From Xanthomonas cucurbitae (lineage in GTDB: Bacteria; Pseudomonadota; Gammaproteobacteria; Xanthomonadales; Xanthomonadaceae), in contig NZ_MDED01000020.1 in the NCBI RefSeq assembly GCF_002939885.1, positions 1-64,000 of the forward strand: a stretch of DNA of 64,000 nt, in the 5' to 3' direction. The notes beneath the pieces are model-generated. The model did no database searches. It was given only the letters and a program-made list of their open reading frames with translations, and had not been told where the DNA came from. The position numbers and the translations under genes were made by a program. Below are positions 1 to 64,000 of the stretch, in pieces (the first letter of the stretch is position 1; the number at the start of each line of letters is the position of its first letter).

Positions 1-2
1 TT

Positions 3-68
3 GAAGACATCGGGGAGATCCGTTGGGAAGAACGCGATATCCCAACGGGCTGCTGGCTGCTTGTATAG
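3..68 (+). CDS. possible C-terminal end of a gene entering from the left
   Basis: One plus-strand frame is open from the window edge to a TAG at 66-68. It would encode 21 residues ending in TGCWLLV, preceded by an acidic, charged stretch. The composition looks more like protein than the other frames do, but 21 residues are too few to identify a family. The rest of this edge, up to 229, shows no convincing gene. A short inverted repeat (GCTTAC...GTAAGC, about 88-112) is the only structure seen there. The call is tentative. Confidence 0.2.
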   Translation, partial: EDIGEIRWEERDIPTGCWLLV

Positions 69-229
69 GTGAGGTTGGCGGACGCTTACGCTGCTTCTGC
101 GGTAAGCGCTTTTCCACCAGAACTCGCGGCTGGCGCATCGAGCCCAGTTGGCGCCCGGACCATGCCCGATGCAGTGAGTTCTGCGGATGGCTTGAAGCGT
201 GTTTGCTGTAGTTCCAAACTTACAGCGAA

Positions 230-910
230 TTAGCGTGCGAACGTGACGTTCTTGATCTCTTTCCCAATGCTCTGCGGCGTTGTGAAGATTCCTTTGGGTG
301 CTGCTTGGATAAACTGTGTTTGCACTTCCGGCAGCACTGCACCCACACCACCTTGGGTATACAGCGCCTGCAGCTTCGGAATAGGTTGTCCGCCTAACGA
401 GGTAACATTCGGGTTGTTCAGGACGGCTGGCACTTCTACCTGACCGAAGACACGCTCTAGGTTGGCAGCGGAAGCAACAACTTTGATATCACCGCGCAGG
501 GAACTTGCGAACTCGTGGGAGGCCTCGCCCCAGAGGCACCTCGACAAAGACGTCGGGTTCTGCGATGGGACGTTCGGATCGCCGTATAGGAATGAAGTTG
601 CAGAATTCCTCGCTGTGGCCGCGTCCTGACCAAAATCTTCGAAGATTTCTCTGGCTTTCTTTTCGATTGAACTACGAACTTTTTCATCAGAAAGAAAGTG
701 TGCTCGGGGAGTTTCATTGATGATCGGGAGCCCGGTTTCCTGCGACAGGTTGACTGATATCCTTTCGGAAGAGACATTTCCGATGGGCCTGCTATATAGA
801 ATTCCGCCTTCTTTTTCGGCTGTAGCAGCATATTGTCGTGCAATGCTTGCTATTTCTTCCAGGCTATTGGATTGTCTAATGAGTGCGACATCGCTTTTGT
901 AGTCATTCAT
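230..910 (-). CDS. hypothetical protein, second gene of an accessory two-gene operon
   Basis: The protein has 226 residues and I do not recognise its family. It is soluble-looking, with no signal peptide or membrane segment. The N-terminal third is predicted helical and charged (Lys/Glu-rich around residues 70-95). The C-terminal half is richer in Gly, Pro, Val and Gln and ends in a basic tail (KNVTFAR). I chose the ATG at 910 because a Shine-Dalgarno AGGGGA at 918-923 sits 7 bases upstream and overlaps the stop codon of the preceding gene; a GTG at 916 is also in frame. The DNA is visibly AT-richer than the core genes. Pairing with a small acidic protein suggests a toxin/antidote-like or effector/chaperone-like unit, but no catalytic motif was identified. 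Confidence 0.6.
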   Translation of the reverse strand: MNDYKSDVALIRQSNSLEEIASIARQYAATAEKEGGILYSRPIGNVSSERISVNLSQETGLPIINETPRAHFLSDEKVRSSIEKKAREIFEDFGQDAATARNSATSFLYGDPNVPSQNPTSLSRCLWGEASHEFASSLRGDIKVVASAANLERVFGQVEVPAVLNNPNVTSLGGQPIPKLQALYTQGGVGAVLPEVQTQFIQAAPKGIFTTPQSIGKEIKNVTFAR

Positions 911-921
911 CTGCACATCCC

Positions 922-1338
922 CTACGAATGAGCCGATGTAACTAGCGCCCAGTCCTGCTCAAAGATCAGTTGCCCGGTGAAAAACGACTTTTTCGACTCC
1001 ATTAGCACAGCTGGCCTGTCTTCGAATTGCAAACCTGCCGCAATCAACTTATTAATTAGGACCTTGACCCTCTCTAGCTCTTCAAGAGTGAATGTCTTTG
1101 TTGAGAAAGAAGGCAGTGGCATTCCGACCTGTAATTGATCTAGATATCCGAAGCGGGTGATATGGACATTGAAGTGGACCTTGTCGTCCATCCACTTTGG
1201 TTCTATCTCACCAAAGATCTCAGTTTGATCGACTTCGACCGCGAATGTGTCGTGGCCCATTTCGTCGAATCCACGAATGCCTCCAGAAAACCGTGCCCGG
1301 CCTTCTGAGAAGCTGATCCACTCAAAGGTCTCTGACAT
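922..1338 (-). CDS. hypothetical acidic protein, first gene of an accessory two-gene operon
   Basis: The protein has 138 residues and its family is not recognised. It is acidic, has no signal peptide or membrane segment, and alternates short beta-type stretches (residues 14-60) with a helical Leu/Glu-rich segment (about 83-102). The ATG at 1338 is preceded by GAAGGA with 6 bases of spacing. Its stop codon lies 11 bases before the ATG of the downstream 226-residue gene, so the two are almost certainly co-transcribed and co-translated. A small acidic protein coupled to a larger basic-tailed one recalls antitoxin-toxin or immunity-toxin pairs. That is inference from layout only. Confidence 0.6.
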   Translation of the reverse strand: MSETFEWISFSEGRARFSGGIRGFDEMGHDTFAVEVDQTEIFGEIEPKWMDDKVHFNVHITRFGYLDQLQVGMPLPSFSTKTFTLEELERVKVLINKLIAAGLQFEDRPAVLMESKKSFFTGQLIFEQDWALVTSAHS

Positions 1339-1467
1339 CTCAATTCCTTCTATATCAGACTATGTTGGCTTGGTAATGACAACACTTATCTAGCTGGGCA
1401 GGTGTACGGTTAGGGACTTGCAGGTTCGCCATCACAGCACAAGTAGATATCTAAGCTCGCCAGCCGA

Positions 1468-2193
1468 TTATTTGATAAGATTACCATCTTGCCGGTTTGC
1501 CTCAACCAATAATTGCTCGTACGACTGCACACGCATACGTAGGCGAATGAGATGCCATGACGTCGCAAAGGCAAACAGCAGCGAGAAGGCCAGCACGCCC
1601 TGGATTAGGGTGATCTTGCTCAAGACCGTCCAGCCACCCCAACGCCAGTCTTTCAGTTGCAGATACAGGGCTAGCAAGACTGGCATGAAGCCCAGCTTCT
1701 CCATGCCGCCAGTGAACAACCCCAGACGGTCGTGCATGTTGCTACGACGATCGCGCATGAATGCCTCGCGCCGACGGCGTTGTTCCAGCGGAAATCTGCG
1801 AAGTGCTGCCACGATCGATTGATACTGATGGAACTCCCGCTCCATCTGTTCTGCGTGGTCTGCATAGGGGCGGCGGAACCCCCGCCATTCGCGCTTGACG
1901 GTGAGCGCTGCCGAAATCAGGAACCCTGTCAGCTCAGTCACAAGTCCGAAAACAGCTAAATAGCTGCCAGCTTTTCCGTCCAATAGAACGCCGGCCAAGA
2001 TCCCAACGCCCGCACCGATCAAGCCGATCGCCAAGCTCCAGCGCTCGACTGGGCCGGCGCGGCTCTGTTCGGTCACCTGGGTGTAGTGAGCCATTGCCGC
2101 AGAGAGCGATAGAAAGCTCGGGTCTGTGAGTGTGATCGCTTCCACATCAATGTCGGCACTATGTCCGGTTACCACTTCATCCATTGAACTCAT
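1468..2193 (-). CDS. hypothetical inner-membrane protein with four predicted TM segments
   Basis: The protein has 241 residues. Two hydrophobic helices at about residues 53-72 and 77-97 are followed by a highly charged cytoplasmic-looking segment with a RRRREA run (about 105-160), then two more helices at about 165-182 and 193-213. The start at 2193 has a good ribosome site (GAGGGA, 7-base spacer). The helix pair, charged helical linker and short tail recall SLATT-type membrane proteins that accompany effectors in bacterial conflict systems. The match is only architectural and no family is assigned. It stands alone, on the same strand as the 230-1338 operon but separated by 129 bases. Confidence 0.6.
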   Translation of the reverse strand: MSSMDEVVTGHSADIDVEAITLTDPSFLSLSAAMAHYTQVTEQSRAGPVERWSLAIGLIGAGVGILAGVLLDGKAGSYLAVFGLVTELTGFLISAALTVKREWRGFRRPYADHAEQMEREFHQYQSIVAALRRFPLEQRRRREAFMRDRRSNMHDRLGLFTGGMEKLGFMPVLLALYLQLKDWRWGGWTVLSKITLIQGVLAFSLLFAFATSWHLIRLRMRVQSYEQLLVEANRQDGNLIK

Positions 2194-2339
2194 CTAGATT
2201 CCCTCGGCGATCGCGCATCGAACCAACGTCTGTGATCGTCAGTATTCCTCGGCGGCCGGCAGTACGCCACTCAAACACGCCAAGTGTCTTCTTCAGTTGC
2301 TACTGACGCGCCGCATTTTGCGTTCGCAATCTAGACTCG

Positions 2340-2560
2340 AGGAGCTTCGAAACTCCTTACATGGCGGTACCCACCTCCGTCAAACCAGTGGGGTTTTTGT
2401 GCCTGCATCCGGCAGGTGCAACCGACACGATGTCTGCGTCGGGAGGGCGGCTAATACAACACCCGCAAGGGGAATACGCCCGCCGGCTGTGTGCGGTTTC
2501 GAACCTCCCGACATCCCGTCGCCGTTGGTGACGGTTCTTGGGTTGTTCCAGGAGGGCGTT
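2340..2560 (+). promoter_or_regulatory. strongly foldable leader in front of the small-ORF/symE operon
   Basis: Nested complementary segments lie directly upstream of the ribosome site at 2551-2556. They are AGGAG/CTCCT (2340-2344 with 2353-2357), CCTGC/GCAGG (2402-2406 with 2412-2416), and a GCAA-type loop closed by CCC/GGG near 2462-2471. A long-range 9-bp helix joins GTCGGGAGG (2438-2446) to CCTCCCGAC (2504-2512). An 8-bp hairpin is formed by 2516-2523 with 2527-2534. No long ORF is needed to explain this stretch. It could be a structured 5' UTR or the site of an antisense regulator, since SymE genes in E. coli are repressed by the antisense RNA SymR. The fold was read by eye, without an energy calculation. 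Confidence 0.45.
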
Positions 2561-2563
2561 GCC

Positions 2564-2833
2564 ATGTCTACCGCACCATCCCTGCCGGCATCTGTGCCGG
2601 TTGATCTGTTGCCAGCCTTCGCTCACCGCCTGCGGTGGGATATGCGTGAGGTGCTGCGCCGGCTTGCCGCATGCGCTGCGGTTGAGCAGGCGAGCGACAC
2701 TCCAGCGCATCCGCTGAGTCGCCAGCTCACTGTGTTGCCGCACACCTGCAGCCGCCAGTTCGCACGCAGGACCATGGCATTGCAGCAGTGCGTCGCCGCA
2801 TCCATCACCTACCGCTACCCGGAGGCGCCATGA
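2564..2833 (+). CDS. small hypothetical protein translationally coupled to symE-like gene
   Basis: The protein has 89 residues and no recognised domain. It has an Arg/Ala/His-rich helical middle (about residues 20-75) and two or three cysteines. The ATG at 2564 has a strong site GGAGGG 7 bases upstream. Its TGA (2831-2833) overlaps the ATG of the next gene (2830) in an ATGA arrangement, which indicates coupled translation. A longer in-frame extension reaches back to 2297 but runs through the structured leader and lacks a ribosome site, so it was not used. The partner position suggests a role in controlling the SymE-like protein, perhaps as a leader peptide or antitoxin. This is inferred from context only. 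Confidence 0.55.
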   Translation: MSTAPSLPASVPVDLLPAFAHRLRWDMREVLRRLAACAAVEQASDTPAHPLSRQLTVLPHTCSRQFARRTMALQQCVAASITYRYPEAP

Positions 2834-3246
2834 CACGCCACCGCCCACCCACGGCATCTGCCAGCGCACGGCCCACCCGCACGCGTGCGCGCCCTGCGCC
2901 ACCCAAGCGGGTGCAGTGGGTGGTTGTGGAGCCCGACCGCACCAAGCTGCCACCGATGCTGCCGCCCGACCCGGACACCCTCCCGCAAGGACCCGGCACG
3001 CTACACGCACCCCGCCGCGCCCGCCGCCCGCGCCAATGCACCGTCAGCTACACGCACTATCCCGGCGCCCACGACCACGGCGGCGACCAGCACGTCCCCC
3101 ACGTCCGCCTCAGCGGCCTGTGGCTAGAACAACTGGGCTTTGCCATCGGCACCAAGCTGCGCATCACCGCCAGCGCGGGGCAGGTGTTGATGGAGGTGTT
3201 GCCGCAGCGGGAGATGCCGGCCAAGGCGCGTAGCATGCGGCGGTAG
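2830..3246 (+). CDS. symE: SymE-family toxin-like protein
   Basis: The protein has 138 residues. The N-terminal half (1-75) is Arg/Pro-rich and low-complexity. The C-terminal part (about 88-128) carries the SymE-type core: HVRLSGLWLEQLGFAIGT followed by a short strand pattern (KLRITASAGQVLMEVLPQ). SymE proteins have an AbrB-like swapped-hairpin fold; E. coli SymE is an SOS-induced protein described as an RNA cleaver or nucleoid-condensing toxin. A ribosome site GGAGG lies 4 bases before the ATG, inside the upstream gene, and the two genes overlap by ATGA. No LexA box was identified. The basic N-terminal extension is longer than in E. coli SymE and may bind nucleic acid. Confidence 0.75.
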   Translation: MTRHRPPTASASARPTRTRARPAPPKRVQWVVVEPDRTKLPPMLPPDPDTLPQGPGTLHAPRRARRPRQCTVSYTHYPGAHDHGGDQHVPHVRLSGLWLEQLGFAIGTKLRITASAGQVLMEVLPQREMPAKARSMRR

Positions 3247-3751
3247 ACGGAACAAACAGGGCAGGTTCTTGGATATCCCCATGTCTCACGGGACCATCGT
3301 CATCTGCGCGCGCACCGCTGCCGGCGATCTGCGCAAGCGGTCCAACCAGCGCGAATCGGGTTGGATCGGCCGACGCCTGCAACGCCTCGCGGCCGACACG
3401 CAGTGTGCAATATGGCGTGCGTATGCTGTTGAAGGACGATAGCCGCTATGCGATGCCGGTGGCTTCGCAGGCCAATCTTGCCCGCCAACTGGCAGACATC
3501 GCCAGCATATGAGCAGCCACAACATCTCCGTCGCTCATCCTGCAGTTCCTTGAGTTGGACACCGTCGAGGCGTCCATGCCGCCGAACGCGCTGCGTCATC
3601 TGTGGAACGTGACCAAGGATGCCGTGCTGGCCCACACCGCTCGGAAACGGGCACGCCGCCATTGGCCTACGTGGGACGGGCTAGACAAGTTCCCGAAGAG
3701 TCACCCGCACAATGCAGCGGTGGTTTTGCGGATGCGAGCGCCGGCCTTGCA
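3247..3751. pseudogene. decayed accessory stretch without a clear intact gene
   Basis: About 500 bases lie between symE and the tRNA. A 53-codon frame opens at ATG 3281 and stops at 3442. A different frame carries a coding-looking segment ending at a TGA near 3511 (MLLKDDSRYAMPVASQ...LADIAS). A third frame begins near 3585 (MPPNALRHLWNV...). Coding-looking segments that switch frame suggest remnants of one or more genes disrupted by frameshifts. No family was identified and the call is weak. Confidence 0.25.
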
Positions 3752-3827
3752 TGGTGGGCCCAGAAGGATTCGAACCTTCAACCAAAGGATTATGAGTCCT
3801 CTGCTCTAACCGTTGAGCTATGGGCCC
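3752..3827 (-). tRNA. tRNA with CAU anticodon, probably tRNA-Ile2 (lysidine-modified)
   Basis: The minus strand folds as a complete tRNA. The acceptor GGGCCCA pairs with TGGGCCC and the 3' CCA is encoded (3752-3754). The D arm is AGCTCAACGGTTAGAGC, the anticodon loop is CTCATAA with CAU at 3792-3794, and the T loop is GTTCGAATC. A CAU anticodon in a non-initiator body can be elongator Met or Ile2. The GGGCCC acceptor stem and GGACTCATAATCC anticodon arm look most like Ile2, whose C34 is converted to lysidine by TilS to read AUA. The 3' end points toward the accessory genes at 1-3750, the side on which tRNA-targeting elements insert. Confidence 0.85.
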
Positions 3828-4051
3828 TGTTGCATCGCACTCCGATCCCGCCTCGCCATGCGTCCGGCTTGAAGGGAGCGGAGCAAGTCTACCTGCGTGC
3901 CAGCGAACTTGTCTGCTGGCTTCTGCAGGCGCGTGCGTGGGAATGGGCCGTAGGCGTTGCGAGAGTTTGTGCTGCGGCGATCAACCGCTCGATCCTGGCC
4001 CGTAGATGCCTCTCGCTGTCATGTAGACCGCGCGCGATGCAAGGCTGCGCA

Positions 4052-4300
4052 TCAGGCATCGGCTGTTAGGCACTGCCGCTCGATCAGCTGCCGTCCGGCA
4101 CGGAATCCGTCGGCGATGGCATCCTGGCAGGTGTCCAGTGTGCGGGTGTGGTCGTCGATGCGCGGCAGGCGTGTGTTGCCGCCGTCCGCATAGACATCTA
4201 CCCACACTGTCCACTTGGCCGTTGGCGAGGCCTGTTCGGCGCGCACGCGAATCTCATGATCGCGGTAGGTAGTGGTCTCGAAGCGGCTTTGCCTGCTCAT
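4052..4300 (-). CDS. small conserved hypothetical protein
   Basis: The protein has 82 residues from the ATG at 4300 (MSRQSRFETTTYRDHEI), or 92 if an upstream in-frame ATG at 4330 is used. I prefer 4300 because a GAG-type site lies about 9 bases upstream and the sequence from there looks folded: beta-strand pattern YRDHEIRVRAEQ...KWTVWVDVY, then a C-terminal helix (TCQDAIADGFRAGRQLIE). It has no signal peptide or membrane segment. The family is not recognised. The single-domain strand-strand-helix pattern resembles small regulatory or dsRNA-binding-like folds, but no function can be assigned. The flanks, 3828-4051 and 4331-4487, show no further gene. Confidence 0.5.
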   Translation of the reverse strand: MSRQSRFETTTYRDHEIRVRAEQASPTAKWTVWVDVYADGGNTRLPRIDDHTRTLDTCQDAIADGFRAGRQLIERQCLTADA

Positions 4301-4487
4301 CGGGCGGTCTCGTTTGCAGTCGTGCGTCACTCTAGATGCCGCAGCGGAACACCGCGTGAGATTGGAAGAAACATCTACTTAATGCGCTGTTGTGGTGCGG
4401 TTTTGTCGCCAGGGCGTGAAGCCGCCTCATCCGCTTTGGTGCATTGATCGACACCGAGTCCGCACGCATGGCCGTGCCGTGCCGCAA

Positions 4488-4521
4488 ACGCCACGGCCCC
4501 GCGTGTACGGGGCCGTGGTGT
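4488..4521 (-). terminator. Rho-independent terminator of rpoD
   Basis: The arms CCACGGCCCCG (4491-4501) and CGGGGCCGTGG (4508-4518) pair perfectly around a 6-base loop. The stem can be extended to 14 bp with one G-U pair. On the minus strand it follows the rpoD stop by about 26 bases and is followed by a short TTT. Confidence 0.75.
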
Positions 4522-4546
4522 CATCACTGCATTGACGCCTAAGCGA

Positions 4547-6424
<1,878 letters not shown>

Positions 6425-6468
6425 GAGTGCTCGCGCCACCGGCTTTGAGATTGGAAAGAGAACCTAGC

Positions 6469-6477
6469 ATTATACCA
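6469..6477 (-). promoter_or_regulatory. extended -10 promoter of rpoD
   Basis: The minus strand reads TGGTATAAT 45-53 bases upstream of the rpoD ATG, a perfect -10 hexamer with the TGn extension. No TTGACA-like element sits at the usual 17-base distance; TTGAAT at 6499-6504 is too far. This is typical of extended -10 promoters. Confidence 0.6.
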
Positions 6478-6531
6478 GCGTGAAGCCCGGTCTGCCGGAT
6501 TCAAGACAGGACCGCTGGTGGACGTGGGTTT

Positions 6532-6972
6532 CTAGGGTCTGAGAAGGAAGGTCACCGGGCCATCGTTGACCAGGTCGACAACCATATGGGCGCCGAAATG
6601 CCCGGTTTCCACCCTGCCCTGGTGCAATTGACGGCAGATCCCTACCAATTGATTGAACGCCCGTTCAGCCTCCCCGGGCGGCGCGGCCGTACTGAAGCCC
6701 GGTCGGTTGCCGGAGCGGGTGTCGGCCGCCAGCGTGAACTGGCTGACCAGCAGCAGCCCGCCACCGGTATCGGCGAGCGAGCGGTTCATCTTGCCGGCGT
6801 CGTCGCCGAATACCCGGTAGCCGAGCAGGCGCTGGGCCAGGCGCCGGATCTGCGCATCGCCGTCGCCGGGCTCTACGCCAACCAGCGCCAGCAGCCCGGG
6901 GTCGATCTGCCCGACGATCCGGTCATCGACGCTGACCGAGGCCCGGGAGACGCGCTGGATCAAGGCGAGCAT
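6532..6972 (-). CDS. dtd: D-aminoacyl-tRNA deacylase
   Basis: The protein has 146 residues. Dtd hydrolyses D-aminoacyl-tRNA (D-Tyr and others, and Gly-tRNA-Ala), keeping D-amino acids out of proteins. The family start [13 protein letters not shown], the [17 protein letters not shown] motif (about 77-94) and the Gly-cisPro-containing NDGPVTF near the C-terminus are all present. I use the ATG at 6972, which gives the canonical N-terminus; in-frame upstream codons add unrelated residues. It is divergent from the acyltransferase gene that starts at 7073, with a shared 100-base control region. Confidence 0.95.
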
Positions 6973-7072
6973 GCAGAATCCTGGGTAGCAAAGTGTGCCG
7001 CGCAGCATGCCCAGCGCTGCCCGCCCTGTCACCTACGGGCCTTCGCCGCCCACGCTGTTTAGAATTGCGGCG

Positions 7073-7987
7073 ATGACACCTGATCTTCGCGCTCGCCTGC
7101 TCTACGCCACCGCTGCCACCGTGGGCCGCCTGCCATGGTCGCTGCTCAAGCGCGTGGCCGATACGCTGGCCTGGAGCTGGCGCAAGCTCGATGCGCGCGA
7201 AGCGCGCGTGGCACGCCGCAACCTGGAACTGGCCTACCCGGAGCTGAGCGATGCGCAGCGCGCGCAGCTGCACACGCAGATCCTGCGCTCGACCGCTCGC
7301 CAGACCCTGGAGGTGCTGCGCACCTGGACCAGCCCGCCGGCGGAGAACCTGGCGCGCCTGCAACGCAACGGCCAGGCACTCTACGACGCTGCCCTGGCCT
7401 CCGGGCGCGGGGTGATCGTGGCGGCGCCGCACTTCGGCAACTGGGAATTGCTCAATCAGTGGCTGTCCGAACGCGGCCCGATCGCCATCGTGTACCGGCC
7501 GCCTGCGTCCGAGGCGATGGACGGTTTCCTGCAGCTGGCGCGCGGCGGCGACAACGTGCGCCAGGTGCGTGCCGAAGGCCCGGCGGTGCGCCAGCTGTTC
7601 AAGGTCCTCAAAGACGGCGGTGCGGTCGGCATCCTGCCCGACCAGCAACCGAAGATGGGCGATGGCGTGTTTGCGCCGTTCTTCGGCAGGCAGGCGCTGA
7701 CCATGACCCTGGTCAACCGGCTGGCCGAGCGCACCGGTGCCACCGTGTTGTATGGCTGGTGCGAGCGTGCAGGCGAGGATCTGCAGTTCGCGCTGCATGT
7801 GCAGCCGGCCGACCCGGCGGTGGCCGACCCTGACCCTGTACGCGCGGCCAGCGCGCTCAATGCCGAGATCGAGCAGATCGCCCGGCGCGATCCGGCGCAG
7901 TACCAGTGGACCTACAAGCGCTACACGCTGCGCCCGCCGGGCAGCGGCGAGGCCAACCCGTACGCGACCGAGCGGCATCCGCACTAG
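7073..7987 (+). CDS. lipid A biosynthesis acyltransferase (LpxL/HtrB family)
   Basis: The protein has 304 residues. Members transfer a secondary acyl chain from acyl-ACP to the lipid A precursor at the inner membrane. The catalytic HX4E motif is H120-E125 (HFGNWE). Family motifs YRPP (about 144) and ILPDQQPK (about 190) follow. Only a weak N-terminal hydrophobic segment is seen (residues 8-35). The ATG at 7073 is preceded closely by TAGAAT (7060-7065), a possible -10 box, which would give a very short leader. Whether it corresponds to LpxL (lauroyl) or LpxM cannot be told from the sequence alone. It is consistent with the LPS-related genes further right. Confidence 0.88.
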   Translation: MTPDLRARLLYATAATVGRLPWSLLKRVADTLAWSWRKLDAREARVARRNLELAYPELSDAQRAQLHTQILRSTARQTLEVLRTWTSPPAENLARLQRNGQALYDAALASGRGVIVAAPHFGNWELLNQWLSERGPIAIVYRPPASEAMDGFLQLARGGDNVRQVRAEGPAVRQLFKVLKDGGAVGILPDQQPKMGDGVFAPFFGRQALTMTLVNRLAERTGATVLYGWCERAGEDLQFALHVQPADPAVADPDPVRAASALNAEIEQIARRDPAQYQWTYKRYTLRPPGSGEANPYATERHPH

Positions 7988-8077
7988 CGCGGCGGCGCTC
8001 CGGTCACGGTGGCGCGCACGCGGCCACAGTCTGTAAGCGGCGCGCACGCTGCAACGTTGCGCTTCAAACGTTGCGCT

Positions 8078-8599
8078 TCAATCGTCGTGCGGGTCGGCGG
8101 GCGTGGCCAGGATGCGCTGATAGAACGCCAGGTCCAGCCAGCGCCCGAACTTGAAGCCGGCCTCGCGCACCGTGCCGGCATGGGTGAAGCCGAACTGTTC
8201 ATGCAAGGCGATGCTGGCCTGGTTGCTGGCGTCGATGCCACCGACCAGCACATGCACGCCGCGCTGCTGCGCCGCCTCGATCAAGGCCTGCAACAGCAGC
8301 CGCCCCAGCCCCTTGCCGCGATGATCGTGGTGGACGTAGATCGAGTGCTCGACGCTGTACTTGAACGCCGGCCACGCCCGGAAGGTGCCATAGCTGGCGA
8401 AGCCCATCAGGGTGCCGTCGGCGTCTTCCACCCCGATGACCGGGAAACCACCCGCCTGTTTGGTGGCGAACCAGCCGACCATGCTCTCCGGCGGGCGCGG
8501 CCGGTAGTCATACAACGCGGTCGATTGCGCGATGGCCTCGTTGAAGATGTCCAGGATGGCCGCGGCATGGCGCGCTTGGCTGCAGTCGACGATACGCAT
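8078..8599 (-). CDS. GNAT N-acetyltransferase, phosphinothricin/methionine-sulfone acetyltransferase type
   Basis: The protein has 173 residues. It carries the Gcn5-related fold with the acetyl-CoA motif HRGKGLGRLL (about 90-100) and the C-terminal QFGFTHAGTVREAGFKFGRWLDLAFYQ pattern shared by the PAT/Bar/MnaT (YncA) group. These enzymes N-acetylate phosphinothricin, methionine sulfone or sulfoximine, or related amino acids. The ATG at 8599 begins MRIVDCSQARHAAAIL, the normal family N-terminus. A TTG/GTG extension further upstream is not supported. It is a single gene facing the acyltransferase. The substrate is inferred from the family. Confidence 0.85.
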   Translation of the reverse strand: MRIVDCSQARHAAAILDIFNEAIAQSTALYDYRPRPPESMVGWFATKQAGGFPVIGVEDADGTLMGFASYGTFRAWPAFKYSVEHSIYVHHDHRGKGLGRLLLQALIEAAQQRGVHVLVGGIDASNQASIALHEQFGFTHAGTVREAGFKFGRWLDLAFYQRILATPADPHDD

Positions 8600-8924
8600 G
8601 GGATCCGCGGCGGGGGAAGGTGGTGGAATTAGAAAGCATTGCCGGGTGCTGAACAACGCGAGCGGCACACAACCAATCGGCGCCTGTCCTGCCACTCAGG
8701 GGGCAACCGTTTGGATGCAGCGTTCCATCTGCCCGTGCCACTGCCTGACGCGAACCGCGCCACAATGGCGCCGCGCGACCACCTGGCGACCGGCTGCGGC
8801 GCGACTGGCCGAGGGGCGTCGCTGTCGCGCGTGCGGTGGCGCGGCGCGCGACCGTGGCATGGCCGCGCCGGGCGCCGCATGAGCGTCTTGAAGCAGCCGT
8901 GGCAATCCCCATCTGGAGTCGTGC
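8600..8924. other. intergenic region without a recognisable gene
   Basis: This is 325 bases between two divergent genes. The frames that cross it continue antisense through neighbouring genes and have no independent support. No strong hairpin or promoter stood out. Confidence 0.5.
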
Positions 8925-10058
8925 ATGAGCAGCCCCGTCCCCTCCCCCAGCGCACAGGCCTTCGGCGATCCGGCAGCGATCCGCTGCGAGCGCGCCGCCT
9001 CCGAACTGCGCGCCGGCCGGCCGGTGCTGCTGACCGCTACCGCTGGGCAGGCGCGCGCGGTGCTGGCGCTGGACAGCAGCACCGCGCCATCGTACGCAGC
9101 ATTCGCGCGCGCCGCGCAGGGGCGCCACTATCTGTTCGTGACGCCCACACGCGCGCAGGTGCTGGGGCTGACCGCACCGCAGGGCGCACGCGTGGCCTTG
9201 CGTGAACTCAGCTACGACCAGCTGGCTGCGCTGGCCTACCTGCGCGATACCCCGGTGCCAGCGCAGTGGAGCGCAGGCGATGCACTGGATGCCGGGAGCG
9301 TGGAGATTGCGCGGCTGGGGCTGCTGCTGCCGGCGCTGCTGGCAGTGGATCTGCCCGATGTGCACGACCATGCCGCCTTCGCCGGCTGCCAGTCGCTGGC
9401 ACTGGACGACCTGGGCAGCGGGTGCGCCAAGTCGGCTGCTGCCGGCTACGAGCTGGTCACCCGCACCCCGGTGCCGCTGCGCGGCCTGGGCATGAGCGAA
9501 TTCGTGGTGTTCCGTGGCGGCGTGGCGCAGCGCGACCAGGTGGCGATCGTGGTCGGCCAGCCCGACCTATCGGCGGCGGTGCCGGTGCGTGTGCATTCCT
9601 CGTGCCTGACCGGCGACCTGTTCGGTTCGCTCAAGTGCGATTGTGGCGACCAGTTGCGGCATGGGCTGGCCAAGCTGAAGGAGCTGGGCGGTGGCGTGCT
9701 GCTGTATCTGGACCAGGAAGGTCGCGGCACCGGCATCGCCGCCAAGATGCGCGCCTACGGGTACCAGCATGCCGGCCTGGACACCATCGATGCCGATGCG
9801 CAGCTGGGCTTCGGGCCGGACGAGCGCCGTTACGGCGGCGCGGTGGCGATGTTGCACGGACTGGGCATCGACCACATCCGCCTGCTCACCAACAACCCGG
9901 CCAAGGTCGAGCGCTTGCGCGCGGCCGGCATCGCGGTGGACGACCGCATTCCGGTCACCGGCGACATCACCCCGGAAAACGAACAGTATCTGCGGACCAA
10001 GGCCACGCGCGCCGGCCATGCGCTGGATGTGGATGCGCTGATCCTGGCGGCGCAGTAG
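8925..10058 (+). CDS. ribA: GTP cyclohydrolase II with degenerate N-terminal RibB-like domain
   Basis: The protein has 377 residues. The C-terminal domain (about 195-375) is GTP cyclohydrolase II, the first step of riboflavin synthesis. It has zinc ligands C227, C238 and C240 (HSSCLTGDLFGSLKCDCG), the DQEGRGTGI substrate loop, and RLLTNNPAKVE. The N-terminal 180 residues align in pattern with 3,4-dihydroxybutanone-4-phosphate synthase (LRAGRPVLL..., FARAAQG...LFVT, ...RLGLLLPALLAV). They lack the acidic DREDEGD active-site loop, so this half is probably catalytically dead. It is therefore a RibBA-like fusion that has kept only one activity. A functional RibB must be encoded elsewhere. The 285 bases that follow hold no gene. 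Confidence 0.9.
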   Translation: MSSPVPSPSAQAFGDPAAIRCERAASELRAGRPVLLTATAGQARAVLALDSSTAPSYAAFARAAQGRHYLFVTPTRAQVLGLTAPQGARVALRELSYDQLAALAYLRDTPVPAQWSAGDALDAGSVEIARLGLLLPALLAVDLPDVHDHAAFAGCQSLALDDLGSGCAKSAAAGYELVTRTPVPLRGLGMSEFVVFRGGVAQRDQVAIVVGQPDLSAAVPVRVHSSCLTGDLFGSLKCDCGDQLRHGLAKLKELGGGVLLYLDQEGRGTGIAAKMRAYGYQHAGLDTIDADAQLGFGPDERRYGGAVAMLHGLGIDHIRLLTNNPAKVERLRAAGIAVDDRIPVTGDITPENEQYLRTKATRAGHALDVDALILAAQ

Positions 10059-10343
10059 CGCGCTTCGGACCCTCGCTCCGGCCTGGCGCGGGCGGCGGCC
10101 GCGTCGCGCGGGCGCCCAGCAGCGGCGCCTACCGCTCCCCGCCCGCAAGCGCAGCGGCCAGGCCGGCCTCGCGCTACAGCCCGGGCAGCGCATCGGCGTG
10201 CTGCCACCGCAACCTCGGTCCCGCGCGGCTGGCACAGCCCGGCCGGCAGGCTCGCGGCCGCAGCGGCGGCATCGGCGCCGCGTCGGATGCAGAGCGTCCG
10301 TGTGCCCGGCTATGCTGGCGAACCGCTTTAGCAGGCCCGCCTC

Positions 10344-10883
10344 GTGCACGACGCACCACCACCGCACCCCGACATCCTGGTTCGCGCAGAGCCCACGCCG
10401 CCGGTCCCGGACCATGCGCAGTGGCAACAGCTGCCGCAACGCGGTGCCTACGTGGCGGCAGTCAATGGTGCGCTGGGCGGCGGCGGCACGGCCTTGATCG
10501 CGGCCGGGGTGGCCGCGACGGTGCTGCACGTCTGGCGGTACTGGCCGGCCGTGCTGGGCGTCATGCTGGTGGCTGCGCTGCTGGGTGCCTGGTTGGCGGT
10601 CAAACGCCACCGACTCACGCTGTGGAAACTCGACACGCATGGACTGGCGCTGCAGCGCGGCCATCTGTGGCAAAGCGATACCCGGGTTCCGATGTCGCGC
10701 GTGCAGCACGTCGACCTACGCCGCGGCCCGATCGAACGCGCCACGCGGCTGACCACGCTGGTGGTACACACCGCCGGTAGCCGGCTCAACGCCGTGGCGC
10801 TGTCTGGCCTGGATCAGGCCGATGCCGAACGCTTGCGCGACCGTCTTGCGCGCCAGCTCGATCACCACGACGACGCGCTGTGA
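10344..10883 (+). CDS. PH-domain (bPH_2) membrane protein, YdbS-like
   Basis: The protein has 179 residues and a GTG start. Two hydrophobic helices lie at about residues 46-64 and 68-86. A bacterial PH-like domain follows (KRHRLTLWKLDTHGLALQRGHLWQSDTRVP...RVQHVDLRRGPIER). It matches the small partner of the YdbS/YdbT pair found widely in bacteria. Its TGA overlaps the GTG start of the next gene by four bases, so the two proteins are very likely made together and form a membrane complex. The function of the pair is unresolved; links to envelope stress and resistance to antimicrobial peptides have been proposed in Bacillus. Confidence 0.85.
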   Translation: MHDAPPPHPDILVRAEPTPPVPDHAQWQQLPQRGAYVAAVNGALGGGGTALIAAGVAATVLHVWRYWPAVLGVMLVAALLGAWLAVKRHRLTLWKLDTHGLALQRGHLWQSDTRVPMSRVQHVDLRRGPIERATRLTTLVVHTAGSRLNAVALSGLDQADAERLRDRLARQLDHHDDAL

Positions 10884-12385
10884 GTGCGGTCCAGCACGCC
10901 GGCGACGACGACGAGCAGCGCCTGCATCCGCTGTCGTGGGTGTTCGTGCTGCTGCAGCAGATCCGCCAGTTCCTGATCCCGCTGGTGGCCCTGATCGTCT
11001 TCGGCAGCCGCGACGGCAACCGCGACTCGGCCGATCACATCGCCACCGGCCTGGTGATCGCGGCGCTGGTGGTCATTTCGGTGCTGCGCTACTTCACCTA
11101 TCGCTACCGCATCGGCCAAGACAGCGTGGCCATCCGCAGTGGGCTGCTCGAACGCAGCCGGCGCGACATTCCGTTCGCCCGCATCCACAACGTGGTGGTG
11201 CATCAATCCTTGCTGCACCGGCTGACGGGAGTGGCCGAGGTGCGGCTGGAATCGGCCGGCGGCCGCAAGCCGGAAGCGCAGATGCGCGTGCTGCGGCTGG
11301 ACCAGGCACTGGCGCTGGAAGACCTGATCCGGCGCCGCGTGCACCATGCCGCGCCGCTCGCCGCGCCCATGGAAGAGCACAGCACCCTGCTGCGCCTGCC
11401 GGTGGCCGAAGTGATCCGCCTGGGCCTGATCTCCAACCGCGGCATGGTGGTGGTGGCTGCCGCCTTCGGCGTGATCTACCAGCTGATTCCGCGCCGCGTG
11501 GCGTCCAATTTCATCGAAACCAACGGCGAGCTGGCCTACCGCTATGTCAGCCAGGTGCACCCGGGCGCTGCGGTGACCGCCACGCTGGTGACGATCGCCT
11601 GCCTGGCGGTGCTGCTGGCGATGCGCGCATTGTCGGTGGCCCTGGCCGTGGCGCAGTACCACGGCTTCCACCTGAGCGAATCGGAACGCCGCCTCACCGT
11701 GGAACGCGGCCTGCTGACCCGCATCCGCAGCAGCGTGGCATTGCGGCGCATCCAGGCGTGGACCGTGTACGAAAGCCGGCTGCATCGGCTGTTCGGTCGC
11801 CGTCAGTTGCGCGTGGATACCGCGGTGGCCGGCGCGGGCGACAACCAGGACAGCGCATTGAAGGAGCTGGCACCGATCGCCGACCCACACCGCTGCGATG
11901 CCCTGTTGCAGCGCTTGTTGCCCGGTATCGCCTGGCCGCCGGCGCAGTGGCAGGCCATCGCCACCCATTGCTGGTGGCGCCTGAGCCTGCCGACGGCGTT
12001 GCTGTTGCTGCCACTGGTGGCCGCGCTGGCGTGGCAATTTGGCCATCAGGCGGCCTGGTTGCTGCTGTGGCTACCGTGGAGTGCGTTCAAGGCCTACCGG
12101 CAGGTGCAGCGCATGGGCTATGCCGTGGATGCGCGTTACGTGGCCGTGCGCGGTGGCTGGTGGAAGCGCTGGTGGCGGCTGGCCGAACTGGACAAGTTGC
12201 AGGCACTGCAGTTGCAACGCTCACCGCTGGATCGCCTGACCGGCACCGCCACGCTGTGGCTGGACACCGCCGGTGCCAGCGCCACCGGCCCGGCCTTGCG
12301 GTTGCGCTTCGTGCCCTTGGCGCAGGCGCAGGCGCTGCAGGCGCAACTTGGCGCCGCGCTGGCCCGTCGCAAGCTGCGCTGGTGA
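10880..12385 (+). CDS. PH-domain (bPH_2) membrane protein, YdbT-like
   Basis: The protein has 501 residues and a GTG start overlapping the stop of the YdbS-like gene. It contains three PH-like repeats (about 75-150, 250-330 and 405-490), each with the RYRIGQDSVAIRSGLLERS-type strand pattern and an arginine-rich helix. They are separated by pairs of membrane helices (about 28-75, 185-240 and 365-400). This repeat layout is diagnostic of YdbT. The operon has just two genes and is followed immediately by a GGGAATC repeat. There are no catalytic motifs. Confidence 0.85.
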   Translation: MSAVQHAGDDDEQRLHPLSWVFVLLQQIRQFLIPLVALIVFGSRDGNRDSADHIATGLVIAALVVISVLRYFTYRYRIGQDSVAIRSGLLERSRRDIPFARIHNVVVHQSLLHRLTGVAEVRLESAGGRKPEAQMRVLRLDQALALEDLIRRRVHHAAPLAAPMEEHSTLLRLPVAEVIRLGLISNRGMVVVAAAFGVIYQLIPRRVASNFIETNGELAYRYVSQVHPGAAVTATLVTIACLAVLLAMRALSVALAVAQYHGFHLSESERRLTVERGLLTRIRSSVALRRIQAWTVYESRLHRLFGRRQLRVDTAVAGAGDNQDSALKELAPIADPHRCDALLQRLLPGIAWPPAQWQAIATHCWWRLSLPTALLLLPLVAALAWQFGHQAAWLLLWLPWSAFKAYRQVQRMGYAVDARYVAVRGGWWKRWWRLAELDKLQALQLQRSPLDRLTGTATLWLDTAGASATGPALRLRFVPLAQAQALQAQLGAALARRKLRW

Positions 12386-12424
12386 TCGGGAATCGGGAAT
12401 CGGGATTGGGGAATCGGGATCGGG
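12386..12424 (+). repeat. GGGAATC heptamer repeat, copy 1
   Basis: Five imperfect copies of CGGGAATC/CGGGATT start directly after the TGA of the YdbT-like gene. The same motif recurs at 19866-19895, 20195-20222, around 53335-53370 and 59831-59859, always between genes. It resembles the simple intergenic repeat widespread in Xanthomonas genomes. Confidence 0.7.
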
Positions 12425-12474
12425 TGGACGTTGCTGTTGGCAGCGTTATCTCGGCAGCGATCGACCAGTGGCCA

Positions 12475-13530
12475 TCAATGCTGCGCCGGACCCCAATAGC
12501 CAAGTTCGCGCCGGATCTGTAGTCCTCGCCATCGCGCGCCCAGCGGCTTGCTGCGCAATGTGCCGAGCCTGCCGGCGATGAAGTCCTCGGTGGCGGCAAT
12601 CACCCGCTCCGACGAATGCCCGTCGCGATACGGGTGGATCGCATCGGCATAGGCGGCCAGTGCGCTACGCAACTCGGCATCCGGTGCCAGCGCGCGCGCC
12701 AGCTGTTGCGGCAGTTGCTCGGGCTGCGCGAAGTTGAGCATATGCGGCTGCGGCACGCGGTTGCGAAAGGTCACCACCGGTTTGTGCTGCACCACGAACT
12801 CGGACACGATCGACGAGGTGTCCGACACCAGCACGTCGGCCGCACGCTGCGCGGCCATCACCTCTTCCGGCTCGACGAAGCGTGCATTGGCGCCGGCCAG
12901 CGCGCGATAACGATCGAACAATTCCGATGCGCACTTGGGGTGCAGTGTCAGCAACCAGTAATGCGTGCCGCGCGCGATGTCGGCGGCAATCTCATCAAAG
13001 AGCACCGGTGCCGCGCTCAACCGCTCGGTGAAGGTGGAACCGAACAGGATCGTCGGGCGTCCGTTGGCCGGGGCGCGCAGTGCGGCACTGTGTCCGCCAT
13101 CGTCGCGGAACACCGGGTCGAGCTTGGGCCAGCCGGTCTCGGCCACCGCAAAATGCCCTTCGCGCGCGGCCAGCGCACGGAACGGTGCGGTGGTGGCCGG
13201 GCCTTGCGTGCAGTACAGATCGAACAGCCCACGCACGCGGAAATGCCCACGGTTGTCTTCGCGCTTTTGCACGTTGAAGCCATGGAACAGCTGCACCTTG
13301 GCGCCGGACACGAACGGTGCCACCCAGTTGGCCGCGCTGAACACCGCACGCGGACGCAAGGCCAGTGCGTCGCGCAAGCCCACTTCGCGCACGCCCGGCA
13401 GCGTCAGGCCGCGCGCGCCGCCTTCGTACCAGGCGGACACCGCATCGCCACGGGCCTGTAATGCCTGCGCCAATGGCGCCAGAATAGGCAAGGCGTAACG
13501 TTCCGTTGCGAACAGCAGGTAATCGGCCAT
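12475..13530 (-). CDS. CDP-glycerol:glycerophosphate glycerophosphotransferase-family protein
   Basis: The protein has 351 residues. It has a GT-B-like fold of the Glyphos_transf family (TagB/TagF/SpsB relatives). Recognisable segments are the phosphate-binding-type GSTFTERLS (about 172), LTLHPKCASELFDRYR, VLVSDTSSIVSEFVVQHKPVVTF (about 243-266), and the late PYRDGHSSERV helix. No signal peptide is seen. I use the ATG at 13530 (MADYLLFATERYALP). Only three bases separate its start codon from that of the divergent GT2 gene. Gram-negative bacteria lack teichoic acids, so the likely role is adding phosphoglycerol-type substituents to LPS or another surface glycan. The substrate is inferred. Confidence 0.8.
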   Translation of the reverse strand: MADYLLFATERYALPILAPLAQALQARGDAVSAWYEGGARGLTLPGVREVGLRDALALRPRAVFSAANWVAPFVSGAKVQLFHGFNVQKREDNRGHFRVRGLFDLYCTQGPATTAPFRALAAREGHFAVAETGWPKLDPVFRDDGGHSAALRAPANGRPTILFGSTFTERLSAAPVLFDEIAADIARGTHYWLLTLHPKCASELFDRYRALAGANARFVEPEEVMAAQRAADVLVSDTSSIVSEFVVQHKPVVTFRNRVPQPHMLNFAQPEQLPQQLARALAPDAELRSALAAYADAIHPYRDGHSSERVIAATEDFIAGRLGTLRSKPLGARWRGLQIRRELGYWGPAQH

Positions 13531-13533
13531 CAC

Positions 13534-14358
13534 ATGTCCTCTTCGACCGCACCCGACCAACGGCCGCGCATCAGCGCCTGCATTATCGCGTTCAACGAGG
13601 CCGATCGCCTACGCGACTGCCTGACCTCGCTGGCATTTTGCGACGAGATCGTGGTGGTGGACTCCGGCTCCACCGATGCCACCGCCGCCATCGCCGGCGC
13701 GCAGGGCGCGCGCGTGCTGCAACGCGCCTTCGACGGCTACCGCAGCCAGAAGGCCTACTGCGTCCAGCAGGCCAGCCACGATTGGGTGCTGTGCCTGGAT
13801 GCGGACGAACGCATCAGCGACACCCTGCGCGATGCCATCCTCGCGGCGCGCGATGCCGGCTTCGCCGGCGCCGCCGGCTACCGATTTGCGCGGCTGTCGG
13901 ATTACTTCGGTCGCTTCCTGCGCCACGGCAACGCGTATCCGGACCGCGTGCTGCGCCTGTTCGACCGACGCCGTGGCGGCTGGCGCGGCAAGCGCGAGAT
14001 CCACGAAGCGGCCAGCGTGGATGGCGCGGTCATCACCCTGGCCGGCGACCTGATCCACTACCCCTACCGCTCGCTGGCACAACAACTGGCCAAGACCCAG
14101 CGCTATGCGCAGATGATGGCCGAACACGATCACGCACGCGGCAAGCGCGCCACCTGGAGCAAGCTGGTGCTGGCGCCGGCCTGGCGCTTCTGGCGCGGCT
14201 ACCTGCTGCGTGGCGGGTTTCGCGATGGCTGGCACGGTCTGATCTATGCCTACGTGCGCGCCAACTACGTGCGCCAGAAGACCATCATGCTGTGGCTGTT
14301 GCAGCACGACCAGCCCGTGCAGGACCCACCGCGCACATCGGATCGGCGTGACGATTGA
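13534..14358 (+). CDS. family 2 glycosyltransferase (WaaE/KdtX-like, LPS core)
   Basis: The protein has 274 residues. The GT-A signature runs ACIIAFNEADRLRDCLTSL, then IVVVDSGSTDAT and the metal-binding LCLDADERIS (about 92). The downstream pattern GGWRGKREIHE and the C-terminal YVRANYVRQKTIMLWL fit the WaaE/KdtX group, which adds a hexose to the inner core of LPS. It is predicted to act at the cytoplasmic face. Its ATG lies four bases from that of the divergent CDP-glycerol transferase-like gene, so each promoter must sit inside the other coding region. It runs convergently into the O-antigen ligase-like gene. Confidence 0.85.
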   Translation: MSSSTAPDQRPRISACIIAFNEADRLRDCLTSLAFCDEIVVVDSGSTDATAAIAGAQGARVLQRAFDGYRSQKAYCVQQASHDWVLCLDADERISDTLRDAILAARDAGFAGAAGYRFARLSDYFGRFLRHGNAYPDRVLRLFDRRRGGWRGKREIHEAASVDGAVITLAGDLIHYPYRSLAQQLAKTQRYAQMMAEHDHARGKRATWSKLVLAPAWRFWRGYLLRGGFRDGWHGLIYAYVRANYVRQKTIMLWLLQHDQPVQDPPRTSDRRDD

Positions 14359-14439
14359 ATGCGGCGTGCGCGGCGGCCGGTGCCGTGGGCAATCGGCCGC
14401 CGACACTTCGGCATGCCAGGCGCCATTGGCACGCGCAGC

Positions 14440-15717
14440 TCAGGCAGTGCCCAGCGCTTGCCTGGCCTGCTCCGCCTGACGCACCGCAAGGCCGGTCAGC
14501 ACGCCCACCATGGCCGTGTAGAAGCTGGCCGAGATCTGGTGCGCAAACATCGATTGCGTCAGCCCGCACAAGGCGTAACCGATCACGATCATCACCCCGG
14601 CCGCCGCCGGGCCGCGGAACTGCGCCTGCCCGCTGCGCCGATGCAGACGCACGAACATCCACAGCGGAATCCCATAGACCGCCAGCAGCAGGAACACCCC
14701 CGGCACGCCCTGGGTGGCGCCCCATTCGGCCAGGTCGTTGTGCGCATGGCCCAGGTGGCACCGCAGCATCCAGGTATCGCCGGCGCAGACCGGCAACTCG
14801 CGCATCGCATCGTCGAAACGGCCCACGCCCACGCCGGTCAGCGGGTGCGCCAGCAGCGTGTCCCAGGCCACATGCAGACGCTCGATGCGCGCCCCGGCCG
14901 ACGAATCGGCATCGCCAACCTCATAACGCTGCAGATCGCTCTGCAATTCTCCAAGACGCATCTGCTCGGTCAGTGCCGGCACGCTGAAGACCACCGCCAC
15001 CGCCACCGCCGCGCTGCCCACGAAACTCAACAACCGCAGCCGCGCGCTCTGCCAGGGTGCCTCCCAAATCAGCACGCCCAGCGTCAGCAACGCGGCCAGC
15101 CACACCCCGCGGCTACCGCTGAGCACAATCACCACCACCGCGGCGATGGCCGCACCCAGCAACCAACGCATGCCGCCGACCGGCCGACAGAACGCCACCA
15201 CCACCAGCAACAGCACCGTCAGGTCGGCGAACACGATGGCGTTGGTCCATCCCTCGGCACGGTCGGCGCCGTTACCGACCTGCACCACGGCGATCAACGT
15301 GGCCGCGAACACGCCAACCAGCGCTCCACGCCATAGCCAGACCTGGCGCGGCTGCAGGGCGTAGGCCCACAGCGCCGCCCACGGCAGCACCAGGAAGCGC
15401 GAGCGGTTGTCGACATCGCGTAACGCCGGCTCGAACAAGGCGATCGACAGCAGCGACATCGCGATCACCGCCACCGTCAGCCAGCACAGCGTCCGCAACG
15501 GCCAGCGGCGCGCGCCGATACCGGCACCCAACGCGCGCCACCCAACCAGCGTACCGAGCAACAAGCACAGGCCAAACGGCAGCAGGCCACCGGGGATGCT
15601 GACCACCAACGCGGTCAGGCAGAACAGACCCAGCTCGGCGATGCCCCGTCCCGCCCGCGACGATGCGATGGAGCCAAGCGGTGTGGGCGAAGTGGACGGG
15701 GGACAAGAGAAAGTCAT
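14440..15717 (-). CDS. O-antigen ligase/polymerase (Wzy_C) family membrane protein
   Basis: The protein has 425 residues from the ATG at 15717 (MTFSCPPSTSPTP); an in-frame ATG at 15798 would add 27. About ten to twelve hydrophobic helices are seen. The large periplasmic loop (about 230-345) carries the family motif GHAHNDLAEWGATQG, containing the catalytic-type His. Such proteins either ligate O-antigen to lipid A-core (WaaL) or polymerise it. Neighbouring GT2, CDP-glycerol-type and GT39 genes support an LPS role. Neither start has a strong ribosome site; GAAG with a 6-base spacer favours 15717. Confidence 0.82.
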   Translation of the reverse strand: MTFSCPPSTSPTPLGSIASSRAGRGIAELGLFCLTALVVSIPGGLLPFGLCLLLGTLVGWRALGAGIGARRWPLRTLCWLTVAVIAMSLLSIALFEPALRDVDNRSRFLVLPWAALWAYALQPRQVWLWRGALVGVFAATLIAVVQVGNGADRAEGWTNAIVFADLTVLLLVVVAFCRPVGGMRWLLGAAIAAVVVIVLSGSRGVWLAALLTLGVLIWEAPWQSARLRLLSFVGSAAVAVAVVFSVPALTEQMRLGELQSDLQRYEVGDADSSAGARIERLHVAWDTLLAHPLTGVGVGRFDDAMRELPVCAGDTWMLRCHLGHAHNDLAEWGATQGVPGVFLLLAVYGIPLWMFVRLHRRSGQAQFRGPAAAGVMIVIGYALCGLTQSMFAHQISASFYTAMVGVLTGLAVRQAEQARQALGTA

Positions 15718-15865
15718 CGGCACTTCGATGGCAAGGAATGAAGGGAAGCGCCCATGCCCAGCAGCGGCGACGCCGGCCAAGCTAACGCTGCGCCGCATGA
15801 ATCGTTGCTAGACAGCGGCAGGCGGCGACGTTTCGGGTCGGGTGGACGATTGCGCTGCGGCCGAC

Positions 15866-17587
15866 TCATTCGGTGTCCAGGTTGCCTTGCTCGCGTGCCT
15901 CCACGGCTTTCTCCGTGGCGCTGGCCACGCAGTCGCCCTGCACGGCGTCGGCGGGCACCAGCCACCAGCGGCGCCGGTTCGCCACCCCCACCAGCACGCT
16001 ACGGCTGCGGTCCACGCAACCCAGCAGTGCGGTTTCCTGCACCATCAGCCAACGACGCTGCGGGCGGGCGGCCTGCCACGCCACGCCGTCGCGCAACTGC
16101 ACGTCCCAGGGCACCTTGAAGCCGAAGGTGCGTGCCGGGCGATCGGCCATCAGCAGGTTCTGTTCCTTCCAGGCCACCAGGCCAAGTTCTGCCTCCGGGC
16201 CGACGCAGCGCCCGGCCTCGCGCATCACCGCGCCGGCCGAGCTGGAGTCGTTGAAGATGGGATAGCAGACCAGGCCGAACGCCACCCACCACGCCCCCAG
16301 CAACGAGGCCACCGCCAGCGCGGAGCGCCGGACCCGCAGCAACAGCACGCTGGCCACGCCCCAGCTGCCCACTGCCAACAAGAGCCAGCCCAGTGGGTCG
16401 GTGGCTTCGCTGCCCACCCCGCGGCTGTCCATGATCTTCTGCTCGAACCCCGGGTGCCCGATCAGCATCGCTGCCCCAGCCGCGGTGAACGCCACGGTCA
16501 GCAGCACCACGAAACCGAACAGCAACCGCTGCACGCCCACCCGGCGCAGCAGGCCCGCCGCCAGGGGTGCCAGCGCCAGGCAGAACATCGGCAGCGCCGG
16601 CAGGATGTAGACATCGCGCTTGCCGCTGGGAATGGTGAAGAACACCAGCACCAGCAGCCACCACGCCAGCGGCAGCAGGTAGCGCGCATCGCGCCGCCGC
16701 AACCGCCGCCGCCACGCCGGGATCGCCCACGGCAGCAGCAGGATGGGCGGCAGCCACATCGTGGCCATGCTCTGCAGGTGGTACCACACCGGCTGCGCAT
16801 GATCCCAGGAACTGGCATAGCGCTTGGCGGTCTGGCGCAGCAGGATGTCGTTGAGGTACACGCGGTACTCAGGCTGACCGGCGGTCAGCGCGGTCACCAT
16901 CATCGGCACGAACCACAGCGCGATGGCGACGAAGAAGAGCAGCGGCCCCAGCCAGAACCGGCGGTCGCGCACATGCACGCGCACGCCCGGCCAGCCGCGC
17001 GCCGCGGCGATCCCGGCCGGGATCAGCATCAGCAGCGCAATGATGCCCACGCCCTTGGTGATGACCCCCAGCCCGGCGGCGAACCAGCCCAGCGCCCACC
17101 AACGCCACGCCGGCCCCATCAGCAAGTGACGCAGCAGCCCGTAATTGGCCAGGGTGATCCAGAACACCACCAGCGGATCGATCTGCGCTTTCTTGGCCTG
17201 GAAGGTGAAGTGCAGGGTGAACAGCAGCATCCATGCCGCATAAGCGCCCACGCGCCGGGTCCATAGCCGCCGCCCCAGGTCGTAGACGCAGACCAGCGTG
17301 CCCAGTGCCGCCAGCAGCGAGGGCAGCAGGAAGGCCACCCGCCAGTTGCCCAAGACCGTGTAGAACAGCGCCTGCAGCCACATCAGCATCGGCGGCTTGT
17401 CCGAATACAGCTCGTTGCCGCGATGCGGGAACAGCCAGTCTCCGCTGAGCACCATCTGCTTGGCGACCAGGGCAAAGCGCGGCTCGTCCGAGGGCCAGGG
17501 ATCGCGCAGCCCCAGGCCGGCACCGATCACCAGCACTGCGGTGATCGTCAGTAACCAGAAATCCAGGGAAGGGCGGGGTTTTGACAT
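15866..17587 (-). CDS. GT39/ArnT-like polyprenyl-phosphate sugar transferase
   Basis: The protein has 573 residues and about eleven to twelve membrane helices. The first periplasmic loop has the acidic DPWPSDEPRFA motif (about 30-40) typical of PMT/ArnT enzymes, followed by YSDKPPMLMWLQALF. The C-terminal 120 residues form a periplasmic soluble domain. ArnT-like enzymes transfer a sugar from undecaprenyl phosphate to lipid A or another glycan at the outer face of the inner membrane. I use the ATG at 17587 (MSKPRPSLDFWL); an in-frame codon three residues upstream is possible. It is on the same strand as the ligase-like gene 148 bases downstream. The donor sugar is unknown. Confidence 0.85.
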   Translation of the reverse strand: MSKPRPSLDFWLLTITAVLVIGAGLGLRDPWPSDEPRFALVAKQMVLSGDWLFPHRGNELYSDKPPMLMWLQALFYTVLGNWRVAFLLPSLLAALGTLVCVYDLGRRLWTRRVGAYAAWMLLFTLHFTFQAKKAQIDPLVVFWITLANYGLLRHLLMGPAWRWWALGWFAAGLGVITKGVGIIALLMLIPAGIAAARGWPGVRVHVRDRRFWLGPLLFFVAIALWFVPMMVTALTAGQPEYRVYLNDILLRQTAKRYASSWDHAQPVWYHLQSMATMWLPPILLLPWAIPAWRRRLRRRDARYLLPLAWWLLVLVFFTIPSGKRDVYILPALPMFCLALAPLAAGLLRRVGVQRLLFGFVVLLTVAFTAAGAAMLIGHPGFEQKIMDSRGVGSEATDPLGWLLLAVGSWGVASVLLLRVRRSALAVASLLGAWWVAFGLVCYPIFNDSSSAGAVMREAGRCVGPEAELGLVAWKEQNLLMADRPARTFGFKVPWDVQLRDGVAWQAARPQRRWLMVQETALLGCVDRSRSVLVGVANRRRWWLVPADAVQGDCVASATEKAVEAREQGNLDTE

Positions 17588-17630
17588 GGTGGCCACGGGC
17601 TGGGGAGCGCTGCGGTCAGCGCACGGACGA

Positions 17631-18941
17631 TCAGGACGTTTTTAGCAGACGCGCATAGAAAAAACCGTCGCAGGACTGCTCGCCGGGGAAGCGCTGCCGC
17701 CCCGGCCCTGCCACATGCCCGAACGGCGCACCCAGCGGTTGCGCCTGCGCACCGGGCGTGCGCTGCAGGAATGCGGCGATCTGGCCCTGGTTTTCGCGCG
17801 CGAGCAGCGAGCAGGTGGTGTAGAGCAACTGCCCGCCGGGCCGCAAGGTACGCCAGGTGGCATCCAGCAGGCGCGCCTGCAGGGCGCACAACGCATCGAT
17901 GTCGTCGGCGCGGCGGTGCAGCAGCACGTCCGGTTGCCGACGCACCACCCCGGTGGCCGAACACGGTGCATCCAGCAGCACCGCATCGAAGGGCTGGCCG
18001 TCCCACCACGCCGCCAGGTCGGCGGCGTCGGCGGCGTGCAAGGCCACCAGCACATCCGGCACGGTGCGCTGCAAGGTCTGCCGCACGCGCTCCAGGCGGC
18101 GCGCATCCACGTCCAGCGCGGTGAGCTGCACGCCGGGATGGCGTTCCAGCAGATGCGCCGCCTTGCCGCCGGGCGCAGCGCAGGCGTCGAGCACGCGGGC
18201 CGAGGGATCCAGTACCAGCGCATCGGCCACCTGCTGCGCGGAGCCGTCCTGCACCGAGACCACGCCCTCCGCGAAGCCCGGCAACTGGCTCACCGGCACC
18301 GCGCCCTCCAGCCGCAACGCATCCGGCAATGCCGGGTCGGTGTGTGCAGCGATACCGGCCTCGGCCAGCCGCGCCGCATAGGCCGCCGGGTCGGTGCGCC
18401 CGCGATGCACGCGCAGCCACATCGGCGCCATCTGCGCACTCGCCACGAAGATGGCTTCGGCGCGCGCGCCCCAATCCGCACGCAGCTGCTTGCGCAGCCA
18501 CGATGGCCAGCCGGCATCGTCGGCCACCGCCGGGAATCCTTCGCGCTGCGCGCGTCGCAGGAGTGCATTGACCATGCCGGCCTGACGCGGCCGGCCCAGC
18601 GCACGGCAGGCCTCCACGGTGGCCGACAAGGCCGCGTGCGCGGGCAGTTGCAGGACATCGAGCTGGGCGAAGCCGGCCATCAGCAAGGCCTTGAGTTCGG
18701 CGTCGCGCGGGGGCAGCGGGCGCTCCAGCCATTGCCGCAGCGCCACGTCGTAGGCAGGTCGGCGCCGCAATGCCGCGAAACAGATCGCCTCCACCAGCGC
18801 GCGGTCGCGCGGATCGGCCAGGCCGGGCAGCGCCGTGGCCAGCTCGGCCTTCAGCGAACGGCCCTGATCGCCTACCGCCGCCAGCACCCGCGCCGCCACC
18901 AGGCGCGAGGCGACGCCGGCCGCCCCCGTGTCGGTCGTCAT
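17631..18941 (-). CDS. rsmB: 16S rRNA (cytosine(967)-C(5))-methyltransferase RsmB
   Basis: The protein has 436 residues. The N-terminal NusB-like RNA-binding domain (about 10-140) is followed by a Rossmann methyltransferase domain. It has the SAM motif [17 protein letters not shown] (about 245), [12 protein letters not shown], the catalytic [10 protein letters not shown] (about 320) and the second cysteine in [11 protein letters not shown] (about 373). RsmB makes m5C967 in 16S rRNA. Its ATG overlaps the fmt stop codon by one base (TGATG), so translation is coupled. The fmt-rsmB order is conserved in proteobacteria. Confidence 0.96.
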
Positions 18942-19864
18942 CAGCGCAGCGCCGGCAGGTCGCGACGCGCGTTGAGGTAGTCGGCGGCGGTGATCGCCTT
19001 GCCGCCCTCACGCTGCAACACGCGCACCCGCAACGCGCCCTGCCCGCAGGCGATGTCGATGCCCTGCTTGCTGGCGGCCAGCAAGGTGCCCGGAGGCTGT
19101 TGATGCGCCAGCTCCAGCGCCACGGCGCCATGCAGGCGCACGCGCTCGCCGGCCAGGATCGCCTCGGCGACCGGCCAGGGATTGAACGCCCGCACGCGCC
19201 GCGCCAGCTCCTGCGCCGGCTGCGCCCAGTCCAGCCGTGCCTGCGCCTTGTCCAGCTTGTGCGCATAGGTCACGCCTTCGGCTGGCTGCGGTTGCGCCAC
19301 CGGGCGGATACCGGCGCGCAGCAGCCCCAGGCCGTCGGACAGCACCTGCGCACCCAGCGCGGCCAGGCGGTCGTGCAGTTGGCCGCCGGTTTCCTGTTCG
19401 CCGATCTCGATGCGCTGCGACAGCAGCACCGGGCCGGTATCCAGCCCGGCTTCCATCTGCATCAGGCACACCCCGGTGTCGCGATCGCCGGCTTCGATCG
19501 CGCGCTGGATCGGCGCGGCGCCACGCCAGCGCGGCAGCAGCGAGGCATGCACGTTCCAGCAGCCGTGGGTCGGCGCGGCCAGCACCGCCTTGGGCAGGAT
19601 CAAGCCGTAGGCCACCACCACCATCAGGTCGGCCTTAAGACCGCGCAGCGTGGCCAGCGCCTCGGGCGAACGCAGGGTCTGCGGCTGGTAGACCGGAATG
19701 CCGCGTGCGATCGCTTCCAGCTTGACCGGCGACGGCGTCAGCCCGCGCCCGCGCCCGGCCGGGCGATCGGGCTGGGTGTAGACCGCCACCACTTCATGCC
19801 GCTGCGCGGCGGCGCGCAACGAAGCGACAGCGAAGTCCGGGGTACCGGCGAAGACGATTCTCAT
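18941..19864 (-). CDS. fmt: methionyl-tRNA formyltransferase
   Basis: The protein has 307 residues, the usual length. Fmt formylates initiator Met-tRNA using 10-formyl-tetrahydrofolate. It has the N-terminal [13 protein letters not shown], the folate/catalytic [20 protein letters not shown] (about 105-124), the [20 protein letters not shown] segment, and a C-terminal OB-like tRNA-binding domain (about 205-305). The def gene, which removes the formyl group, lies 362 bases upstream on the same strand. The gap between them is filled by an inverted repeat, instead of the tight def-fmt overlap seen in many bacteria. Confidence 0.97.
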
Positions 19865-19865
19865 A

Positions 19866-20222
19866 AGGGGATTCGGGATTCGGGAGTGGGGATTGGCAAC
19901 GGCGGGAGCCGGATGACCGAGGCGGAACCGGGGCCGGTGCAGTGGGAGGCGTCAGCGCTTGAGTGGCGACAGCGGTGGCGGTGAGTGCCCCAGGGCCGGA
20001 AAGGCGGTGCAGCGGGATTCGGATGGACAACCGTGGCTCACCGGCGCGGCGTGTCCGTGCAAGCGGGCAGACGGCGCCGCATCAAAGCGCGATACCACCC
20101 TGGCATCCCGGCCCAGCGGCCCCATCCTTCCGCCTGCGCGCAATGGGGTGACCAAGTTCGGGCAATCAGCAGCGCGCGCAGAACCGCCGTTGCCAATCCC
20201 CAATCCCGACTCCCCAATCCCC
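19866..20222. repeat. def-fmt spacer bounded by inverted GGGAATC-type repeats
   Basis: The 18-base sequence GGGGATTGGCAACGGCGG at 19888-19905 recurs as its exact reverse complement at 20184-20201. Both copies are flanked by GGGATTC heptamer repeats (19866-19887 and 20202-20222). They enclose about 280 bases with no convincing gene. A transcript crossing the spacer could form a long stem, or the unit may be a small non-autonomous repeat element. Confidence 0.65.
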
Positions 20223-20226
20223 GCCC

Positions 20227-20739
20227 TCAAGCCACATGCTTACGCAGTTTGGCCAGCTTCTTGCGCACCATTTCACGCTTGAGCGGCGACAGATAGTCCA
20301 CGAACAACTTGCCGTCCAGGTGGTCCATCTCGTGCTGGATGCAGACCGCCAGCAGGCCATCGGTGTTCAGCTCCTGGGCCTGCCCCTGGCGGTCGAGATA
20401 GCGCACGGTGATCGTCTCGGCGCGGCTGACGTCGGCAAAGATGCCCGGCACCGACAGGCAGCCTTCCTGGTAGACCTGCTCGCCCTGCCGGGTGAGGATC
20501 TTGGGGTTGACGAACACCTGCGGGGCGTTCTTCTCCTCGCTGACGTCGATCACCATGAAACGCTTGTGCACGTCCACCTGACTGGCAGCCAGGCCGATGC
20601 CGGGCGCCTCGTACATGGTCTGGAACATGTCGTCGAGCAGCGTCTGGAACGCCGGGCTGACCACCTCGGCGGCGTCGACCGGCACGGCCTTGGTGCGCAG
20701 CCGCGGGTCGGGAAATTCAACGATAGGAAGCACAGCCAT
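20227..20739 (-). CDS. def: peptide deformylase
   Basis: The protein has 170 residues. Def removes the N-formyl group from nascent proteins. All three catalytic motifs are present: GIGLAASQ (47-54), EGCLSVP with metal ligand C94, and QHEMDHLDG with H136, E137 and H140. I use the ATG at 20739 ([14 protein letters not shown]), the family N-terminus; the in-frame extension upstream is not conserved-looking. The gene is divergent from the LysM gene (131 bases between starts) and upstream of fmt-rsmB on the same strand. Confidence 0.97.
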
Positions 20740-20802
20740 GCGATTACCCGTCTGGGAACACCGGCCCAGCGCCGGCAAGACAGTGTCATTCTAGCGCAAT
20801 GC

Positions 20803-20833
20803 TTGCGTAGCGCCCCGGTTTCTGGACTATAGT
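20803..20833 (+). promoter_or_regulatory. candidate sigma-70 promoter of the LysM gene
   Basis: TTGCGT (20803-20808) and TATAGT (20828-20833) are separated by 19 bases, somewhat longer than ideal. They precede the ATG at 20871 by about 38 bases. The spacing makes this a weak call. Confidence 0.35.
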
Positions 20834-20870
20834 GCGCGGACCTGTTGGGGAATCAGGCAAGAAGGCACTC

Positions 20871-22007
20871 ATGTTGAACCGACTTCGTACGGTCGTCGCT
20901 GCGGCGATGCTGACCGTCGCGACCTACGCTGCCGCGCAAGCGGTGGGCGAACATCCAGACACCTATGTGGTCCGCAAGGGCGATACCTTGTGGGACATTG
21001 CCGGGCGTTTCCTGCAAAAACCGTGGCTGTGGCCGGAGATCTGGCAGGCCAACCCGCAGATCCAGAACCCGCACCTGATCTACCCGGGCGACGTCATCAG
21101 CCTGGCCTACCTGGACCGCGTCGGCAAAGGCACGGTCCAGCCCGGCCCGCGCCAGGAAGCGCCGATCAACGCCATTCCACTGGCCGACGTCGAGCCGTTC
21201 CTGAAGAACCTGCGCGTGGTCGAGGACTTCGACGAGCTGCCCTACGTGGTCGGCCTGGAAGGCGGCCGCTCGCGTGCCACCTCCGGACAGGTGGCCTATG
21301 TGGTCGGCCTGGAGGACGCGCAGCCGGGCCAGCGCTTTGCGGTGGTGCGCCCAACCGTGAAGTTCACCCTGCCCAAGCACAACGAAGACCTGGACATGGC
21401 GGGCAATACCACCGCTGGCGCCGGCAATATCTGGAAGAACTTCATCGCGCCGAGCACGCGCCGCGAGTTCCTCGGCTACGAACTGGCCCAGGTGAACGTC
21501 GGCACCATCACCCGCAGCGCGGCCGGCGGCAACTCCAAGGCAGCGACCCTGCTATTGCAGGACAGCGGCCGCGAAGTGCGTGCCGGCGACCGCATCGTGG
21601 CGGTGGAAGCGCAGCCCTACGACCTGCAGTTCATTCCGCACCCGCCGTCCGAACAGGCGCTGCAGACCGAATTGCGCGTGCTGGCCGTCTCCGACGCCTT
21701 CATCGTGGGTGGCACCCGCGATGTGATCGCCATTTCCGGCGGCGCCCGCGAAGGCATCAACAACGGCACGGTGTTCTCGATCTGGCGCAAGGGCCGCACG
21801 GTCAGCGACCGCGTCAAGCACGCGCGCTTCTCGCGCACCGATGACGACTTCGACGGCCCGTCCGGGTCCACCGTTGGCCTGCCCGACGAATACGCCTCGC
21901 ACGCGATGGTGTTCCGCACCTACGACAAGGTCAGCTACGCGCTGGTGATGGAAAGCGCCAAGCCGACCGGCCTGGGGTATTTCGTCAAGCATCCTGACGC
22001 GCAGTAA
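20871..22007 (+). CDS. LysM peptidoglycan-binding periplasmic protein
   Basis: The protein has 378 residues. A signal peptide (about 1-22, AAAMLTVATYAAAQA) precedes one LysM domain (about 30-80, YVVRKGDTLWDIAGRFL...LIYPGDVISLAYL). The remaining 290 residues form an uncharacterised domain conserved in this group. LysM binds N-acetylglucosamine-containing glycans, so the protein probably sits on the cell wall. No hydrolase motif is evident. It starts at ATG 20871 with an AAGAAGG-type site upstream. The location between def and dprA is usual for gammaproteobacteria. Confidence 0.9.
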   Translation: MLNRLRTVVAAAMLTVATYAAAQAVGEHPDTYVVRKGDTLWDIAGRFLQKPWLWPEIWQANPQIQNPHLIYPGDVISLAYLDRVGKGTVQPGPRQEAPINAIPLADVEPFLKNLRVVEDFDELPYVVGLEGGRSRATSGQVAYVVGLEDAQPGQRFAVVRPTVKFTLPKHNEDLDMAGNTTAGAGNIWKNFIAPSTRREFLGYELAQVNVGTITRSAAGGNSKAATLLLQDSGREVRAGDRIVAVEAQPYDLQFIPHPPSEQALQTELRVLAVSDAFIVGGTRDVIAISGGAREGINNGTVFSIWRKGRTVSDRVKHARFSRTDDDFDGPSGSTVGLPDEYASHAMVFRTYDKVSYALVMESAKPTGLGYFVKHPDAQ

Positions 22008-22030
22008 GCGTCAATTCCGATGCGATCACG

Positions 22031-22060
22031 CGACGGCGCCTGAGGGCGCCGTCGTCGTTT
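22031..22060 (+). terminator. Rho-independent terminator after the LysM gene
   Basis: The arms CGACGGCGCC (22031-22040) and GGCGCCGTCG (22045-22054) form a perfect 10-bp stem with a TGAG loop, followed by TCGTTT. It ends 13 bases before the dprA start. Confidence 0.75.
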
Positions 22061-22072
22061 GCGGCCCAGGCT

Positions 22073-23215
22073 ATGCACATGGCCCACACCGACTCCGATC
22101 TCCGCGCATTGCTGACCTTGCTGCTGGCCGGTGGCCGCAGCCCGCCACGGCGCGCCTTGCTGGGCGACTTCGCCAGCCCCGCCGGCGTACTGGCGGCCGG
22201 GCCGGATGCCTGGCGCGCAGCCGGTTGCGATGCACTGCAGACAGCCCGCTTGCAGGCACCTGACGCGCCCGCCCTGGAAGCCGCCCTGCACTGGTGCGCG
22301 CAGCCCGGGCATCATCTGGTCGGCTGGCAGGATCCGGATTACCCCGCGCTGCTGCGTCACATCGCCAATCCACCACTGGCCCTGTTCGTGGATGGCGACC
22401 CGGCCGCGCTCTGGCATCCCGGCGTGGCCGTGGTCGGTAGCCGCTCGGCCACCGCTGGCGGGCGCGACCATGCCCGCGCGTTTGCCTCCAGCCTGGCCGG
22501 CGCCGGGCTGGGCATCGTCAGCGGCATGGCCGCCGGCGTGGATGCAAACGCGCACGAGGCCGCGCTGGCCCACGCCGACGGCATGACCGTGGCAGTGGTC
22601 GGCACGGGCGTGGATGTGGCCTATCCCGCCCATCACCAACGCCTGCGTGAGCGTATCGCCGCACGCGGCGCGGTGGTCAGCGAATACCTGCCGGGTACCG
22701 GCGCGGTGGCGGCGCACTTCCCGGCCCGCAACCGGATCATCGCCGGACTGGCGCTGGGCACCCTGGTGGTCGAGGCCGCGATGCGCTCGGGCGCACTGAT
22801 TACCGCGCGCCTGGCCGCCGAGGCCGGGCGCGAGGTGTTCGCCCTGCCCGGCTCGCTGCACAACCCGCTCGCGCGCGGCTGTCATCACCTGATCCGGCAA
22901 GGCGCCACCCTGGCGCAGGAACCTGCCCAGGTCCTCGATGGGCTGCAACTGCTTTCGGGCGAATTGGCTGCGGCCTTGCGCGAGCGCCTGGCCGCCCCCA
23001 CTCCTGTTTCCGCCAGATCGTCCGGCTCCGCCCCGGCACGCCGGGACCCCGACTACCAGCGCTTGTGGCAGGCACTGGGCCACGACCCCACCCCTATGGA
23101 TTCACTGATCCAACGCACTGGATTGACGGCCGCAGCGCTGTCCTCCATGCTGCTCATCATGGAACTGGAGGGAGACGTGGTTGTCGAGCACGGTCGCTAT
23201 ACCCGCAATCCCTAG
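22073..23215 (+). CDS. dprA: DNA-processing protein DprA (Smf)
   Basis: The protein has 380 residues. DprA loads RecA on incoming single-stranded DNA during natural transformation. It has an N-terminal SAM-like region (about 5-65) and the Rossmann-type DNA-binding core with VAVVGSRSATAGG (about 119), GLGIVSGMAAGVDANAHEAAL, SEYLPGTGAVAAHFPARNRIIAGL and VFALPGS. A C-terminal winged-helix DprA_WH domain (about 320-378) completes it. An alternative ATG at 22079 would remove two residues. It starts the dprA-smg group, which usually leads into topA. Confidence 0.95.
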   Translation: MHMAHTDSDLRALLTLLLAGGRSPPRRALLGDFASPAGVLAAGPDAWRAAGCDALQTARLQAPDAPALEAALHWCAQPGHHLVGWQDPDYPALLRHIANPPLALFVDGDPAALWHPGVAVVGSRSATAGGRDHARAFASSLAGAGLGIVSGMAAGVDANAHEAALAHADGMTVAVVGTGVDVAYPAHHQRLRERIAARGAVVSEYLPGTGAVAAHFPARNRIIAGLALGTLVVEAAMRSGALITARLAAEAGREVFALPGSLHNPLARGCHHLIRQGATLAQEPAQVLDGLQLLSGELAAALRERLAAPTPVSARSSGSAPARRDPDYQRLWQALGHDPTPMDSLIQRTGLTAAALSSMLLIMELEGDVVVEHGRYTRNP

Positions 23216-23257
23216 TTTCTTCACCTCCACAGCGTCGCGCGACGCAGGCCGAGGGCA

Positions 23258-23731
23258 ATGAAAGAGAGCATTCTCGATGTACTGCTGTACCTGTTCGAAC
23301 ACTATTTCAGCGAAGACGCGGACCTGGTCCGCGACCGTGATTCGCTCCAGAATGGCCTGATCCAGGCCGGTTTCAGCCCCGCAGAAATCAGCAAGGCGTT
23401 CGACTGGCTGGACGCGCTCTCCGAGCAGCGGCCCAGTGTGGCGAGCCCGCATGTCGATGGACCAGTGCGCATCTACCACGGCCCGGAGCTGGACAAGCTC
23501 GATGTGGATTGCCGTGGTTTCCTGCTGTTTCTCGAACAGCAGCGCATACTCGACGCCGACCAGCGCGAGCTGGTGCTGGACCGCGCCATGGCGCTGGACC
23601 AGGACGAGCTGGACCTGGACGACCTCAAGTGGGTGGTGCTGATGGTGTTGTTCAACCAACCGGGCGCAGAGGCGGCCTATGCCTGGATGGAAACCCAGAT
23701 GTTCCTGGACGAGCCTGAACCCGTACACTAA
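23258..23731 (+). CDS. smg: Smg protein (DUF494)
   Basis: The protein has 157 acidic residues and is all-helical. The typical start [17 protein letters not shown] and the repeated D/E-L-D helices ([27 protein letters not shown]) identify DUF494. The biochemical function is unknown. The dprA-smg-topA order is conserved in many gammaproteobacteria, and links to DNA topology or processing have only been inferred. It starts 42 bases after dprA, likely in the same transcript. Confidence 0.95.
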
Positions 23732-23771
23732 AGATTGAAGCCGCCATGGACGTGCGCGCGAGGGGACGGGG

Positions 23772-24491
23772 ATGAGCAGTTGGTATTACGCCGGAGGCAA
23801 CCACCAGCGGCGTGGCCCGGTGACCGACGAGGTCCTGCGCGGCCTGTATCGCGATCGCCAGATCGCCCTGGACACGCCGGTCTGGCGCGACGGGATGGAC
23901 CAGTGGCGGCCGCTCTCTGCTTGCGCCGCCGAACTCGGCCCGCCGGTGTCCAGCGACCTGCACGCTGCACCAGCGCCACCGCCGCTACCGATGGCGGTAC
24001 CTGATGCCTGGCATGCCCGCCCCGCTGCGACGACGCCCCACCCGTCGAGAAGCTCGGGCTGGCCGCTGGTGTTGACGCTGATCGCGATCATTGGCGGCTT
24101 TGTCGTCGTGGTCGCAGCCAGGATGCTGGCCGCGATCGCCGTGCCCGCCTACAAGGACTACCTGGCCCGCGCCGAGGTCACCCAGGCAGTTACCGCATTG
24201 GCACCGCTGAAGCCGCAGATTGCCGCCTTCCGTGCCCGCGAAGGCCGCTGTCCGGTCAATGCCGACGCCGGCTTCCAGCCGCCGGAACACTACGCGACCG
24301 ATGTGCTGGCCAGCGTGCAGATCGGCCGCTTCGATACCGCCAACTGCGGTATCGAAGCGCTGCTGCAGTCACCGGACTCGCCCAGGATCGACGGCAAGGT
24401 CCTGTGGCTGGACTTCGATGCCGATGCCGGTCGCTGGCACTGCAGTTCCGAGATCGACGACCACCAACTTCCGCAGCAGTGCCGCGGCTGA
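23772..24491 (+). CDS. GYF_2-domain membrane protein with pilin-like C-terminal domain
   Basis: The protein has 239 residues. A GYF_2 domain (about 2-50, WYYAGGNHQRRGPV...VWRDGMDQWRPL) is followed by a Pro/Ala-rich linker and one membrane helix (about 96-121). The helix runs into a segment very like a type IVa pilin N-terminus after its helix (AIAVPAYKDYLARAEVTQAV). A small domain with two cysteines (ECR/NCG-type positions, about 157 and 193) ends the protein. There is no prepilin peptidase site, so it is not a normal pilin; the pilin stalk is exposed through an internal helix. It is co-directional with a second GYF protein 40 bases downstream. Confidence 0.8.
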   Translation: MSSWYYAGGNHQRRGPVTDEVLRGLYRDRQIALDTPVWRDGMDQWRPLSACAAELGPPVSSDLHAAPAPPPLPMAVPDAWHARPAATTPHPSRSSGWPLVLTLIAIIGGFVVVVAARMLAAIAVPAYKDYLARAEVTQAVTALAPLKPQIAAFRAREGRCPVNADAGFQPPEHYATDVLASVQIGRFDTANCGIEALLQSPDSPRIDGKVLWLDFDADAGRWHCSSEIDDHQLPQQCRG

Positions 24492-24531
24492 GCGGCTGCT
24501 GCACGCACATCGCACCATCAAGGGGACATTC

Positions 24532-25797
24532 ATGACGCAGTGGTATTACGCCGACGCACAGCGGCAACGCCAGGGGCCGGTGGACACGGACACGCTGGTC
24601 GCACGCCTGTCGCAGGGCCTGGTCGACCGTCGCAGCCTGGTCTGGCGCGAAGGCCTGCCACAGTGGGTGACGCTGGGCGATGTCGCGGCCGAATTGGGGC
24701 TGGATGCGCCGCTAGCGGCCTCCGCGCCGCCGGCCGCCGATCCCGCTGCGGTCGGCTTGGCGAAGGAGGGGGCGCCAGTGGCGGGCACATCGACCGCCGA
24801 TGCCACAGAGCAGGACTGGTCGCAGCAGGCAACCCCTGTCGTGGCCAAGCCGGACGCGCCGGCCGAGCCAGCGCCAGCTGCCGCCAGCGCGCCCGTGGCG
24901 CCCGCAACTGCCTCACCGCTGCCCGGCTCACGCGCAGAAGACCCGCTGCAGACTGCCTTGCACCCGGACGCCGCGCAGCCCCTGTCCGGCGCCAGCGGCC
25001 CGGCGGGGTCGCAAAGCGATGCATCTTGGTCCAGTGCAGCGGATGCCACAGCGCCACTCCCGACCTCGGCAGCGGCATCCCCACGTCAACCGCCATCGAC
25101 CACCACGCCGCTGCCAACCGCCTGGGATACCCCGGCCGGCTCCGCACCGTTCGCCGGCAGCGCAGCACCTGACGCAGCGGTCGTCTACGCCGGCCTGTGG
25201 CGCCGCGTGGCGGCCAGCATCCTGGACAGCCTGGTCACCACCTTTGCGGTCTACCTGATCGTGATCCCGCTGGTGTTCCTGCTGGCCTTCAGTGCCGGGA
25301 TGAGCGATGCCGGCGCTGCGCTGGACGATGGCAGCGCGTTCAGCATTGCGCTGTTGGTGCTGGCCTACGGCATCGGCCTGGCCATCCCCACGCTGTACTT
25401 CGCCTGGATGCAGTCCAGCCGGCTCCAGGCCAGCCTGGGCAAGCTCGCCTGCGGCATCAAGGTGGTGCGCGCCGACAGCCATGGCGCCCGGGTCGGCTTC
25501 TGGCGCAACCTGCTGCGCTACGTGGCCTACATGCTAATCAGCGTGCTCACCCTGGGCATCGGCGTGATCGTGGCCGCCTTCATGGCCGGCATGAGCGCGC
25601 GCAAGCAGGCCCCGCACGACAAGGTGTGCAAGACCCTGGTGGTGGACCGCTGGGCCTTCACCGACCATCCGGAGCGGCAGTCCAAGGGACTGGATACGGT
25701 CTCGATCGTGGTGCTGGTCATTTATGCGGTGCTGCTGGTGCTGTCCATCGTGGTCGGCGCGCTCGTGATGGCGACGATCGGAATGAGCCGGAGCTAG
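24532..25797 (+). CDS. GYF_2 and RDD-domain membrane protein
   Basis: The protein has 421 residues from the ATG at 24532 (MTQWYYADAQRQ), preceded by AAGGGGAC. It has an N-terminal GYF_2 domain (2-48), a 150-residue Ala/Pro/Ser/Thr-rich disordered linker, and an RDD-family membrane domain (about 220-365). The RDD domain shows AGLWRRVAASILDSLV, SLGKLACGIKVVRADSHGARVGFWRNLLRY, and four helices. A final helix sits at the C-terminus (about 393-415). Some RDD proteins act in Na+/H+ or Li+ antiport, but most are uncharacterised. The GYF domains of both neighbours probably bind proline-rich or related peptides on the cytoplasmic side. Confidence 0.85.
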   Translation: MTQWYYADAQRQRQGPVDTDTLVARLSQGLVDRRSLVWREGLPQWVTLGDVAAELGLDAPLAASAPPAADPAAVGLAKEGAPVAGTSTADATEQDWSQQATPVVAKPDAPAEPAPAAASAPVAPATASPLPGSRAEDPLQTALHPDAAQPLSGASGPAGSQSDASWSSAADATAPLPTSAAASPRQPPSTTTPLPTAWDTPAGSAPFAGSAAPDAAVVYAGLWRRVAASILDSLVTTFAVYLIVIPLVFLLAFSAGMSDAGAALDDGSAFSIALLVLAYGIGLAIPTLYFAWMQSSRLQASLGKLACGIKVVRADSHGARVGFWRNLLRYVAYMLISVLTLGIGVIVAAFMAGMSARKQAPHDKVCKTLVVDRWAFTDHPERQSKGLDTVSIVVLVIYAVLLVLSIVVGALVMATIGMSRS

Positions 25798-25821
25798 CAG
25801 TTCGCGGTGCCGGCCGCTTGA

Positions 25822-25848
25822 CACGGCGGCGTCCGCCGTGATCTTTCT
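25822..25848 (+). terminator. Rho-independent terminator after the GYF-RDD gene
   Basis: The arms CACGGCGG (25822-25829) and CCGCCGTG (25833-25840) enclose a CGT loop and are followed by ATCTTTCT. The structure lies 24 bases after the stop codon. Confidence 0.75.
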
Positions 25849-25861
25849 AATCGGCCAACTG

Positions 25862-25888
25862 AACGCCCGGGAGCACTCCCCGGGCGTT
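25862..25888. other. perfect hairpin upstream of topA
   Basis: The arms AACGCCCGGG (25862-25871) and CCCGGGCGTT (25879-25888) form a 10-bp stem with a 7-base loop. It lies about 90 bases before topA. There is no T-run beyond the stem. It could be a second terminator or part of the topA leader. Confidence 0.5.
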
Positions 25889-25979
25889 AACGTGTGGGAA
25901 ACGGCCGATCTGCTTCCCTCGACCGGCCAATTAGGCCACGCTACCCGCCCCCCGGGCTCTGCCCCAAGAAGTTGCCACC

Positions 25980-28472
25980 ATGCCCAAGCACCTGCTCATC
26001 GTCGAATCGCCCGCCAAGGCCAAGACGATCAATAAATACCTCGGCAAGGACTTCACCGTCCTGGCCTCGTATGGGCACGTGCGCGACCTCGTCCCGAAGG
26101 AGGGCGCGGTCGACCCGGACAATGGCTTCGCGATGCGCTACGACCTGATCGAGAAGAACGAAAAGCACGTCGAAGCCATCGCGCGTGCCGCCAAGGGCGC
26201 CGACGACATCTTCCTGGCGACCGACCCGGACCGCGAGGGCGAGGCGATCAGCTGGCACATCGCCGAGATCCTGAAAGAGCGCGGCCTGCTCAAGGACAAG
26301 CCGATGCAGCGGGTGGTGTTCACCGAAATCACCCCGCGCGCGATCAAGGAGGCCATGCTCAAGCCGCGCGCAATCGCCGCCGACCTGGTGGATGCGCAGC
26401 AGGCGCGCCGTGCGCTCGACTACCTGGTGGGCTTCAACCTGTCGCCGGTGCTGTGGCGCAAGGTGCAGCGCGGGCTGTCGGCCGGCCGCGTGCAATCGCC
26501 GGCGCTGCGCATGATCGTCGAGCGCGAGGAAGAGATCGAAGCCTTCATCGCGCGCGAATACTGGTCCATCGACGCGCATTGCCGGCATCCCTCGCAGGCC
26601 TTCAATGCACGGCTCATCAAGCTGGACGGGCAGAAGTTCGAGCAGTTCACCGTCACCGACGGCGATACCGCCGAAGCGGCGCGGTTGCGCATCCAGCAGG
26701 CCGCGCAGGGCGTACTGCACGTCACCGACGTGGCCAGCAAGGAGCGCAAGCGCCGCCCGGCCCCGCCGTTCACCACCTCCACGCTGCAGCAGGAAGCCTC
26801 GCGCAAGCTGGGCTTCACCACCCGCAAGACCATGCAGGTGGCGCAGAAGTTGTACGAAGGCGTGGCGCTGGGCGATGAAGGCTCGGTCGGCCTCATCAGC
26901 TACATGCGTACCGACTCGGTGAACCTGTCGCAGGACGCGCTGGCGGAAATCCGCGACGTGATCGCGCGTGACTTCGGCACCGCCTCGCTGCCCGACCAGC
27001 CCAACGCCTACACCACCAAATCCAAGAACGCGCAGGAAGCCCACGAAGCGGTGCGCCCGACCTCGGCACTGCGCACCCCTGCACAGGTGGCGCGCTTCTT
27101 GTCCGACGACGAGCGCCGCCTGTACGAGTTGATCTGGCGCCGCGCGGTGGCCTGCCAGATGATCCCGGCCACGCTCAACACCGTCAGCGTGGACCTGTCG
27201 GCCGGCAGCCAACACGTGTTCCGCGCCAGCGGCACCACCGTGGTGGTCCCAGGTTTCCTGGCCGTCTACGAAGAAGGCAAGGACACCAAGAGCAGCGAGG
27301 ACGAGGATGAAGGCCGCAAGCTGCCGCTGATGAAGGCCGGCGACAATATCCCGCTGGACCGCATCGTCACCGACCAGCATTTCACCCAGCCGCCGCCGCG
27401 CTTCACTGAAGCAGCACTGGTCAAGGCGCTGGAGGAATACGGCATCGGCCGGCCGTCCACCTATGCCTCGATCATCCAGACCCTGCAGTTCCGCAAGTAC
27501 GTGGAGATGGAAGGCCGCAGCTTCCGTCCCACCGATGTGGGCCGTGCGGTATCCAAGTTCCTGTCCGGGCACTTCACCCGCTACGTGGATTACGACTTCA
27601 CCGCCAATCTGGAAGACGACCTGGATGCAGTGTCGCGCGGCGAAGCCGAGTGGATCCCGCTGATGGAGAAGTTCTGGGGCCCGTTCAAGGAACTGGTGGA
27701 GGACAAGAAGGATTCACTGGACAAGACCGATGCCGGTAGCGTGCGCGTGCTCGGCGCCGACCCGGTCAGCGGCAAGGAAGTGAGCGCACGCATCGGCCGC
27801 TTCGGCCCGATGGTACAGATCGGCACCGTGGAAGACGAAGAAAAGCCGACCTTCGCCTCGTTGCGTCCGGGCCAGAGCATCTATTCGATCTCCATCGAAG
27901 ATGCGCTGGAACTGTTCAAGATGCCGCGCGCACTCGGTCAAGACAAGGATCAGGACGTCAGCGTCGGCATCGGCCGCTTCGGTCCGTTCGCGCGCCGTGG
28001 CAGCGTGTACGCCTCGCTCAAGAAGGAAGACGACCCGTACACCATCGACCTGGCGCGGGCGGTGTTCCTGATCGAAGAGAAGGAAGAGATCGCACGCAAC
28101 CGCGTCATCAAGGAATTCGACGGCAGCGACATCCAGGTGCTCAACGGCCGCTTCGGCCCGTACATCAGCGATGGCAAGCTCAATGGCAAGATCCCCAAGG
28201 ACCGCGAGCCGGCCTCGCTGACCTTCGAGGAAGTGCAGCAACTGCTGGCCGACACCGGCAAGCCGGTGCGCAAGGGCTTCGGTGCCAAGAAGGCCACGCT
28301 CAAGAAGACTGCGGTGAAGGATTCGGCGCCAAAGAAGACGGCCGTCAAGAAGACCGCGACCAAGACCGCGGCCACCAAGACGGCGGCGAAGAAGGCACCG
28401 GCCAAGAAGGCCGCCGCCAAGAAGGCGACCAAGCGCGTGGTCAAGAAGGCCGCGAGCAAGGCCGCAGGCTGA
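25980..28472 (+). CDS. topA: DNA topoisomerase I with histone-like lysine/alanine-rich tail
   Basis: The protein has 830 residues. It relaxes negative supercoils. It has a TOPRIM domain at the N-terminus (LLIVESPAKAKTINKYLG, FLATDPDREGEAISWH). The catalytic tyrosine is Y308 in ISYMRTDSVNLS, and GIGRPSTYASIIQ is present (about 483). Two to three C-terminal topoisomerase repeats follow (SARIGRFGPMVQIG, VGIGRFGPFARRG, LNGRFGPYISDGK). The four-cysteine zinc fingers of E. coli TopA are absent. The last 60 residues are a KKTA/KKAP/AAKKA tail like histone H1 or AlgP. An H1-like tail in place of zinc fingers is known from other bacteria and probably aids DNA binding. Confidence 0.97.
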   Translation: MPKHLLIVESPAKAKTINKYLGKDFTVLASYGHVRDLVPKEGAVDPDNGFAMRYDLIEKNEKHVEAIARAAKGADDIFLATDPDREGEAISWHIAEILKERGLLKDKPMQRVVFTEITPRAIKEAMLKPRAIAADLVDAQQARRALDYLVGFNLSPVLWRKVQRGLSAGRVQSPALRMIVEREEEIEAFIAREYWSIDAHCRHPSQAFNARLIKLDGQKFEQFTVTDGDTAEAARLRIQQAAQGVLHVTDVASKERKRRPAPPFTTSTLQQEASRKLGFTTRKTMQVAQKLYEGVALGDEGSVGLISYMRTDSVNLSQDALAEIRDVIARDFGTASLPDQPNAYTTKSKNAQEAHEAVRPTSALRTPAQVARFLSDDERRLYELIWRRAVACQMIPATLNTVSVDLSAGSQHVFRASGTTVVVPGFLAVYEEGKDTKSSEDEDEGRKLPLMKAGDNIPLDRIVTDQHFTQPPPRFTEAALVKALEEYGIGRPSTYASIIQTLQFRKYVEMEGRSFRPTDVGRAVSKFLSGHFTRYVDYDFTANLEDDLDAVSRGEAEWIPLMEKFWGPFKELVEDKKDSLDKTDAGSVRVLGADPVSGKEVSARIGRFGPMVQIGTVEDEEKPTFASLRPGQSIYSISIEDALELFKMPRALGQDKDQDVSVGIGRFGPFARRGSVYASLKKEDDPYTIDLARAVFLIEEKEEIARNRVIKEFDGSDIQVLNGRFGPYISDGKLNGKIPKDREPASLTFEEVQQLLADTGKPVRKGFGAKKATLKKTAVKDSAPKKTAVKKTATKTAATKTAAKKAPAKKAAAKKATKRVVKKAASKAAG

Positions 28473-28480
28473 GCCACGCC

Positions 28481-29044
28481 ATGGATCACGCACTCCGCCT
28501 GGATGGCGCTGTCGCCGCCTTGCGCCAGGGCGGCGTGATCGCCTACCCCACCGAAGCGGTGTGGGGGCTGGGCTGCGACCCGGCCCAGGAAGCGGCGGTG
28601 CTGCGGCTGCTGCAGATCAAGCGGCGGCCGGTGGACAAGGGTGTGATCGTGGTGGCCTCCGATGTGGCGCTGTTGCGCGACTGGGTCGACCTGGACGCAC
28701 TGGAACCGGCCCGCAGACAGGCCGTGCTGGCCAGCTGGCCCGGGCCGAACACCTGGATCCTGCCGATCACCGGCCGCGCCCCGCGCTGGGTCACCGGCAC
28801 GCATGACGGGCTGGCGGTACGCATCAGCGCCCATCCACTGGTGGCGGCGCTGTGCGCGGCCTGGGGTGCGCCGCTGGTATCCACCAGCGCCAACCTCGCC
28901 GGGCAGCCGCCGGCGCGCAGCCGCGACGCGCTGGACCCGGCCCTGCTGACCGCCATCGACGGCGTGCTGGCCGGCGACGTCGGCGGGCACGCCCAGCCCA
29001 CCACCATCCGCGATGCGCGTAGCGGCCAGGTCCTGCGCGACTAG
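28481..29044 (+). CDS. tsaC: L-threonylcarbamoyladenylate synthase TsaC
   Basis: The protein has 187 residues. TsaC makes threonylcarbamoyl-AMP from Thr, bicarbonate and ATP, the first step of t6A37 synthesis on ANN-decoding tRNAs. It shows the YrdC pattern GGVIAYPTEAVWGLGCDP, KRRPVDKGVIVVAS, WPGPNTWILP, VRISAHP and STSANLAGQPP. The short single-domain form is TsaC, not the two-domain Sua5. It starts 8 bases after topA and is probably co-transcribed. TilS and t6A enzymes act on tRNAs such as the CAU tRNA at 3.8 kb, but this is not a genetic link. Confidence 0.94.
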   Translation: MDHALRLDGAVAALRQGGVIAYPTEAVWGLGCDPAQEAAVLRLLQIKRRPVDKGVIVVASDVALLRDWVDLDALEPARRQAVLASWPGPNTWILPITGRAPRWVTGTHDGLAVRISAHPLVAALCAAWGAPLVSTSANLAGQPPARSRDALDPALLTAIDGVLAGDVGGHAQPTTIRDARSGQVLRD

Positions 29045-29122
29045 CTCACCAGCCGGCCTGCTGCATCGCCAGCGGTGGCCGCGCACTTTGCGGCGCGGCC
29101 ACCGAGCGCGCACACTCAGGCC

Positions 29123-29893
29123 ATGCGGACTTCCCTGACCCTTCTGTTGTTGGCCGGCGCGCTGCCTGCAGCGGCGGCGAGCACAGCCACCAAGCCCGAC
29201 CCGAACGTACGGGTCTACCGCTGCGTCAGCAGCACCGGTACGGTAGCCCTGCAGGACGCGCCCTGCAGCAGCGGTCGCCAGCAGGTGCTGGACATGCAAC
29301 GCCCGCAGGACCCGCCCCCGCGCCCCCGCGCCGTGCAGGCACCTGCGGCAGCGGCACCGCCCGCGCGCGAGGTCCGCATCGTCACCGTGCAACCGCCGCA
29401 GCCGATGTACGAATGCACCACCGAGGATGGCACCCGCTACACCAGCGACAGCCCGGAAGGAAACCCGCGCTGGGTGCCGACCTGGGGGCCGGCCTATGTG
29501 GGCAATGGCATCGCCTCGCCTGCGCCACCGGCCGGCACCCTGCGCCCGCCTGTACCGATCAACCCGCGCCCAGCACTCTCGGTGCAGGGCGGCCCCGGAC
29601 GCGGCGGCGGCATCCGCGGCAGTGCCAGCTTCGGCAGCGACGGGTATCAGGGTCGCTATCAAGGCAATTATCAAGGCGGTTATGGCGGCACGGTGATCGT
29701 GCCCTACGGCAATGTGCAGATCCGCGACGAATGCCATGCGCTGCCCGAGCAGGAAGTGTGCGCGCGCCTGGCCGACCGTCGTTGGGAGCTGATCCGTCGC
29801 TACAACAGCGCCCTGCAAAGCGAGCGCGTGGACCTCAGCCGCGAACAACGCGGCATCGAAGCGCGCCAGCAACGCGATTGCGGTGGCGCATGA
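29123..29893 (+). CDS. secreted DUF4124-type protein, first of two tandem paralogues
   Basis: The protein has 256 residues. A signal peptide (about 1-19, MRTSLTLLLLAGALPAAAAS) precedes a short cysteine-paired DUF4124-like motif (VYRCVSSTGTVALQDAPCSS, about 31-50). A Pro/Ala linker follows, then a second Cys motif (MYECTTEDGTRYTSD), a Gly/Tyr/Gln repeat stretch (SDGYQGRYQGNYQGGYGG, about 172-190) and a C-terminal helix with paired cysteines (ECHALPEQEVC...DC). It is predicted to be periplasmic and disulphide-bonded. The function is unknown. Its stop codon overlaps the ATG of a clear paralogue downstream. Confidence 0.75.
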   Translation: MRTSLTLLLLAGALPAAAASTATKPDPNVRVYRCVSSTGTVALQDAPCSSGRQQVLDMQRPQDPPPRPRAVQAPAAAAPPAREVRIVTVQPPQPMYECTTEDGTRYTSDSPEGNPRWVPTWGPAYVGNGIASPAPPAGTLRPPVPINPRPALSVQGGPGRGGGIRGSASFGSDGYQGRYQGNYQGGYGGTVIVPYGNVQIRDECHALPEQEVCARLADRRWELIRRYNSALQSERVDLSREQRGIEARQQRDCGGA

Positions 29894-30534
29894 CGTGCAT
29901 GCGCCTGGCCGTTTTACTGCTGCTGGCCTGGGTGTCGGGTAGCGATGCCCAGCCGGTGGCCATCTATCGCTGCACCGACCCCGCTGGCGCGCTCACGGTG
30001 CAGAACATGCCGTGCCCGAAGGGCATGCAGCAGCAGAAAAAACTGATGACCGCACCGGCGGCGGTGCCATTCACGCCGGGCGGCGCGCCTGCACCGGCTG
30101 TGACGCGTCCCGCACCGGTGTCGCCCACCCCGCCGGCCGCTCCCGCGTCAACAGCGGCCACGGCGCCGCCACCGGCCCTGTCTCCCACCTCGACGTTGCC
30201 CCCGCCGCCATTGTTCGAATGCACCGCACACGACAATGGCCGCTACTTCACCGAAGACCGCGAACCGGCCACGCGCTGCCTGCCGATGCAGACCACCAAC
30301 CTGGCTGGCGGCCCGGCCACCGGTGGTGGCAGTGCCTGCGAAGTGGTCACCGACCGTTGCGCCCCGGTGCCGGACCAGCGCCTGTGCGAGGCCTGGCGCG
30401 CACGTGCCGAGCAAGCCGAATCGACCTGGCGCTTTTCCGACGAGGCGCAATCGGCCGAGCGCAAACAGCGCTACGACCAGATGCGGCGCGTGCTGGACGA
30501 AAGCCGCTGCGCCACCCCCGCCGCCACGCCGTAA
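29890..30534 (+). CDS. secreted DUF4124-type protein, second of two tandem paralogues
   Basis: The protein has 214 residues. A signal peptide (about 1-20) is followed by IYRCTDPAGALTVQNMPCPK, a Pro/Ala/Thr-rich linker (about 55-100), FECTAHDNGRYFTED, and a C-terminal region with the cysteine spacing ACEVVTDRC...RLC...SRC. Each block matches the upstream protein in the same order, so the pair arose by tandem duplication and diverged mainly in the linkers. The genes overlap by ATGA at 29890-29893; a second ATG at 29899 is possible. The 166 bases that follow show no gene. The role is unknown and probably envelope-related. Confidence 0.72.
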   Translation: MTCMRLAVLLLLAWVSGSDAQPVAIYRCTDPAGALTVQNMPCPKGMQQQKKLMTAPAAVPFTPGGAPAPAVTRPAPVSPTPPAAPASTAATAPPPALSPTSTLPPPPLFECTAHDNGRYFTEDREPATRCLPMQTTNLAGGPATGGGSACEVVTDRCAPVPDQRLCEAWRARAEQAESTWRFSDEAQSAERKQRYDQMRRVLDESRCATPAATP

Positions 30535-30700
30535 GTACCCGGCCCGATCACGGGCGGCGCTGCGTCGCTGCAACGACCCTTGCACGGAATGTGGCGACAG
30601 CGCTCGCAGTGACGCCTCAGCAAGCGAATGCGCCAGCACGATGCTGCGCGCTCGCCTGCTGTTGCGCTGACGCGCACCTCGCGGGACCGTGTCGTCGCAC

Positions 30701-31477
30701 TCAGAACCCGTACCGCAGGAAGCCACCATCCACCGCGATGCATTCGCCGGTGATGTAGCTGGCGGCCGGCAGGCACAGGAAACCGACTGCCGCGGCAACT
30801 TCCTCCGGCTCGCCGATGCGGCGCATCGGCGTGCGTTCGATCACCTGTTCGTAGTAGTCCGGATCCGACAACGGCCCGGAGGTGCGCCGCGTACGGATGT
30901 ACCACGGCGCCACCGCGTTGACGCGGATGCCGTCCTGCGCCCATTCCACTGCCAGGTTGCGCGTCATCTGCTGCAACGCGGCCTTGGTCATGCCATACGG
31001 TGTGCCGCTGCGTACATGGGTGATGCCCGAGACGCTGCCGACATTGACGATCGCCGAGGCCGCGTGCCGGGTCAGCAGCGGATGTGCGTAACGCGAGAGT
31101 TCGAAGGCGGAAAACACGTTGGTTTCGAAGATGCCGCGCCACTGGTCCTCGGTGTAGTCGATCGCCGCTCGGGTGATGTTGCCGCCAGCGTTGTTGATGA
31201 GCAGGTGCAGGCCATCGGCGTGGTCTTCCACCCAGTCCAGGATCGCGCGACGCTCTTCGTCGTCGGAGACATCGGCCGCCAGGCCGTGCAACTCGCGCTG
31301 CGGAAACTCGTCGGCCAGTTCGTCGCGCGCCTGCGCCAATGCATCGGCGTCGCGTGCCACCATCAACAGGTCCGCACCGAAGCCGAGCAGTTCGCGGGCG
31401 ATGGCCAGGCCAATACCGGCACTGGCGCCGGTGATGAGCGCGGTCTGTCCATCCAGCCGCCAGCGGTGCGTAGTCAT
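30701..31477 (-). CDS. short-chain dehydrogenase/reductase (tropinone-reductase-like)
   Basis: The protein has 258 residues. It is a classical SDR with the cofactor motif [12 protein letters not shown] (about 17-28), ARDADA suggesting NADP(H) preference, NNAGG (about 94), and the catalytic Ser in VGSVSG. The YGMTK motif supplies Tyr and Lys (about 161-165). The sequence ends GGFLRYGF. Tropinone reductase-like members act on a range of ketones or alcohols, so the substrate cannot be named. It is a single gene, convergent with the secreted-protein pair. Confidence 0.9.
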
Positions 31478-31583
31478 GGGGGGTGATCCTCTTTCAAGAC
31501 GCAGAAATCGGCCGCAGCAATGCGTTGACGCACCGCTGCGGCAGCGGCGTTAGGATACCGTCACACCGCGCGAGGTCACGACG

Positions 31584-31799
31584 ATGAAATTGCCCTGGAT
31601 GCTTGCCGCCGTTGTGGCGCTGCTGTTGGCCGCCTGCCAGCGCCCGCAACCCGCCCCCACCGAGCAGAAACCCGAGCCGCAGGCGACCGCGTTGCGCGAC
31701 CGCATCCAGCAACCCCTGAACACCGCGCATGCGGTGCAGGCGGCCACCGATCAGGCCGCGGAAGATCAACGCAAGGCCATCGATGCCGCCGCGCAATAA
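31584..31799 (+). CDS. small lipoprotein
   Basis: The protein has 71 residues. It has a lipoprotein signal with lipobox LLAAC (cysteine 18), then a proline-rich linker and a helical, Gln/Ala-rich, charged C-terminus (LRDRIQQPLNTAHAVQAATDQAAEDQRKAID). It resembles small Xanthomonas lipoproteins of unknown role; the helical repeat could pair in a coiled coil. It is divergent from the SDR gene. Confidence 0.7.
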   Translation: MKLPWMLAAVVALLLAACQRPQPAPTEQKPEPQATALRDRIQQPLNTAHAVQAATDQAAEDQRKAIDAAAQ

Positions 31800-31810
31800 G
31801 CCCGCCCCGC

Positions 31811-31841
31811 TCCTGTAGGAGCGCCCCCGGGCGCGACAGGA
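31811..31841. repeat. TAGGAGCGC palindromic repeat
   Basis: TCCTGTAGGAGCGCCCCCGG and the following GCGCGACAGG pair as CCTGT/ACAGG and GCGCCC/GGGCGC. It belongs to the same family as the copies at 39938-39963 and 40017-40090. It lies just after the small lipoprotein gene and may help terminate its transcript. Confidence 0.6.
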
Positions 31842-31944
31842 CAGCGTGCACTCCAAGGCACCGCACTGGATGCACATCCCACGCGCGCCGCCTGCGCGCT
31901 GCGCCCATTGCGCAACACCGCCGCCCCGCTCCACAACAACGACA

Positions 31945-31965
31945 ACGCCGGCACGGGGCCGGCGT
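31945..31965 (-). terminator. probable terminator of sppA
   Basis: The arms ACGCCGGC (31945-31952) and GCCGGCGT (31958-31965) enclose 5 bases. On the minus strand the stem is followed by TGTCGTTGTTG, which is T-rich but not a pure run. Confidence 0.55.
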
Positions 31966-31997
31966 CATCGCGTGATGCAGCAGCAGAACCTGCCGGG

Positions 31998-33899
31998 TCA
32001 GAACCCGCAGAAACAGTACGCCAGCGCCTTGACCGGGGTACCGCCGGCCTTGCTGTCGTGCACCGCGTCCTCGACGAAACGTAGCTGTGTGTCCACTTCC
32101 GGCAACGAGCGCGCCAGCAACGCGCGGGCCATGCCCGAGTCGCCCAGCATCCACGCCCCCATGCGGCTGCCGGCAAAGCCGCTCATGAACTGCGAGAACG
32201 GGGTGGCCGGCTTTTCGACGTAGCGTACGCGGAACTTGCCCTTGCCCAGCTTGGCGCGGTTGGCCGCATCGGCCAGCGCTTCGGACATGCCGCCGAAGGC
32301 ATCCACCAGACCATGCTGCTTGGCCTGCGCACCGCTCCACACGCGACCGCGCGCCACCTTGTCGATGGCCTCCACCGACTGGTGCCGTGCCTGCGCCACC
32401 TTGCCGGTGAAGTCGGCATAGCCCTTGTTGATGATCGCCTGGATCACCTGGCCGGCGGCCGGGTCCAGCGGGCGCGAGATGTCGAAGGCGCCCGCAAAAC
32501 GGGTGGTGCCCACGCCATCGGTGTGCACGCCGATCTTGTCCAGCGCGCGGGTCAGGTTCGGCACCATGCCGAAGATGCCGATCGAGCCGCTGATGGTCGA
32601 TGGGTCGGCGTAGATGCGATCGGCGTTCATGCTGATCCAATAGCCACCGGAGGCCGCCAGGTCGCCCATCGACACCACCACCGGCTTGCCGGCCTGCTTG
32701 AGCGCGACCACCTCGCGGCGGATCTGCTCGGAGGCAAACACCTCGCCACCGGGCGAATCCACCCGCAGCACCACCGCCTTGACCTCGTCGTCGTCGTGCG
32801 CCTGGCGCAGCAACGCGGCGGTGGACTCGCCACCGATGCGGCCGGCCGGCTGCTCGCCGCCGGTGATCTCGCCGGCGGCCACCACCACGGCCACCTGCGG
32901 GCGACTGTCCATCGGCGAGCGCTGGGCCTGCAGCAGGCCCAGGTAATCATCGAAGCCGATATTGCGGAAGCCGCTGTCGGCATCGCTGTCGGCCACGCCA
33001 CGCTTGGTCAGCAAGGCATCGACTTCGCTACGCGTCTTGAGCCCGTCGACCAACTTCTGCTGCAGCGCGAAGCGGGCCAGGTCGCCGCCGGCCGCCACCA
33101 CGCCCTCGGGCAAGGTATCGATACCGGCGGTCAGCTGCGCGGGGCTGAGCTTGCGCGCGGTGCCCACGTCGGCCAGATAGCGCTGCCACACATCGTTCAT
33201 CCAGAACAGGTCCGCTTCCTTGGCATCGGCCGAGGCCGCGTCGAGGATGTAGGGTTCGGCTGCGGACTTGTATTCGCCCACGCGGAACAGGTGCACGTCC
33301 ACGCCCAGCTTGTCCTGCAGGCCCTCGCGGAAGTACTGGCGGTAGCGACCAAGCCCTTCCAGCATCACGCTGCCCATCGGATCCAGGTAGACCTCGTTGG
33401 CCTGCGCAGCCAGCAGGTACTGGCTCTGGCTCATGCTTTCGCTGAAGGCCACGACCTGCTTGCCGGAGGCGCGCAGCGTCTGCAATGCAGAAGCCACTTC
33501 GCGCTGCGAGGCGAAACCGGCCGGCTGCAGCTTGTCCAGGTTCAACATCACCCGCTCGATCTTGCGGTCCTTGCCCGCCGCCTCGATCACCCGTAGCAAG
33601 TCGCGCAGCTGCACTTCTCCGGCGCTCTTGTCGCCCACCGCCTTGGCCAGCGACCGGCTCACCGGGTCGGCGCTGAACTGCTCGACCAGGGTGCCCTCCG
33701 GATTGATGACCAGCGTGGTGCGCTCGGCCAGCGGCTTGGTGCCGTCGCCGCGCGCGATGGCCACCACCAACAACAGCAGCAACAGGAACAGAAAGCCGAA
33801 GAACACCAGGTTGAAGATCAGGCGCCGGGTGAAATTCATCACGTCCCACAGGCCGACGAAGAAGCTGGCGATGGGATTGCGACGCACGGGGTGGTTCAT
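31998..33899 (-). CDS. sppA: signal peptide peptidase SppA, 67K type
   Basis: The protein has 633 residues, the long two-domain form. An N-terminal membrane anchor (about 28-48) is followed by tandem ClpP-like domains. The general-base lysine lies in RVGEYKSAAEPYIL (about 211). The nucleophile serine is in MGDLAASGGYWISM (about 416), with VDSPGGEVFASE before it and GSIGIFGMVP after it. SppA degrades cleaved signal peptides in the inner membrane, facing the periplasm. It starts 64 bases from the window's MATE-side spacer and appears to be monocistronic. Confidence 0.95.
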   Translation of the reverse strand: MNHPVRRNPIASFFVGLWDVMNFTRRLIFNLVFFGFLFLLLLLLVVAIARGDGTKPLAERTTLVINPEGTLVEQFSADPVSRSLAKAVGDKSAGEVQLRDLLRVIEAAGKDRKIERVMLNLDKLQPAGFASQREVASALQTLRASGKQVVAFSESMSQSQYLLAAQANEVYLDPMGSVMLEGLGRYRQYFREGLQDKLGVDVHLFRVGEYKSAAEPYILDAASADAKEADLFWMNDVWQRYLADVGTARKLSPAQLTAGIDTLPEGVVAAGGDLARFALQQKLVDGLKTRSEVDALLTKRGVADSDADSGFRNIGFDDYLGLLQAQRSPMDSRPQVAVVVAAGEITGGEQPAGRIGGESTAALLRQAHDDDEVKAVVLRVDSPGGEVFASEQIRREVVALKQAGKPVVVSMGDLAASGGYWISMNADRIYADPSTISGSIGIFGMVPNLTRALDKIGVHTDGVGTTRFAGAFDISRPLDPAAGQVIQAIINKGYADFTGKVAQARHQSVEAIDKVARGRVWSGAQAKQHGLVDAFGGMSEALADAANRAKLGKGKFRVRYVEKPATPFSQFMSGFAGSRMGAWMLGDSGMARALLARSLPEVDTQLRFVEDAVHDSKAGGTPVKALAYCFCGF

Positions 33900-33983
33900 G
33901 GAAAACTCCGTCGAAAAGACGCTGCGGATCGAGATTGACGTCCAGCATACCGGCTGCGCGGCGCGCGCGGCATGCGCTGAAAG

Positions 33984-35360
33984 TCAGGGTGCCAGGCCGG
34001 CAGTCAGCCGTCGGCTGCTATGCCGGAATCGCAGGCCCATCAGGATCGACGCCACGGTCAGCCCCAGGATCAGCCCGATCCACATGCCGCGCGGCCCCCA
34101 GCCCAGGCCCAGGCCAAGCCCGGCGCCAACCGGCATGCCCACCCCCCAATACGAGAACGTGGCCAGGAACATAGGCACCTGGGTGTCCTTGAGCCCGCGC
34201 AGCGCGCCGGCCGACAGTACCTGGATGCCATCGGGGAACTGGAAGGTGGCAGCGAACAGCAGCAGCGCCGAGGCCAACGTCGCCACCGCCACATCCTCGG
34301 TATACACGCCCACGATGGCGTCGTGCCCGAGCAACAGCGTCGCAGCCGACAGCGCCTGCGTTCCCAGCACGATCGCATAACCGGCCCAGGCGGCACGCCG
34401 CACGCCCAGCGGGTCGCCGCGGCCGACCGCGTGGCCCACGCGCACGGTGGTGGCCTCGGCCACACCCATCGGCACCATGAAGCACAGCTGCGCGACGTTG
34501 ATGGCGATCTGGTGCGCGGCCGCCTCGGTCGAGCCCAGCCGGCCGATCAGCAGCGCGGTGACGATGAACAGCCCGCCTTCCATCAACACGGTGATGCCGA
34601 TCGGAAGGCCCGTGCGCAGCAGATCGCCGATCGCCCGCCAGCGCGGCCCTTCCAGGTGAGTGAACAGTTCCAAATGGGTGAACCGGCGCGCGCGCCACAG
34701 ATACAGCGCAAACACGCTGGCCTGCACCCACATGGTGATGGCCGAGGCCATGCCCAGCCCTTCGGCCCCGTGCTCGGCAAAGCCGAACCGGCCGTAGGTG
34801 AGCGCGTACCCCAGCGGCGCCAGCACCAGCAGGCCGCCGAACCCCAGCAGCATGGTCGGCAGTGTCCAGTGCATGCCTTCGCACAGATACCGCATGCAGA
34901 AGTAGAACGTCAGCGCCGGCACCCCCCAGCGCACCGCGTGCAGGAAGTCGGTGGCACCGGGCACGATGTCCGGCGCGATGCCGAAGGTGGGCAGCAATGG
35001 CGGCACCACGCTCAGGAACGCGAACATCAGCGCGCTCAGCACCAGCGACAGCCACAGCGCCTGGCGGAACAACGGCCCAATCTCGCGCTCGCGCCCGGCG
35101 CCCAGCAGTTGCGAGACCGAGGCGGTCAACGAAATCAGGGTGCCGATCGGCACCAGCATCGGCAGCCACAGCAGCGAGGTGCCGATGGTCACTGCCGCCA
35201 GCGTGGCGGTGCCGTGGTGGCCGGCGATGACGTTATCGACGAAGCCGATCAAGCCGGTGGAGACGTGACCGAGCACCAAGGGCAAGGCCAGCAGGCCGGT
35301 GGTGCGCACTTCCGAGGCGAAGCGTGGCGTCGCGGGAGTAGACGCGGGGGAGACTGACAT
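33984..35360 (-). CDS. MATE family multidrug/cation antiporter (NorM-like)
   Basis: The protein has 458 residues with twelve predicted helices in two six-helix bundles. The N-terminal bundle has LLALPLVLGHVSTGLIGFVDNVIAGHHGTATLAA, the typical MATE start, and AHQIAINVAQLCFMVPMGVAEATTVRVGHAVG marks the second half. NorM-type proteins use a Na+ or H+ gradient to expel cationic drugs. I use the ATG at 35360 (MSVSPASTP); a longer in-frame start at 35420 gives a basic low-complexity extension. It is a single gene with no adjacent regulator. The next 270 bases hold no gene. Confidence 0.93.
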   Translation of the reverse strand: MSVSPASTPATPRFASEVRTTGLLALPLVLGHVSTGLIGFVDNVIAGHHGTATLAAVTIGTSLLWLPMLVPIGTLISLTASVSQLLGAGREREIGPLFRQALWLSLVLSALMFAFLSVVPPLLPTFGIAPDIVPGATDFLHAVRWGVPALTFYFCMRYLCEGMHWTLPTMLLGFGGLLVLAPLGYALTYGRFGFAEHGAEGLGMASAITMWVQASVFALYLWRARRFTHLELFTHLEGPRWRAIGDLLRTGLPIGITVLMEGGLFIVTALLIGRLGSTEAAAHQIAINVAQLCFMVPMGVAEATTVRVGHAVGRGDPLGVRRAAWAGYAIVLGTQALSAATLLLGHDAIVGVYTEDVAVATLASALLLFAATFQFPDGIQVLSAGALRGLKDTQVPMFLATFSYWGVGMPVGAGLGLGLGWGPRGMWIGLILGLTVASILMGLRFRHSSRRLTAGLAP

Positions 35361-35629
35361 GGGCAACCGATCGCTGCGCGGACTACGGCCGTGCCGGGAG
35401 GCGCTGGCACCGGGTCGCACGGGGCCGCCATCTTACGCGGACCGCCACGCCGGGGGGCGCGGCTGTCGGCCGCGGTGACGGGCGCGGCCGTATGCCGATG
35501 TGGGGCTATCTGCCTGGCGCCTGGCAGTCCTCTCCCACCAGCCGGCGCTAGCGGCCACTGCGCGGGCCTGATGTGGCAGGCGATGGCGCGACCGCCGCCC
35601 GGCCTGGCCGGTGACCTGGCGGCAGGCGA

Positions 35630-36217
35630 TCAGCGCGCCAGCTGGCGCTTCAGCCAGGCGCTGCGCGTGGCCGGCGGCTGCGCCAGCAGGTCTGCGCGCA
35701 GGCCATCGCGCTGCGTCGGCGGGGTGCGTTGCGCCAGCACCGCCAGCTGCGCCAGCTGACCGGCATCCAGGCGACGCAGCAGCGTCAGCAGGCGCTCGCG
35801 TTCGGACGCCGGCACATACCCCACCAGCGGCTGCAGCTGCGGATAGAACGCTCCCAGCTGCGAGCCCAGGCGCCAGCCGTCGCGATACAGGCGATCCATG
35901 GCGGTGAACTGGGTGCGCAGGGCGCGTTGCTGGTCCTCGGGCAGGCCATGCAGACGCTCGCGTGCCTGCCGCAGCACCACCCGGTCGGTGGCGGTGAGAC
36001 CGTTCCACGCCGCATAGCGGGCACGCAGCTCAGCCTGCTGGGCCGGCGTCAACGCGGCCCAGCGCGCGCGTTGCTGGGCGGCGCTGGGGATGGTCGGCGT
36101 CGCCGCGCCGGGCGAAGGCGCCGTGGCGCCACCTTCATCCAGCGCCGCCGGCAGGGCCTGGGCCGAGGCGCTGCCGAGCGCGGCGTACAGCAGCAGCCCG
36201 GTCCACTTAGTTCGCAT
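35630..36217 (-). CDS. secreted DUF3106 protein, coupled to the sigma-like membrane gene
   Basis: The protein has 195 residues from the ATG at 36217 (MRTKWTGLL); an adjacent ATG at 36220 adds one. A signal peptide (about 1-19, ending SASAQA) precedes a helical DUF3106 region (about 45-190) of short repeated helices: RARWAALTPAQQAELRARYAAW, then LRQARERLHGLPEDQQRALRTQF. It is probably periplasmic. The start overlaps the end of the upstream gene by 11 to 14 bases, so both are translated together. DUF3106 resembles periplasmic CpxP/Spy-like helical stress proteins in composition, but no function is established. Confidence 0.75.
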   Translation of the reverse strand: MRTKWTGLLLYAALGSASAQALPAALDEGGATAPSPGAATPTIPSAAQQRARWAALTPAQQAELRARYAAWNGLTATDRVVLRQARERLHGLPEDQQRALRTQFTAMDRLYRDGWRLGSQLGAFYPQLQPLVGYVPASERERLLTLLRRLDAGQLAQLAVLAQRTPPTQRDGLRADLLAQPPATRSAWLKRQLAR

Positions 36218-37238
36218 CATCGACGGTCTCCAACGGCGCGGACGGCTGTTCGGCGGCGGTGGCATGCGCGCCGGATTCGTCTGTCGGAACCGGGTGCCCG
36301 GCCGCATACCAGGCATAGAAATCGGCCGAACGGGCCAGCTCCAGGTCCGGATCGGCCAGCATCGCCTGGTCGCGTGAATCCAGCGCGGGGGCGGTGGCCG
36401 GCTCCGGCAGGTCGGCCGCGGGCAATTCTTCCACCAACACCGGGGCGGCATCGGTCACATGCAGCACGCCGGCGGGCGCCTGCGACACCGGCTCCGGCGG
36501 CAAGGCCGGCCGGCGATGCGTCCACCACCAGGCCAGCACCGCCAACAGCAGTGCCAGCGCCAGGACGCCCAGCACGATGCCGGCCTGGCGGCGATCGACC
36601 CGAGGCCATTGCCATTGCCGGGTGCTGCGCACGCGGGCGGGACGCTGGCGCGCCGGGGCCGGCGACGGCGCTGCCGGGGCGGCCGGCTGCAGCGGCATGC
36701 CGGCCAGCGCCGCATCGCGCAGCTGGCTCAACCGGCTGAGCTGGGATGGGCTGAGGTCGCGCAATTCCTGTTGCGCCGCCTCGGCCAGCACCCGCCACGC
36801 CTGGGCATCCGGGTTGCCGGCCGCATCGCGCGGACAGGCGCGGGCCAGCGCCTGGCGATAGTCCGCCACGGCCACCCCCTGTACCTGGCTGGCGGCGTCC
36901 TCCTCCAGCCCGGCCACGATCCGCAGCAGCAGCGCCAGCCGGTCGGAAGTCTGCAGCCGACCCACTGCCGTGAAGGGCGGCAACCAGGTGCCCGGCATGG
37001 GGTCGCGGCGCAGCGGTGGAGCGGCCGCCAGCAGGCTCCAGAAGCGCGTTGGCCAACCCGCCATCGGCCGCCCGGCGGCCTGGCTGCCGAAGGCGCGCAA
37101 CGCCGCTGCCAGGGCGCGCTCGGCCGCCGCCACGTCACCGCACTGCAACTGTGCCAGCACCAGACCCCGGCGTTCGACACCGCGCAGGAACGCAGACAGC
37201 GCAGCGGGAGTCGCGGGGGTATCGGGAACAACGGTCAT
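36207..37238 (-). CDS. one-pass membrane protein with degenerate ECF sigma-like N-terminus
   Basis: The protein has 343 residues. Residues 11-75 (FLRGVERRGLVLAQLQCGD...TRFWSLL) resemble sigma region 2. Residues 98-134 (LALLLRIVAGLEEDAASQVQ, then GVAVADYRQALAR) match the helix-turn-helix layout of region 4. An Arg/Pro-rich linker leads to one membrane helix (220-239, IVLGVLALALLLAVLAWWW), and the remaining 100 acidic residues would be periplasmic. I use the ATG at 37238 with a GGAGTTC ribosome site. It overlaps the secreted DUF3106 gene. A tethered, possibly inactive sigma-like sensor is the simplest reading. The sigma resemblance is by eye and needs profile comparison. Confidence 0.65.
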   Translation of the reverse strand: MTVVPDTPATPAALSAFLRGVERRGLVLAQLQCGDVAAAERALAAALRAFGSQAAGRPMAGWPTRFWSLLAAAPPLRRDPMPGTWLPPFTAVGRLQTSDRLALLLRIVAGLEEDAASQVQGVAVADYRQALARACPRDAAGNPDAQAWRVLAEAAQQELRDLSPSQLSRLSQLRDAALAGMPLQPAAPAAPSPAPARQRPARVRSTRQWQWPRVDRRQAGIVLGVLALALLLAVLAWWWTHRRPALPPEPVSQAPAGVLHVTDAAPVLVEELPAADLPEPATAPALDSRDQAMLADPDLELARSADFYAWYAAGHPVPTDESGAHATAAEQPSAPLETVDDAN

Positions 37239-37342
37239 GGGAACTCCAGCATCGGCCGGCATGATACCGACGCAGATCCTTGACGCGACGGCTTGACAGA
37301 TCGCACCACTGTTGCTCCGCTCGCGACCGCTGCCTGCGCAGG

Positions 37343-37556
37343 TTGTGCACAGCAGGCGCGATGCCGATACGCGGCCGTCTGTCAACTCCGGGTTTTTCTT
37401 TATTGCATTCGTGTTTCACGCCTAACATACTGATTTTATTTATCTTTATCCATGTGGCTAAAAAATGTCCAAGAGGTTGGGAAGGCCTGTGATGCCGCCT
37501 TCACGGCGTGGAGCATGCGACTAATTCACAGCCTTATCCACAGGCGGTGTGGATAA
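37343..37556. promoter_or_regulatory. DnaA-box cluster beside an AT-rich stretch, upstream of priA
   Basis: Two perfect DnaA boxes face each other: TTATCCACA at 37534-37542 and its complement TGTGGATAA at 37548-37556, five bases apart. TAATTCACA (37522-37530) and TTGTGCACA (37343-37351) each differ from TTATNCACA at one position. Between them, about 37390-37470 is unusually AT-rich for this genome (TTTTATTTATCTTTATCC). The whole 459-base gap separates the divergent sigma-like gene and priA. The arrangement resembles a small DnaA-binding or origin-like site. Confidence 0.6.
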
Positions 37557-37697
37557 ACCTGTTTTCTCAGTCCTCGTATAGGTTTACGTCGTGTTTATTA
37601 CCCAGGTCACAGAAATGCGTCGCAACGCATCACGCCGGACTCACGCGCAGGAATCGTGTCCGTCGGTGGTGGCCGGCGGGGTCGGTAGACTGCGTGG

Positions 37698-39920
<2,223 letters not shown>

Positions 39921-39937
39921 CTGGATAAACAGTCTCG

Positions 39938-39963
39938 TCGTAGGAGCGCGCCTGAGCGCGACG
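39938..39963. repeat. TAGGAGCGC repeat, copy in direct orientation
   Basis: TCGTAGGAGCGCGCCTGAGC followed by GCGACG, 17 bases after the priA stop. It is identical over 23 bases to the left arm of the palindrome at 40017-40090. Confidence 0.7.
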
Positions 39964-40016
39964 GGCTTGGTGCGCGAGGCGCAACGCGTCCTCACACTGG
40001 TGGTACTTGACGCATA

Positions 40017-40090
40017 GTCGTAGGAGCGCGCCTGAGCGCGATGAGGCGTTATCGGTAACGCCTCATTGCGCTCAGGCGCGCTCCTACGAC
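40017..40090. repeat. 74-bp near-perfect palindrome of TAGGAGCGC repeats
   Basis: The 34-base arms 40017-40050 and 40057-40090 are reverse complements with a single mismatch (position 40040 against 40067, a possible G-U pair in RNA). They surround a 6-base loop. Each outer arm is one copy of the TAGGAGCGCGCCTGAGCGC repeat. It lies between the convergent priA and NYN genes and would form an extremely stable stem in either transcript, so it may serve as a bidirectional terminator or mRNA stabiliser. Confidence 0.8.
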
Positions 40091-40137
40091 ACACGTGATC
40101 TTCGACGGTGCGGTCATGCGCATTGCAGGGGTGGTTT

Positions 40138-40938
40138 TCATTTGCCTGGAGCAGGCTTGGCGGGTGCACGCACGGTTGGCTTGCTCTCCGATGCGACAGG
40201 TGGTGCGGTCTTCGCGCCTTTAGGCGTGTCGCGCACCCACAGTGCCTGCTCGTCCTGCTTGATCTCGAACACGCCGATCGCACGCACCAGATCGCTGAGC
40301 TTGCGGTAACCGTAATTGCGCGGGTCGAACGAGGCCTGGTTGGCCACCTGCTTGCCCACCGCGCTCAGCAACGCCCAGCCATCGTCTTCGCAGGCGCTGA
40401 CGATGGCGTTGCGCAGCATCTGCACCAGCCGCGTGTCGCCGCGCAGCGCGGTGGCATCCTTGCGCCCGGCGGCAGTGTCGCTGGCTGCGGCGGCCTGTTC
40501 GCCCAGGGCTTCCACGTAGGTGAATTTGGAGCAGGCATTGACGAACGGTGCCGGTGTCTTTTTCTCGCCAAAGCCATAGACCTTCATGCCATCGGTCAGC
40601 AGGCGCATCACCAACGGGGTGAAGTCTGCATCGCTGGAGACGATGGCAAAGCCATCCAGATTGCGCGCGTACAACAGGTCCATCGCATCGATCACCATGG
40701 CCATGTCCGAGGCGTTCTTGCCGGAACTGTAGGCAAATTGCTGGATCGGCCGGATTGCATAATCGTGCAGCGCCGCTTCCCAGCCCTTCAGGTGCGGGCT
40801 CTTCCAGTTGCCATAGGCGCGGCGCACATTGGCCACGCCGTAGCGCGCCACTTCCGCCAGCACCACGTCGATCTTGCCGGCGGGCGCGTTGTCGGCGTCG
40901 ATCAGCAGGGCGATCCGCTTGTCGGGATGATCGGTCAT
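40138..40938 (-). CDS. NYN-domain (PIN-like) protein with C-terminal OST-HTH/LOTUS domain
   Basis: The protein has 266 residues from the ATG at 40938; a TTG two codons upstream is less likely. The NYN nuclease-like domain (about 5-140) keeps the acidic residues expected for metal binding: LLIDADNAPA, DMAMVIDAMDLLY and IVSSDADFTPLV. A LOTUS/OST-HTH domain (about 160-245, LRNAIVSACEDDGWALLSAV...YGYRKLSDLVRAIGVFEI) probably binds RNA. A basic Pro/Ala tail ends the protein. Relatives include LabA/MARF1-like proteins and suspected RNases. It follows a membrane protein gene by two bases, so the two are co-transcribed. Confidence 0.88.
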   Translation of the reverse strand: MTDHPDKRIALLIDADNAPAGKIDVVLAEVARYGVANVRRAYGNWKSPHLKGWEAALHDYAIRPIQQFAYSSGKNASDMAMVIDAMDLLYARNLDGFAIVSSDADFTPLVMRLLTDGMKVYGFGEKKTPAPFVNACSKFTYVEALGEQAAAASDTAAGRKDATALRGDTRLVQMLRNAIVSACEDDGWALLSAVGKQVANQASFDPRNYGYRKLSDLVRAIGVFEIKQDEQALWVRDTPKGAKTAPPVASESKPTVRAPAKPAPGK

Positions 40939-40940
40939 GC

Positions 40941-41468
40941 TCAATGCTCCATTGCAGTGTCGGTGGCGCTACCAATTGCCGATTCCGGTTCTGCGTCGGT
41001 CTCGAACGTCGTCGCTGCAGCCGGCAAGGTGTACTCGGTGCCATCGCGCAGTGTCAGCACGCCATCGCTCAGGATCTCCCGATCGGCGCCGGCAGTGACC
41101 CAGGTCGCCTTGACGCGGCCGGCGCCGCGGTCGCCTTCCACGTCGAACACGAACTCTTCCCCGCTTGAGGTCATTCCCGTGCGCAGCAGATCCAGCCGCA
41201 TGCTGCGGATCTGACCAATATGTTCCTGCACCAGCGCATCGTCCTGCATGGCGCTGCGCGCCTGGTCGGCCAACAGCGACCAACCCATATTGACCAGCCA
41301 CAGGGCCGCAGCCAGCACCACCACCCCGAACACGCTGGCGCAGGCCAGGATGCCGATCAGGCCAATGGCCACGCCGCTGCGCTTCTGCTCGGCGGCCGGG
41401 GCACGCGGTGCTGCGGTGTGCGCTGGCGCCGTTGGCAGCGGGGGCAAGGGCGGTGGGAGCGAGGACAT
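40941..41468 (-). CDS. one-pass membrane protein, possible Coa1-like domain
   Basis: The protein has 175 residues. A proline-rich N-terminus (MSSLPPPLPPLPTAPAHTAA) precedes one membrane helix (about 33-59). The outer domain (about 65-145) has the helix-strand pattern ALVQEHIGQIRSMRLD...FVFDVEGDRGAGRVKATWV, which recalls the cytochrome oxidase assembly factor 1 (Coa1/Tim21) fold. That likeness is weak. A duplicated-strand tail follows (LTLRDGTEYTLP). It is the first gene of a pair with the NYN protein. No cytochrome oxidase genes are nearby. Confidence 0.55.
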   Translation of the reverse strand: MSSLPPPLPPLPTAPAHTAAPRAPAAEQKRSGVAIGLIGILACASVFGVVVLAAALWLVNMGWSLLADQARSAMQDDALVQEHIGQIRSMRLDLLRTGMTSSGEEFVFDVEGDRGAGRVKATWVTAGADREILSDGVLTLRDGTEYTLPAAATTFETDAEPESAIGSATDTAMEH

Positions 41469-41588
41469 GCAAAGACCGTTGAAGGTGGATGCCACAGGAT
41501 GCTGCAGGCGCGCCGTGCCCCAGGCGTCATGTTCATTGGCACCTTGGCATGCTGTAAAGCCCGCGTCGCGTTCCATCGGACTTCTACG

Positions 41589-42881
41589 ATGACCTCTTCC
41601 CCCTCCTCCGCTCCGCTGCATCTGGTCGTGGTAGGTGGTGGTTTTGCCGGTTTGTGGGCGACCCGCGCGCTCGACGATCCCGGCATCCGCATCACCCTGA
41701 TCGATCGCCAGAATCACCACCTGTTCCAGCCGCTGCTGTACCAGGTGGCCACCGCCGGCCTGTCGGCGCCGGACATCGCCGCACCCTTGCGACACATCCT
41801 GCGCGCGCAGCGCAATGTCGAAGTACTGCTCGGCGATGTGGCCGACATCGCACCTGGCCGCCGCGAGGTGGTGCTGGCCGACGGCAAGACGGTCGGTTAC
41901 GACCTGCTGCTGCTCGCCACCGGCGCCACCCATGCCTACTTCGGCAACGACCAGTGGGCCGAGCACGCACCCGGGTTGAAGACGCTACACGACGCGCTGG
42001 TCCTGCGCCGCAAGCTCCTGCTGGCCTTCGAGCGTGCCGAAGCCGAGACCGACCCTGCCGCACGCGCCGCCTGGCTGAGCTTTGCGGTGGTCGGCGGCGG
42101 CCCCACCGGCGTGGAACTGGCCGGCACGCTGGCCGAGATCGCCCGCCACACGCTCAAGAACGAATTCCGCCACATCGACCCGCGCCAGGCACGCGTCCGC
42201 CTGGTCGAAGCCGGCCCGCGCGTATTGCCGTCGTTCCCGGAAGATTTGACCGACAAGGCACGCAAGCAGCTGGAGCGGCTGGGCGTGGAAGTACACACCG
42301 GCACCCCGGTGACGCAGATCGATGCGCTGGGCTACCAGCTCGGCCAGACCTTCGTGCCCGCGCGCACGGTGGTGTGGGCCGCCGGCGTGGCGGCCTCGCC
42401 GCTGGCGCGCACGCTGGGCGTGCCGCTGGACCGCGCCGGCCGGGTGCTGGTGGACCCGGACCTGAGCGTGCCCGGCCACCCGCAGATCTTCGTCGGCGGC
42501 GATCTGGCCTCGGTGCAGCAGAACGGCCGGCCGGTCCCGGGCGTGGCGCCAGCGGCCAAGCAGATGGGCAAGCACATCGCCAAGGCGATCCGTGCGCGTC
42601 AGCGCGGCCAGCCCGCGCCGGCTTTCCGGTACCAGGACTACGGCAACCTGGCCACCATCGGCCGCATGGCGGCCATCGTGCACGTGGGCAAGCTCAAGTT
42701 GTCCGGCATCGTGGCGTGGTGGTTCTGGCTGGCCGCGCATGTCTATTTCCTCATCGGCTTCCGCAACCGTTTCGTGGTGCTGGTGAACTGGGCGATGGCG
42801 TACTGGAGCTACCAGCGCGCCGCGCGCATCATCTTCGGCGGCGCCAGCGACGACCCGCCACCCAGCAGCAAGGACGGATGA
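41589..42881 (+). CDS. type II NADH dehydrogenase (NDH-2)
   Basis: The protein has 430 residues. A flavoprotein with two Rossmann folds: FAD-binding LVVVGGGFAGLWATRALD (about 12) and NADH-binding FAVVGGGPTGVELAGTLAE (about 164). HHLFQPLLYQVATAGLS is the conserved quinone-side motif, and FVGGDLA marks the late FAD contact. A C-terminal amphipathic and hydrophobic region (about 370-415, IVAWWFWLAAHVYFLIGF) anchors it to the inner membrane. It transfers electrons from NADH to ubiquinone without proton pumping. The ATG at 41589 follows the 119-base gap from the divergent Coa1-like gene. Confidence 0.93.
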   Translation: MTSSPSSAPLHLVVVGGGFAGLWATRALDDPGIRITLIDRQNHHLFQPLLYQVATAGLSAPDIAAPLRHILRAQRNVEVLLGDVADIAPGRREVVLADGKTVGYDLLLLATGATHAYFGNDQWAEHAPGLKTLHDALVLRRKLLLAFERAEAETDPAARAAWLSFAVVGGGPTGVELAGTLAEIARHTLKNEFRHIDPRQARVRLVEAGPRVLPSFPEDLTDKARKQLERLGVEVHTGTPVTQIDALGYQLGQTFVPARTVVWAAGVAASPLARTLGVPLDRAGRVLVDPDLSVPGHPQIFVGGDLASVQQNGRPVPGVAPAAKQMGKHIAKAIRARQRGQPAPAFRYQDYGNLATIGRMAAIVHVGKLKLSGIVAWWFWLAAHVYFLIGFRNRFVVLVNWAMAYWSYQRAARIIFGGASDDPPPSSKDG

Positions 42882-42933
42882 CAGCGGCGCGTGCGGTACG
42901 CGATGCTGTGCGGCCCGATTCGATGGCCTGACC

Positions 42934-43548
42934 GTGGCGACTGCCTTGTTTCTGCTGGATCTGCTCGGCACCTTCGTGTTCGCCTTGAGTGGTGCGACGG
43001 TGGCGGTGCGCAATCGCCTGGACCTGTTCGGCGTGCTGGTGCTCTCGTGCGCGGCGGCGGTTTCCGGCGGCATCGTGCGCGATGTGCTGATCGGCGCTAC
43101 CCCACCGGCCGCGTTGGTGCAGCCGCACTACCTGCTCACTGCCTGCCTGGCCGGCGTGGCCGGTTTCTACTGGCATGCGGCAGTGGAGCGGCTGCGCAAC
43201 CCGGTGCAACTCTTCGATGCGGCGGGGCTGGCGCTGTTCGCGGTGTACGGCACCAGCAAGGCGCTGGACTATCACCTCAGCCCGCTCAGCGCGACCTTGC
43301 TGGGCATGCTCAGCGGCATCGGCGGTGGCATCGCGCGCGACCTGCTGGTGGCACGCACACCGGTAGTGTTACAGGCCGAACTGTATGCCGTGGCGGCGCT
43401 CGCCGGTGGCGGCCTGGTGGCGATCGGGCATGTGCTGGACGTACCGCAGGCCTGGTCGCTGGCCATCGGCGCCGGGGTCTGTTTCGGCCTGCGTTTCATG
43501 GCCATCCGCTATGGCTGGCATCTGCCGGTGGCGCGCTTGCCGGAGTGA
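42934..43548 (+). CDS. TRIC-type cation channel family protein (UPF0126)
   Basis: The protein has 204 residues and a GTG start. Seven helices lie in two homologous halves, each with the glycine/arginine-rich signature: AAAVSGGIVRDVLIGATPP (about 42-58) and LSGIGGGIARDLLVARTPVVL (about 125-145). This repeated motif is diagnostic of prokaryotic TRIC channels, which form trimers permeable to monovalent cations. It follows NDH-2 by 52 bases on the same strand. Its TGA is followed by the shared terminator facing rpoH. Confidence 0.9.
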   Translation: MATALFLLDLLGTFVFALSGATVAVRNRLDLFGVLVLSCAAAVSGGIVRDVLIGATPPAALVQPHYLLTACLAGVAGFYWHAAVERLRNPVQLFDAAGLALFAVYGTSKALDYHLSPLSATLLGMLSGIGGGIARDLLVARTPVVLQAELYAVAALAGGGLVAIGHVLDVPQAWSLAIGAGVCFGLRFMAIRYGWHLPVARLPE

Positions 43549-43607
43549 GGTGCCGGCCAGCGCTTCGGGGCCAGGCGCCGCCCTCGCGCGCAATGCGCCG
43601 CAACGCA

Positions 43608-43634
43608 AAACGGCCCGGATCGCCCGGGCCGTTT
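43608..43634. terminator. bidirectional terminator between the TRIC gene and rpoH
   Basis: AAACGGCCCGG (43608-43618) and CCGGGCCGTTT (43624-43634) form a perfect 11-bp stem with a 5-base loop. T-runs lie on both strands (TTTG to the right, TTTTGCG on the minus strand). Confidence 0.85.
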
Positions 43635-43662
43635 GTGCAGGGGTTACCGCCTATCGACTGGA

Positions 43663-44538
<876 letters not shown>

Positions 44539-44563
44539 AGGCACCATCTTAGCAGTCGAACTA

Positions 44564-44591
44564 TTGGACTGCCGGGTATAGAAAGAGTTCC
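44564..44591 (-). promoter_or_regulatory. sigma-E (RpoE)-type promoter of rpoH
   Basis: The minus strand reads GGAACT (44591-44586), 16 bases, then GTCCAA (44569-44564). This matches the GGAACT-N15-17-GTCNNA form I recall for sigma-E promoters in Xanthomonas campestris. Transcription would begin about 20 bases before the ATG at 44538. Confidence 0.65.
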
Positions 44592-44736
44592 CAGCGTTCC
44601 ATTCATAGGACATTCGGGCTTGAGATCCCCACGGCGTTCCACCGTAGAACTCCCCGATTTCAAGGCCTACGCTACCACCGCCGCCCTGCGCAGACCGTGA
44701 CAAAACGGCCGCCAATGCGCCCGGCGCTGGCGCCGT

Positions 44737-45462
44737 TCAGCCGGCGGCCGAGGTTGTGTCCAGCGCGTTGCGGGGCGGCAGCGACCAGTCGATCAGGCCC
44801 AGACCACGGCGCTGCAGATGCTCGTTGGTCCTGGAGAAATGCGTGCACCCCAGGAAACCGCGATGCGCCGACAGCGGCGAAGGATGCGGCGCCTTGAACA
44901 CCCGGTGCCGGGCCTGGTCGATGACCTTGCCCTTGGACTGTGCATAGCTGCCCCACAGCAGGAACACCAGGCCCTCGCGCTCGCGGTTGAGGGTCTCCAC
45001 CACATGGTCGGTGAAGCCTTCCCAGCCCTTGTTCTGGTGCGCGCCGGCACGGCCCTGCTCCACCGTCAGCACCGCGTTGAGCAGCAACACGCCCTGCCGC
45101 GCCCACGGCATCAGATAGCCATGATCGGGACGCGGGATGCCCAGATCGGCCTGGATTTCCTTGTAGATATTGAGCAACGACGGCGGCACCGGCACGCCCG
45201 GCAGCACCGAAAAGCACAGCCCATGCGCCTGGTCTTCGCCGTGATACGGGTCCTGCCCGAGGATCACCACCTTGACCTGATCGAACGGGGTGGCATCGAA
45301 GGCGGCGAAGATCTGCGGGCCGGGCGGAAATACCCGCGCGCCGGCCGCCTTGCGCTGACGCAGGAAAGCGGAGAGCTCCTGCATTTCCGGGCGCAGCAAC
45401 CAATCGCCCACCTTTGCCTTCCACGACGGTTCCAGCTGGATGCGCCCTTCCACTTCGCTCAT
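44737..45462 (-). CDS. ung: uracil-DNA glycosylase
   Basis: The protein has 241 residues. Family 1 UNG removes uracil from DNA. The water-activating aspartate is D71 in [20 protein letters not shown]. The uracil pocket has [17 protein letters not shown], and the catalytic histidine lies in [13 protein letters not shown] (about 194). The ATG at 45462 overlaps the stop of the double-receiver regulator gene (ATGA), so the two are translated together. This linkage to a signalling gene is unusual. Confidence 0.97.
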
Positions 45463-46301
45463 AGCGTGACAGCCTGATCCTCAAGACGGGCCAGCCGCAG
45501 CTGGAACAGCACCTTGGTCACCAGCAGGCGTTCTTCGATGGGCTTTTGCACCAGATCGTTGGCACCGGCACGCAGCAGCTCGGATTGGTTGCGCGGGTTG
45601 GTGTCGCCGGTCATCACCAGCACCGGCAGGCGGCGCTTGCCGTAGGCGAAGTCGATCCGGATGCGCTCGACCACATCGCGCCCGTTGAGCTCGCCCTTGA
45701 GGGTGACGTCGGTCAGCACCACGTCGATGCGGCGCTCGGTGCGGCCCAGCGATTCGGCGGTGAGCAGCGCGAACGCATCTTCGGCGGTGAGCACGTGCAC
45801 CACTTTCAGGCTCTGCCGTTCGAGCATGCGCTTGGTCGCCTCGGCCACCACGCGGCTGTCCTCGATGTACAACACGGTGGCACCCACCACCGGCTCGGGC
45901 TGCACGTAGCCGCGGATGAAGGTGGCCAGCGCTTCGTGGCCCAACGCCTTGTCGAAATAGTCGGTGACGTATTCGGTGAAGCGGCGTTCGACCAGATGCT
46001 GTTGCGCATCGCCAGACACCACGATCACCGGCACATAGGCCTGGCCGGCCGCTTCGCGCACGCTGCGCGCCAGCGCCAGGCCATCGCCATCGGGCAGGGA
46101 CAGCGAGGTGGTGACCAGATCCATGGCGCCGGCTTCCAGCGCATCGCGCGCGTCGGCGATGCTGGCGCAGCCGATCACCTGCACATTGGGCAGGTCGCGC
46201 TTGAGCACGTCGGCAATGAGCTTGCGCACCAGCTTCGAGCCATCGACGACCATCACGCGCGGTGCATCGCTGATGAGGTGCTTGAGATCTGGTGGGTGCA
46301 T
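45459..46301 (-). CDS. double-receiver response regulator, first receiver lacks the phospho-aspartate
   Basis: The protein has 280 residues in two tandem REC domains and no output domain. REC1 (about 14-135) keeps D20 and K118, but the phosphorylation site is S66 ([14 protein letters not shown]), so it is probably a pseudo-receiver. REC2 (about 141-265) is canonical: E147/D148, acceptor D198 in [10 protein letters not shown], and K in VQKPIEE. Such proteins usually act by protein contact or phosphotransfer. The ATG at 46301 sits eight bases from the end of ftsX, and the stop overlaps ung. The partner kinase is not in the window. Confidence 0.88.
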
Positions 46302-46309
46302 GGCAGGCC

Positions 46310-47260
46310 TCAGGTCTCGGTGGGACGGGTCTGGCGGAGGAAGTGGCCGGTGACCAGCCAGGCCCCCAGCCAACCCAGGACCAGGGTACCGACAAGCACC
46401 GTCACAGAATGCAGCAGATCCAGCCCGTGCAGCGTAAAGGAGCTGCCGTAGCTATCGGCCAACGTGGCCAGTGGCGCACGCAATGCCAGGCCCGATGCGG
46501 CGATCAAGGCGAGCGCGACCGCGCCAGCACCCAGGCCATACCACGCGCCCAGATACAGGAACGGGCGGCGGATGAAGCCGTCGCTGGCGCCGAGCAGCTG
46601 CAGCACGCCGATCTCTTCGCGCCGCGACTGGATGTCCAGCCGCACGGTGTTGCCAACCACCAGCACCGCGCCGATGCCGAGCAGCGCCGACAGCACCTGC
46701 ACCAGGCGCTCGCCGAAGTGCAGCCAGCCATCCAGCCGCTTGCGCCACAGCGCATCGTGCTGCACCTGGTCGGCCTGCGGCAGCGCCTGCAAGGCGCCGG
46801 CCAGTTGCGCATCGTCGGTGGCGTCGGCCGGGGTCACGACCAGCAGCGTGGGCAGCGGGTTGTCGCCCAGCACGTCGATCGCCTCGTCCAGCTTGGCGCT
46901 CTCGCGCAGCTCGGCCAGCCCCTGCGCCGGCGTGCGCACGGTGACCTGTGCCACGTCCGGGCGCGCACGCAGCTGGCCGGCCAGCGCCTGCGCCGCATCG
47001 GCAGCCACATCCACCTTCAGGAACAGATTGATCTCGCGCGACTGCTGCACGCTGCCGGCCAGCAGCTTGACGTTGTCCAGCGCGATCGACAGCCCCAGCG
47101 GCAGTGCCAACGCCAAGGCCATCACCACGATGGTCAGCAAGGTGGCCCATGGCTTGCGCATCGCGCGGCCCAGGCTGAAGGCGATGCTGTGCAGATGGTG
47201 GTCGACCCAAACGCCAACGCGCGAGGGTGCCACCGCTTCGGTATTGGCAAGCTTGCTCAT
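46310..47260 (-). CDS. ftsX: cell-division ABC transporter permease FtsX
   Basis: The protein has 316 residues. A cytoplasmic N-terminus is followed by helix 1 (about 40-62), a large periplasmic loop (about 65-185) that contacts and activates amidase regulators, and three C-terminal helices (about 190-215, 237-262 and 280-305). The HSIAFSLGRAMRKPWATLLT start and IQSRREEIGVLQLLGASDGFIRRPFLY motif are typical. With FtsE it couples ATP hydrolysis to septal peptidoglycan splitting. It overlaps ftsE by four bases, and the regulator gene starts just after it. Confidence 0.96.
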   Translation of the reverse strand: MSKLANTEAVAPSRVGVWVDHHLHSIAFSLGRAMRKPWATLLTIVVMALALALPLGLSIALDNVKLLAGSVQQSREINLFLKVDVAADAAQALAGQLRARPDVAQVTVRTPAQGLAELRESAKLDEAIDVLGDNPLPTLLVVTPADATDDAQLAGALQALPQADQVQHDALWRKRLDGWLHFGERLVQVLSALLGIGAVLVVGNTVRLDIQSRREEIGVLQLLGASDGFIRRPFLYLGAWYGLGAGAVALALIAASGLALRAPLATLADSYGSSFTLHGLDLLHSVTVLVGTLVLGWLGAWLVTGHFLRQTRPTET

Positions 47261-47943
47261 TCGGCCAGATCCTGCGGCGAGATGTCGTCGACCAGGCGAC
47301 CGTGGTCCAGGATCAGCACACGCTTGCGCATCTGCTTGAGCAGCGCCAGGTCGTGGCTGACCACCAGCACGCTGGTGCCGCGGGCAGGCAGTTCGGCGAA
47401 CAGCTGCATGATCTCCGCGGCCAGGGCCGGGTCGAGGTTGCCGGTGGGTTCGTCGGCCACCAGCAGGCGCGGCTCGCCGACGATGGCACGGGCGATGCCC
47501 ACGCGTTGCTGTTCGCCGGCGGAGAGTTGCGATGGCAAGGCTTTCTCACGATGGGCCAGGCCGATGCGTTCCAGCGCCGAGCGCACGCGCTTGCCGATCT
47601 CGGCGCGGCGGGTGCCACGCAGGATCAGCGGCAGCGCCACGTTCTCGGCAATGCTGCGGTCGTTGAGCAGACGGTGGTCCTGATACACCGCACCCACCTG
47701 CCGGCGATGCAGCGGAATCTGCCGGCCACGCACCTTGAGCAGGTTGCGCTCGCCCAGCAGCACCGTGCCGTGGCTGGGCCGCTCGCTGAGGTGGATCAAT
47801 TTGAGCAAGGTACTTTTGCCGGCGCCGGAGTGGCCGGTCACGAACAGCATCTCGCCATCGGCCACTTCGAAGCTGACCTCGGTCAGCGCCTGGTGGCCAC
47901 CGGCGTAGTGCTTGCTGACGTTGTCGAAACGCAGAACGGTCAT
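47257..47943 (-). CDS. ftsE: cell-division ABC transporter ATP-binding protein FtsE
   Basis: The protein has 228 residues. Walker A is GHSGAGKSTLLK (about 36-47). The ABC signature is LSAGEQQRVGIARA, Walker B LLVADEPTGNLD, and the H-loop VVSHD. FtsE drives FtsX at the septum. It starts the ftsE-ftsX-(double REC)-ung run of tightly packed genes; the first two overlap by ATGA. The 75 bases to rhlB show no gene. Confidence 0.96.
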   Translation of the reverse strand: MTVLRFDNVSKHYAGGHQALTEVSFEVADGEMLFVTGHSGAGKSTLLKLIHLSERPSHGTVLLGERNLLKVRGRQIPLHRRQVGAVYQDHRLLNDRSIAENVALPLILRGTRRAEIGKRVRSALERIGLAHREKALPSQLSAGEQQRVGIARAIVGEPRLLVADEPTGNLDPALAAEIMQLFAELPARGTSVLVVSHDLALLKQMRKRVLILDHGRLVDDISPQDLAE

Positions 47944-48018
47944 TCAGCGATTATGCCGGAGCGCCAGCGCTTGCGTCGCATCGCCGACCACCGGCGATGC
48001 GATTGCTTCGCCCGGACG

Positions 48019-49728
48019 TCAGTTGCCCGACACCAGCGAGCGCAGGCGGCGTCCGATCCGGCTCAGCAACGACGGGCTGCCGGCCGGCTTGGCTGCGGCA
48101 CGCACCGGCTTGGCGACCACCTGGGTGGGCTTGCGCGGCGCGGCGGGTGCCGGCACGGGCGTGGATGCCACGACCGGCTCGCCCCCTTCGACCGGCCGGC
48201 CGTTGCGACGACGACGGCGCTTGCGCGGCGCGCGCTCGGCGTCGCTGACGATCGTCGAGGGTGCCTGTTCGGCCGCTGCCGCTACCACGGGTGCGGCGGC
48301 GGGCGTTGCAGCCGCCTCGCCTTCCACCCGCGGCTTGCGGCGCGGACGCGGCTTGCCATCGGCACTGCCGCCTTCACGACGACCGCCACCACTGCGCGAA
48401 CCGCCACCGCCCGGACCGCTGCGACCGCCGCCACGGCGGGCTTCATCGGCCGCACGCTGTTCGCGTGCCTCGCGGAAGATGGTGCCCACGCTGTCGCCAG
48501 CGTCGGCGTCGGCGTCTTCGCCTTCCACCGGCGTGCGCGGCGCGCGCGGCAGCGGGGTCAGCAATTCGGAGGTCACCGGCTCGACCGGGATCTTCTGCTC
48601 GATGTAGGCCTCGATGTCCGGCAGGCTCATTGCGTAGCGCTCGCAGGCGAAGCTGATCGCATCGCCCTCCTCGCCCAGGCGCGCGGTGCGGCCGATGCGG
48701 TGCACGTAGTCTTCCGCATCGAACGGCAGGTCGTAGTTGTAGACGTACTTGACCCCGTCGATATGCAGGCCGCGCGCGGCCACGTCGGTGGCCACCAGGA
48801 TCTCCAGCTGGCCCTTCTGGAAGCGGTTGAGCAGCGACTCGCGCTTTTTCTGCGGCACGTCGCCCGACAGCACGCCCACCCGGTAGCCATGACGCTCCAG
48901 GGTGCGCGCCACCCGCTCCACGAACGCCTTGGTGTTGACGAACACCATGGTGCGCGCGCCTTCGCTGCGCGAGAGCAGGCCCAGCAGCAGCGTCTGCTTC
49001 TCTTCGTCGGAGGGGAAGTAAATGCGCTGGCGCACCCGTGCGGCGGTGATGGTCTCGGTCTCCACCACCAGCTTTTCCGGCTCGTTCATGTGCTCGTAGG
49101 CCAGCTCCAGCACGCGGTGGCTGAGGGTGGCCGAGAACAGCAGGGTCTGGCGGGTGCCGCGCTCGGGCATGCGCCGTAGCAGGAAGCGGATGTCCTTGAT
49201 GAAGCCCAGGTCGAACATGCGGTCGGCTTCGTCCAGCACGCAGATCTCGCAGGCGTGCAGCGAGACAACCTTGTGCTGCTTGACGTAGTCGATCAGCCGG
49301 CCCGGCGTGGCGATGATGACGTCCACGCCCTGTTGCAGCAGCTCGCGCTGCTTGTCGTAGTCCACCCCGCCGTAGACCAGCGCAAAGCGCAGCCCCAGCT
49401 CGGCGCCGAACTTGACCGCATCCTTGTGGATCTGGATGGCCAGCTCGCGGGTGGGCGCCAGGATCAGCGCGCGCGGGTCCTCCGGCTTGCGGTCGGCCAG
49501 CGCCGGGCGGCTCAGCAGGCGGTTCATCACCGCCACCAGGAACGCCAGCGTCTTGCCGGTGCCGGTCTGCGCCTGGCCGGCGACGTCACCGCCGGGCAGG
49601 GCCACCGGCAGGGTGAGCGCCTGGATCGGGGTACAGCGGGTGAACCCGGCGCTCTCCAGCCCGGCGACCAGCGCCGGATGCAGCTCGAACGAGGAAAAAG
49701 TCAAATCAGTCAGCGGTTTGTCGCTCAT
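48019..49728 (-). CDS. rhlB: ATP-dependent RNA helicase RhlB
   Basis: The protein has 569 residues. It has the Q motif [45 protein letters not shown], and the motif V/VI region [14 protein letters not shown]...[10 protein letters not shown]. The core (about 1-400) is followed by 170 residues of basic, Arg/Gly/Pro/Ala-rich disorder ([30 protein letters not shown]). E. coli RhlB has a much shorter tail. RhlB unwinds RNA for the degradosome, and the tail may bind RNA or RNase E. The start at 49728 ([13 protein letters not shown]) is divergent from trxA-rho, as in E. coli. Confidence 0.93.
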
Positions 49729-49925
49729 TATTCCGTCTTCATAAGGCGCCCTGGGCAGCCCGGGCGCGGCTTGCATCAATGCCGACAGCGTCGCAAACTG
49801 CGGCTCTTGTGGCGGACAGCGCGGCTTCAGAAGTGACTCTTGATTCAGTCGCGCAATGCCCCAGTTTAACGCAATGTGGCGGCCTGCCCGATCGGGTGGG
49901 CCGTTTGGTTTCCAGGAGACCCAAC

Positions 49926-50267
49926 GTGAGCGACAAGGTTCAACATGTCGGCGATGCCGACTTCGAGACAGCGGTACTGCAATCGGGCGAACCGGTTCTG
50001 GTGGATTTCTGGGCCGAATGGTGCGGCCCGTGCAAGATGATTGCCCCGGTGCTGGACGATCTGGCCGACACCTACCAGGGCAGGCTCAAGGTTGCCAAGG
50101 TCAATGTAGACCAGAACCGCGCCCTGGCCATCAAATATCATGTGCGCTCCATTCCGATGCTGCTGCTGTTCAAGGATGGTCAGGTGCAGGCCACCCAGAT
50201 CGGGGCGGTCGGCAAGGGCCAGTTGACCCAGATGATCGACAAGACCCTCGGCGGTGCCGTCGCCTGA
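49926..50267 (+). CDS. trxA: thioredoxin 1
   Basis: The protein has 113 residues and a GTG start, with GGAG at 49914-49917. The redox motif WCGPC (about 33-37), [21 protein letters not shown] and the cis-proline in SIPMLLLF are all in place. It is a general cytoplasmic disulphide reductase. It is followed by rho in the same direction; rhlB is divergent. The arrangement is the same as in E. coli. Confidence 0.97.
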
Positions 50268-50271
50268 GTGG

Positions 50272-50297
50272 CCGGGCGCCCGGCGTTGGGCGCCCGG
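50272..50297 (+). terminator. GC-rich hairpin after trxA
   Basis: CCGGGCGCCC (50272-50281) and GGGCGCCCGG (50288-50297) enclose GGCGTT. No T-run follows, so it may attenuate rather than fully terminate. The next 188 bases form the rho leader. Confidence 0.5.
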
Positions 50298-50485
50298 CGC
50301 GGTTCGCCGGCGGTTAAATCCGGCCTGAGCCAGTGCTTGCGCGGTTGCGCGCAGCGGTGATAGTGTCAGTGGGTCCGGCACACGTTCGTGCGCCGCCGCA
50401 CCCCTCTAGAAGCTCTTCTAGACTCCCATCTACCAATAGTTCGCCCCCTAGCTGGGCGCTCGCACCTTAGCGAGGAATCACGCAC

Positions 50486-52333
50486 TTGTCCGATCATCCT
50501 TCCTCCGATACCGGGAGCAGCGTCGACGCTCCCGTCGAGAAGCGCGTGCGCAAGCCGCGCGCGAGCAAGACCGCCGTCGCCCACGACGATGCCGGCACGC
50601 AGCAACCCAACCTGCCCTTGCCCGCCAGCCCCGCACCCGACGCGCCCCGCGCCCCGCAAGCACCGTCGCGCGCTGCCGAATCGGCGCAGACGTCCGGCGA
50701 TGGCGCAGCGACCAGCAGCAGTGCGCCCAGCACCCACCAGGGCGGCGAACAGGGCGAGCCCCGCGAGGGCGGCCAGTCGCAGCAGCAGCGCTTCAATCAG
50801 GCGCAGCAACAGCAGAACCAGAATCAGGCGCAAAGCCAGGGCCAGGGCCAGGGCCAGAACCAGGGCCAGAACCAGGGCCAGAACGGCGGCCAGCACCAGC
50901 AGGGCCAGGGCCAGAACCAGCAGGGCAATCGCCGCGACCGCTTCCGCAACCGCCGCGACCGCGGCCCGCGCGACCGTTTCGGCAATGACGGCGGTGGCAT
51001 GCCGTCCTCCGACGGCAGCAACGAGCCGTTCGTGGCGCGCCCGCACCCGGCCGTGCCCGAGGGCTTCCCGGTCTATTCGCTGAGCGACCTCAAGCGCATG
51101 CCGGCGCAGAAGCTGCTGGATATCGCCGACCAGCTCAACATCCAGGAAGGCGTGGCCCGCGCGCGCAAGCAGGACGTGATCTTCGCCCTGCTGAAAGTGC
51201 TGACCCGTCATGGCGAAGGCGTGGCCGCCGACGGTGTGCTGGAAATCCTGCCCGACGGCTTCGGCTTCCTGCGCGCTGCAGAAGCCAGCTACCTGGCCGG
51301 CCCGGACGATACCTATATCTCGCCCAGCCAGATCCGCCGTTTCAACCTGCGTACCGGCGATCACCTGTCCGGCCGCATCCGCTTCCCCAAGGACGGCGAG
51401 CGCTATTTCGCGCTGTCGATCGTGGACACCATCAACGGTGAGCCGCTGGAAGCCAGCAAGAACAAGGTGCTGTTCGAGAACCTGACCCCGCTGTTCCCGC
51501 GTCGCCGCTTCCGGCTGGAACGTGGCGATGGGTCCACCGAGGACATCACCGGCCGCATCCTGGATCTGATGGCGCCGCAGGGCAAGGGTCAGCGTGCGCT
51601 GATCGTCTCCCCGCCCAAGGCCGGCAAGACGATGATGATGCAGCAGGTGGCCACGGCCATCACCACCAATCATCCCGAAGTGCACATGATCGTGCTGCTC
51701 ATCGACGAGCGCCCGGAAGAAGTGACCGAAATGCAGCGCACCGTGCGCGGCGAGGTCATCTCCTCCACGTTCGACGAGCCGGCTGCGCGCCACGTGCAGG
51801 TGGCCGAGATGGTGATCGAGCGGGCCAAGCGCCTGGTCGAGCACAAGAAGGACGTGGTGATCCTGCTCGACTCCATCACCCGCCTGGCGCGCGCCTACAA
51901 CAACGTGGTGCCCAGTTCCGGCAAGGTGCTCACCGGTGGTGTGGACGCCAACGCCCTGCATCGCCCGAAGCGTTTCTTCGGTGCGGCGCGTAACGTGGAA
52001 GAAGGCGGCTCGCTGACCATCATCGCCACGGCGCTGGTGGAAACCGGCAGCAAGATGGACGAGGTGATCTACGAAGAGTTCAAGGGCACCGGCAACAGCG
52101 AAGTGCATCTGAACCGTCGCATCACCGAAAAGCGCGTGTATCCGGCGATCGACATCAACCGTTCGGGCACCCGCCGCGAAGATCTGTTGATCGAGCCGGA
52201 GCTGCTGCAGAAGATCTGGATCCTGCGCAAGCTGCTGCACCCGATGGACGAGATCGCCGCGATGGAATTCCTGCTGGACAAGATGAAGACCACCAAGTCC
52301 AACGACGAGTTCTTCAGTTCGATGAAGCGCTGA
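50486..52333 (+). CDS. rho: transcription termination factor Rho with Q/N/G-rich N-terminal extension
   Basis: The protein has 615 residues, nearly 200 longer than E. coli Rho. It appears to start at TTG (50486), nine bases after GAGGA; there is no nearby ATG in frame. Residues 1-95 are disordered and Ala/Pro/Ser-rich. Residues 97-148 are a Gln/Asn/Gly tract made from a CAGGGCCAGAAC-type DNA repeat. Residues 148-165 are RD/RG-rich. The conserved Rho then starts ([18 protein letters not shown]), with the cold-shock RNA-binding domain, P-loop [11 protein letters not shown] (about 376-386), Q-loop and R-loop parts ([17 protein letters not shown]), and ending [16 protein letters not shown]. Confidence 0.95.
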
Positions 52334-52357
52334 TTCGGTTCTGCGTCATCGTTGCAG

Positions 52358-52384
52358 GAAAGCCCCGCATCGCGGGGCTTTCTT
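52358..52384 (+). terminator. Rho-independent terminator after rho
   Basis: GAAAGCCCCGC (52358-52368) and GCGGGGCTTTC (52372-52382) form a perfect 11-bp stem with an ATC loop, followed by TTAT. It lies between convergent rho and queF. Confidence 0.85.
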
Positions 52385-52401
52385 ATGTACGCAACTGCCG
52401 A

Positions 52402-53217
52402 TTACTGGCGCAGGTCGCGGAAGATCGATAGCGGCAAGGGCACGCCGGGCGAGCTGCGCAACGGATTGATATCCAATCCGCCGCGACGGGTGTAACGCGC
52501 CTCGACCACCAGCCATTCGGGCGCACACCGCTGCAGTAGGTCGTTGAAGATGCGCTCCACGCACTGCTCGTGGAATTCGGCGTGGTCGCGGAAACTGACC
52601 AGGTAGCGCAGCAAGCCCTCCCGGTCGATCGGCGCACCGCGATAACGCAGGCTCAGGCTGGCCCAATCCGGCTGGCCGGTGACCGGGCAGTTGGATTTGA
52701 GCAAGGCAGAGGTGAGCACTTCCTCCACCGCCGCCCCGGCGTGGGCATGCAGATACGCAGCATTGGGCGGGCCGTAATCGTCGATGCTGATATCCAGCGC
52801 ATCGATGGACTCGCCCTCGCCCACCGCGTCGATCGGCGGCAGGCCGAATTCCACCACCACATCGGCACCAGCCCGCGTGGACAGGTCGGTGGCGATGCGG
52901 GTCCGCACGGCTTCGGCGCTATTGAAGCGGGTGGCGTTGAGCGAATTCAGATACAACTTGAGCGACTTGGATTCGATCAGCGAAGGCGAGTCGCAGGGCA
53001 CATGCAAGGTCGCCGTGGCGACACAGGGCTTGCCGTGCGCATCGAGCCAGCTCAGCTCGTAGGCATGCCAACGGTCACGCCCGATGAAGGGCAGCGCGCC
53101 GGCCAGACCGATCGCCGCGCGCCCGGCCGCGCGCGGAATCGGAAACAGCAGCGACAGATCGTAGCCACTGGGATAAGCGACCTCACGACCAAGGGTGGAC
53201 TCTTCAGGGGTATTCAT
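52402..53217 (-). CDS. queF: NADPH-dependent 7-cyano-7-deazaguanine reductase QueF, type II
   Basis: The protein has 271 residues, the long two-domain form. QueF reduces preQ0 to preQ1 in queuosine synthesis. The NADPH/family motif [11 protein letters not shown] (82-92), nucleophile C177 in [12 protein letters not shown] and general acid D184 are present. Its ATG at 53217 lies 155 bases from the M20 gene on the same strand. No other queuosine genes are adjacent. Confidence 0.96.
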
Positions 53218-53334
53218 CCGGCCATTTTAGGCCGTTCGTGCTGGCCGTGAGGTGTATGGCGAGGTCGGATAGACGGGACCGACGGACACCTCGCCACCTG
53301 GCTCATCACCTAGCCGCACATCTCAACCGAAAGC

Positions 53335-53370
53335 GGGAATCGTCCAGCCGCAGACGATTCCCGATTCCCG
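53335..53370. repeat. GGGAATC repeat forming a hairpin
   Basis: GGGAATCGTC (53335-53344) and GACGATTCCC (53353-53362) form a perfect 10-bp stem with an 8-base loop, followed by another GATTCCCGATT. It lies just after the stop of the M20 gene on the minus strand and may terminate its transcript. Confidence 0.65.
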
Positions 53371-53371
53371 A

Positions 53372-54679
53372 TTAACCCTGCTGCAGATAATCCAGCGACA
53401 CCTGCAACAACGCGCGCAAACCCACATCCAGCGAGGACTCGTCCAGCAGGAACTGCGGCGAGTGATTGCTGGGCGCGGTGGCCGGGTCGATGCCCTTGGC
53501 AGTGGAGCCGACGAAGAAGAACATCGACGGCACCTGCTGGGCGTAGAACGAGAAGTCTTCCGCGCCCATCTGCAACGGCGGCTCGTAGACATTGTCCGCG
53601 CCCACCACCGCCTGCAGGCTGGGCAGCATCCGGGCGGTCAATGCGGGGTCGTTCACGGTGGCCGGGTTGCCGGGCTGGTCCGGTACCTGTGCCTGCACCT
53701 TGGCGCCGTGCGCGGCGGCGGTGTGCTCGGCCACGTTCTTCAAGTCAGCGAAGATCTGCTGGCGCATGCCCTCATCGAAGGTGCGGATGGTGCCGACCAT
53801 GTCCACATCGTCGGGAATGATGTTGTAGCGGATGCCGCCCTTGATCGCACCGAAGCTGAGCACCGCCGGCTGCTTGGACAGGTTGGCGCGGCGGCTAATC
53901 ACCGTCTGCGCGGTGGAGATCATGTCGGCGCTGGCCACGATCGGGTCGATGCCGTTCCACGGGGCCGAGCCATGGGTCTGGCGGCCAATCATCTTGATCG
54001 CAAAGCGATCCGACGCGGCCATCAGCGGGCCGCTGCGCACCGCGATCTTGCCAGCCTGCACGCTGGAGAACACATGCAGGCCGAACACCGCCTGCGGCTT
54101 GAAGTCGGCGAACAGGCCTTCCTTCAACATCAGCGAGGCACCGCCCTCCTCGTTGCCCGGTGCGCCCTCTTCGGAGGGTTGAAAGATCAGCATCACTTCG
54201 CCGGGCAACTGGTCGCGCATGCCCACCAGCGCTTCGGCCACGCCGAGCAGGATGGCAGTGTGGGCGTCGTGGCCGCAGGCATGCATCACCCCGACCTGCT
54301 CGCCGCGGTACTCGGCGGTGGCCTTGGAGGCGAACGGCAGGCCGGTCTGTTCGGTCACCGGCAGTGCGTCCATGTCCGCGCGCAGGGCGATCTTCGGGCC
54401 AGGCTTGCCCCCCTTGATGATCGCCACCACGCCATGGTGCGCGATGCCGGTGCGCGGCTTGAGGCCCAGCTTGCGCAACTGCGCGGCCACGGTGGCGGCG
54501 GTGCGCTCTTCGCGGTTGGACAGTTCCGGATGCTGGTGGAAGTCGCGCCGCCACTGCACCACCTTGGGCTGCAGCGTGGCGGCGACGGTGGCCACCTCCG
54601 GGCGTGGCGCGGTCTGCGCAGGGGCAAGCAGGGGCAGGGCGAGCAACAGCACGCCGGACAACAGGCAGGAGTGGCGCAT
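53372..54679 (-). CDS. secreted M20-family amidohydrolase/peptidase
   Basis: The protein has 435 residues. A signal peptide (about 1-22, LLLALPLLAPAQT) precedes an M20D-type hydrolase. Metal ligands appear in RRDFHQHPELSN, HACGHDAHTAILLG (about 133), FQPSEEGAPGNEEGG and FGLHVFSS, with the late MGAEDFSFYAQQVP. Related enzymes hydrolyse N-acyl amino acids, hippurate or indole-acetyl amino acid conjugates, and the last is a plausible target in a plant-associated bacterium. A lid domain lies between about 200 and 315. It is a single gene. The 469 bases upstream contain only the operator-like dyad. Confidence 0.92.
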   Translation of the reverse strand: MRHSCLLSGVLLLALPLLAPAQTAPRPEVATVAATLQPKVVQWRRDFHQHPELSNREERTAATVAAQLRKLGLKPRTGIAHHGVVAIIKGGKPGPKIALRADMDALPVTEQTGLPFASKATAEYRGEQVGVMHACGHDAHTAILLGVAEALVGMRDQLPGEVMLIFQPSEEGAPGNEEGGASLMLKEGLFADFKPQAVFGLHVFSSVQAGKIAVRSGPLMAASDRFAIKMIGRQTHGSAPWNGIDPIVASADMISTAQTVISRRANLSKQPAVLSFGAIKGGIRYNIIPDDVDMVGTIRTFDEGMRQQIFADLKNVAEHTAAAHGAKVQAQVPDQPGNPATVNDPALTARMLPSLQAVVGADNVYEPPLQMGAEDFSFYAQQVPSMFFFVGSTAKGIDPATAPSNHSPQFLLDESSLDVGLRALLQVSLDYLQQG

Positions 54680-55047
54680 CGACGATCCTTAAATGAACTC
54701 CTTGCACTGTAGTGTACCTGGGCAACCAGGTCTCGCCATGCGACGCAGGCCACGTCCCGGGTAACCAGACCCAGGCTGGCCCACTTGGGCGCGACCGGGG
54801 CGGCGATGGCGCGCCGGCGTGTCGGGGCCGGCAGTTGCCGGGCACCTACGCGAAGTCGGCGCTGACCGGGACCCGACTGCCGAGCCGGTTCAATTGGCGG
54901 CAGTCGGCGGGCGCGTGGCCGCTGCTGCGCCCCCCCTCTGTGGGCGGGTAGTGGGTCCGGATTCAGCACGCTGGTCAACCGTTGCCACCGCCGCGCGTTC
55001 CCGCCCCGTCGCAGAAGTGAACGTTGTGGCGGTCTCGCAAGGCAAGC

Positions 55048-55063
55048 CGTTACTTCAGTAACG
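55048..55063. promoter_or_regulatory. 16-bp perfect dyad, candidate operator of the RND operon
   Basis: CGTTACTTCAGTAACG is a perfect inverted repeat of CGTTACT around TC, 85 bases before the first efflux gene. A possible -10 (TATGCT, 55086-55091) lies downstream, so a bound protein would block the promoter. The size and symmetry fit a TetR or MarR-type operator. No such regulator gene is present nearby. The rest of the 469-base gap (54680-55148) shows nothing else. Confidence 0.4.
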
Positions 55064-55148
55064 CTCAATCTCCCGGGCGCAACGATATGCTTCGCAACGC
55101 CGCCCCACGGTCGCTCCCAGCGCCCGGCCCGCCATCAGGAGTTGTCGC

Positions 55149-56387
55149 ATGTCGCGTTTTTGGAAGATCGCACTGTTGGTGCTCGCAGTGCTCGTGGTTG
55201 TGTTCGTCGCCGTGCGGATGGTGGGCGGAAATAGCCGGGGCAAGCCGGCAGGTGCAGCAGACGGCAATGGCAACGAAGACGCCGGCCCGGTTCCGGTGAC
55301 GGTGGTGGCCACGACCAGCCAGGATGTGCCTGTCTACGCCAGCGCGCTGGGCACGGTGACCGCGCTCAATACGGTCACGGTCAGCCCGCAGGTCGGTGGC
55401 CAACTGATGAGCCTGAACTTCAAGGAAGGCCAGGAAGTGAAGAAGGGCCAGGTGCTGGCGCAGATCGACCCGCGCACGCTGCAGGCCAGCTACGACCAGG
55501 CGCTGGCGGCCAAGCGCCAGAACCAGGCGCTGCTGGCGACGGCGCGGGTGAACTACCAGCGCTCCAACGACCCGGCCTACAAGCAATACGTTTCGCGCAC
55601 CGATCTGGACACCCAGCGCAACCAGGTGGCGCAGTACGAGGCCGCGGTGGCCGCCAACGATGCGCAGATGCGCTCGGCGCAGGTGCAGTTGCAGTTCACC
55701 CGCGTCACCGCGCCGATCGACGGCATCGCCGGCATCCGCGGCGTGGACGTGGGCAATATCGTCACTACCACCTCCACCATCGTGACGCTGACCCAGGTCC
55801 GCCCGATCTACGTGTCCTTCAACCTGCCCGAACGCGAGCTGCAGGCGGTGCGCAGCGGCCAGGCGGCGGCGCCGTTGGGCGTGGCGGCGCTGGACCGCGG
55901 CGATGCACATGTCATCAGCGGCGGCGGCAAGCTGGAGGTGATCGACAACCGCATCGCCGCCGACAGCGGCACCTTCGGCGCGCGTGCGATCTTCGACAAC
56001 ACCGACAACGCCTTGTGGCCGGGCCAGTTCGTCAACGTGCGGCTGCAGCTGCGCACCATCTCCAACGGTACCGTGGTGCCGACCCAGGCCGTGCAGCGCG
56101 GTCCGGACGGCGATTACGTCTACGTGGTGGGCAGCGACAGCACCGCGCAGATGCGCACCGTGGTGCAGGGTGTGGAACTGGACGACAGCCATGTGCAGGT
56201 CACCAAAGGCCTCAAGCCGGGCGAGCGCGTGGTCACCGAAGGCCAGTTCCGGCTCAAGCCGGGCAGCAAGGTCAGCGCGCTCAAGCCGGGCGAAACGCCG
56301 CCGGAGCCGACCGAGGCCGAACTCAAGGCCGCGCAGGACAAGCAGAAGGGCGGCGGCGGTGGCCGTCGTGGCGGCGGCCCGCGCTAA
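55149..56387 (+). CDS. mdtA: RND efflux periplasmic adaptor, MdtA-like
   Basis: The protein has 412 residues. An N-terminal membrane anchor (about 5-24) precedes a membrane-fusion protein of the AcrA/MdtA type: the lipoyl half QVGGQLMSLNFKEGQEVKKGQVLAQID (about 80-106), a helical hairpin (about 110-175), VTAPIDGIAGIRGVDVGNIV, and beta-barrel and membrane-proximal domains. A Lys/Gly/Arg tail (GGGGGRRGGGPR) ends it. It links the inner-membrane pump to an outer-membrane channel. There is no lipobox cysteine. The two pump genes follow on the same strand. Confidence 0.92.
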   Translation: MSRFWKIALLVLAVLVVVFVAVRMVGGNSRGKPAGAADGNGNEDAGPVPVTVVATTSQDVPVYASALGTVTALNTVTVSPQVGGQLMSLNFKEGQEVKKGQVLAQIDPRTLQASYDQALAAKRQNQALLATARVNYQRSNDPAYKQYVSRTDLDTQRNQVAQYEAAVAANDAQMRSAQVQLQFTRVTAPIDGIAGIRGVDVGNIVTTTSTIVTLTQVRPIYVSFNLPERELQAVRSGQAAAPLGVAALDRGDAHVISGGGKLEVIDNRIAADSGTFGARAIFDNTDNALWPGQFVNVRLQLRTISNGTVVPTQAVQRGPDGDYVYVVGSDSTAQMRTVVQGVELDDSHVQVTKGLKPGERVVTEGQFRLKPGSKVSALKPGETPPEPTEAELKAAQDKQKGGGGGRRGGGPR

Positions 56388-56481
56388 TGCCTGACCACTG
56401 GCGACGGGACGCCCCGTTGCCAGTGCGCGTCGGCGCCCTGCGCGCCGGCACCGATTGACGTCTTCAGCAAGGACTCCCCCC

Positions 56482-59400
56482 GTGGGCTTTTCGACCATCT
56501 TCATCCGCCGCCCCATCGCCACCTCACTGTTGATGGCGGGCGTCCTGCTGCTGGGCATCCTGGGCTACCGGCAACTGCCGGTATCGGCGCTGCCGGAAAT
56601 CGATGCGCCCAGCCTGGTAGTGACCACTCAATATCCCGGCGCCAATGCGACCACCATGGCCTCGCTGGTGACCACGCCGCTGGAGCGCCAGTTCGGGCAG
56701 ATCTCCGGGCTGCAGATGATGACCTCCGATTCGTCGGCGGGCCTGTCCACGATCATCCTGCAGTTCTCGATGGACCGCGATATCGACATCGCCTCGCAGA
56801 ACGTACAGGCGGCGATCCGCCAGGCCACCCTACCCTCGTCGTTGCCGTACCAGCCGGTCTACAACCGGGTCAATCCGGCCGATGCGGCGATCCTCACCCT
56901 CAAGCTCACCTCCGATTCGCTGCCGCTGCGCGAGGTCAACCGCTACGCCGATGCGATCCTGGCCCAGCGCCTGTCGCAGGTGCCGGGCGTGGGCCTGGTG
57001 TCGATCGCCGGCAACGTGCGCCCCGCGGTGCGCATCCAGGTCAACCCGGCGCAGCTGTCGAACATGGGCCTGACCATGGAGTCGCTGCGCAGCGCGTTGA
57101 CCCAGACCAATGTCAGCGCGCCCAAGGGCTCACTTAACGGCAAGACCCAGTCCTACAGCATCGGCACCAACGACCAGCTGACCAATGCGGCGCAGTACCG
57201 CGACACCATCATCAGCTTCGCCAACGGCCGCCCGGTGCGGCTGGCCGACGTGGCCAAGGTGGTCGATGGCGTGGAGAACGATCAGCTCGCTGCGTGGGCC
57301 GATGGCAAGCCGGCCGTGCTGCTGGAAATCCGCCGCCAACCCGGCGCCAACATCGTGCAGACGGTGGAGCAGATCCGCAGCATCCTGCCGCAGCTGCAGG
57401 CGGTGCTGCCGGCCGACGTGCACCTGGAGGTATTTTCCGACCGCACCGAAACCATCCGCGCCTCGGTGCATGAAGTGAAGTTCACCCTGGTGCTGACCAT
57501 CGCGCTGGTGGTGGCGGTGATCTTCGTGTTCCTGCGCCGGCTGTGGGCCACCATCATTCCCTCGGTGGCAGTGCCGTTGTCGCTGGCCGGCACCTTTGCG
57601 GTGATGGCCTTTGCCGGCATGTCGCTGGACAACCTGTCGCTGATGGCGCTGGTGGTGGCGACCGGGTTCGTGGTCGACGATGCGATCGTGATGATCGAAA
57701 ACATCGTGCGCTACATCGAACAGGGCAAGAGCGGGCCGGAAGCGGCGGAGATCGGCGCCAGGCAGATCGGTTTCACCGTGCTATCGCTGACCGTGTCGCT
57801 GGTGGCGGTGTTCCTGCCGCTGCTGCTGATGCCTGGCGTCACCGGACGGTTGTTTCATGAGTTTGCCTGGGTGCTGTCGATCGCGGTGGTGATCTCGATG
57901 CTGGTGTCGCTGACGCTGACACCGATGATGTGCGCCTACCTGCTCAAGCCCGATGCGCTACCCGAAGGCGAGGACGCGCACGAACGCGCCGCGGCCGCCG
58001 GCAAGACCAACCTGTGGACGCGCACCGTGGGCAGCTACGAGCGCAGCCTGGACTGGGTGCTGGCCCACCAGCCACTGACCCTGGCGGTGGCGATCGGCGC
58101 GGTGGCGCTGACGGTGGTGCTGTACGTGGCCATTCCCAAGGGCCTGCTGCCCGAGCAGGACACCGGCCTCATCACCGGGGTGGTGCAGGCCGACCAGAAC
58201 GTGGCGTTCCCGCAGATGGAGGCGCGCACCCAGGCGGTGGCGGCGGCGCTGCAGAAAGACCCGGCGGTGACCGGCGTGGCGGCCTTCATCGGCGCCGGCA
58301 CCATGAACCCCACGCTCAACCAGGGCCAGCTCTCCATCGTGCTGAAGACGCGCGGCGACCGCGACGGCCTGGACGAGGTGCTGCCGCGCCTGCAACAGGC
58401 CGTGGCCGGCATCCCGGGCGTGGCGCTGTTCCTCAAGCCGGTGCAGGACGTCACCCTGGACACCCGCGTGGCGGCTACCGAATACCAGTATTCGCTATCG
58501 GACGTGGACAGCACCGAGCTGGCCACCTGGGCCGGGCGCATGACCGAGGCGATGCGCAAGCTGCCCGAGCTGGCCGACGTGGACAACAACCTGGCCAACC
58601 AGGGCCGTGCGCTGGAGCTGACCATCGACCGCGACAAGGCCAGCATGCTCGGCGTGCCGATGCAGACCATCGACGACACGCTGTACGACGCCTTCGGCCA
58701 GCGCCAGATCTCCACCATCTTCACCGAGCTCAATCAATACCGGGTGGTGCTGGAAGTGGCGCCGGAATTCCGCAGCAGCACCGCGCTGATGAACCAGCTG
58801 GCGGTGGCCAGCAACGGCAGTGGCGCGCTGACCGGCACCAATGCCACCAGCTTCGGCCAGGTCACCTCGTCCAATTCGTCCACCGCCACCGGCGTGGGCG
58901 CGCAGAACACCGGCATCGTGGTCGGTGCCGGCAGCAGTATTCCGCTGGCCTCGCTGGCACAGGCCAAGGTCACCAACACGCCGCTGGTGGTGAGCCACCA
59001 GCAGCAGCTGCCGGCAGTGACCATCTCGTTCAACCTGGCGCCGGGGCACTCGTTGTCGCAGGCGGTGGCGGCGATCGAACAGGCGCGCGACGCGCTCAAA
59101 ATTCCCACCCAGGTGCATGCGCAGTTCGTCGGCAAGGCGGCCGAATTCACCGGCAGCCAGACCGACATCGTGTGGCTGCTGCTGGCCTCGATCGTGGTGA
59201 TCTACATCGTGCTGGGGGTGCTGTACGAGAGCTACATCCATCCGCTGACCATCATCTCCACGCTGCCACCGGCCGGCGTCGGCGCATTGCTGGCGCTGAT
59301 GATGTGCGGGCTGAGCCTGTCGGTGGACGGCATCGTCGGCATCGTGCTGCTGATCGGCATCGTCAAGAAGAACGCCATCATGATGATCGACTTCGCGATC

Positions 59401-59730
59401 GAGGCACGACGCGACGGCGCCAACGCGCACGACGCGATCCGGCGCGCCTGCCTGCTGCGCTTCCGCCCGATCATGATGACCACCGCCGCCGCCATGCTGG
59501 GCGCGTTGCCGCTGGCGCTGGGCACCGGCATCGGCTCGGAACTGCGCCGCCCGCTGGGCATCGCGATCGTGGGTGGCCTGCTGCTGTCGCAGCTGGTCAC
59601 GCTGTACACCACCCCGGTGATCTACCTGTACATGGAACGCGCCGGCGAGCGCCTGCGCGCCTGGCGCGCGCGGCGTGCGGCACGCCGTGACGGCACGAAT
59701 CCGGCACCGACCTCGGGGCGCCCGGCATGA
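56482..59730 (+). CDS. mdtB: RND multidrug efflux transporter permease, MdtB-like
   Basis: The protein has 1,082 residues from a GTG at 56482 (MGFSTIFIRRPIATSLLMAG), supported by AAGGA 8 bases upstream; a TTG at 56455 is less likely. Twelve helices, two large periplasmic loops, and proton-relay residues D399/D400 (FVVDDAIVMIEN) and K in IGIVKKNAIMMIDF are present. LTMESLRSALTQTNVSAPKGSLNGK and RQPGANIVQTVEQIR match MdtB more than AcrB. Unusual is a Ser/Thr/Asn-rich loop (TSSNSSTATGVGAQNTG, about 800-815). MdtB works with MdtC as a B2C heterotrimer in E. coli. The MdtC-like gene follows after 139 bases. Confidence 0.9.
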   Translation: MGFSTIFIRRPIATSLLMAGVLLLGILGYRQLPVSALPEIDAPSLVVTTQYPGANATTMASLVTTPLERQFGQISGLQMMTSDSSAGLSTIILQFSMDRDIDIASQNVQAAIRQATLPSSLPYQPVYNRVNPADAAILTLKLTSDSLPLREVNRYADAILAQRLSQVPGVGLVSIAGNVRPAVRIQVNPAQLSNMGLTMESLRSALTQTNVSAPKGSLNGKTQSYSIGTNDQLTNAAQYRDTIISFANGRPVRLADVAKVVDGVENDQLAAWADGKPAVLLEIRRQPGANIVQTVEQIRSILPQLQAVLPADVHLEVFSDRTETIRASVHEVKFTLVLTIALVVAVIFVFLRRLWATIIPSVAVPLSLAGTFAVMAFAGMSLDNLSLMALVVATGFVVDDAIVMIENIVRYIEQGKSGPEAAEIGARQIGFTVLSLTVSLVAVFLPLLLMPGVTGRLFHEFAWVLSIAVVISMLVSLTLTPMMCAYLLKPDALPEGEDAHERAAAAGKTNLWTRTVGSYERSLDWVLAHQPLTLAVAIGAVALTVVLYVAIPKGLLPEQDTGLITGVVQADQNVAFPQMEARTQAVAAALQKDPAVTGVAAFIGAGTMNPTLNQGQLSIVLKTRGDRDGLDEVLPRLQQAVAGIPGVALFLKPVQDVTLDTRVAATEYQYSLSDVDSTELATWAGRMTEAMRKLPELADVDNNLANQGRALELTIDRDKASMLGVPMQTIDDTLYDAFGQRQISTIFTELNQYRVVLEVAPEFRSSTALMNQLAVASNGSGALTGTNATSFGQVTSSNSSTATGVGAQNTGIVVGAGSSIPLASLAQAKVTNTPLVVSHQQQLPAVTISFNLAPGHSLSQAVAAIEQARDALKIPTQVHAQFVGKAAEFTGSQTDIVWLLLASIVVIYIVLGVLYESYIHPLTIISTLPPAGVGALLALMMCGLSLSVDGIVGIVLLIGIVKKNAIMMIDFAIEARRDGANAHDAIRRACLLRFRPIMMTTAAAMLGALPLALGTGIGSELRRPLGIAIVGGLLLSQLVTLYTTPVIYLYMERAGERLRAWRARRAARRDGTNPAPTSGRPA

Positions 59731-59830
59731 GGACCGGTAGCTTCATCGCTGACCGGTCCGCCTGCCCGCAGCATCGATTTCCCGCACGCACGCGTGGCAG
59801 CTGCCGTGGATTTGGCTTTGGCCTCTACCG

Positions 59831-59859
59831 ATTCCCCACTCCCGATTCCCGATTCCCGG
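59831..59859 (+). repeat. GGGAATC-type repeat upstream of mdtC
   Basis: ATTCCCCACTCCCGATTCCC and GATTCCCGG lie 10 bases before the ATG of the next gene, the reverse orientation of the copy at 12386. No ribosome site is seen between it and the start codon, so the repeat occupies the usual Shine-Dalgarno area. Confidence 0.7.
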
Positions 59860-59869
59860 CGCCACAGCC

Positions 59870-62800
59870 ATGAACATCTCCGCGCCCTTCATCAAGCGCC
59901 CGATCGGCACCTCGCTGCTGGCGATCGGTTTGTTCGTGATCGGAGTGATGTGCTACCTGCGCCTGGGCGTGGCGGCGTTGCCGAACATCGAGATTCCGGT
60001 GATCTTCGTGCATGCCACGCAGTCCGGTGCCGATGCCAGCACCATGGCGTCCACCGTCACCGCGCCGCTGGAGCGGCACCTGGGCCAGTTGCCCGGTATC
60101 GACCGCATGCACTCTTCCAGTTCGGAGAGCAGCAGCCTGGTGTTCATGGTGTTCCAGAGCAGCCGCAACATCGATTCGGCCGCGCAGGACGTGCAGACCG
60201 CGATCAACGCGGCACAATCGGACCTGCCGTCCGGGCTTGGCACGCCGATGTACCAGAAGGCCAATCCGAACGACGACCCGGTCATCGCCATCGCACTGAC
60301 CTCGGACACGCAATCGGCCGATGAGCTGTACAACGTGGCCGACTCGCTGCTGGCACAGCGGCTGCGCCAGATCACCGGCATCAGCTCGGTGGACATCGCC
60401 GGCGCCTCCACCCCGGCGGTGCGCGTGGACGTGGACCTGCGCGCGCTCAATGCGCTGGGTCTGACCCCGGACGATCTGCGCAACGCGGTGCGCGCGGCCA
60501 ATGTCACTTCGCCAACCGGTTTCCTGTCCGATGGCAACAGCACCATGGCCATCATCGCCAACGATTCGGTGGCCAAGGCCGCCGATTTCGCGCAGCTGGC
60601 GATCTCCACCCAATCCAACGGGCGCATCGTGCGGCTGGGCGATGTAGCCACCGTCTACGACGGCCAACAGGACGCCTACCAGGCGGCCTGGTTCGACGGC
60701 AAACCGGCGGTGGTGATGTATGCCTTCACCCGCGCCGGCGCCAACATCGTGGAAACCGTGGACCAGGTGAAGGCGCAGATTCCCGAGCTGCGCGCCTACC
60801 TGCAACCCGGCACCACACTCACGCCCTACTTCGACCGCACGCCCACCATCCGCGCCTCGCTGCACGAGGTGCAGGCCACGTTGATGATCTCGCTGGCGAT
60901 GGTGGTGCTGACCATGGCGCTGTTCCTGCGCCGGCTGGCGCCCACGCTGATCGCCGCCGTCACCGTGCCGCTGTCGCTGGCCGGCTCGGCGCTGGTGATG
61001 TACGTGCTGGGCTTCACCTTGAACAATCTCAGCCTGCTGGCGTTGGTCATTGCGATCGGGTTCGTGGTGGACGATGCGATCGTGGTGATCGAAAACATCA
61101 TGCGCCACCTGGACGAAGGCATGCCGCGCCTGGAGGCCGCGCTGACCGGTGCACGCGAGATCGGCTTCACCATCGTCTCGATCACCGCCTCGCTGGTGGC
61201 GGTGTTCATTCCGATGCTGTTTGCCAGCGGCATGATCGGCGCGTTCTTCCGCGAATTCACCGTCACCCTGGTGGCGGCGATCGTGGTGTCCATGCTGGTG
61301 TCGCTGACCTTGACCCCGGCGCTGTGCAGCCGCTTTCTATCCGCCCATACCGAGCCGGAACAACCTGGCCGCGTCGGCGCCTGGCTGGACCGCATGCACG
61401 AGCGCATGCTGCGCGTGTACACGGTGGCGCTGGACTTCTCGCTGCGCCACGCGCTGCTGCTGTCGCTGACGCCGCTGCTGCTGATCGCCGCCACCGTGTT
61501 CCTGGGCGGTGCGGTCAAGAAGGGCTCGTTCCCGGCGCAGGACACCGGGCTGATCTGGGGCCGTGCCAATTCCAGCGCCACGGTGTCGTTTGCCGACATG
61601 GTCAGCCGCCAGCGCCGCATCGCCGACATGCTGATGGCCGACCCGGCGGTGAAGACCGTCGGTGCCCGGCTTGGCTCCGGCCGCCAGGGCTCCAGCGCCT
61701 CGTTCAATATCGAGCTGAAGAAACGGAGCGAAGGCCGCCGCGACACCACCGCACAGGTGGTCGCGCGGCTGAGCGCCAAGGCCGACCGCTACCCGGACCT
61801 GGACCTGCGCCTGCGCGCCATCCAGGACCTGCCCAGCGACGGCGGCGGCGGCACCAGCCAGGGCGCGCAATACCGCGTGTCACTGCAGGGCAACGACCTG
61901 GCGCAGTTGCAGGAATGGTTGCCCAAGCTGCAGGCCGCGCTGAAGAAGAATCCGCGCCTGCGCGATGTGGGTACCGACGTCGATAGCGCTGGCCTGCGCC
62001 AGAACATCGTGATCGACCGTGCCAAGGCAGCGCGGCTGGGCATTACGGTCGGCGCGATCGATGGCGCCCTGTACGGCGCATTCGGCCAGCGCTCCATCTC
62101 CACCATCTATTCCGATCTCATCCAGTACAGCGTGGTGGTCAATGCGTTGCCGTCGCAGACCGCCACTCCCAAGGCACTGGACCAGATCTTCGTGCCCAAC
62201 CGGGCCGGCCAGATGGTGCCGATCACCGCGGTGGCCACCCAGGCCCCCGGCCTGGCGCCGCCGCAGATCATCCACGAAAACCAGTACACCACGATGGACC
62301 TGAGCTACAACCTGGCTCCCGGGGTGAGCACGGGCGAAGCGGACCTCATCATCAAGTCCACCGTGGACGGTTTGCGCATGCCCGACGGCATCCGCCTCAG
62401 CGGCGACGACAGCTTCAACGTGCAGCTCAGCCCCAACTCGATGGGCATCCTGCTGCTGGCGGCGGTGCTCACCGTCTATATCGTCCTGGGTATGCTCTAC
62501 GAGAGCCTGATCCACCCGGTGACCATCCTGTCCACGCTGCCGGCCGCCGGTGTCGGCGCGCTGCTGGCGTTGTTCCTCACCAAGACCGAGCTGTCGGTGA
62601 TCTCGATGATTGCGCTGGTGCTGCTGATCGGCATCGTCAAGAAGAACGCCATCATGATGATCGACTTCGCGCTGGTGGCGCAGCGCGTGCATGGCATGGA
62701 TGCGCGCGCGGCCGCACGCGAGGCCTCGATCGTGCGCTTCCGCCCGATCATGATGACCACCATGGTGGCGATCCTGGCAGCGGTGCCGTTGGCGGTCGGC

Positions 62801-63010
62801 CTGGGCGAAGGCTCGGAACTGCGTCGCCCGCTGGGCATCGCCATGATCGGCGGGCTGGTGTTCTCGCAGAGCCTGACCCTGCTCAGCACCCCGGCGCTGT
62901 ATGTGATTTTCTCGTGCCTGAGCGAACGCTGGAAGGCACGTCGCGCCCGCAAGCGCGCGCAGCGGGCCGAGCGCGCGGCAGCGCGTCGTCCGGCGGCGCA
63001 GATGCAGTGA
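59870..63010 (+). CDS. mdtC: RND multidrug efflux transporter permease, MdtC-like
   Basis: The protein has 1,046 residues. It is homologous to the preceding protein with the same layout: MNISAPFIKRPIGTSLLAIG start, proton-relay D401/D402 (FVVDDAIVVIEN) and K in LIGIVKKNAIMMIDF. LTSDTQSADELYNVAD and VRAANVTSPTGFLSDG match MdtC-type proteins. With MdtB it should form the heteromeric pump. The C-terminus is Arg/Ala-rich. A GGGAATC repeat precedes the ATG and there is no clear ribosome site. The outer-membrane channel gene is missing from the operon, so an unlinked TolC-like protein is expected. E. coli mdtABC pumps bile salts and some drugs. Confidence 0.9.
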   Translation: MNISAPFIKRPIGTSLLAIGLFVIGVMCYLRLGVAALPNIEIPVIFVHATQSGADASTMASTVTAPLERHLGQLPGIDRMHSSSSESSSLVFMVFQSSRNIDSAAQDVQTAINAAQSDLPSGLGTPMYQKANPNDDPVIAIALTSDTQSADELYNVADSLLAQRLRQITGISSVDIAGASTPAVRVDVDLRALNALGLTPDDLRNAVRAANVTSPTGFLSDGNSTMAIIANDSVAKAADFAQLAISTQSNGRIVRLGDVATVYDGQQDAYQAAWFDGKPAVVMYAFTRAGANIVETVDQVKAQIPELRAYLQPGTTLTPYFDRTPTIRASLHEVQATLMISLAMVVLTMALFLRRLAPTLIAAVTVPLSLAGSALVMYVLGFTLNNLSLLALVIAIGFVVDDAIVVIENIMRHLDEGMPRLEAALTGAREIGFTIVSITASLVAVFIPMLFASGMIGAFFREFTVTLVAAIVVSMLVSLTLTPALCSRFLSAHTEPEQPGRVGAWLDRMHERMLRVYTVALDFSLRHALLLSLTPLLLIAATVFLGGAVKKGSFPAQDTGLIWGRANSSATVSFADMVSRQRRIADMLMADPAVKTVGARLGSGRQGSSASFNIELKKRSEGRRDTTAQVVARLSAKADRYPDLDLRLRAIQDLPSDGGGGTSQGAQYRVSLQGNDLAQLQEWLPKLQAALKKNPRLRDVGTDVDSAGLRQNIVIDRAKAARLGITVGAIDGALYGAFGQRSISTIYSDLIQYSVVVNALPSQTATPKALDQIFVPNRAGQMVPITAVATQAPGLAPPQIIHENQYTTMDLSYNLAPGVSTGEADLIIKSTVDGLRMPDGIRLSGDDSFNVQLSPNSMGILLLAAVLTVYIVLGMLYESLIHPVTILSTLPAAGVGALLALFLTKTELSVISMIALVLLIGIVKKNAIMMIDFALVAQRVHGMDARAAAREASIVRFRPIMMTTMVAILAAVPLAVGLGEGSELRRPLGIAMIGGLVFSQSLTLLSTPALYVIFSCLSERWKARRARKRAQRAERAAARRPAAQMQ

Positions 63011-63107
63011 TCAACGGCGGTGACCGCGGCGCCTTGTCACCGTCTTACGCCGCTGCACAGGACACCAGCGTCGAGACGTCTTCCACGGCCGCCGTGCGCC
63101 GCGCCGG

Positions 63108-64000
63108 CTACGCCAGCAACCCCTGCAAGGAGTCGCGTTCCAGCCGCGCATACAGCGCGAATTCGTCGTGCACCTGCGCGCCCAGCGCCTGCTCGAAGCT
63201 GCGCTGGCTCGAGTGTGCGGCATAGGCGCGCTGCTCGGCGCCGCCCAGGTTGGACTGGAAGATGCCGGCGGCACTGACCGGCAGGAAGTCTTCATAGACG
63301 ATCGGGTCGGCGCTGACCAGGCCGAGCGCGATGGCGGTCTCCGCCGGCATGGCCGCCACCTGCGCCGGGTCGGCGCGGCCGGCCTCGGTGAGCGCATAGC
63401 GGAAATAGCCCAGGCCCTCCTGCCGCAGCAACGCCTCGTCGTCGGGGAAGGCCACGAAGGCGGTCTGCAGGCGCGTGGCGTAATCGGTGCCGGTGCTGCC
63501 GGCGCCATCGGCATCGCGTGCCTGTGCCAGCAACGCGTCGTACAGCGCGCGGCCCTTGGGCGTGAGCGCAAGCCCGCGCTGTTCGATCTCGCCAAAGCGT
63601 GCGGTATGCGTGCCATGCTCCGGCTGCCCGCCATCGCCGACAAAGCGCACCGGTTCTTCCAGCGCCTTGAAACTGGTCTGGCGCAGCAGGATCGGCACCC
63701 GCCGCCGCGGCGGCCCTTCGATCACCGCCTTGGCATCGATACCGGCCTGCTGCATCTGCGCCTGCGCCGCATCGATGTCCAGCGTGCGCGGGGTCAGGTG
63801 GTTGATGTGCGGGCCGTGGAAACTGACCACATCGGCGATCAATTTGTGCGCATCGCTCAACGCGCGGTAGGTCGGCAGCGACACCGTCGCATCGCCATGC
63901 CAGCGGAAGGTTTCCAGCGCTTCGGCCACGAACTGCTGCGCCTGGGCCGCATCCAGCCCGCCTGCATGTTCGCACTGCGCGATCAACTGCAGCGCGCCGG
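63108..64000 (-). CDS. hglS: 2-oxoadipate dioxygenase/decarboxylase-type protein (HglS, DUF1338), partial
   Basis: The gene is cut by the right edge, which removes the N-terminus; about 297 C-terminal residues remain and the frame is open to 64000. A VOC-fold metal site is suggested by VSFHGPHINHLTPRTLDIDAAQ, and the family segments ARFGEIEQRGLALTPKGRALYD and YEDFLPVSAAGIFQSNLGG are clear. HglS converts 2-oxoadipate to D-2-hydroxyglutarate in D-lysine catabolism. The metal is bound by two histidines and a glutamate, of which GEIEQRG is the likely glutamate. It faces the efflux operon convergently. Confidence 0.88.
   Translation of the reverse strand, partial: GALQLIAQCEHAGGLDAAQAQQFVAEALETFRWHGDATVSLPTYRALSDAHKLIADVVSFHGPHINHLTPRTLDIDAAQAQMQQAGIDAKAVIEGPPRRRVPILLRQTSFKALEEPVRFVGDGGQPEHGTHTARFGEIEQRGLALTPKGRALYDALLAQARDADGAGSTGTDYATRLQTAFVAFPDDEALLRQEGLGYFRYALTEAGRADPAQVAAMPAETAIALGLVSADPIVYEDFLPVSAAGIFQSNLGGAEQRAYAAHSSQRSFEQALGAQVHDEFALYARLERDSLQGLLA

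Follow-up and report, generated by a model that had tools for sequence, protein, structure and literature searches.

The region upstream of priA

The window, by which we mean the whole stretch of 64,000 nucleotides from Xanthomonas cucurbitae that was analysed, carries at positions 37698 to 39920 of the plus strand a gene of 740 codons for the replication restart helicase PriA. A preliminary description of this DNA had already named the gene, and the assignment was borne out by matches above cut-off to the NCBIfam models NF004067 and TIGR00595. The protein is 75 and 73% identical to PriA from two Stenotrophomonas loci, 71% identical to that of Pseudoxanthomonas and 69% identical to that of Luteimonas. 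The upstream gene, which is weakly assigned, lies on the minus strand (36210 to 37238, the latter being its proposed start) and shows similarity to a degenerate RNA polymerase sigma factor (NF006550, E 7.7e-5, a match that falls far short of the cut-off). The gene in the same upstream place reads by eye as a sigma factor in two other genomes, G035 and G037.

The intergenic region between these genes contains an exact head-to-head pair of DnaA boxes at 37534 to 37556, TTATCCACA-GGCGG-TGTGGATAA; the perfect inverted pair and its 5-base spacing are as first described. Read on the minus strand, the pair comprises DnaA box I (TTATCCACA, 37548 to 37556), which faces priA, and DnaA box II (TGTGGATAA, 37534 to 37542), head to head with box I across the spacer at 37543 to 37547. 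A third minus-strand box, TGTGAATTA, occupies 37522 to 37530 and is set off from box II by a 3-bp spacer (37531 to 37533), giving a core that reads TTATCCACA-CCGCC-TGTGGATAA-GGC-TGTGAATTA. The preliminary description had placed a one-mismatch box 4 bases to the left of the pair. The box itself is there (TAATTCACA at 37522 to 37530), but it lies 3 bases away and has two mismatches to TTATCCACA (one to TTWTNCACA). The further box that it mentioned, which we take to be TTGTGCACA on the plus strand at 37343 to 37351, was also found, and all 25 members of the genus that were compared carry the 8-mer TGTGCACA in this part. Single boxes with at most one mismatch are at chance level in the window (3 found, 3.0 expected). 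The whole genome of 4.42 Mb has a single perfect pair, and a longer core pattern with two mismatches allowed was likewise found at one place only in this genome.

On the side of the core that faces away from priA lies an 80-bp AT-rich stretch (37393 to 37472) with an AT content of 70%, in a window that is 33% AT; 0.0016% of the 80-mers of the window reach that value, in agreement with the AT-rich segment reported at the outset. Two minus-strand matches to the consensus sequences of nucleoid proteins fall inside it: a Fis-consensus site, GGACATTTTTTAGCC (37456 to 37470), at offset 86 from the start of box I, and a candidate IHF site, AATCAGTATGTTA (37423 to 37435), with one mismatch to the consensus, at offset 121. 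Since it holds both sites, the AT-rich stretch may be regarded as the Fis/IHF part of the locus. The sole promoter-like match, a weak sigma-70-like one on the minus strand at 37433 to 37460, overlaps the Fis-IHF stretch, so that part of the AT-richness could be due to the promoter of the upstream gene. A terminator-like match at 37534 to 37556 was discarded, as it is the DnaA-box pair itself. An Rfam scan of positions 36000 to 40500 returned nothing at gathering score, and the RNA fold of the stretch has a z value of -2.3.

Comparison with the DARS sites of Escherichia coli

The order and spacing of the three boxes are those of the E. coli DARS sites, which turn ADP-DnaA back into ATP-DnaA. 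According to the text of a 2017 review, boxes I, II and III are equally spaced in DARS1 and DARS2, and box I is opposite to boxes II and III (PMC5742627). The core of DARS1, which lies between bioD and uvrB, reads TTATCCACT-ATTCC-TGTGGATAA-CCA-TGTGTATTA, and that of DARS2, near mutH, reads TTATTCACC-TTTTC-TGTGGATAG-AGT-TGTGAAGAA; the primers printed in PMC4585315 for replacing DARS2 boxes I to III abut exactly this DARS2 segment on both sides. The window shares the arrangement of box I opposite to boxes II and III with the same 5- and 3-bp spacings, and its box III differs from TGTGTATTA of DARS1 at one base. On a 27-position core template, the best scores were 25 for the window, 24 for DARS1, 22 for DARS2, 19 for the E. 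coli datA region and 16 for the oriC region. Shuffled versions of 18 priA loci reached best scores of 16 to 19, which puts datA at the top of the shuffle range. A second and weaker core-like site (20 of 27) was observed in E. coli about 300 bp beyond the DARS2 core (L042, 3452).

DARS2 further resembles the window in that its Fis and IHF sites lie beyond box III, as do the two sites predicted here by consensus match. In DARS2, the IHF sites IBS1-2 were placed at offsets 93 and 109 (covering 93 to 121) and a perfect Fis consensus at 145, these E. coli offsets being those of our own consensus scan, with the Fis match at 145 taken as lying within FBS2-3. The 3-bp gap between IBS1 and IBS2 given in the text of PMC4245941 agrees with the scan. 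DARS2 is thus ordered core, IBS1-2, FBS2-3 by these scan offsets, whereas the window is ordered core, Fis (86), IHF (121). DARS2 also has a non-essential FBS1, as stated in passages of PMC8682772 and PMC4245941, and a one-mismatch Fis match was detected at offset 63 of DARS2. Subject to the place of FBS1, the predicted layout of the window, with Fis before IHF, differs from that of DARS2. It differs as well in its genomic position, the neighbour being priA instead of rppH/mutH, and in that one core was found in the genome. DARS1 shares the core geometry with the window and matches the IHF consensus, with two mismatches, at the same offset of 121, whereas it lacks a Fis match (at most one mismatch) near 86. 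It is described in PMC5742627 as active in vitro without added factors. Among cores that start like DARS1 (L041 at 2108; L115, L117, L148, L163 and L192), an IHF match with at most one mismatch lies exactly at offset 121 in 5 of 8.

The genome encodes several proteins of the DnaA machinery. Its DnaA conserves Leu290, Asp269 and Arg285 of the E. coli protein, and Leu290 is given in PMC5742627 as needed for DnaA oligomers on the DARS2 core. IHF-alpha and Hda are also encoded, together with a Fis homologue (48% identity over 80 residues).

Conservation of the core and its neighbours

The core, the Fis site and the IHF site, at no more than one mismatch each, are kept at the same offsets in 25 of 25 genomes of the genus, and the conservation of the boxes that the preliminary description had called for is thereby found. 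This count includes L071, which has a one-base change in box III and stood outside one genus alignment. The IHF site at 121 is perfect in 9 of these genomes and has one mismatch in 16, the window among them; the Fis site at 86 is perfect in 15, the window included, and has one mismatch in 10.

We then examined 180 non-redundant cores, which were reduced from 192 by identity of the core and its near flanks and leave out the E. coli loci as well as cores less than 250 bp from the left or about 335 bp from the right end of a locus. When IHF matches with at most one mismatch in plus orientation were tallied, 102 fell in the bin of 100 to 125 bp from box I, against 0 to 14 in the other bins; perfect Fis matches with an A/T centre peaked at 54 in the bin of 75 to 100 bp, against 0 to 3 elsewhere. 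Most IHF sites lie at offsets 119 to 122 and most Fis sites at 85 to 87. Among 113 far cores, taken from 109 loci, 43 have the IHF site (shuffle mean 0.41, maximum 3), 45 have the Fis site at no more than one mismatch (shuffle mean 0.53, maximum 5), 18 have a perfect Fis site and 21 have IHF and Fis together. The shuffles permuted single bases within offsets 60 to 160, and loci were counted without correction for kinship. Removal of 10 cores with titles from the order of the window left 103 non-redundant cores of the wide scan, among which untitled bins of the order may remain; 39 of these have the IHF site and 40 the Fis site (shuffle maxima 2 and 3), while 64 are without IHF and 63 without Fis. 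With the cores that start like E. coli DARS1 or DARS2 also removed, the counts were 33 for IHF and 38 for Fis among 84 cores (shuffle maxima 3 and 3). The full core-Fis-IHF layout is frequent but far from universal.

The core itself is widespread. The perfect pair was found in 36 of 41 near genomes, that of the window included, and its reversed pattern in none; the spacer is 5 bp at every listed place, although 3 to 7 bp were allowed, and each genome has one copy except G031, which has it at two places. These two sites of G031 (L004 and L078), one of them upstream of priA, both have TGTTAATAA as box III, and the second adjoins a gene that we take to encode a cysteine synthase. The perfect pair is missing from G026, G027, G029, G038 and G039. 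In the first four of these the core was not found at priA; G039 has one weak priA-like match and none of full length, and stands outside the 18 priA loci scored. Of 21 loci, a set that includes the window and of which 10 belong to its genus, 20 have box III, at up to 3 mismatches, 3 bp beyond box II: L003 lacks it, L002 has it with 3 mismatches and the other 19 with 2.

Across the order of the window, the core pattern was present in 250 of 299 genomes and 73 of 85 genera, and the reversed control in none. The rows of the family of the window show 0 or 1 copy, with the pattern absent from five of them (G139, G159, G254, G258 and G268), while some genomes of other families have 2 or 3. A class scan, with a pattern of two perfect boxes no more than 20 bp apart that would miss both E. 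coli DARS cores, matched 119 of 274 genomes, and its reversed control 2 of 274. The forward places listed number 75; the spacer is 5 bp long in 73 of them and 17 bp long in two, and 17 bp is also what separates box I from box III. When named genomes were scanned, at least 119 stretches were obtained, by title nearly all from gamma- or betaproteobacteria; the exceptions among the listed stretches are two from Paenibacillus, one from a Planktophila bin, one from an alphaproteobacterial bin and several from bins titled 'Proteobacteria'. In the two Paenibacillus species (L133 and L179), far outside the proteobacteria, the core-like match lies beside the same gene family. In an Alcaligenaceae bin (L160, 2482 to 3404) four cores follow one another at intervals of about 300 bp, and the other 79 among the matches listed hold one each.

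The core often accompanies priA. All 10 genus loci (the window and L012 to L020) have it linked to priA. Of the 20 loci L001 to L020, 15 have the core and priA no more than 1.5 kb apart. Another 149 loci were searched for priA in the DNA fetched around the core, and 34 gave a match: 16 of the 30 that come from the order and 18 of the 119 that come from named genomes. In L205, priA is about 5 kb away. Such an association would be expected if DnaA bound to the box pair repressed or activated priA, as the preliminary description had proposed in suggesting a DnaA-controlled promoter, a function that is not exclusive of a DARS. In many lineages the core is upstream of priA with box I toward it; in the priA cluster, all 24 cases have priA on the box I side, and its start is the gene end nearest the core in 22. 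In G027, where the core is missing, two separate boxes with one mismatch lie within about 600 bp upstream of priA (G026, G029 and G038 have none there). The link is broken in other genomes, however. No core above shuffle level was found around priA in G030, G032, G035 and G040, and about 600 bp upstream of priA in these four contain no DnaA box at up to one mismatch. Their core lies elsewhere: 3.3 kb from priA with another gene between in G035, and by genes that we read as sbcB and recR in G030, G032 and G040. In G034 and L146 the core sits at the 3' end of priA.

The predicted anatomy of the priA promoter also argues against such control. A likely -10 element of priA, TAGACT, is predicted on the plus strand at 37686 to 37691, about 130 bp beyond the core and 6 bp before the start codon. 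The motif TANACT is found 6 bp before the ATG in 8 of 11 loci compared, all eight from Xanthomonadaceae (L021, L022, L023, L113, L153, L155, L203 and L219), and is missing before the priA ATG in L025 to L027. Because of this position, the sequence suggests a leaderless priA transcript, whose first base in the window would be some 140 bp beyond the core. Moreover, the Fis and IHF sites of the genus are on the side opposite priA. A DnaA switch for priA thus appears unlikely. DnaA may act on priA, but the site can be explained without such control, and priA is best described as a frequent neighbour. Besides priA, the genes often found next to the core, presumably uvrB, rppH/mutH, sbcB, recR, xseA and hemW, include several of repair or recombination.

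Position of the core relative to dnaA

In the genome of the window, dnaA is on another contig (C14), and three boxes with at most one mismatch are present in the surrounding 4.3 kb. The gene dnaA was located in eight genomes of the genus; it is on the contig of the core in six of them and on a different contig in G000 and G008. The distances in the six are about 44, 201, 625, 638, 638 and 695 kb, those of G015 and G018 being measured across a contig end on the assumption of a closed circle. A constant distance between core and oriC was therefore rejected, and the linkage to priA is steadier than the distance to the origin. The adjacency of DnaA boxes to an AT-rich stretch would suit a cryptic or second replication origin, and a cryptic origin was among the options of the preliminary description. 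This we regard as extremely improbable: the gene dnaA, with its own boxes, is on the other contig, the distance from it to the core varies from 44 to 695 kb in the genus, E. coli oriC is without the core geometry (16 of 27), and the Fis and IHF sites explain the AT-rich part.

Three to four DnaA boxes with an IHF site, on one contig with dnaA at 44 to 695 kb in 6 of 8 genus genomes, could also be expected of a passive titration site for DnaA or of a datA-like site that promotes ATP hydrolysis, and any DARS also binds DnaA. E. coli datA does combine DnaA boxes with an IHF site, as described in PMC5742627, and has the opposite effect on DnaA. Its region as fetched scores at best 19 of 27, against 25 for the window; it agrees with the template at 4 of the 9 bases of box I and has no core geometry. 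Titration alone needs neither the fixed 5/3 geometry nor Fis and IHF sites at fixed offsets. Titration or a datA-like activity is, on this comparison, quite improbable. The likelihoods given here for the DARS and for its alternatives are not shares of one total, as the alternatives are not all exclusive.

A proposed role in recharging DnaA

The three-box geometry, with candidate Fis and IHF sites at fixed offsets, leads us to conclude that the site is very probably a DARS that turns ADP-DnaA back into ATP-DnaA. The DnaA-reactivating site listed among the options of the preliminary description is the one that the predicted anatomy fits in detail. The IHF site of the window itself, which has one mismatch, and an order of putative helper sites unlike that of the essential sites of E. 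coli DARS2 speak against it. The site most likely belongs to the apparatus that sets the timing of chromosome copying and would not be a priA switch.

By analogy with the E. coli DARS, from which DnaA binding, nucleotide exchange and timing at the site are extrapolated, we propose the following mechanism. On the minus strand, the DARS would begin with box I (37556) and end with the IHF site (37423). ADP-DnaA would bind boxes I to III, and the DnaA molecules on boxes I and II would come into head-to-head contact over the 5-bp spacer. With Fis bound at 86 and IHF at 121, the DNA may then be shaped and the complex activated, upon which ADP would be released, and the empty DnaA would leave and pick up ATP. 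The pool of ATP-DnaA would thus rise for the next initiation at oriC.

A site of this kind is known in E. coli; what differs here is the Fis-before-IHF layout, the single copy and the address next to priA. The DARS2 core was described in 2014 as conserved among gammaproteobacteria related to E. coli (PMC4245941), and the wording of the 2017 review is E. coli-proximal beta- or gammaproteobacteria (PMC5742627), as far as the passages of these two papers go. Titles and abstract openings in the open PubMed Central literature disclosed no DARS in Xanthomonas or its relatives, or beside priA. It is conceivable, though rather unlikely, that gamma- and betaproteobacteria share an ancestral DARS with the order core-Fis(86)-IHF(121), from which the E. 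coli sites are derived, and that the repeated placement by priA couples DnaA recharging to the supply of the restart helicase, balancing fork repair and initiation. If the DARS reading is true, the DnaA recharge cycle would be wider than described in the text of PMC4245941 and PMC5742627, and the locus would provide a one-site system for DnaA recharging together with a sequence rule for finding such sites in other genomes.
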